From a virus, in IMG/VR virus record IMGVR_UViG_3300033145_002067, positions 1 through 24,700 of that record: a stretch of DNA of 24,700 nucleotides. One strand, written 5' to 3'. Below are positions 1 to 24,700 of this stretch, piece after piece. Each line of letters begins with the position of its first letter. Positions within the stretch are counted from its first letter, which is position 1. Under the pieces are notes generated by a model that was not told the origin of the DNA, ran no database searches, and saw nothing but the letters and a program-made list of their open reading frames with translations. A program made the position numbers and the translations under genes.

Positions 1-1
1 T

Positions 2-310
2 CAGCCTGATGAATATGTGTGCTCTGATTACACGCTTGAAATGATAGACATAGCGGCTGAACACGGCTACAGGATGCACATTGCCGATATCACCTTTGTG
101 CAGGGGAATCGCATCTTGGGCATGCACTGGGCTAACATAGCTATTGTTTATCGCTATTCCTTCTTCAGCGCCAACAAAAAGGAACCGTATGTGGTCTTTA
201 TTGAGCCTGAAACGCTTGAGGTGGCGATATGGGGACGCCTGCATGATGACCCTGCCAATTGGACAAATAGCTACAGGTGGTTCATACCAGAACGGGCGGC
301 AAGTAAGTGA
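2..310 (+). CDS. Partial protein, transglutaminase-like peptidase fold suspected
   Basis: The frame is open from the left edge of the window, so the 5' end is missing. A GTG at 17 is possible but has no ribosome binding site, so I treat the gene as cut by the window. The visible part has a Cys in VCSDYT, a His in GMHWANIAIV, and an acidic residue in VFIEPET. That Cys-His-Asp/Glu order, with the Cys at the start of a helix followed by LEMIDIAAEHGYRM, resembles small transglutaminase-like cysteine peptidases found in environmental phage and bacterial genomes. The assignment is by eye and tentative. It ends just before a terminator, so it closes an upstream plus-strand operon. Confidence 0.55.
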   Translation, partial: QPDEYVCSDYTLEMIDIAAEHGYRMHIADITFVQGNRILGMHWANIAIVYRYSFFSANKKEPYVVFIEPETLEVAIWGRLHDDPANWTNSYRWFIPERAASK

Positions 311-320
311 AGGAAAGCTT

Positions 321-363
321 AAAGCCCGTCCTTGAGAAACTGTTTGTGTATGGCGGGCTTTTT
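321..363 (+). terminator. Rho-independent terminator after the first gene
   Basis: AAAGCCCG (321-328) pairs with CGGGCTTT (354-361), with a long loop of 25 nt, and the right arm runs into a T tract at 359-363. It lies 11 nt after the stop of the partial plus-strand gene and would separate it from the leftward unit beyond. Confidence 0.6.
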
Positions 364-451
364 ATTATAGTGGTAGTCTATGGCTACATTCTGTTTATGT
401 TTGTGAGTTGCTTTGTAGGGTGATTGAACACAATTTGTGTATGATAGAGCA

Positions 452-631
452 CTATTTGTGCTCAATTTTCTTTGACAATCTGGATAGTTTCCGCTCAAAG
501 GTTGGCAGGGGTTTATGAGTTCCCCTTTCCCAGCGGGAGAGCGTGGTAGCACTTACTCCCAGCTTGGCGGCAAACTGTTCTTGGGATAAGTCCAGCTTAA
601 GGCGCAGCTCTTTAATTTGGGGTGGGTTCAT
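452..631 (-). CDS. Small XRE/Cro-CI family HTH regulator, 59 aa
   Basis: Read on the minus strand from ATG at 631 to TAG at 452-454. The protein starts MNPPQIKELRLKLDLSQEQF and continues with AAKLGVSATTLSRWERG, a textbook helix-turn-helix of the XRE (lambda Cro/CI) family, where the second motif is the recognition helix. At 59 aa it is a bare DNA-binding domain with no peptidase or oligomerisation domain. The ribosome binding site is weak (AAAGAAG). It follows the 71-aa gene in the same direction with a 70-nt gap holding a hairpin, so it may be transcribed from the strong promoter at 950-978. Its likely role is phage immunity or the lysis-lysogeny decision; this is inferred from family and position. 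Confidence 0.85.
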   Translation of the reverse strand: MNPPQIKELRLKLDLSQEQFAAKLGVSATTLSRWERGTHKPLPTFERKLSRLSKKIEHK

Positions 632-660
632 TTTATTGCTTCTTTGTGAGCCTCATCAGT

Positions 661-697
661 GCTGGCGCTACCAGCAGACCGCCCTAGCGGGCGGTTT
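661..697. other. Two hairpins between the leftward genes
   Basis: GCTGG (661-665) pairs with CCAGC (671-675). ACCGCCC (678-684) pairs perfectly with GGGCGGT (689-695) around a TAGC loop. The second hairpin sits just past the stop of the 71-aa minus-strand gene. It lacks a U tract in the leftward direction (TCTGCTGG follows), so it is at best a weak terminator; it could instead lower expression of the downstream HTH gene. Confidence 0.4.
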
Positions 698-701
698 CGG
701 C

Positions 702-917
702 TTACCAATTGGCCAGGGATTGGCATACTTGTTCTTCTGTGCCCTGTAGCGCCAAAGTTTCCCCTTTCTCATTAGTGATGCTCCATAGCCCTTCATTATT
801 AGGGGTAGTGCCATGAAAATGTATTGTAATGGGGCTTCGCTTAGCTTGGGCGAGAAGTTTTACCATTGCAATTTTGCGTTTCTGATCTCTAACCGATGCG
901 GGTATATATATTATCAC
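702..917 (-). CDS. Uncharacterised 71-aa protein, first gene of the leftward unit
   Basis: I do not recognise this family. The start is GTG at 915-917, chosen because an excellent ribosome binding site (AAAGGAGGT) lies 9 nt upstream, and a near-consensus sigma70 promoter at 950-978 points straight at it. The protein has a basic first half (RDQKRKIAMVKLLAQAKR) and ends in a segment (GLWSITNEKGETLALQG) that reads like a small beta-rich domain; there is no membrane segment or signal peptide. It heads a two-gene leftward unit with the XRE regulator and probably has a regulatory or host-takeover role, which is inference. Promoter and ribosome binding site make the gene itself very likely real. Confidence 0.8.
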   Translation of the reverse strand: MIIYIPASVRDQKRKIAMVKLLAQAKRSPITIHFHGTTPNNEGLWSITNEKGETLALQGTEEQVCQSLANW

Positions 918-949
918 CTGCGCTTACCTCCTTTGTTCATTCTACCCTG

Positions 950-978
950 ATTGTACCACCTGTCTAGGCACTTGTCAA
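950..978 (-). promoter_or_regulatory. Sigma70-type promoter for the leftward unit
   Basis: On the minus strand TTGACA (978-973) is followed after exactly 17 nt by TACAAT (955-950). The -35 is perfect and the -10 matches five of six. Transcription would begin near 943 and reach the AAAGGAGGT ribosome binding site of the 71-aa gene within about 20 nt. Confidence 0.85.
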
Positions 979-1038
979 GGGGCTTGGGGACTAATCCGAG
1001 GCAGTTTATTAAAAATTCTTGTTGGGTGGTGGGTGATG

Positions 1039-1120
1039 GCTAATTAGCAGGGACGGTTCTAGTTACTGCCCCTGAGGGGATGCTAGTTAGCACGAGGCAG
1101 CTCTGCCATTTACTAATTAC
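1039..1120. repeat. Four CTARTTAS motifs upstream of the terminase genes
   Basis: CTAATTAG (1040-1047), CTAGTTAC (1059-1066), CTAGTTAG (1083-1090) and CTAATTAC (1113-1120) lie within 82 bp of otherwise non-coding DNA just before the small terminase gene. The first sits in a perfect 10-bp palindrome GCTAATTAGC (1039-1048), the third in TGCTA/TAGCA (1081-1092). They may be operator sites, or iterated sites bound by the small terminase at a cos or pac site. Neither role is shown by the sequence. Confidence 0.45.
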
Positions 1121-1152
1121 CATCCAAGGAGAAGATAATACTAATAGAGAAC

Positions 1153-1563
1153 ATGGAAACCAGTTTAGTCAAACAAGCAGAAAATAGAATCTCAAGGGCA
1201 AGAAGCCGATTATCAGCAGACCAGATTGCTTTTGCCGAATGGCTGGCATTGCCATTTATGGAACGCCAGCCCAAGCATCAGAAGGACTTGGCGGCACAAC
1301 TGGGCATCAGCGAGAAGACGCTAACCGAATGGAAGAAAATCCCCGAAATATGGGAAGTCAGGGATAGCGTAATCAGCACTAAGGGCAAGGAACTGGTCTC
1401 GGAAGCTATGGCAGTAATGGAAAAGGTGCTTAAAAGCCCAAACCTTAAATTAGCCAGCGAAGCTGCCAGAGATATACTGGATAGATGGGCGGAACCCACA
1501 AAACACGCCCACATTGTCGCCACAATAAAGGACATGTATGACCGCTATCACGGGGCAGAATGA
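1153..1563 (+). CDS. terS: Terminase small subunit, HTH type
   Basis: 136 aa. The segment KHQKDLAAQLGISEKTLTEW (about residues 41-60) is a helix-turn-helix like those in phage small terminases and phBC6A51-type HTH proteins; the rest is helical, consistent with oligomerisation. The small terminase recognises phage DNA and recruits the large subunit to begin packaging. It lies directly upstream of the large subunit, though 262 nt of non-coding DNA separates them. The ATG at 1153 is the only ordinary start codon nearby, but the AAGGAG ribosome binding site (1126-1131) is 21 nt away, farther than normal; only ATA codons sit at the usual distance. The start is therefore uncertain, the function fairly secure by position. 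Confidence 0.75.
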   Translation: METSLVKQAENRISRARSRLSADQIAFAEWLALPFMERQPKHQKDLAAQLGISEKTLTEWKKIPEIWEVRDSVISTKGKELVSEAMAVMEKVLKSPNLKLASEAARDILDRWAEPTKHAHIVATIKDMYDRYHGAE

Positions 1564-1825
1564 GGCACGGGGAAGACCCACTAAGGGCAATGGCGAGACC
1601 CACTGGGGGTCGGTTGGGGGCCTGGGGGAGCTTATCTCTGCCTCTTACTCGTTAACCTAAAATTCTCATAACCTTTAGTCAAGTAATTCCCTGCATATAG
1701 GCGTGGATAGTGTCGCATAATGTGACTTATGTAGAGTAGGGGGGTTAAATTTTACAAAAGTTAAGAGAGGCGGAAGAAGATACCCTCTCAGAAATTCCGA
1801 CAGATTTTAAGTTGCTGGACATAAA

Positions 1826-3355
1826 GTGGAAGCTCTAATTAACGCCAAAGAGATAGAGGAGCGTTTCAAAGAGCTCAACAAACTAGAGTTAAAGCCGTAC
1901 ATCAAGCGAGGTAAGAGAGATACCAGTGCGTTACGGGCTGCAAGGAAAATACAGACACGCATAAAGAAGGAGCAGGCAAAGCTGGAGAAGCAAAGGCAGG
2001 TACCGCCAGTAGAGGAAGGTGGGGAGATAGCGCCGATAGTGCAATGGTGGCGGCGCAACCCCGTGTTGTTTATCAAAGAGATACTGGGCATAAATCTATG
2101 GTCGAAGCAGGCTGAGATAGCAGAAGCGGTGCGGGACAATCCCAGGGTCTCGGTCAGGTCGGCGTCAGCGGTAGGGAAGACGACAGTTGCGGCGTGTATA
2201 GCGTTATGGTTTTTATGTGCTTTCAGGCCGAGCACGGTGCTAACTACTGGCAAGAGTTTTCGGCAGATAAAAGAGCAATTATGGCGTGAGATACGGGCAA
2301 AACATTCTCAGGCTAGGATACCGATAGGTGGTGATGTAACGCAGACCAGCTTAACGTTAGCAGACGATTGGTTTGCCTTTGGGTTTTCCACTGATGAGCC
2401 TGACAGGATAACGGGGTTTCACAACAAGCATGTTCTGGTGATTGTAGATGAAGCCAGCGGGATACCCGATGAAGTTTATGGAGCGATAGAAAACCCGCTG
2501 GCGGCGGGATTTACCAGGTTACTATTACTGGGCAATCCAACGCAATCGGTAGGGAAGTTCAGGGACAGCTTTGCCAGCCATTTATACAAGAGCTTTCACA
2601 TATCGGCCTTTGATACGCCGTCCTTCACTGGGGAGGGTGATTATCCCTTTTTAATCAGCAAAGACTATGTAGAGCAGCGGAAAGCGGAATGGGGTGAGGA
2701 CAGTCCGCTCTACGAGGTCTACATAAAGGGAAACTTCCCCTCTGGTGAAACGGACAGATTGATTCCCTTTGGCTTGGCTGAATTAGCCATCAATCGGACT
2801 ATCCAGCCTGATAAAGACGATGTAATTGCTATTGGGGTAGACACAGCTCGTTTTGGCGATGATGAGAATGCCCTCTATGTAAGGCAGGGGGGCAAGGTGA
2901 TAGACAGCCATTTCTGGAAAAAGGCGGATTCAGAAGCCAGTATCGGGCATATAGCGCATGAAATTAAGAAATACAATCCGTCCATAATAAACATAGATGA
3001 GGGGTATAACCCTGGTATTATAGACGGCTTAAAGGCACTTAAATACAAGGTCAACGGGATTAGCTTTCAGGGCAAGGCTAAAAATGCCAAACTGTTTGCC
3101 AATATCAGGGCAGAGATGTATTGGGGTTTAGCCGACAGGTTTAAGGTGGGGGATATTCAGATACCCAATGACAAAATACTCCTCAAACAGATAACTGATA
3201 TAAAGAAGAAACCCCTCAATCGTTACGACCAAATAATTATTGAGAGTAAAGATGAGATGAAACAGCGTGGACTAAAATCACCTGAAAGGGCAGATGCCCT
3301 GGCTCTATGCTTTTATGAACCGAAGGGCAGGGAGCCTGGTGTGAGGTGGCTGTGA
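1826..3355 (+). CDS. terL: Terminase large subunit (packaging ATPase-nuclease)
   Basis: 509 aa, a normal length. A basic helical leader of about 65 residues precedes the ATPase. Walker A is SASAVGKTT (about 112-120); Walker B is VLVIVDEA (203-210), with Asp208-Glu209 as metal-binding and catalytic residues. The C-terminal RNase H-like nuclease shows acidic residues at Asp339 (GVDTARFGDD), Asp391 (INIDEGYN) and Asp490 (PERADALAL). The enzyme pumps DNA into the prohead at the portal vertex and cuts it. The start is GTG at 1826; no convincing ribosome binding site precedes it. Its TGA overlaps the portal ATG (TGATG), pointing to translational coupling. Confidence 0.95.
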   Translation: MEALINAKEIEERFKELNKLELKPYIKRGKRDTSALRAARKIQTRIKKEQAKLEKQRQVPPVEEGGEIAPIVQWWRRNPVLFIKEILGINLWSKQAEIAEAVRDNPRVSVRSASAVGKTTVAACIALWFLCAFRPSTVLTTGKSFRQIKEQLWREIRAKHSQARIPIGGDVTQTSLTLADDWFAFGFSTDEPDRITGFHNKHVLVIVDEASGIPDEVYGAIENPLAAGFTRLLLLGNPTQSVGKFRDSFASHLYKSFHISAFDTPSFTGEGDYPFLISKDYVEQRKAEWGEDSPLYEVYIKGNFPSGETDRLIPFGLAELAINRTIQPDKDDVIAIGVDTARFGDDENALYVRQGGKVIDSHFWKKADSEASIGHIAHEIKKYNPSIINIDEGYNPGIIDGLKALKYKVNGISFQGKAKNAKLFANIRAEMYWGLADRFKVGDIQIPNDKILLKQITDIKKKPLNRYDQIIIESKDEMKQRGLKSPERADALALCFYEPKGREPGVRWL

Positions 3356-5295
3356 TGGGATTCTTTGATAGGTTCAGGCGGGCAACAAAAGCCTTCAGAT
3401 ATGGGCAGCAGGCCCTGTCCTGGGCGGAAGCCCCGGACAGGACAGATACCAGCTCATTTTTGAGGGCTTATAGTGAAATATACAGTTTATTTGGCATAGC
3501 CCATCGCATTGCTACGGCTGTCGGGGAAGTAAAATGGAGATTGTATAAAGGCAGTGAACGCAGCGAGCGGAGCCAGATTAGCGACCATCCCATTTTAACT
3601 TTGCTGGATTATGCCAACGAGTTCCAGACAGGGCAGGAGATTATGGAGCTTACCCAGCTCCATCTGGACCTGACTGGCAGGGCATACTGGTATTTAAGCT
3701 ATAACAAACTAGGAGTGCCCGGCGAAATCTGGGTCCTGCCGCCAAATCGGGTTAAGATAGTGCCCTCAAAGGACAAATTTATAGCAGGCTATGTATATGC
3801 TTATGGCACGGACCGTGTTCCTCTGGCCACTCAGGAAATAGTGCGGTTTGTTATGCCTGACCCGCTGAACCCTTACGGGGCGGTAGGCTATGTTCAGCCT
3901 GCTGCTGTTGAACTGGATTCGGAGGCTTATGCTGGGAAATGGAATAGAAACTTCTTCTTCAATTCGGCCAGAGCTGATGCTGCCCTGGAGGTTGAAGATA
4001 CTTTAACCGAAGACCAGTATGAGAGACTCAGAGAGCAATGGCAGACGCGGCATGGGGGCTTGTCCAGAGCGCATAAAATTGCCATTTTAGAAGGCGGGAT
4101 TAAATACAAGCAAATCCAGATTTCCCAAAAGGATATGGACTTTGCTGAGCTCAGGAAGCAAACCAGAGAGAATCTTCTTTTTGCCTTCGGCATGCCCTTA
4201 TCCGTAATGGGCATATCCGAAAATGTAAATCGGGCAAACGCCGAAGCTGGGGACTACACCTTTGCTCGATGGCTGGTTAAACCCCGCCTTGTTAGAATCA
4301 GGAATAAACTCAACGAGCAACTAGTGCCTGCCTTCAAACAGGCAAAGGGGCTTGAGCTTGATTTTGATGAGGTTGTGCCTGAGACAATTGAGCAAAAACG
4401 AGAGTTAGCTGAATCGGGCCTCAAATCTGGTTATATGAGTATCAATGATGCTAGGAAATTAACTGGACTGGATCCCTTACCCCCTGAAGTAGGGGATAAT
4501 TTACTAATACCATTTAATATGAAGCCTACGCCCATTAAAGGAAAGGTTAAGCCACCGCCATCAGCGGCTCCAGCCGAACCGAAGGCATTTTCGGACGAGG
4601 CACAGAAAGAGGCCTTTTGGAAAGCCTATGTTGCCAAAGCGGAGCACTATGAACAGTTGCTAGTTGAATCCCTTCGGGATATGTTTGATGAACAGGAAAG
4701 GGATGCTCTATCCAAGTGGAATACCCAGCCCAGACGCAATGTAGCTCTCATAGACCGCCGAAAAGCCAAAAAACAATTTATTGAGGCTACGAGTAATATT
4801 TTAAGAGATTTAGTCAGGCATTCAGTGGAAGAGGCTACTGATTTAATGGAACCAGAGCTAGCACACAGGGCAGTTAAGCAAACACCCGCCGAAGAAAGGG
4901 CGGAGGCATGGCTTAAAGCACGAATTGGTTGGGCGGCTGAAGAAGTGGGTGAAGAGACGGCTCGGATGCTGTCGGCGGCTCTGGCTGAGGGCTTTGAGGC
5001 TGGCGAGGACATTCCTACCATTGCCCGGCGTATCAGGAGGGTCTTTGACCAGTGCAAGAGAAGCAGGGCATTAAAAATCGCCCGGACTGAAAGCATCATG
5101 GCAGCTTCTGAGGGTGCCCTGTATGGATATGAGCAATCTGGTGTGGTAGAGAAAGCGGCGTTTTATGCAGCCCTTGACGAAAGAACCTGTGAGGACTGCA
5201 TGGCATTACACGGGCAGCAATTTCCCATTGGGGAAGCGCATGGTGTCATCCCCTTGCATCCAAACTGCCGTTGCACCTGGTTGCCTGTAGTATAG
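3355..5295 (+). CDS. Portal protein fused to a MuF-type minor head domain
   Basis: 646 aa from ATG 3355, chosen because it forms a TGATG overlap with terL and has GAGG 8 nt upstream; GTG 3346 and 3352 are in frame alternatives. Residues 1 to about 390 read as an HK97-type portal (EIYSLFGIAHRIATAVGEVKW near the start, NVNRANAEAGDYTFARW later), the ring through which DNA passes. A Pro/Ala linker (KPPPSAAPAEP) leads to a helical region and a C-terminal Mu gpF-like domain with ARTESIMAASEGA and the metal-binding-like ending CEDCMALHGQQFP...HPNCRCTW. Separate portal and MuF genes are more usual, and no separate MuF gene follows here. MuF proteins are virion-associated and help head assembly. Confidence 0.92.
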   Translation: MGFFDRFRRATKAFRYGQQALSWAEAPDRTDTSSFLRAYSEIYSLFGIAHRIATAVGEVKWRLYKGSERSERSQISDHPILTLLDYANEFQTGQEIMELTQLHLDLTGRAYWYLSYNKLGVPGEIWVLPPNRVKIVPSKDKFIAGYVYAYGTDRVPLATQEIVRFVMPDPLNPYGAVGYVQPAAVELDSEAYAGKWNRNFFFNSARADAALEVEDTLTEDQYERLREQWQTRHGGLSRAHKIAILEGGIKYKQIQISQKDMDFAELRKQTRENLLFAFGMPLSVMGISENVNRANAEAGDYTFARWLVKPRLVRIRNKLNEQLVPAFKQAKGLELDFDEVVPETIEQKRELAESGLKSGYMSINDARKLTGLDPLPPEVGDNLLIPFNMKPTPIKGKVKPPPSAAPAEPKAFSDEAQKEAFWKAYVAKAEHYEQLLVESLRDMFDEQERDALSKWNTQPRRNVALIDRRKAKKQFIEATSNILRDLVRHSVEEATDLMEPELAHRAVKQTPAEERAEAWLKARIGWAAEEVGEETARMLSAALAEGFEAGEDIPTIARRIRRVFDQCKRSRALKIARTESIMAASEGALYGYEQSGVVEKAAFYAALDERTCEDCMALHGQQFPIGEAHGVIPLHPNCRCTWLPVV

Positions 5296-5306
5296 GAGGT
5301 TAGTTT

Positions 5307-7007
5307 ATGTCTGAAAATCAAATGGTTACCAAGACCTTCAGGGTTGAGGTAAAAGAAGTGGATGTCGACAATGGCATTGTTGACATGCTAATTCCCGTAT
5401 CAACTGGCTCAGTTGATAGAGATGGCGAAGTTATTGAACCATCAGCGTGGAAAAGCACCTTGCCCGCATTTCGTAAGCGACCTGTTTTGTTATCTTCCCA
5501 TGATTACCGTGATTTAAGAAAGCAAATTGGTGAGTTTGTGAAGCTTAAAATTACTGATGACGGTTTAATGGCACAGCCCAAGTATTACATTAACGAAGGT
5601 AATGAAGAAGCCGATTGGGCGTTTAAGCTGGCAGCCAAGAATCGGGCTGCCTTTTCAGTGGGTTTTATACCCAAAGACTGGGAAGATGGTGATGGCGATA
5701 AGGCGCCGAGGCGGACATACAAGGATGTTGAATTACTTGAGATTTCACAGGTGGTTGTGCCTGCCAATCGGGATGCTATCCAAAGTGTCCGTAGCAAAGC
5801 TGCCGACCCAGTGATTTGCGAACTGTGCGATGAAATATTAGACGAGGATGAGCAAAAGGTTGAAGTAACTGAAAATTATATCCGTATCCCTGTGCCCGGC
5901 GAGGAGGGCAAACATGAAGAGCACAAAATCCGCACCATAGATATAAGCAAGAACGAGGGCATTAAAGCCTTATACTGCGTTGATTGTAAAAAGATTATTA
6001 CATACCTTTTTGCAAAAGACAAATGGACTGTAGACGAGGCTCGGCAGTGGGTTGATGAACACAAAGATGGCATTGCTACATATTTATCTATAAATAGTAA
6101 GTGGGATATAGAAGAAATCTCAGAGGGTTTAATAAATACTATTTATGAGATAGATAAGCAAATTTCCTATAAGTGTGAATGTATTGAGTGCGGCTATAAA
6201 TTTGAAAGCAAAAAGCACTGTGCCGATGTCAAGTGCCCAGAATGTGGCGGGGAATGCAGAAGGGCAGAACGCCCCGGGCCAGGTAGGGCAATTGATGAGC
6301 AGGATATCGAATGGAAAGGCGCTATCCCTTACAGGAAAACTCCCTTAGCTGACCCAGATGCAGAATGGGATGCTGCCAAAGAGGTCAGGCAGGCTGACGT
6401 AGAAGACCTGAAAATTATGTGCGCCTGGGTAGGTGATGACCCTGATTTAAAGACTTCTTATAAATTGCCTCACCACAGGGCTTCAGGTCGGCACGAATGT
6501 GTCTGGCGAGGTGTGGCTGCTGCAGGAGGCGTTGTTATGGGGACCAGGGGTGGTGCTGCCATCCCTGAAGCCGATTTGGCTGGAGTGAAAGCTCATTTAG
6601 CCAAGCATTATAAAGAATTTGGCAAGACAGCTCCCTGGGAAAAGCAGGTTGCCCAAGCTGAAATCATTGACGAGCTTGACTACCTGATAAGGCTTTTGGA
6701 TACAAAGGGATTGCATCATGAGGCAATTGATGATGCATGGGAGCTAATGAGGCGACTGATGCGTTTAACTGGGGACGACATCCCAGATGACATATGCCAA
6801 AAGGTAGGTGCTGTGTTGAATCAAAAGAACCGAGAAAGGCTAAATCAGATTAAAACTCTAGCCCAGGAGGTTCTGGATTCAGCAGAGCGAGTTGAGCCTG
6901 AAGATGACAAGGCGACTGAACCCGAAATAACTATGGATGAAATCATAGATATTGTTAAGGAAACAGTCAAAGACGTCATTGGAAAGGCTCAGGGTAAAGT
7001 AGGCTGA
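5307..7007 (+). CDS. HK97-type prohead protease with zinc-binding, WRGV and helical C-terminal domains
   Basis: 566 aa, far longer than the usual 180-250. Residues 10-165 are an S78 prohead protease with catalytic His65 (LLSSHDYRD) and Ser117 (RAAFSVGFIP); it cleaves capsid subunits and scaffold during maturation. Then come a Cys pair (CELC 171-174), a second pair (CVDC 224-227), a helical KWTVDEARQWVDEHKD segment, and a Cys-rich ribbon (ECIECGYKF...CPECGGEC, 291-317). Residues about 330-445 form a domain often met in phage head proteins (YKLPHHR, VWRGVAAAGG, HLAKHYKEFGK). The last 120 residues are charged and helical, resembling a scaffold. No separate scaffold gene is seen, so this protein may supply it. 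Ribosome binding site AGGAGG is well placed before ATG 5307. Confidence 0.9.
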   Translation: MSENQMVTKTFRVEVKEVDVDNGIVDMLIPVSTGSVDRDGEVIEPSAWKSTLPAFRKRPVLLSSHDYRDLRKQIGEFVKLKITDDGLMAQPKYYINEGNEEADWAFKLAAKNRAAFSVGFIPKDWEDGDGDKAPRRTYKDVELLEISQVVVPANRDAIQSVRSKAADPVICELCDEILDEDEQKVEVTENYIRIPVPGEEGKHEEHKIRTIDISKNEGIKALYCVDCKKIITYLFAKDKWTVDEARQWVDEHKDGIATYLSINSKWDIEEISEGLINTIYEIDKQISYKCECIECGYKFESKKHCADVKCPECGGECRRAERPGPGRAIDEQDIEWKGAIPYRKTPLADPDAEWDAAKEVRQADVEDLKIMCAWVGDDPDLKTSYKLPHHRASGRHECVWRGVAAAGGVVMGTRGGAAIPEADLAGVKAHLAKHYKEFGKTAPWEKQVAQAEIIDELDYLIRLLDTKGLHHEAIDDAWELMRRLMRLTGDDIPDDICQKVGAVLNQKNRERLNQIKTLAQEVLDSAERVEPEDDKATEPEITMDEIIDIVKETVKDVIGKAQGKVG

Positions 7008-7034
7008 CCTTATAGCCTGCAAATCTAAGAATAG

Positions 7035-7058
7035 TCCGCCTTCGTGGCGGATTTTTTT
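7035..7058 (+). terminator. Terminator-like hairpin before the capsid gene
   Basis: TCCGCC (7035-7040) pairs with GGCGGA (7046-7051) around TTCGT, followed by seven T (7052-7058). It is a canonical intrinsic terminator in shape, yet lies only 17 nt before the major capsid ATG with no obvious promoter between. It may act as a partial terminator or protect the 5' end of a processed capsid mRNA. Confidence 0.7.
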
Positions 7059-7074
7059 ATAGGAGGAAAGTTTT

Positions 7075-8259
7075 ATGGAGTTAACAGCTGAACAGATTGC
7101 TCAAATAGCAGCTCAGGCTGCTACGGAAGCAGTTGACAAACTAAAAGAGCCTGAACGCAAATTGACACCTGGGGACGATGACACTCAGGTAAAAGTCATC
7201 ACCGATGAGGGCGACAGGCCGTTTAAGAGCTTTGGCGAGCAACTTCACGCCATAGTCAAGGCTGAAACCACTGGTGAGGTTGACCCTCGCTTGCATGGCA
7301 TTATGGCAAAAGCCACCGGGCTTAGCGAGCAGGTGGCCGCTGATGGCGGATTCCTTGTCCAGCAGGAGTTTGTAGATGAGCTTATTCAGCGAGTCTATGA
7401 GACCGGCGTAGTGGCTGCTATGTGTGCCAAGCAACCAGTTGGTGCTGGTTTTAACGGCATTAAAATACCAGCCGTTGACGAAACCAGCCGAGCTGACGGT
7501 TCACGCTGGGGTGGAGTCCGGGCTTACTGGCTGAACGAGGGTGGAACTAAAACTGCATCCAAGCCAGCCTTCCGCCATATCTCTTTGGAGCTGCAAAAGC
7601 TCATCGGGCTGTGTTATGTAACTGATGAACTTTTACAGGATGCTATTGGGCTGGGAGGTTATATAAAGCGCTGGTTCCCGCTGGAGTTTGGCTTTAAGCT
7701 GGACGATGCCGTTATTAACGGTGATGGCGCTGGCAAGCCATTGGGAATTAGGCAAAGCCCTTGTGTTGTATCCGTGTCAAAGGAAACTGGGCAGGCTGCA
7801 ACCACTATTGATGCCCAAAACATCATCAAGATGTGGGCTAGAATGTGGGGGCCAAGCCGAAGGAAAGCAGTATGGTTTATAAACCAGGATATCGAGCCCC
7901 AGTTATATACCATGAGCCTTCCTGTCGGCACTGCTGGGATTCCCATTTATATGCCGGCTAATGGACTGGCAGGGCAGCCATATGGAACACTCTTTGGCAG
8001 ACCAGTTATGCCCATTGAGCAATGCCAGACCCTGGGAACTTCTGGAGATATAATACTGGCTGATATGAGTCAGTATCTCCTGATTGAAAAGGGAGGCATG
8101 CAGGCTGCATCCTCAATCCATGTCAAATTCACCACCGATGAGACAGCCTTCAGGTTTGTCTATCGGGTGAATGGGCAGCCAACATGGAATTCGCCATTAA
8201 CCCCGTTCAAGGGCAGCAATACCCTAAGCCCATTTGTTGTTTTGGCAACTAGAAGCTAA
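7075..8259 (+). CDS. Major capsid protein, HK97 fold
   Basis: 394 aa, typical of the Phage_capsid family. A charged helical N-terminal arm (about 1-75) resembles the HK97 delta domain that guides assembly and is often removed by the prohead protease. The core begins near GLSEQVAADGGFLVQQEFVD (the usual junction of arm and body) and shows the family hallmarks AVINGDGAGKPLGI, LADMSQYLLIEKGG and FRFVYRVNGQP near the end. AGGAGG lies 7 nt before ATG 7075. The gene is flanked by a terminator-like hairpin upstream and a 22-bp palindrome downstream, perhaps insulating a very abundant message. Confidence 0.94.
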   Translation: MELTAEQIAQIAAQAATEAVDKLKEPERKLTPGDDDTQVKVITDEGDRPFKSFGEQLHAIVKAETTGEVDPRLHGIMAKATGLSEQVAADGGFLVQQEFVDELIQRVYETGVVAAMCAKQPVGAGFNGIKIPAVDETSRADGSRWGGVRAYWLNEGGTKTASKPAFRHISLELQKLIGLCYVTDELLQDAIGLGGYIKRWFPLEFGFKLDDAVINGDGAGKPLGIRQSPCVVSVSKETGQAATTIDAQNIIKMWARMWGPSRRKAVWFINQDIEPQLYTMSLPVGTAGIPIYMPANGLAGQPYGTLFGRPVMPIEQCQTLGTSGDIILADMSQYLLIEKGGMQAASSIHVKFTTDETAFRFVYRVNGQPTWNSPLTPFKGSNTLSPFVVLATRS

Positions 8260-8273
8260 CAGTAAAGAATAAA

Positions 8274-8295
8274 AAGGGGGGCATATGCCCCCCTT
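8274..8295. repeat. Perfect 22-bp palindrome after the capsid gene
   Basis: AAGGGGGG (8274-8281), CATATG (8282-8287) and CCCCCCTT (8288-8295) form an uninterrupted palindrome, giving an RNA hairpin of nine base pairs or more with an AUAU loop. Five A precede it and there is no T tract after it, so it is not a canonical terminator in the plus direction. A 3'-end mRNA stabiliser for the capsid message is a plausible role. Confidence 0.7.
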
Positions 8296-8315
8296 AAACC
8301 TATAGGAGGATAAGA

Positions 8316-8783
8316 ATGCAATTAGACCAAAATCATGTTATCCCCGTCATTTCGCCTGTGGATACTGGTTCCAGTGCGGTCAACAGCGATGTTGTGGATG
8401 CTGGTGAGGCTAGTGAGCTGGAATTCATTGTCTACTTTGGCGCTATTACTGGCGACACTGTAGCAGTCACACTGGAAGAATGTGATAACACCACACCCAG
8501 CAATAGCACAGCTATAACCTTCAATTACCAGAAATCATCCGCAACTGGCACCGATTCTATGGGCGCTGTAGCCGCAGCCACCACATCGGGGGTAACTTTC
8601 AGCGCAACGGATGACAACAAGATACTCAGAATCTACGTTGACCCCTCAGCTTTAACTGACGGATATCCCTATGTCAGGGCAGTGGTTACCCCGGGCGGTT
8701 CCATGTCAGCCTGTCTGGTCAGTGCAATTGCTATAGCCAGGCCGAGATACCCGCAGGAACAGCCTAAGAGCATGGTTGACTAA
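8316..8783 (+). CDS. Putative capsid decoration or cement protein
   Basis: 155 aa, beta-rich, no Cys-based sites apart from isolated residues, no membrane segment. It starts MQLDQNHVIPVISPVDTGSS and contains ELEFIVYFGAITGDTVAVTL and ITFNYQKSSATGTDSMGA, a pattern I recognise from small proteins encoded directly after the major capsid gene in many siphoviruses. Their exact role is usually unproven; a head-surface decoration role is inferred from position and fold type. Ribosome binding site AGGAGG precedes ATG 8316 at good spacing. Confidence 0.65.
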   Translation: MQLDQNHVIPVISPVDTGSSAVNSDVVDAGEASELEFIVYFGAITGDTVAVTLEECDNTTPSNSTAITFNYQKSSATGTDSMGAVAAATTSGVTFSATDDNKILRIYVDPSALTDGYPYVRAVVTPGGSMSACLVSAIAIARPRYPQEQPKSMVD

Positions 8784-8792
8784 GGGAAGTAA

Positions 8793-8963
8793 ATGAGTAA
8801 GGGTCCCTGGAAAAAGAAAAGGGGGGACAAAGCCCCTCTTACACCACAGAAGGACAAGATGGTCAAGCGAGCTTATAGAAAGAGCATGTGTTCCTCATGC
8901 AACTATTGGTATCGTTTAGGTCTTGATAAGTGTCCTGACTGTGGCAGGGAAAAAGACAATTAG
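8793..8963 (+). CDS. Small zinc-ribbon protein, 56 aa
   Basis: ATG 8793 to TAG 8961-8963. A very basic leader (MSKGPWKKKRGDK) is followed by one zinc ribbon: CSSC (33-36), then CPDC (47-50) after a ten-residue loop. The function is unknown; such ribbons bind one zinc and commonly contact nucleic acid or protein. It begins 9 nt after the preceding gene with only a weak GGGAAG ribosome binding site. Its stop codon overlaps the first base of the structured non-coding stretch that follows. Confidence 0.7.
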   Translation: MSKGPWKKKRGDKAPLTPQKDKMVKRAYRKSMCSSCNYWYRLGLDKCPDCGREKDN

Positions 8964-9130
8964 CGGGGTGGCCGAACAGCAAGGCACTGCTGACGAGTAG
9001 GTCTGGAGGAATCGGAACGAAAAGGGACTCGAACTGCCCCTCAAGGGTTAGTCCGAAGGGGGGTATAGTAGAGCCGCCAGTCTGGGGTGACCGTATCCCA
9101 TGGCCAGGGTAGGCAAGTCCCCAGCCCCGC
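8963..9130 (+). ncRNA. Candidate structured RNA between two virion genes
   Basis: GC-rich stretch with no convincing coding frame and complementary segments that nest into a compact fold. Outer helix GCGGGG (8963-8968) with CCCCGC (9125-9130). Directly inside, TGGC (8969-8972) pairs with GCCA (9076-9079), and CTGGGG (9082-9087) with CCCCAG (9119-9124), making a three-way junction with almost no unpaired bases. The left arm could hold hairpins CAGCA/TGCTG (8977-8981, 8988-8992), CGAGT/ACTCG (8994-8998, 9027-9031) and CCCCT/AGGGG (9037-9041, 9057-9061). The right arm could hold a bulged helix at 9094-9099 with 9107-9111. I matched it to no RNA family I know. The pairing is by eye; chance helices are easier in GC-rich sequence. 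Confidence 0.45.
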
Positions 9131-9150
9131 TTCGTGGCGGAACCACCGCC
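9127..9150. other. Alternative hairpins ahead of the triple-repeat protein gene
   Basis: CCGC (9127-9130) can pair with GCGG (9137-9140) across TTCGTG, or GGCGG (9136-9140) can pair with CCGCC (9146-9150) across AACCA. The two exclude each other, and the first also competes with the outer helix of the RNA candidate at 8963-9130. The TTCGTGGCGG segment recurs in the hairpin before the capsid gene (7041-7050). Confidence 0.4.
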
Positions 9151-9177
9151 TTAAACGAAAAGTATGGAGGATAAATA

Positions 9178-9849
9178 ATGCCTGTAACAAAACTAAAATC
9201 AAAATGGAGTTCAGGTAATCTGGTATTCTATGGCGATGGGAACCTTCACTTTGGTGAAGACGATGACGGCATAGATGTCAAGTTCTTTGGTGCTACTTCT
9301 GGGGCATATATGCTCTGGGATGAAAGTGCCGACCAGGTAGTCTTTGACAAAGCCGACATTCTGCTAGGTGATAGTGATTACCTGAAATTAGGTGATTCCA
9401 GCGATATTACCATGACCTGGAACGGCACCAAGATGCTTATAGGGCAGGCTGGAACCAATAGCGCTATTGAAGTGGGCGTTGATGGTGCTGGGCTTGACCT
9501 AAAGCTTTTTGGTGACACTTCTGGTAAATACCTGCTATGGGACCAGAGTGCTGATAAGCTTGTCGTGGTAGGCGATTACGATATCACTGGCGCCAGCCAG
9601 TTTACTGGCGTAGTAACAGTTGGGGTTGATGACACTGGACATGATGTAAAGTTCTATGGTGCGACCAGCGGTAAATACATGCTGTGGGATGAATCGGCAG
9701 ATAAGCTGATTGTCGTCGGCACTGCTGACCTTGGAAGTTCATGTGAAGCCGATGCCTATACGGTAGGCGGCACGGCTGGTGTGGATTACAGTGGTGCTGG
9801 AGCCACTATTACCGAGATAATCAAGGGCATAGTAACAGCAGCGTCATAA
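9178..9849 (+). CDS. Triple-repeat virion surface protein (fibre or decoration type)
   Basis: 223 aa with three copies of a repeat of about 28 residues at 30-57, 103-131 and 153-181; each reads roughly G-x-D-V-K-F-F-G-A-T-S-G-K-Y-M-L-W-D-E-S-A-D-K-L-V-V. Shorter related strands (ILLGDSDYLKLGDSSDI) lie between them. Such repeats are beta-rich and occur in phage structural proteins, where they may form a trimeric fibre or an elongated surface protein. Position in the head module suggests a head-decoration or head-fibre role, but the host-recognition alternative cannot be excluded. TGGAGG precedes ATG 9178. The sequence of the last 40 residues differs from the repeats and may be the trimerisation or attachment end. 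Confidence 0.65.
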   Translation: MPVTKLKSKWSSGNLVFYGDGNLHFGEDDDGIDVKFFGATSGAYMLWDESADQVVFDKADILLGDSDYLKLGDSSDITMTWNGTKMLIGQAGTNSAIEVGVDGAGLDLKLFGDTSGKYLLWDQSADKLVVVGDYDITGASQFTGVVTVGVDDTGHDVKFYGATSGKYMLWDESADKLIVVGTADLGSSCEADAYTVGGTAGVDYSGAGATITEIIKGIVTAAS

Positions 9850-9858
9850 AGGGGGATT

Positions 9859-10038
9859 ATGACTCTTAAGCAGTTAAAAAAGAGGGAACAGCAATTACGC
9901 AAAGCCCACGCCAAATTATCAGAGCAGATTGAAGCTCTACTTGACCACCGAATCAGGATGGCAGGGGCGATACAGGAAAACCTCTTTATGCAAAAACAGC
10001 TAGAAAAAAAGACCCCTGAAGATAAGGCTAGGGAATAG
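9859..10038 (+). CDS. Small charged coiled-coil protein, 59 aa
   Basis: ATG 9859 to TAG 10036-10038, with AAAGGGGG just upstream. The protein is almost entirely helical and charged (MTLKQLKKREQQLRKAHAKL, then SEQIEALLDHRIRMAGAIQE), consistent with a short coiled coil. I do not recognise a family. The last codons form the left arm of a perfect 13-bp inverted repeat. It may be an assembly chaperone or an accessory to its neighbours, which is only inference. Confidence 0.55.
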   Translation: MTLKQLKKREQQLRKAHAKLSEQIEALLDHRIRMAGAIQENLFMQKQLEKKTPEDKARE

Positions 10039-10093
10039 TGGCAGAGTTGCCCCTCCTTTGCTCACCATCTATTCCCTAGCCCCCCTTCGGGGG
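10026..10093 (+). repeat. 13-bp inverted repeat spanning a stop codon, plus UUCG hairpin
   Basis: GGCTAGGGAATAG (10026-10038) is perfectly complementary to CTATTCCCTAGCC (10069-10081), with a 30-nt loop. The left arm contains the last codons and stop of the 59-aa gene. The right arm runs into CCCC-UUCG-GGGG (10082-10093), a very stable tetraloop hairpin, just ahead of the next ribosome binding site. There is no T tract, so mRNA processing or stability is more likely than termination. Confidence 0.7.
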
Positions 10094-10109
10094 AATGGGA
10101 GAGATGTAT

Positions 10110-10475
10110 ATGGCTGGAAGTGTAACCTTTACTGAGCGTGTTTATGGCAGTGTTAAGCTGTGCAAAATGGCATGGACAAGTGATGCCAGCGGCAATGTAT
10201 CAGGCAATAGCTCTGCTGAAGTATATGATGGTCGTGTGATTTATGCGGCGACAGTTCCCGATGCCAGCGCAGCACCGACCGACCAGTACGATGTTGTTGT
10301 CAACGATGACAACGGACTAGATGTTTGTGATGGTGCTTTAGCCAATCGGAGTGCATCAAATACTGAATATGTCAACGAAGCTGACCTGGGAGCGGTAGCC
10401 AAAAGCAAGTTGACACCCGTAGTATCTAATGCTGGCAATGCCAAACAGGGCACAATCTATCTCTGGATAAGATAA
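10110..10475 (+). CDS. Uncharacterised virion-module protein, 121 aa
   Basis: Start set at ATG 10110 because GGGAGAG (10097-10103) is well spaced before it; ATG 10095 and 10104 are in frame alternatives. The protein begins MAGSVTFTERVYGSVKLCKM and is beta-rich with many small residues (AWTSDASGNVSGNSSAE, TDQYDVVVNDDNGLDV). This pattern recurs in proteins encoded between capsid and connector genes of environmental siphoviruses, but I know no demonstrated function. A minor head or decoration role is inferred from position. No membrane segment is present. Confidence 0.65.
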   Translation: MAGSVTFTERVYGSVKLCKMAWTSDASGNVSGNSSAEVYDGRVIYAATVPDASAAPTDQYDVVVNDDNGLDVCDGALANRSASNTEYVNEADLGAVAKSKLTPVVSNAGNAKQGTIYLWIR

Positions 10476-10476
10476 C

Positions 10477-10641
10477 ATGGCTACAGGCGATGAGATTCTG
10501 GAAACAAAGAAAGCTATTGCAGACCAGATACCATACGAGAGGACAGATTGTCCTCTCTGTGGCTGGCCGTTAGAGAAGCATCCCAAAACAGGGGCATTGC
10601 ATTGCCCCTTTTGTGGCTGGACACGGGGAGTTGAACAGTGA
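10477..10641 (+). CDS. Small zinc-ribbon protein, 54 aa
   Basis: ATG 10477 to TGA 10639-10641. It has two nearly repeated knuckles, CPLCGWPLEKHP (27-30 for the Cys pair) and HCPFCGWTRG, forming a single compact zinc ribbon with matching CxxCGW motifs. A helical leader (MATGDEILETKKAIADQI) precedes it. The stop overlaps the GTG start of the connector gene by four bases (GTGA), so the two are translationally coupled. Function unknown. Confidence 0.7.
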   Translation: MATGDEILETKKAIADQIPYERTDCPLCGWPLEKHPKTGALHCPFCGWTRGVEQ

Positions 10642-11444
10642 ATTGCTATGAGGATTTAGCTACAATCAAAGATGACCTCAGCATTAGTGGAACGGGTGAT
10701 GATACCCGTCTGTTAGCCTTGCTGGAAGCTGCCAGTCGGGCAATTGACAACTTCTGTGATAGGCATTTCTATGTCAAATCAGAGACCAGATACTTTGACG
10801 GGCAAACCCCCCTGTTTGTAGATGACCTGCTCTCGGTAACCACGCTTAAGACTGATGAGGATGGCGATGCTACTTTTGAAAATACCTTTGCCTCCACAGA
10901 CTATATTCTTTATCCGCTAAACACATACCCCAAAACAAAGATAGAACTGAGCGCTGATTCCGATTATGGCAGCTTTGGATATACCAAGAAGGGTTGCGAG
11001 ATTGATGGGGTATGGGGCTATGGTGATGGTAAATCTGCAACTCCTTATACTGACAGCGGCGACACGGTGCAGGATGACCCACTATCAAGCAGCGCCACGA
11101 CATTAAATGTTAGCAGTGGCGACAATTTTGCTGCTGGGCAGACTCTGTTAATAGAAAGCGAACAGCTTTATGTTAGTGCCATATCGGCTAATGCCCTGAC
11201 AGTTACAAGGGGAATAAACGGCACAACAGCCGCCGAACATGCCCAGAACAAAAAGATTTATATTTATGATTACCCCGCTGATATTGAGCAGGCTTGCTTG
11301 ATGATAGCCAGCAGATTATTCCAGACACGAGGCAAGGCAATGGCTTCGGAGACATTGGGCGATTACTCGTATAAGATGGCAAATGTGTGGTTAACAGAGA
11401 CTGAGCGAGCCTTGTTGCGTCCTTATCGGAGGTTGCACATATGA
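10638..11444 (+). CDS. Head-tail connector, HK97 gp6-like
   Basis: 268 aa. It starts with the typical helical segment YEDLATIKDDLSISGTGDDT and LLALLEAASRAIDNFCDRHF, the hallmark of the gp6/gp15 connector family that forms a ring under the portal. The C-terminal helix (IEQACLMIASRLFQTRGKA, then LTETERALLRPYRRL) is also typical. Between them lies a beta-rich segment (SSSATTLNVSSGDNFAAGQT and SEQLYVSAIS) that lengthens the protein beyond the usual 100-200 residues. The GTG start overlaps the preceding stop; its own stop overlaps the next ATG (ATGA). Confidence 0.85.
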   Translation: MNCYEDLATIKDDLSISGTGDDTRLLALLEAASRAIDNFCDRHFYVKSETRYFDGQTPLFVDDLLSVTTLKTDEDGDATFENTFASTDYILYPLNTYPKTKIELSADSDYGSFGYTKKGCEIDGVWGYGDGKSATPYTDSGDTVQDDPLSSSATTLNVSSGDNFAAGQTLLIESEQLYVSAISANALTVTRGINGTTAAEHAQNKKIYIYDYPADIEQACLMIASRLFQTRGKAMASETLGDYSYKMANVWLTETERALLRPYRRLHI

Positions 11445-11758
11445 TTTCGCCCGCCCTATTGCCCGATACATTTACCAGACAAACCCTGAGCCGAACCGCA
11501 GATGGCATGGGGGGCTGGACTGAGACATGGAGCGATGATTCTACTTTTCAGGGGCGGTTAGGCAGTTTGCCTGCTGAGGAAAGGCTGGCCTCTGATAAGG
11601 TAACGGTTTATGCCACGCATCGGCTTTACTGTAACAATTTAACTATCAGTGAAGAGGATAGAGTAAAGCTGGGTAGCCGCTTATTTGAGATTAAGGCAGT
11701 GCGCAATCCCAGCAATATTAACGACCACCTTGAGCTTGATTTATTGGAGGTAGACTAA
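11441..11758 (+). CDS. Head-tail adaptor (head closure protein)
   Basis: 105 aa, matching the small beta-barrel head-tail joining family (SPP1 gp16 and HK97 gp7 types). Typical features are the N-terminal DTFTRQTLSRTADGMGGWTE, an early W, and the closing strands EIKAVRNPSNINDHLELDLL. These proteins form the ring that closes the filled head and docks the tail. ATGA overlap with the connector gene and a direct stop-to-ATG junction with the next gene indicate one translation-coupled block. Confidence 0.85.
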   Translation: MISPALLPDTFTRQTLSRTADGMGGWTETWSDDSTFQGRLGSLPAEERLASDKVTVYATHRLYCNNLTISEEDRVKLGSRLFEIKAVRNPSNINDHLELDLLEVD

Positions 11759-12016
11759 ATGTGCAGAATAAGCGATGCGGTAACTCACCCTAAAGTCCCT
11801 GACTGGATAACCCAAAGCAGGGAAGAGGTCGCCGATGCTGAGCTTGAGGCAGCCTCAATACATTATACTTACATGTCCCTAGTTACTGAGAATCCGACAC
11901 AATATCCGCCGAATGTATATGGCGATTATGCTTGGCATGAACGCTGGTGGAAAAAGCACCAAGAGGCAGCTTGGTATACTGCCCCCCACTATACTGAACA
12001 GAGACTAGGGAGATGA
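11759..12016 (+). CDS. Uncharacterised 85-aa protein in the head-tail joining block
   Basis: The ATG follows the preceding TAA with no gap, and the stop overlaps the next ATG, so the frame is clearly translated. The protein is acidic at its centre (SREEVADAELEAASIHYTY) and rich in aromatic residues near the end (DYAWHERWWKKHQEAAWYTA). I do not recognise a family and see no membrane segment or metal site. It is inserted between adaptor and gp10-like genes, where conserved siphovirus gene order usually has nothing. Confidence 0.7.
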   Translation: MCRISDAVTHPKVPDWITQSREEVADAELEAASIHYTYMSLVTENPTQYPPNVYGDYAWHERWWKKHQEAAWYTAPHYTEQRLGR

Positions 12017-12399
12017 GCCTAGTAACCTATATTTCATATAAAGACCAACGGCAGAGGGAAATTAGCCACAAGCTCCAAGAGGGCTTGAAGAGAGCAGGCT
12101 TTGCTGTAGAGCGGCAAGCAAAAATGGATTGTCCCCGTCGTACCGTAAGGCTAGCAGGCTCTATCTCTACCAATTGGACTGGCAGTGGAATGGCTAGAGG
12201 CAAAACGGACAGCCCTGCTAAGGCTGAGGATGGTGTGGGGCAACCCACTGATAAGGAGTTTACAGTGGTTGTCGGCACCAAAGTTAAATATGCCAAGTTT
12301 GTGGAATTGGGCACAGTCAAAATGGCAGCCCGCCCCTTCTTGTTTCCAGCCGTAGAAAAGCAAAGCGGCAAAATTGTGGAGTTATTAAAGGATGGTTAA
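12013..12399 (+). CDS. HK97 gp10-like tail completion protein
   Basis: 128 aa. Family signs are the helical N-terminus (KLQEGLKRAGFAVERQAKMD), the middle TVRLAGSIS strand, and the C-terminal VGTKVKYAKFVELGTVKMAA with ARPFLFPAVE, which is the defining gp10 signature. Members help join tails to heads. ATGA overlap with the gene before, and an eight-base overlap with the next gene. Confidence 0.88.
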   Translation: MSLVTYISYKDQRQREISHKLQEGLKRAGFAVERQAKMDCPRRTVRLAGSISTNWTGSGMARGKTDSPAKAEDGVGQPTDKEFTVVVGTKVKYAKFVELGTVKMAARPFLFPAVEKQSGKIVELLKDG

Positions 12400-12817
12400 T
12401 GCCTTTGTAGATGCTGTATATGAAGCGCTAGCTGCTGATTCTAGCCTGCAAACGAAATTGGGGGGCAGTGCTAGCGATAAGAAAATCTATAACGTGATAG
12501 CAAGGCAGGATGCATCATTCCCTTATATTACAATTGGCTTTCTCACTGGTGTCCCAGTTGGTGCCATGAAGTCCCTTGATGAAATAGAGGACTGCACCAT
12601 TTATCTTAACATCTTCAGTGATTCGGGTTCAGCTAAGGAGGCAGGTGAAATTCTGGATTTGGTTAAGGCAGTTTTGGATGATGCCGATTTAACTATTAGC
12701 GGATATTCCAATGATATGAAGTGTATGCGGGAATTTGTCGGGGCAACTATGTATGATTCGGACACAAAAGTTTGGCAGATTCCCATGAGGTATAGGATTT
12801 TGGCTGAAAAGGATTAG
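12392..12817 (+). CDS. Tail terminator protein, DUF3168-like
   Basis: 141 aa. The N-terminal helix (VDAVYEALAADSSLQTKLGG), the strand FPYITIGFLTGVPVG, the central HTVH-equivalent CTIYLNIFSDSGSAKEAGE and the C-terminal strand VWQIPMRYRILAE match the DUF3168 fold of lambda gpU-type tail terminators, which cap the tail tube and set its length with the tape measure. The start overlaps the gp10-like gene. Its TAG (12815-12817) is immediately followed by the first base of a tRNA, with no spacer. Confidence 0.82.
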   Translation: MVNAFVDAVYEALAADSSLQTKLGGSASDKKIYNVIARQDASFPYITIGFLTGVPVGAMKSLDEIEDCTIYLNIFSDSGSAKEAGEILDLVKAVLDDADLTISGYSNDMKCMREFVGATMYDSDTKVWQIPMRYRILAEKD

Positions 12818-12893
12818 CGCAGGGTAGAGCAGTGGTAAGCTCGTCAGGTTCATGACCTGAAGGTCGTTGGTTCAAATCCAACCCCTGCTACCA
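12818..12893 (+). tRNA. tRNA-Met (CAU), initiator-like, CCA encoded
   Basis: Complete 76-nt cloverleaf. Acceptor 12818-12824 with 12883-12889; D stem GAGC/GCTC; anticodon stem TCAGG/CCTGA with loop TTCATGA, anticodon CAT at 12851-12853; variable AGGTC; T stem GTTGG/CCAAC with loop TTCAAAT; discriminator A12890 and encoded CCA. Position 1 is C and 72 is U, an unpaired end. A mismatched 1:72 pair is the hallmark of bacterial initiator tRNAs, and A11:U24 agrees. The anticodon stem has only two of the three usual GC pairs (A29:U41). It is likely a phage-encoded initiator tRNA; an elongator or Ile2 identity is less likely. Being inside the operon, its maturation would cut the late mRNA here. Confidence 0.93.
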
Positions 12894-12902
12894 GAGGCAA
12901 TT

Positions 12903-12927
12903 AAGCCCTCCAATGGAGGGCTTTTTG
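12903..12927 (+). terminator. Strong Rho-independent terminator after the tRNA
   Basis: AAGCCCTCC (12903-12911) pairs perfectly with GGAGGGCTT (12915-12923) across AAT, running into a T tract to 12926. It stands 9 nt after the tRNA 3' end and 26 nt before the tail-tube start codon. No promoter is visible between it and that gene, so tail genes must be reached by read-through or antitermination. Confidence 0.85.
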
Positions 12928-12952
12928 TATAGACAGAGACAGGAGGTAAAAG

Positions 12953-13321
12953 ATGGCGCATTTAGCAGGCAAAAGCGGTGATGTTACCACAGCAGGAAGT
13001 TCAGTAGGAGCAGTTAGGTCGTGGTCGCTTGACTACACCTTTGATGCCCTAGAAACTACTGACATGGATGACGATGGCGTCAGGGCTTATATCCCTGGGT
13101 GCAGTGGGTGGAGTGGCAGCTTTGAAGTGGTCAAGGATGGCGCCCCAGAATCAATTGGTTCTGAGGTTGCCCTTGAGCTTTTGGAATCTGACACAGCAGG
13201 GCAAAAGTGGACTGGTCAGGCAATCCTGACTGCCGTGCGAGTCAGCACAAGCTTTGATGGGATTGTGACATACGCCTATGACTTTCAGGGCACAGGTTCA
13301 CTTACAGTAGCAACCGCATAA
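12953..13321 (+). CDS. Tail tube protein, short paralogue
   Basis: 122 aa, beta-rich. It starts MAHLAGKSGDV and carries the phage tail-tube style segments WSLDYTFDALETTDMDDDG, IPGCSGWSGSFE and FDGIVTYAYDFQGTG, which recur in the next gene. Such proteins stack in hexameric rings to form the tail tube. AGGAGG lies 6 nt before ATG. The short form has just the core fold. Which of the two paralogues is the main tube subunit is not evident from sequence; this one, with the minimal fold, is my guess. Confidence 0.78.
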   Translation: MAHLAGKSGDVTTAGSSVGAVRSWSLDYTFDALETTDMDDDGVRAYIPGCSGWSGSFEVVKDGAPESIGSEVALELLESDTAGQKWTGQAILTAVRVSTSFDGIVTYAYDFQGTGSLTVATA

Positions 13322-13335
13322 CACAGGAGGATAAT

Positions 13336-14145
13336 ATGGCTCATCTTGCAGGTAAAGCTGGGAACGTATATATAGCGGATTTGCTACTGGAAGATTGCGA
13401 GGATGCCTGGACCAGCGGCACACATGGCACAGCCAGCCTAGAAACTTCATTGGTCAAAGTTGGAGATGGTAGTGCCAAGTGTGTTATTGCATCACCGGTG
13501 GCTGGCGACTACGTAATGTATGAGGGCATATCCTCAAAGGATGTGTCATCTTATACGCACTTGCTATTCTGGGCAAGGTGCACAGCAAGTGTGGCAGCGG
13601 GAGATTTCCGTATTGTGCTTGACCACGATGCAGGTGCACCCGCATCCCCGCAAGCTGAGGTAGACGTTCCTGCATTAACCGCCGATACGTGGAAATATTG
13701 TCATGGCACGGAGGTTGCGGGGAAAGAGCTGGACAATGCTACGGCTGCTGTAACCATAGGTTTAGAATTCAACGCCAATCCACAGGATTGCACAATTTAC
13801 CTGGACGACATACGGGCAGCCAAAAACATTGCAGGAATCAAGTCTTGGACACTGGAGTATACCACCGATGTTCTCGAGACCACAGACTTCGCTGATAGCG
13901 GCGTGCGGTCATACATTCCAGGATGCTCCCAGTGGAGCGGCTCGTTTGAGGGATATAAAGATGGTGCCCCCCTATCAGTTGGAACACAGGTCGGGCTAGA
14001 GTTGGCTGAAAGCGGAACCACGACCCAGATGTGGCTGGGCAATGCAATCATCACGGCAGTTCGAGCTTCGGTTAGCTTTGATGGCGTAGTAAGCTACAGC
14101 TATGATTTCCAGGGTACTGGAGAATTGACAGTAGCATCCGCTTAA
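13336..14145 (+). CDS. Tail tube protein, long paralogue with inserted domain
   Basis: 269 aa. The first 11 residues (MAHLAGKAGNV) and residues from about 163 to the end (GIKSWTLEYTTDVLETTDF, IPGCSQWSGSFE, FDGVVSYSYDFQGTG) match the short paralogue next door almost position for position. Between them, residues about 12-162 form an extra beta-sandwich-like domain (LEDCEDAWTSGTHGTASLE, TDTWKYCHG-like strand, DCTIYLDDIRAAK) resembling carbohydrate-binding or discoidin-like jelly rolls. Its predicted place is a surface loop near the N-terminus, so it would decorate the tail outside. GGAGG precedes ATG 13336. Confidence 0.78.
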   Translation: MAHLAGKAGNVYIADLLLEDCEDAWTSGTHGTASLETSLVKVGDGSAKCVIASPVAGDYVMYEGISSKDVSSYTHLLFWARCTASVAAGDFRIVLDHDAGAPASPQAEVDVPALTADTWKYCHGTEVAGKELDNATAAVTIGLEFNANPQDCTIYLDDIRAAKNIAGIKSWTLEYTTDVLETTDFADSGVRSYIPGCSQWSGSFEGYKDGAPLSVGTQVGLELAESGTTTQMWLGNAIITAVRASVSFDGVVSYSYDFQGTGELTVASA

Positions 14146-14146
14146 A

Positions 14147-14485
14147 ATGGAAGGTCAAATCGGCATTCTCTACCAGAAGGGCAAGCAGATTGGTGGTCTC
14201 TTTGACTGGTCTATCCATGTAAATATTGCCCATGCGGCTAAAGATAAATGGATTGTCCGCAAGCTGGCCCAGAAGCAGGCTACTGCACTGGGCTATTGGT
14301 TACTGGCCAAGCCCGAAACCGACATTTTTGAGTGCCGATTTTATCAATACGCAAGGGGTAAGCTCATTTTGCTAGATACCGGCATAGTGAAAATAAAACT
14401 TCCTGATACCACAACGTTCAACAGGAAAGTGCTTGCCCGACTAGACATAGAATGGGTAGAGTTCAAGGATGACTGGAACGAATGA
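14147..14485 (+). CDS. Uncharacterised tail-module protein, 112 aa
   Basis: ATG 14147 follows the preceding TAA by one base and has no ribosome binding site of its own, so it is probably coupled. The protein opens with MEGQIGILYQKGKQIGGLFD, continues with mixed helices and strands (ARGKLILLDTGIVKIKLPD) and ends acidic. I do not recognise a family. Placement between tail tube and tail-assembly genes suggests a tail role. It overlaps the next gene by 17 bases. Confidence 0.7.
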   Translation: MEGQIGILYQKGKQIGGLFDWSIHVNIAHAAKDKWIVRKLAQKQATALGYWLLAKPETDIFECRFYQYARGKLILLDTGIVKIKLPDTTTFNRKVLARLDIEWVEFKDDWNE

Positions 14486-14783
14486 GCTAATCGTCCTGTT
14501 AATGCGGGAATTCTCATGGACATATGAATATACCCGTGATTTGGTCAGGACAATGCCCCTAAACCAGCTTAATGCGTTGGTTGATGAATTGCAGTATCAG
14601 CGTGCTCTTAGTGATTACAAGCTCGCCTCATATGCAGCAATGATTGTTGCCTGCTTGGCGAGTGATAAGCAGCACCGCAAAACAGTCAAAGACATTATTG
14701 GACCACCCCCAACACGCAAAGTAGAGAAACCCTTGAAGCAGGTTGCGATTGAAGAAGGCTTTATTATGCCAAAGGAGGACTAA
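14469..14783 (+). CDS. Putative tail-assembly chaperone-like protein, 104 aa
   Basis: Helical protein: REFSWTYEYTRDLVRTMPLN, NALVDELQYQRALSDYKLAS, then a hydrophobic YAAMIVACLASDK helix and a charged tail. The position before the tape measure, and the pairing with another small helical gene, fit the two-gene tail-assembly chaperone arrangement that lambda makes by frameshifting (gpG and gpGT). Here the frames are separate and I see no frameshift connection. The family call is tentative. Confidence 0.5.
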   Translation: MTGTNELIVLLMREFSWTYEYTRDLVRTMPLNQLNALVDELQYQRALSDYKLASYAAMIVACLASDKQHRKTVKDIIGPPPTRKVEKPLKQVAIEEGFIMPKED

Positions 14784-14786
14784 GTT

Positions 14787-15104
14787 ATGCCAGATAATGA
14801 GCTGCTAAAAGAAGAAAAGCCCAGGACGATTAAGTTGGCTGATGGCAAAGAGTATAAACTGGGACCGATAAACCTCAATGTCCTAGCCAACCTGGAAGAG
14901 GAATTTGGTTGTGGGCTGGATGCTCTCAATAAAAAGTTTGAGAAACAGCAGGCGTCATCCCTCAGGTCTCTGGTCTATCTGCTGCTAAAAGAAAATCATC
15001 CCGATATTACCAGAGAGCAGGCAGGGAAGCTGGTATCGCTAGATAGCCTACCTGAAGTCAGCAATGTGGTAAACGAGATAATAATCGCATCAAAGGCTAT
15101 TTAG
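14787..15104 (+). CDS. Tail-assembly chaperone, GTA gp10-like
   Basis: 105 aa with AAAGGAGG ahead of ATG. The opening TIKLADGKEYKLGPINLNVL and LANLEEEFGCGLDALNKKF resemble small tail proteins of gene-transfer-agent and siphovirus clusters thought to act as tail-assembly chaperones: a short beta hairpin followed by helices. It is the last tail-assembly gene before the tape measure would be expected, but a minus-strand lipoprotein gene is inserted after it. The two stop codons face each other with one base between (15104 and 15106). Confidence 0.6.
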   Translation: MPDNELLKEEKPRTIKLADGKEYKLGPINLNVLANLEEEFGCGLDALNKKFEKQQASSLRSLVYLLLKENHPDITREQAGKLVSLDSLPEVSNVVNEIIIASKAI

Positions 15105-15105
15105 A

Positions 15106-15501
15106 TTATTGCCAGATTTCAATAGTCCAGTAACAGTTTTGAGCAGCTATAACTTCAATAACAAAGGGGGCTTCACCTGAAGGTACGGCCTCAAAATAAT
15201 GGACATCTAGAGTTCCTTCATCTGCACCAAAGTTGGTACTCGCTAACACTGGATTAGCAGTGGTAATTAAGTGCACATATAGCCCAAAGGCATCAGCATA
15301 TTCAGGGGTGCACTGCCAAGTTACTGAGAAATCCCAAGAACCATTTTTGCCCTCAACAAAAAATTGGTCAGTAATACAATCGCCATTACCTTCAAAACTG
15401 GCAATAGCCATAACTGGTTTAGGATTTGAGATTTCGGGGCTACCACAAGCAATAAGGAAAATGAAACTAAAGACCAAGCAGAAAATAATTAATCGCCTCA
15501 T
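15106..15501 (-). CDS. Lipoprotein, probable phage moron
   Basis: 131 aa on the minus strand, against all neighbours. A typical lipoprotein signal: MRR, hydrophobic LIIFCLVFSFIF, lipobox LIAC with Cys19, then a flexible GSPEISNPKP. The mature domain is beta-rich with paired Cys residues (CITDQFF, WQCTPEYADAF, CYWTIEIW), suited to the cell envelope. It has its own sigma70-type promoter (15523-15550) and a strong AAAGGAGGT ribosome binding site 7 nt before ATG, so it can be expressed independently, likely from a prophage. Such lone reverse genes in tail clusters are called morons and often alter the lysogen surface or exclude other phages. The exact role is unknown. Confidence 0.88.
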   Translation of the reverse strand: MRRLIIFCLVFSFIFLIACGSPEISNPKPVMAIASFEGNGDCITDQFFVEGKNGSWDFSVTWQCTPEYADAFGLYVHLITTANPVLASTNFGADEGTLDVHYFEAVPSGEAPFVIEVIAAQNCYWTIEIWQ

Positions 15502-15522
15502 TTCCGCACCTCCTTTAGCTTC

Positions 15523-15550
15523 ATTTTAATAGAAATAAGCATTTTGTCAA
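15523..15550 (-). promoter_or_regulatory. Sigma70-type promoter of the lipoprotein gene
   Basis: On the minus strand TTGACA (15550-15545), a 16-nt spacer and TAAAAT (15528-15523); -35 perfect, -10 five of six. Transcription would start near 15516, some 15 nt before the ATG at 15501, with the ribosome binding site in between. Confidence 0.8.
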
Positions 15551-15588
15551 GTGTTGCATATGGTCAAACATTAGAAATTTGCTAAACC

Positions 15589-15637
15589 GCCCTAAAAATT
15601 GATTATAGGGCTTCTCAGGGGGGTACTGCACGCCCCC
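15589..15637. other. Two hairpins ahead of the tape measure gene
   Basis: GCCCTA (15589-15594) pairs with TAGGGC (15606-15611); GGGGG (15619-15623) pairs with CCCCC (15633-15637). Neither is followed by a good T tract. The first may help stop transcription coming from upstream or be an mRNA-stability element. The rest of 15502-15660 holds only the lipoprotein promoter. Confidence 0.4.
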
Positions 15638-15660
15638 ATTAGGGTATAACGGAATGCAAG

Positions 15661-17850
15661 ATGGAAATTGGACAAACATTAGCTGAATTAGCAGTCAAAA
15701 TTAAAGCGGATACTACGGGGCTTAAATCAGGGCTAAATAAAGCTGAGGGCATGATAAGGCGGCACCATAAAGCGATTGGGCTGGCTATGACCGCCGCTGG
15801 TGGCGCTATCTTAACTGCAGGCGCATTGTCTATTAAAACTTACGCCAAGATGGGGGATGAGGTAGCTAAACTAGCCAGGAAAACAGGATTTTCCACCGAG
15901 ACGCTATCCGAGCTACGCCATGCTGCTGAGCTTTCTGGCACTGATTTGGGAGGGCTAGAAAAAGCCACCAAGCGCATGTCTAAGAGCATAACAGATGCAT
16001 CGGAGGGCATGACTACCTATCAAAGGGCTTTTGACCGCATCGGTCTAAGTGTAGAGGACTTAATTGACCTTAGCCCTGAAGAACAATTTCTGGCAATCGG
16101 TGGTGCCATTGCCAGATTAGAAAACCCCACTCTCAGGGCCGCCACTGCACAGGACATATTCGGAAGAGCTGGCATGGATTTGTTGCCCATGTTTGACCAG
16201 GGCATCGATGCGCTAGATGAAATGCGTCAAGAGGCGCATGACCTCGGAATAGTCTTTGACCAGGAGGCAGCCAAAAAGTCTGAGGACTTTACCGATGCTC
16301 TGTATCGGGTAGATGCGTCTATGATGGGGTTAAAGATGGCTATTGCCGATAAGCTTATCCCCGCCCTCACGCCACTTATTGAAACTATCTGCAATGTCAT
16401 TACTGCAATAACAGATTGGATAGACCAGCACCCACAACTAATGCAGGTATTGGGGCCGTTTATATTTACCCTGGGTGGACTCTTGGCCGCTCTCGGCCCC
16501 ATTTTGATAATTTTGCCCGGGCTGACTGCTGCTGCGGCAGCATTGGGTGTTGGGCTTTTGCCCCTTATTGGAATAGTTGCAGGCGTTGCAGTAGGCATTG
16601 GGGCATTGATAGCCATCGGTGTCCTTGTGTGGAAGAACTGGGATACCATCAAAGAAAAGGCTCAGGAAATCTGGGGAGGCATCAGCCAGTTCTTTGGCAA
16701 TATCTGGGATAAAATTACAGGCATTTTTAGTGAGCATTGGGAAAAAATCTTGGCCATTTTATTCCCGCCTGTGGGGCTTGCTGTTTTAATAGCTCGCAAC
16801 TGGGGGCAAATTGTCAGCACGGTGCAGGAAATTTTTAGCACTGTTGCGAAAGTGCTCATAGACTGGTGGAATGCAGCCAAGCAATGGCTTGCCCAGATGA
16901 ACCCCTGGGAATTTGCCAAGCAGGGCTGGCAGGGTGTTTCGGATGGAATTAGGGGAATGTTAAGCTCAGCAGCCAATATCCTGACAAGCTGGTGGCGAGC
17001 TTTGACTCAATGGTTATCTGGACTCAACCCCTGGGAGTGGATGAAGGGTGCCTGGGAAAATTTTCGCCAGGGCATTAAGGGAATTCTTAGCAAAATCTTT
17101 GGCGGTTCAGACTTTGAGGATTGGGCTAATGGGCTGAAAACCTATGCCCAGAATTTTGATTTATCTGATGCCGCCGAAGGTATGTTTGGCAGCTTTCGGG
17201 CTGGTGTTAAGGGTCAACTGGATGCCATCACCAGTGATATAGATTTAGCTGCTATGACATGGGAAGAGAGGATGAGGCTACCTGGGAAAACGGGGGCACC
17301 CCGCACTGTTGCCGAAGAGCTTAGCTATGAAGAACAGCTAATGAAATGGGAGGCGGAGCGGGGGCAGCGAGTCAAGGCATTACAAGAAGCTGGCGCCTCG
17401 CTGGGAGAAGTATTGGCTGCTGCAAGCACAGGGATGGGTTATGGGATTGAATCTAGGCCTTATCTTAAAAACGTTAAGACTGCCGCAGACCTCCGAGCTG
17501 CTGCTTATGAGGCAATGAACCTGCGAGTTGCCGAGTCCTACTTAACCCAAGCAGAAATAGATAAAATGGTTAACAAGTGGATACAAGACTATCGAAACAC
17601 GCTCACACATTACGGTGTGGTGCCTCAGTTTCAATCTGGGGGCATTGTAACCGCACCGACAATGGGCATATTGGGTGAGGCTGGCCCCGAAGCGGTCATC
17701 CCGCTTAATAAAGGCTTGGGGGGAATAGTCATCAACTTCAACGAACCCGTCTTTATGGAAAACGAAGCTGCCATGCACAAATTGGCCAGTAAAATCAGGG
17801 AATATTTGAGACAGGAAGAAAGGCATCTTTACGGAGGCGTAGTAGCCTGA
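15661..17850 (+). CDS. Tape measure protein
   Basis: 729 aa. It begins with a typical helical leader (ELAVKIKADTTGLKSGLNKA) and GFSTETLSELRHAAELSGTD. Small-residue hydrophobic segments run from about 36-60 and 263-327. A WKNWDTIKEKAQEIWGGI region and repeated NPWEF/NPWEW units follow. The end has the common motif GGIVTAPTMGILGEAGPEAV. The protein spans the tail tube and sets its length; at the usual rise of about 0.15 nm per residue it implies a tail near 110 nm (inference). There is no peptidase or lysozyme domain that I can see. The ATG at 15661 has no strong ribosome binding site. TGATG overlap with the next gene. Confidence 0.9.
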   Translation: MEIGQTLAELAVKIKADTTGLKSGLNKAEGMIRRHHKAIGLAMTAAGGAILTAGALSIKTYAKMGDEVAKLARKTGFSTETLSELRHAAELSGTDLGGLEKATKRMSKSITDASEGMTTYQRAFDRIGLSVEDLIDLSPEEQFLAIGGAIARLENPTLRAATAQDIFGRAGMDLLPMFDQGIDALDEMRQEAHDLGIVFDQEAAKKSEDFTDALYRVDASMMGLKMAIADKLIPALTPLIETICNVITAITDWIDQHPQLMQVLGPFIFTLGGLLAALGPILIILPGLTAAAAALGVGLLPLIGIVAGVAVGIGALIAIGVLVWKNWDTIKEKAQEIWGGISQFFGNIWDKITGIFSEHWEKILAILFPPVGLAVLIARNWGQIVSTVQEIFSTVAKVLIDWWNAAKQWLAQMNPWEFAKQGWQGVSDGIRGMLSSAANILTSWWRALTQWLSGLNPWEWMKGAWENFRQGIKGILSKIFGGSDFEDWANGLKTYAQNFDLSDAAEGMFGSFRAGVKGQLDAITSDIDLAAMTWEERMRLPGKTGAPRTVAEELSYEEQLMKWEAERGQRVKALQEAGASLGEVLAAASTGMGYGIESRPYLKNVKTAADLRAAAYEAMNLRVAESYLTQAEIDKMVNKWIQDYRNTLTHYGVVPQFQSGGIVTAPTMGILGEAGPEAVIPLNKGLGGIVINFNEPVFMENEAAMHKLASKIREYLRQEERHLYGGVVA

Positions 17851-19304
17851 TGTCTGAGGCAAGTTATGTGATAGAAGTCGATTGGGACAATGATGGCGAC
17901 TTCAATGATGCCCAAGAAGATATAACCTCAGATGTTAAAGAGGTGCGATTTGGGCGAGGCAAAGAGTGGGAGTTAGGCAAAGCCGAAGTGGGCTGGCTTA
18001 ATCTCAGGGTAAACAATGAAGATGGCAAATACAGCCCCGAAAATAGCTCCAGCCCCTTATATGGTAATCTCTTGCCCAAGCGCCCAATCAGAGTCAGGAC
18101 TACATCGCCAGGGGCTTATAATCTTTTTTATGGCTACCTTGAAAAGATAGCTCCCCATCCACACTTAAGGGAACAAGATGCCTTTATATCAGCCGTTGAC
18201 GGGCTGGACTTTTTAGCAAGGCATGAACTTGATACCGTCCTTTATAAGAACACTGCAACTGGAACACTGGTTGGCAACATTCTGGATAGTGCTGGCTGGA
18301 GTGCTACACTGAGAAATATAGACGCTGGGCAAGATACAGTGCCTTATGGCTACTGGCATAAGGTCAGGGCTTTAACTGCTTTAAGGGATATTGAGGACTC
18401 TGAATTGGGCTTTATCTATGTTAACGGCTCTGGCGAACTCGTCTTTGAGGACAGGCATCACAGATTTACTGCCACACACCAAACAAGTCAGGCTACCTTT
18501 GATGACACTATGGCACAGATAATCTATAACTACAGTGCCAAAAATGTTTACAACGAGGTCAGGGTAACAGTAACGCCCTGGGACTTACAGTCTGAGGCTG
18601 AGTTATGGAGATTGCAGGAGACCCCCAGTTTAGATATTGGGCAAACCAAAACATGGTGGGGTGATGCTACAATTGACGGTGAGTCGGTTTTTGTTGATGC
18701 CTGGGTAACACCAGTAGCCAATACGGATTACACAGCCAATACGAAGGCGGATGGCAGTGGCACTGATAAGACCTCAGACATTAGTATTGTTACTACCAAA
18801 TTTGCCAAGTCCATTAAACTGGAAATAACCAATAATGCCTCAGTCAAGGTCTATATAACCCTGTTAAAAGCCAGAGGCACTTATTACGATGACCTGACCA
18901 AAGTCAGCCGCAAATCCGAAGACAGCACCTCCCAGAGTCTATATCAAAAGAGAACCCTGCAACTGGATGGCAAATACCTGACTGATGCTGAAGTAGCGCA
19001 GGACTTCTGCGATTACGCTATAGCCCGTTGGAAAGACCCTCAGGCTGAAGTAAGGCTGACACTGGTCAACAAAAATGATACTTTACTGACGCAAATTCTA
19101 TCCAGGGAAATTTCAGATAGAATTACCGTTCAAAATACCAAGCTAGGATTAGATAAGGATTTCTTTATCAACAAAATGGAACACGAAATAACCGAAGGGG
19201 GGAAGTTCCATAAGTGCACCTGGGATTTAGTGGATGCCACCAATGAGGATTTCTGGTGTTTGGATTATTCCGAACTGGGCACAGGGACAAAATTAGCCTA
19301 TTAG
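17850..19304 (+). CDS. Tail tip/hub-like minor tail protein
   Basis: 484 aa, TGATG-coupled to the tape measure. It opens with a calcium-loop-like DWDNDGDFNDAQEDIT and then VRFGRGKEWELGKAEVGWLN, the typical start of minor tail proteins found after the tape measure in many siphoviruses. Next is a hub-like region (LFYGYLEKIAPHPHLREQD, ISAVDGLDFLARHELDTVL) similar to tail hub proteins. The C-terminal half repeats beta-rich patterns. It is probably at the tail tip, as distal tail or hub subunit; the precise ring is not settled by sequence. Confidence 0.7.
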   Translation: MSEASYVIEVDWDNDGDFNDAQEDITSDVKEVRFGRGKEWELGKAEVGWLNLRVNNEDGKYSPENSSSPLYGNLLPKRPIRVRTTSPGAYNLFYGYLEKIAPHPHLREQDAFISAVDGLDFLARHELDTVLYKNTATGTLVGNILDSAGWSATLRNIDAGQDTVPYGYWHKVRALTALRDIEDSELGFIYVNGSGELVFEDRHHRFTATHQTSQATFDDTMAQIIYNYSAKNVYNEVRVTVTPWDLQSEAELWRLQETPSLDIGQTKTWWGDATIDGESVFVDAWVTPVANTDYTANTKADGSGTDKTSDISIVTTKFAKSIKLEITNNASVKVYITLLKARGTYYDDLTKVSRKSEDSTSQSLYQKRTLQLDGKYLTDAEVAQDFCDYAIARWKDPQAEVRLTLVNKNDTLLTQILSREISDRITVQNTKLGLDKDFFINKMEHEITEGGKFHKCTWDLVDATNEDFWCLDYSELGTGTKLAY

Positions 19305-19311
19305 GAGATTG

Positions 19312-19683
19312 ATGGAAACGGCGGAAACCTATTTCGGCAAGATAAACAGTCCTGAAGCTAGGAAGCGCATTAAAAATAGAGCTAATATCCGAAAACGCAC
19401 TCAATCAAGCAAGATTCTACAAGCCTACATCAATCATGGGCGCTGGGTGGTAAATTGCCCATTCTGCAACAATGCTGAGTTTTATTGGGGGGATGGCTTC
19501 TTCTTTTGCTCAGAATGCGAGAATAGGGGGAATGGCGGGCGTTTATATCTGGTGTCGATGCCCAAAGAACGAAATCGCATAGAAAAGCTACTGGCTAAAC
19601 GACCCATAGAAAATCAGAACTGGTTTCCTGATGAGCCAATAAGCAAGCTGGAAGAGGAAAATAAAGAGCATGGAGTAATGTGA
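19312..19683 (+). CDS. Zinc-ribbon protein between tail genes, 123 aa
   Basis: Start set at ATG 19312 (AGGAG 19303-19307); TTG 19309 is in frame but too close to the ribosome binding site. Helical, basic N-terminal part (PEARKRIKNRANIRKRTQSS), then one zinc ribbon: CPFCNN near residues 49-54 and CSEC near 68-71, and a helical acidic tail. The Cys spacing and the WGDGFFFCSEC context resemble zinc fingers of DNA-associated proteins more than virion proteins. Function unknown; it interrupts the usual tail-tip to fibre order. Confidence 0.7.
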   Translation: METAETYFGKINSPEARKRIKNRANIRKRTQSSKILQAYINHGRWVVNCPFCNNAEFYWGDGFFFCSECENRGNGGRLYLVSMPKERNRIEKLLAKRPIENQNWFPDEPISKLEEENKEHGVM

Positions 19684-19684
19684 T

Positions 19685-20311
19685 ATGGCATGGACGACTC
19701 CTCGCACGTGGGTTACAGGCGAAGTTGTAACCGCCTCCATAATGAATACGCATATCAGGGATAACCTGCGCTATATTAAGGGCCTGGATGGCGCAGTGCA
19801 AATAGATGACAATATCGTGTTTCCTGGCGCCCAAACAGTTGACGGCACCGACATATCTGCCCATGTAGCTGATGCCGATGCCCATTTCACGCATAAGTCT
19901 TTTTTGAGTGGATGGACAGCCGACAAGCTCCTCAAAGGGGCTGGGGCTGGGAATGACCCGACTGAGATAGATGTGCCCAGTGCTGTAACTTTTACTGAAT
20001 ACTATGCCCAGGACAGTCATACAGTTTCTACGGCTAGCACATGGGAGGATTGGGACTTATCTGCCATTGTTGGTGCTGGTGCTATAGCTGTTCTAGTGAG
20101 CATTGAGGCTCATACCAACAGTCAGATGGCAGTTGGGGCACGTAAGAATGGTGCTGCAGACGCAAGGTATAGCTATGTAGCTTCGCCCTTCGCTTCTACA
20201 TGGATTACGTGCTGCAACTTACTTACAGAGTGCGATGCAAATCGTATCATCGAGATTTTTGCAGCAAGCACGTCAGATGTTCGCTTCCAAATCAGGGGTT
20301 ACTGGAGCTAG
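19685..20311 (+). CDS. Tail fibre-like protein, 208 aa
   Basis: The N-terminus (WTTPRTWVTGEVVTASIMN, then HIRDNLRYIKGLDGAV) is a segment shared by many phage fibre proteins that binds to the tail. A middle region (FLSGWTADKLLKGAGAGND) leads to a beta-rich C-terminal domain (VGARKNGAADARYSYVAS, DANRIIEIFAASTSDV, FQIRGYWS), the likely receptor-binding tip. It is short, so it may be one subunit of a compact fibre. The start at 19685 lies one base after the preceding stop, with GGAG 8 nt upstream. Confidence 0.75.
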   Translation: MAWTTPRTWVTGEVVTASIMNTHIRDNLRYIKGLDGAVQIDDNIVFPGAQTVDGTDISAHVADADAHFTHKSFLSGWTADKLLKGAGAGNDPTEIDVPSAVTFTEYYAQDSHTVSTASTWEDWDLSAIVGAGAIAVLVSIEAHTNSQMAVGARKNGAADARYSYVASPFASTWITCCNLLTECDANRIIEIFAASTSDVRFQIRGYWS

Positions 20312-20313
20312 AT

Positions 20314-20616
20314 ATGGGATTAAAAGAGGATATTGATAGAAAATATATCCGACAGGCGGAAGAGCTAGAAGCAGATTTTTTTGATATTGTGGATGAGGGT
20401 AGACCCAACCAACATCGAGTTCTAAAAACTGGTAAGTCTATTGATGAATTTAATCAGAGGCACGGAGAAATTTGGAAAGCTCACGAAGCTGAACTTATCA
20501 GTGAGGGACTATTAGAGCCACGAGCTGAGCCCCAACTAGCACGAGACTTGTCTGCTGAGATAGATAGTCTCAAGACAGACATTCAGGCAATTAAGAAGAA
20601 AGTAGGATTGGCATGA
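20314..20616 (+). CDS. Uncharacterised helical protein, 100 aa
   Basis: Start placed at ATG 20314 (TGGAG about 7 nt before it); the upstream frame extends further but overlaps the fibre gene. The protein is charged and helical (LKEDIDRKYIRQAEELEADF) with a C-terminal coiled coil (DLSAEIDSLKTDIQAIKKKV). It follows the fibre gene directly and could be a fibre chaperone or an assembly partner; nothing in the sequence proves this. Confidence 0.6.
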   Translation: MGLKEDIDRKYIRQAEELEADFFDIVDEGRPNQHRVLKTGKSIDEFNQRHGEIWKAHEAELISEGLLEPRAEPQLARDLSAEIDSLKTDIQAIKKKVGLA

Positions 20617-20682
20617 TGTACTGGTTAAGCCAATCTTCAAGAGGAATCATCCCAGGCGAAGCTCTGGTAAAGGAGTAAAACC

Positions 20683-20871
20683 GTGAGACACAAAATGCCT
20701 GACAAACCAAAAACGCAAAGAGAGCAAACCAGTATGCTCTGGGATGCCGTTTTTAATCATATCCCAGAACGGCTTACATGGCAAGATATGAAGCTTAATT
20801 TTATACTCGCTTTACTGGCGCTGACTTTAGTCTTCTTAGGGGTATTGGCAACATTGATTGCAACGCTCTAG
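20683..20871 (+). CDS. Small C-tail membrane protein, 62 aa
   Basis: GTG 20683 is chosen because AGGAG lies 7 nt upstream; ATG 20695 is too far. A polar N-terminal part (KPKTQREQTSMLWDAVFNHI) is followed by one transmembrane helix at the end (LNFILALLALTLVFLGVLAT). It is the first of a run of tiny membrane proteins before the late terminator, where a lysis cassette would be expected. Holin or accessory lysis roles are possible but unproven. Confidence 0.6.
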   Translation: MRHKMPDKPKTQREQTSMLWDAVFNHIPERLTWQDMKLNFILALLALTLVFLGVLATLIATL

Positions 20872-20885
20872 CAGGAGGGAAATCG

Positions 20886-21074
20886 ATGAAGTGCCCGAAC
20901 CAATTCTGCAAATATTTCAATAAGCCTATGAGGGTTAAATTCAGGTATCCAGTGGAGGGGAAAGTCCTGTTTGAGTGCCCTGGATGCAACTATCGAGAGT
21001 TTGCCGACCTCCCTGCCAATGAGCTACTAGACCCCCATCCCTGCGATGCATGGGAAAATTATGATGAGCATTGA
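20886..21074 (+). CDS. Small zinc-ribbon protein, 62 aa
   Basis: AGGAGG precedes ATG 20886. The ribbon is made by CPNQFC at residues 3-8 and CPGC near 31-34, with beta-rich residues between them (MRVKFRYPVEGKVLFE). The tail is acidic. It overlaps the next gene by 14 bases in another frame. Function unknown; it resembles zinc ribbons of small regulator or primase-like proteins only in the metal site. Confidence 0.65.
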   Translation: MKCPNQFCKYFNKPMRVKFRYPVEGKVLFECPGCNYREFADLPANELLDPHPCDAWENYDEH

Positions 21075-21243
21075 TTTCATTAAAGCTATTATCAGACCAG
21101 TAATAATTCTCTGGGGGATTGGCATGTATACTGCATGCTTCTTTTTGAACTTGGATATGCCAATAGTCATTCAGGGGCTTGTTAATGCCGTTATTGCGGA
21201 GTATGTCGTGGAAAGGGCAAAGAAGCGCTGGCGGGAACAATGA
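21061..21243 (+). CDS. Small membrane protein, holin candidate
   Basis: 60 aa from ATG 21061 (ATG 21064 is equally possible; 21046 also in frame). Two hydrophobic stretches: IIRPVIILWGIGMYTACFF and PIVIQGLVNAVIAEYVV, with a short loop between them and a basic C-terminus (ERAKKRWREQ). The pattern of RP at the first helix start, two or three membrane helices and a basic tail occurs in phage holin-like families. Position before the late terminator supports a lysis role. ATGA overlap with the next gene. Confidence 0.6.
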   Translation: MMSIDFIKAIIRPVIILWGIGMYTACFFLNLDMPIVIQGLVNAVIAEYVVERAKKRWREQ

Positions 21244-21503
21244 AGCTCTTAATGCATAGTCGGGACAAGGTAGGCGACTTTCAAGATAGGGTGCTCTTAC
21301 ATGTCCCTATCGGCTTTCTTATGGGCTTGTTCCCATTTGATACTGGGCTTAAAGACATATTCATAAGGTATGAAGAGAATGAAGACCTGCATGAGCACGA
21401 TAAGGCTTGGAAGGACTACTTTGGTGCTATGGTTGGCTACGTTCTGGGCAGGTTTACACTAATAGGTTTAATTATCTGGCTTATACTGAGGGTCAGGGAC
21501 TAA
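21240..21503 (+). CDS. Small membrane protein, 87 aa
   Basis: ATGA overlap with the previous gene. A first moderately hydrophobic segment (VLLHVPIGFLMGLFPF), a charged middle (YEENEDLHEHDKAWKDYF) and a strongly hydrophobic C-terminal helix (LGRFTLIGLIIWLILRV). This could be a second lysis or membrane protein (holin, antiholin or spanin-like), but I do not recognise a family and the call rests on position. Confidence 0.55.
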   Translation: MKLLMHSRDKVGDFQDRVLLHVPIGFLMGLFPFDTGLKDIFIRYEENEDLHEHDKAWKDYFGAMVGYVLGRFTLIGLIIWLILRVRD

Positions 21504-21521
21504 GATAAAAGGGGCTGTAAA

Positions 21522-21647
21522 ATGGGGGAAATGTTATTGGGGATAGGTATATCAACCGTATTTCTGGCGGCTTTTCTCAGCCCTTTAATCGTGTCTATAA
21601 AAGTGCTCCGTGAGGAGGACGGCGATGGTGAGCAAGGAGAAACATGA
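21522..21647 (+). CDS. Tiny single-helix membrane protein, 41 aa
   Basis: ATG 21522 to TGA 21645-21647. One membrane helix (LLGIGISTVFLAAFLSPLIV) near the N-terminus and an acidic tail (REEDGDGEQGET). It overlaps the next coding sequence by 23 bases. The ribosome binding site (AAGGGG) is only fair. The next gene's GGAGG lies inside this gene, so coupled translation is likely. Existence is probable but not certain. Confidence 0.5.
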   Translation: MGEMLLGIGISTVFLAAFLSPLIVSIKVLREEDGDGEQGET

Positions 21648-21813
21648 GGAACTAAAGGCGAAGTTTGAGCAGGCTCAGATAAACTGGGAAGATAGCCTTG
21701 TGGCCCTGCGCAATGATTTGACCGATTGTATCACGCAATTGGAAACCGTCAGGGATAGATGCGATGCAGCCCTGATGAAATATCGAGGAGGTCGATATGG
21801 AAGAGAGGGATAA
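21625..21813 (+). CDS. Small coiled-coil protein, 62 aa
   Basis: Start set at ATG 21625 because GGAGG (21614-21618) is 6 nt upstream; an in-frame GTG at 21610 would overlap that site. The protein is almost wholly helical and charged (KEKHEELKAKFEQAQINWED, RNDLTDCITQLETVRDRC). It overlaps both neighbours slightly. No family recognised. Confidence 0.6.
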   Translation: MVSKEKHEELKAKFEQAQINWEDSLVALRNDLTDCITQLETVRDRCDAALMKYRGGRYGREG

Positions 21814-21988
21814 CATGGAGCAGAAGCTAATATGGTATGAGAAGCTCGCAGACCCACCATACTATGCCTATTATGAGAATGGGGCGTTTGTTGTCAGCGC
21901 TATTGATAAGCCAATATACAAGCTGCATATGCGGGGCGAGGATGCAAGCGAGGCTGATGTTGACAGCCCGTTAGCCACAGCAGTCTAG
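21797..21988 (+). CDS. Uncharacterised 63-aa protein, last gene of the late operon
   Basis: GAGGAGG precedes ATG 21797 at good spacing. It starts MEERDNMEQKLIWYEKLADP and has an aromatic middle (YYAYYENGAFVV) and an acidic end. No membrane segment, no known family. It is followed after 35 nt by the strong terminator at 22024-22074, so it appears to close the operon. Confidence 0.65.
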   Translation: MEERDNMEQKLIWYEKLADPPYYAYYENGAFVVSAIDKPIYKLHMRGEDASEADVDSPLATAV

Positions 21989-22023
21989 GCAAGATGCCCT
22001 GGATAATAAATAAGCATTTCAAT

Positions 22024-22074
22024 GGGGAAGTACCCTTATGCAGATTACCTGCATGGGCACTTCCCCCACTTTTT
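22024..22074 (+). terminator. Strong bipartite terminator of the late operon
   Basis: GGGGAAGT (22024-22031) pairs with ACTTCCCC (22059-22066); inside, CCC (22033-22035) pairs with GGG (22055-22057) and ATGCAG (22038-22043) with CTGCAT (22049-22054), loop ATTAC. Seventeen base pairs in all, followed by five T at 22070-22074. Confidence 0.88.
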
Positions 22075-22118
22075 GTTTGCCAGCTTATTTGCACCCTGAC
22101 TTCCTCTGCCATTCTAAG

Positions 22119-22192
22119 CCCTATTTCTAGGGAGACTGGGGGCCGATTCCCCCAGCTTGAGCTGGGTTCCTCTGCCGTGCCAGGTAACTGGC
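22119..22192. other. Hairpin cluster with mutually exclusive stems
   Basis: CCCTA/TAGGG (22119-22123, 22128-22132), CTGGGGG/CCCCCAG (22136-22142, 22149-22155), CCCAGC/GCTGGG (22151-22156, 22161-22166) and GCCAG/CTGGC (22179-22183, 22188-22192). The second and third share 22151-22155 and cannot form together. TTCCTCTGCC is repeated directly at 22101-22110 and 22167-22176. Confidence 0.6.
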
Positions 22193-22203
22193 TAGACAAT
22201 ATT

Positions 22204-22232
22204 ATTATAGACTACCTGCTTATTATTGTCAA
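22204..22232 (-). promoter_or_regulatory. Perfect consensus sigma70 promoter firing leftward
   Basis: On the minus strand TTGACA (22232-22227), exactly 17 nt, then TATAAT (22209-22204): both hexamers match consensus fully. No protein gene lies downstream in that direction, which points to an RNA product or antisense control of the late operon. Confidence 0.85.
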
Positions 22233-22241
22233 CCAAGAATC

Positions 22242-22270
22242 GTTAGCACTCTTGCCCTTAGACTGCTAAC
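22242..22270. repeat. Inverted repeat upstream of the leftward promoter
   Basis: GTTAGCA (22242-22248) and TGCTAAC (22264-22270), 15 nt apart, directly behind the leftward -35 and followed on the plus strand by AAATTTTT. It may be an operator or, reading rightward, a weak terminator. The sequence 22271-22320 after it is AT-rich with nothing else that I can support. Confidence 0.5.
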
Positions 22271-22321
22271 AAATTTTTAGAATTTTTTCAAAAATAATTT
22301 GAGCCCAAGCGTGAGGGGGTA

Positions 22322-22350
22322 TTGACTTCACATAACAGATATGTTAGGTT
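22322..22350 (+). promoter_or_regulatory. Rightward extended -10 promoter with operator-like repeat
   Basis: TTGACT (22322-22327), 17 nt, then TAGGTT (22345-22350) preceded by TGT, an extended -10. The spacer carries an inverted repeat TAACA-GATA-TGTTA (22333-22346), a natural place for a repressor to block RNA polymerase. Related ACATAA words recur at 22388-22393 and 22428-22433. Confidence 0.55.
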
Positions 22351-22353
22351 AAT

Positions 22354-22401
22354 GGTAACCCTAGTCGTTGTGTCAACAACCTGCTTAACATAAGGGTTAC
22401 C
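22354..22401. repeat. Nested inverted repeats at the start of the short transcript
   Basis: GGTAACCCT (22354-22362) and AGGGTTACC (22393-22401) form a 9-bp inverted repeat. Inside it, GTTGT (22367-22371) pairs with ACAAC (22376-22380) across GTCA. It could act as operator DNA or as the 5' structure of the RNA below. Confidence 0.65.
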
Positions 22402-22461
22402 AGAACAAAAACTGAATAGGTAAGTTAACATAACGCTGGGGTTAAAATCCCAGCGTTTTTC
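22357..22461 (+). ncRNA. Candidate phage small RNA of about 105 nt
   Basis: A unit bounded by the promoter at 22322-22350 and the strong terminator at 22432-22461, with no ribosome binding site or frame of note between. The RNA would start near 22357, fold into the nested hairpins up to 22401, have a single-stranded A-rich middle, and end in the terminator stem. Alternatively it is a leader that attenuates expression of the genes from 22542. Confidence 0.45.
22432..22461 (+). terminator. Strong Rho-independent terminator
   Basis: AACGCTGGG (22432-22440) pairs perfectly with CCCAGCGTT (22449-22457), loop of 8 nt, followed by TTTTTCTTT. It separates the short unit above from the early genes. 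Confidence 0.88.
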
Positions 22462-22485
22462 TTTACTTGGGGCGGCAAAACCGCA

Positions 22486-22514
22486 TTGAACCTTTAGAAC
22501 ATACGAGCTAGACT
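22486..22514 (+). promoter_or_regulatory. Promoter candidate for the genes from 22542
   Basis: TTGAAC (22486-22491), 17 nt, TAGACT (22509-22514); four of six matches in each box with ideal spacing. Transcription would start near 22521, just before the ribosome binding site of the first gene. It lies after the terminator, as expected for a separate unit. Confidence 0.5.
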
Positions 22515-22541
22515 AGCCATTAAAAAATAGGAGGTGCGATT

Positions 22542-22937
22542 ATGCCGCAATCATTAAGCAAGAGACTAAACGGGAATAAGGAAGCTTTCTTAAAGGATGT
22601 AGAGAGGTTTGGGGATTGGGAGGCACTAAGCCGCTGGGAAGATAGATTGGATGGATACCATGATTATATCGGATTACGGAGGTTTCTCTATGAAGAAACG
22701 CACGATGAGAACTTTGGTAGAAATCCAACAGCTACTTCGTATCTTCGGGGCGGTATTCATGGCCTTCTTCGTGAATTCATTTTTACTCTTACGGATTTAT
22801 ATTTCAAGGAGAGGATAAGGAGAGAGAAACTAGAAAGAGAACTCGATTTATACAAGGCCGACAGCAAGAAACGGGAGCCCGAATTGGTAGATGCAATGAC
22901 TGGAATTATGGAGACGGTAAAGGCACTGGATATTTAG
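22542..22937 (+). CDS. Uncharacterised early-type protein, 131 aa
   Basis: AGGAGGT precedes ATG 22542 by 7 nt. The protein is highly charged and helical: FLKDVERFGDWEALSRWEDR, a middle RFLYEETHDENFGRNPTATS, then a coiled-coil-like YFKERIRREKLERELDLYKA. No known family. It is the first gene of what looks like a new plus-strand operon driven from 22486-22514; the next gene begins without any gap. An early regulatory or host-modifying role is plausible only from position. Confidence 0.65.
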   Translation: MPQSLSKRLNGNKEAFLKDVERFGDWEALSRWEDRLDGYHDYIGLRRFLYEETHDENFGRNPTATSYLRGGIHGLLREFIFTLTDLYFKERIRREKLERELDLYKADSKKREPELVDAMTGIMETVKALDI

Positions 22938-23180
22938 ATGGATAATCAAAGCATCAAACAACAGAAGATAAGAGGAACATATTATCGCAACCAGCTTATC
23001 CTGAGCCTTTTGAACGCTGGCGCCAAGCAAAGCGATTTAGCAAGGCGCTATGGCCTGACCAAGCAAAGGATTCACGCTATTAAAAAGCAGTATCAGAAAC
23101 CACCTGGCCGACTGAAGCGAATATTGGACATTATCCTTGAAACTATTTGGGCATTACTCGATATGGAGAGGCAGAGATGA
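22938..23180 (+). CDS. Small HTH DNA-binding protein, 80 aa
   Basis: ATG directly follows the previous TAG. The core LLNAGAKQSDLARRYGLTKQ followed by RIHAIKKQY is a helix-turn-helix of the type found in sigma region 4 and resolvase-like regulators; the flanks are basic (PPGRLKRILD). It probably acts as an early transcription regulator; candidate sites are the inverted repeats at 22242-22270 and 22333-22401. The last helix is hydrophobic (IILETIWALLDME) and may dimerise. Its TGA overlaps the next ATG. Confidence 0.75.
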   Translation: MDNQSIKQQKIRGTYYRNQLILSLLNAGAKQSDLARRYGLTKQRIHAIKKQYQKPPGRLKRILDIILETIWALLDMERQR

Positions 23181-23350
23181 AACACAAGGCTATTGACTGG
23201 CATTGTGCCCAATGTGGCGAGCCACTTTGGGGGCATCTTGCCCAAGTGATTGATGTCCGCACAAACGGAAGGAAGGGCAAACTCGTCAAGCGAGAGCTAT
23301 GGTGCCCTAAGTGTGCCAAGCAATTCAGACCAGACTTGGGATGGGTATGA
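23177..23350 (+). CDS. Small zinc-ribbon protein, 57 aa
   Basis: Start at ATG 23177, giving an ATGA overlap with the HTH gene; the frame extends upstream to 23147 but would overlap deeply. CAQC at residues 10-13 and CPKC at 44-47 form the ribbon, with a basic loop between (RTNGRKGKLVKRE). A nucleic-acid-binding accessory role is possible. It is the first of three zinc-ribbon genes in a row. Confidence 0.65.
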   Translation: MKHKAIDWHCAQCGEPLWGHLAQVIDVRTNGRKGKLVKRELWCPKCAKQFRPDLGWV

Positions 23351-23544
23351 AGATAGCTACTGAAATCATAGGAGCCTATGGGGAGCACCGGGGAGTAACC
23401 TGCCCTTACTGTGGTGGCAGAAACTATCATACCAGCTGGATTGGCTGGGTAGTCAAGTGCCCTCAGTGTGCGGAAGAATACTACCTAATGCGCAAGGTCG
23501 AAGTGGGGCAGCCCAATCCAACAAAGGAGGCTGAAAGTGAATAG
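23347..23544 (+). CDS. Small zinc-ribbon protein, 65 aa
   Basis: ATG 23347 overlaps the previous stop (ATGA); ATG 23341 is an alternative. CPYCGGRNYHTSW and CPQC define the ribbon. The tail is acidic and polar. Function unknown; the ribbon style matches the neighbours, so they may have arisen by duplication and divergence, though the sequences between the Cys pairs differ. Confidence 0.62.
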   Translation: MKIATEIIGAYGEHRGVTCPYCGGRNYHTSWIGWVVKCPQCAEEYYLMRKVEVGQPNPTKEAESE

Positions 23545-23755
23545 AACCGAATCTCAGGGTCGAAAACAGAAGCAGGGCTGCCCCGATAAATCTGATTGGT
23601 TCAAGAAGATGGTCTATGTATGTCCCCACTGCAATAACATTCAGGTGGCGCAAGGTAAGTGCAAGGCTTGCGGGGCTAGGACAATGACAATCAACCAATG
23701 GCAGACAAGGAGGGAGCAATGCTCACAGTCAAACGGGCATTCAGGCAAATCCTAG
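23537..23755 (+). CDS. Small zinc-ribbon protein, 72 aa
   Basis: GTG 23537 with AAAGGAGG upstream; its start overlaps the end of the previous gene. A basic leader (NRTESQGRKQKQGCPDKSD) is followed by CPHC and CKAC, one zinc ribbon of the rubredoxin-like knuckle type, then a polar tail (TINQWQTRREQCSQSNGHSG). It overlaps the next gene by 37 bases. Function unknown. Confidence 0.62.
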   Translation: MNRTESQGRKQKQGCPDKSDWFKKMVYVCPHCNNIQVAQGKCKACGARTMTINQWQTRREQCSQSNGHSGKS

Positions 23756-23910
23756 AACTGCCTGAGAGGAAATCACTGGCACAAGCACGGCAGCTCAGGC
23801 AGATACTAAAGGAACTGGCAGAAGGGGAATTTGAAGCTGGGTTCCAGGTTGCAATCGAAAATGCCGGCGACTGGCTAGAACCCTCAGACTACTGGGGAGA
23901 CATGGATTAA
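23719..23910 (+). CDS. Uncharacterised helical protein, 63 aa
   Basis: Start set at ATG 23719 because AGGAGG lies 5-6 nt before it; ATG 23698 is in frame but has no site. Helical (RAFRQILELPERKSLAQARQ, then LRQILKELAEGEFEAGFQVA) with an acidic end (DWLEPSDYWGDMD). It does not match a family I know. Confidence 0.6.
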   Translation: MLTVKRAFRQILELPERKSLAQARQLRQILKELAEGEFEAGFQVAIENAGDWLEPSDYWGDMD

Positions 23911-23920
23911 GGAGGGCAAG

Positions 23921-24658
23921 ATGACAGAAGAGGAGAAGTCTCTATTAGAAAAGGTTATTACGGTTATAGAATCAGATGTAAAAATCAGCAAGCAAAACAA
24001 AGAATACTTAACGCTGAAAGACCAGGATGGCATTTCCTACTCCTGTTGGGATACGGCACTATGGAACTTCTTGGGAAAGAACGCAAGTGCCCTAGTCCAT
24101 TTTACAGCGACTGGACGCTGGAAAAATATTGTTAAAGCCGTGCCTGTCCAGCAAGCACTTAAGAACAAGCCCAGAGAACACAGCCCACAGGAGGTAGGCA
24201 TGTGGTGGAAGGAAGTAGGCGAACATATCCGAGCTGGGCTTTTCGCAGAAGATATGCCAGTAGTGGCAGCTTATTATCGTCAGATGTCTGAGGCGCTGGG
24301 CATATTCCCCATCTGCCTTAAGGAGGTATCCAATGAAACTTCCAAAGACAATACGGATGCTGAAACCGATATTGAACCCCAAGACCAGGGAGAAGTTTCT
24401 GGACAAGATAGCGGAGAGGCAGTTAATGAGGAACCTGGACAAGATTCAGACTGGGAATCTCTAAGACCAAAGGTAGCTCAGCTTTATAACGCCAGAAACC
24501 GAACTGGTTGGACTGTGCCTAACATGCTAAAGATGCTGGGGCAAAAGTCGGGCAAGGTATCTGATGCCTATAACAATGCCAGTGATGATGTAAAACGACA
24601 ATTCAGGTCTCAACTAGAAGAAGATTATGAGAAGCTAGAATCCTATGAAAAACCTTAA
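23921..24658 (+). CDS. Early-region protein, OB-like N-terminal domain suspected
   Basis: 245 aa; AAGGAGG lies just before ATG 23921. After a helical start, residues about 20-70 (SDVKISKQNKEYLTLKDQ, ISYSCWDTALWNFLGKNASA, LVHFTATGRWKNIVKAV) read like a five-strand OB fold as in phage single-strand DNA-binding or recombination accessory proteins. A tryptophan-rich helix pair follows (VGMWWKEVGEHIRAGLFAED), then an acidic spacer (DAETDIEPQDQGEVSGQDSG) and a C-terminal helical domain (LRPKVAQLYNARNRTGW to SQLEEDYEKL). Acidic linkers are common in such proteins. I cannot confirm the OB fold by eye, and another function is possible. Confidence 0.5.
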   Translation: MTEEEKSLLEKVITVIESDVKISKQNKEYLTLKDQDGISYSCWDTALWNFLGKNASALVHFTATGRWKNIVKAVPVQQALKNKPREHSPQEVGMWWKEVGEHIRAGLFAEDMPVVAAYYRQMSEALGIFPICLKEVSNETSKDNTDAETDIEPQDQGEVSGQDSGEAVNEEPGQDSDWESLRPKVAQLYNARNRTGWTVPNMLKMLGQKSGKVSDAYNNASDDVKRQFRSQLEEDYEKLESYEKP

Positions 24659-24700
24659 CAATTGAACCCAATTAGCCATTGGGGATGCCTCTTTAAGGGG

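Follow-up and report, generated by a model that had tools for sequence, protein, structure and literature searches.

Results

The window, by which we mean the whole stretch of DNA analysed here, corresponds to a viral record 24,700 bases long, whose genes for terminase, portal, protease, major capsid protein (MCP) and connector occur in that order. A small open reading frame of 56 amino acids (8793-8963, + strand) is separated from a gene of 223 amino acids (9178-9849, + strand) by a gap that was confirmed as real. The small reading frame ends in a zinc-ribbon-like CxxC...CxxC segment and found no match in a search of PHROG and Pfam; its first half is similar to small reading frames present at the same site in two relatives, L002 and L003. 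These small frames are basic and share the pattern KKR..APL.P..DKM (8793-8963 in the window, about 4480-4597 in L002 and about 2270-2400 in L003). In L002 and L003 a strong hairpin additionally lies within the coding sequence of the frame, whereas the copy in the window terminates in the zinc ribbon.

The gene on the other side of the gap encodes a repetitive, all-beta surface protein whose N-terminus, MPVTKLKSKWSSGNLVF, is the signature of its family. Members of this family vary in length, and roughly their first 20 residues are conserved. The set of downstream proteins gave single weak matches to Phage_head_fibr of Pfam and to PHROG 14753 (E = 0.0027 and 0.0021), and single weak matches to tail-fibre families as well. 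AlphaFold returned an all-beta model of the downstream protein at a confidence (pLDDT 61) too low to base a fold search on. It is probably a head-fibre or tail-fibre-like virion-surface gene. The weak protein matches and the position beside the capsid genes recall the head fibre genes of the phi29 type, although most members of the set match nothing and the assignment is weak.

An earlier note on this DNA had placed a structured non-coding RNA at 8963-9130 (168 nt, + strand), with an outer helix enclosing two inner ones in a three-way junction. Its description of the stretch was accurate in several respects. The region is rich in GC and in purines (G 61, A 39, C 44, T 24) and, at 62.5% GC against 47.3% for the window, is the richest 168-mer of the window; the frames that are open across it lack a gene-like start or context, in agreement with the claim that it holds no plausible reading frame; and the named helices are literally present as 6+4+6 Watson-Crick pairs. 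The fold itself fared less well. The minimum free energy of 8963-9130, -69.0 kcal/mol, is not better than chance when compared with dinucleotide shuffles (z = -1.35, with 17 of 200 shuffles equally good), an outcome that the note itself had named as speaking against its fold, and its residual relative to GC-matched windows of the same contig is -0.75 sd. The outer helix (8963-8968 with 9125-9130) is predicted with an ensemble probability of 0.98-1.0, whereas the two inner helices are paired with probabilities of 0.001-0.007, and enforcing the earlier fold costs 4.2 kcal/mol. The + strand of the window can form three-way junctions with the 6+4+6 geometry at three sites, of which two fall within genes; shuffles of the whole window lead one to expect 1.9. 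Locally, such a junction is rare (5 of 2,000 shuffles of the surrounding 250 nt), and a weak residual signal therefore persists for 8963-9130.

No homologue of the 168 nt was found with blastn, nhmmer and exact patterns among 80 MCP loci, loci collected later, phage records and Rfam. The sole match to a degenerate three-way-junction pattern (L296) lies inside an unrelated predicted reading frame of 148 amino acids on a contig of 68% GC. The closest relatives, L002, L003, L085 and L249, all lack the element: the first two pass from the small reading frame straight into the pseudoknot motif described below, and the other two carry a simple hairpin at the site. Rfam gave no match at E up to 10 on the + strand of 8900-9200. 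A tRNA-like reading by eye revealed no consistent core and was negative with ARAGORN and Rfam; the same was true of a hammerhead-like reading ('CUGACGAG') and of others by eye, for which Rfam was likewise negative. The view that 8963-9130 is itself a functional structured RNA built on a three-way junction can draw on the GC maximum, the abundance of G and A, the nearly certain outer helix and the local rarity of the junction, but it must accommodate an ordinary folding energy, inner helices that form in less than 1% of the ensemble, comparable junctions expected by chance elsewhere in the window, the lack of any homologue in the searches above, and the absence of the element from the closest relatives, and we consider it unlikely. 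The stretch is a contig-specific, GC-rich segment at the site of the simple strong hairpin of the relatives, and we assign it no separate function; it is our guess that it stands in functionally for that upstream hairpin.

A weak blastn match between the window and its relatives spans only 9136-9168, directly 3' of this segment. At this position the relatives have GCGGAACCACCGC, then a second hairpin, then AUGGA immediately 5' of the gene start. Scanning IMG/VR for that pattern yielded 76 stretches, many of them 5' of genes whose products start with MPVTNVKSxWxxGNLxF. Because a collection based on the pattern risked circularity, loci were gathered by protein (MCP, the downstream protein and N-terminal alignments) and their leaders were then read. 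Some of these protein-anchored leaders are variants with an altered loop and a correspondingly altered 3' strand. A first hairpin (P1) with the loop A[AG]CNN is present in 51 of 56 distinct protein-anchored leaders of genes with this N-terminal signature, and all 51 hairpin-bearing leaders have downstream an A followed by the reverse complement of the loop CNN. Loops other than CCA number 13 (CCG five times, CUA three times, CGA and CGG twice each, CUG once), and every one is compensated (CCG/CGG, CUA/UAG, CGA/UCG, CGG/CCG, CUG/CAG). When tails were shuffled, on average 1.9 of the 13 were compensated and the full 13 were reached in 0 of 20,000 trials; nor was 13/13 ever reached when tails were shuffled among the 13 non-CCA leaders alone.

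The second hairpin (P2) could also be placed by a rule blind to the pseudoknot, and the complementary triplet then stood right behind P2 and an A in 38 of the 51. In a composite alignment of these 38 leaders, 8 of 10 pairs vary on both sides, the P1 and P2 hairpins covarying too, and the covariation score is 0.626 versus 0.157 for shuffled and at most 0.129 for slid alignments. Rows of this alignment were kept on a triplet match, with a P1 of at least 4 bp required, and since this choice demanded complementarity, the percentage of pseudoknot pairing in it is given by construction; the test with 20,000 tail shuffles is unaffected by the choice of rows. A covariance model from which both the pseudoknot and the sequence of the window had been left out locates the motif of the window at 9134-9169 (41.3 bits, E = 1.6e-10) and matches the protein-anchored loci directly 5' of the gene. 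Across 40 whole records it finds one strong match per positive record, and it detects no second copy of the motif in the window. A further search used only the loop AACUA and a distant GGAG, and 80 loci were kept among the matches listed; at least three of these listed matches carry the signature gene, and those three all have A-UAG and none A-UGG. L307, one of these three, had not been collected before, and its P2 measures 11 bp.

Three signature genes (L256, L283 and L243) are seemingly without the motif. The motif tracks the downstream gene and not the capsid: most relatives collected by MCP lack it. No match came from Streptomyces phage Dagobah or a Bradyrhizobium phage, the nearest relatives by MCP, and among cultured phages none with the signature gene was found. 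The only motif-bearing genome contig that we found (L234, 3.2 kb) is labelled as a Gemmatimonadetes MAG. An association with a gene rather than with a capsid type, most MCP relatives lacking both motif and gene, might be expected if the repeat GCGG-AACCA-CCGC were a DNA element, such as a protein site or a recombination hot spot, that holds a modular leader and its anchor together. P1, P2 and the pseudoknot all show compensation between distant positions, however, which calls for an RNA fold; a DNA element is strongly disfavoured, and we think it very improbable.

In the window, the conserved structure at 9136-9168 is an H-type pseudoknot composed of the P1 hairpin with a loop of the type AACNN, a linker, the P2 hairpin, and an A-N'N'G segment that pairs with the P1 loop. 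P1 (GGCGG-AACCA-CCGCC) pairs 9136-9140 with 9146-9150 around the loop 9141-9145, as supported by the covariance model and by covariation. P2 pairs AC at 9155-9156 with GU at 9162-9163 around the loop GAAAA; it has only 2 bp here and 3-11 bp in many relatives. The first strand of the pseudoknot helix, for which the support is covariation, is the CCA of the P1 loop (9143-9145), and the second, which corresponds to the segment complementary in all hairpin-bearing leaders, is UGG at 9165-9167, with an A on either side. This helix measures only 3 bp in the window. The Shine-Dalgarno sequence GGAGG (9166-9170) has its first two G residues in common with the second strand, and the start codon of the downstream gene follows at 9178. 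Minimum free energy folding of 9130-9180 favours instead a pairing of UUCGU with ACGAA (9131-9135 with 9155-9159), which is incompatible with P2 and may represent a second state that the leader of this contig can adopt.

Strong hairpins upstream of the motif are far more frequent than expected by chance: of 68 leaders, 35 have a stem of at least 10 bp in the 90 nt on the 5' side of the motif, compared with 49 of 680 random 90-mers. Intrinsic termination describes neither these hairpins nor the 168 nt segment: in 31 of 44 strong upstream hairpins the 8 nt that follow contain at most two T, and no U-run is found behind 9130 in the window. Strong hairpins that mostly lack a T-run could serve in the processing or stability of mRNA, the hairpin protecting or marking the upstream message and the pseudoknot capping the 5' end of the downstream one. 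Such an arrangement accounts for the hairpins better than for a pseudoknot beside a Shine-Dalgarno sequence, and we regard it as rather unlikely to be the explanation of the motif.

Discussion

The pseudoknot overlaps or abuts the ribosome-binding site of a single gene. In 48 of 69 leaders the Shine-Dalgarno sequence starts inside the motif, and a median of 10 nt separates the pseudoknot from the start codon. Given this overlap, translational control of the probable fibre gene is the best explanation of the motif, and we infer that the element acts in RNA, on translation. In the remaining 21 of 69 leaders the Shine-Dalgarno sequence lies beyond the motif, up to 14 nt downstream, and simple occlusion is therefore not the whole story. 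The short helices of the window copy (3 bp in the pseudoknot, 2 bp in P2), the competing pairing of UUCGU with ACGAA and the three signature genes seemingly without the motif also weigh against this reading. We favour the interpretation that the functional element is the RNA pseudoknot at 9136-9168, which would act in cis within the leader of a virion-surface, probably head-fibre-like gene and most likely fixes or adjusts how much fibre is translated in relation to the products of the capsid genes upstream. The last three bases of the P1 loop would pair with the N'N'G behind P2, and the third loop of the resulting H-type pseudoknot would itself contain a hairpin. Since its 3' strand shares bases with the Shine-Dalgarno sequence or borders on it, folding should limit the access of the 30S subunit to the start codon of the surface gene inside the late operon. 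A bound protein or ligand may mediate the effect.

If a protein is bound, it may be a virion protein. In an autogenous or cross-regulating operator of the kind known from T4 gene 32 and rpsO, a fibre or capsid protein would repress translation until assembly consumes it. An operator would suit a motif that is present once in each genome and is invariably followed by the same gene, whose N-terminus is conserved, and T4 gene 32 provides a precedent in phages (PMC535899). The conserved N-terminus is short, however, and without a known RNA-binding fold, and the sequences of the helices vary freely, so that any binding protein would need to read shape and a few invariant bases; an operator in this strict sense is conceivable and rather doubtful.

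A small-molecule riboswitch aptamer in a phage would likewise explain the overlap with the Shine-Dalgarno sequence. The size and topology of the motif resemble those of small riboswitch pseudoknots, and invariant unpaired A residues together with an invariant C-G pair would be in keeping with an aptamer. Nevertheless, the controlled gene is a virion gene and not one of metabolism or transport, the invariant unpaired bases are few, and the riboswitch models of Rfam found no match, all of which makes an aptamer improbable. The preQ1-II riboswitch is likewise an H-type pseudoknot whose third loop contains a hairpin, and autoregulation of rpsO (S15) relies on a pseudoknot at the ribosome-binding site to control translation. 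The rpsO element differs from the motif of the window in gene, size and sequence; the preQ1 riboswitches have other conserved bases, and the motif is not tied to queuosine genes and gave no Rfam match to them. The preQ1-I aptamer, at about 34 nt, is an example of how tiny a pseudoknot aptamer can be (PMC7266159).

The nearest functional precedent in phages for a translational pseudoknot of this kind is the leader of gene 32 of T4 and RB69, in which a short pseudoknot in the mRNA lies 5' of the start codon (PMC535899). The motif described here also lies upstream of a start codon. In T4 gene 32 an unstructured binding region of UUAAA repeats stands between the pseudoknot and the start, whereas in the present motif the 3' strand runs into the Shine-Dalgarno sequence or lies next to it and a covarying P2 hairpin occupies loop 3. 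Moreover, the downstream gene here is of a repetitive, beta-rich surface type and not a self-repressing ssDNA-binding protein.

A structured RNA, as announced by the earlier note, does exist in the gap between the two genes, but as a different object with different coordinates and a different fold; the interval 8963-9130 ends 5 nt before the conserved structure. When a candidate is selected from the predicted fold of one sequence, a genuine RNA a few bases away can go unnoticed. Of the roles proposed at the time, a cis-element on the message of the downstream surface protein is supported, and a separate non-coding or packaging-associated RNA is not supported.

In many uncultured phages the pseudoknot motif accompanies one family of surface genes, and Rfam does not contain it; six motif-bearing loci gave no Rfam match at E up to 5, and a literature search of partial coverage returned no description of it. 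To our knowledge, RNA motifs that are supported by covariation and tied to a virion structural gene are rare in phages. We tentatively suggest, as a bolder possibility, a new RNA family: a phage pseudoknot of 35-60 nt, widespread in uncultured tailed phages, that might act as a protein- or ligand-responsive switch setting the stoichiometry of fibre to capsid. The pseudoknot offers a way to test how phages adjust the number of capsid fibres to the amount of capsid protein.

Elsewhere in the window, Rfam 15 recognized only a tRNA and Hammerhead_II. The latter is a type II hammerhead ribozyme on the - strand at 642-702 of this phage contig, above the gathering score at 40.5 bits, and a tRNA-Met (CAT) gene lies on the + strand at 12818-12893, within the late gene region. 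Finally, a long imperfect hairpin at 1015-1133 (minimum free energy -48.3 for 990-1135) stands directly 5' of a reading frame resembling the terminase small subunit (1153-1563) and is possibly part of the packaging region.
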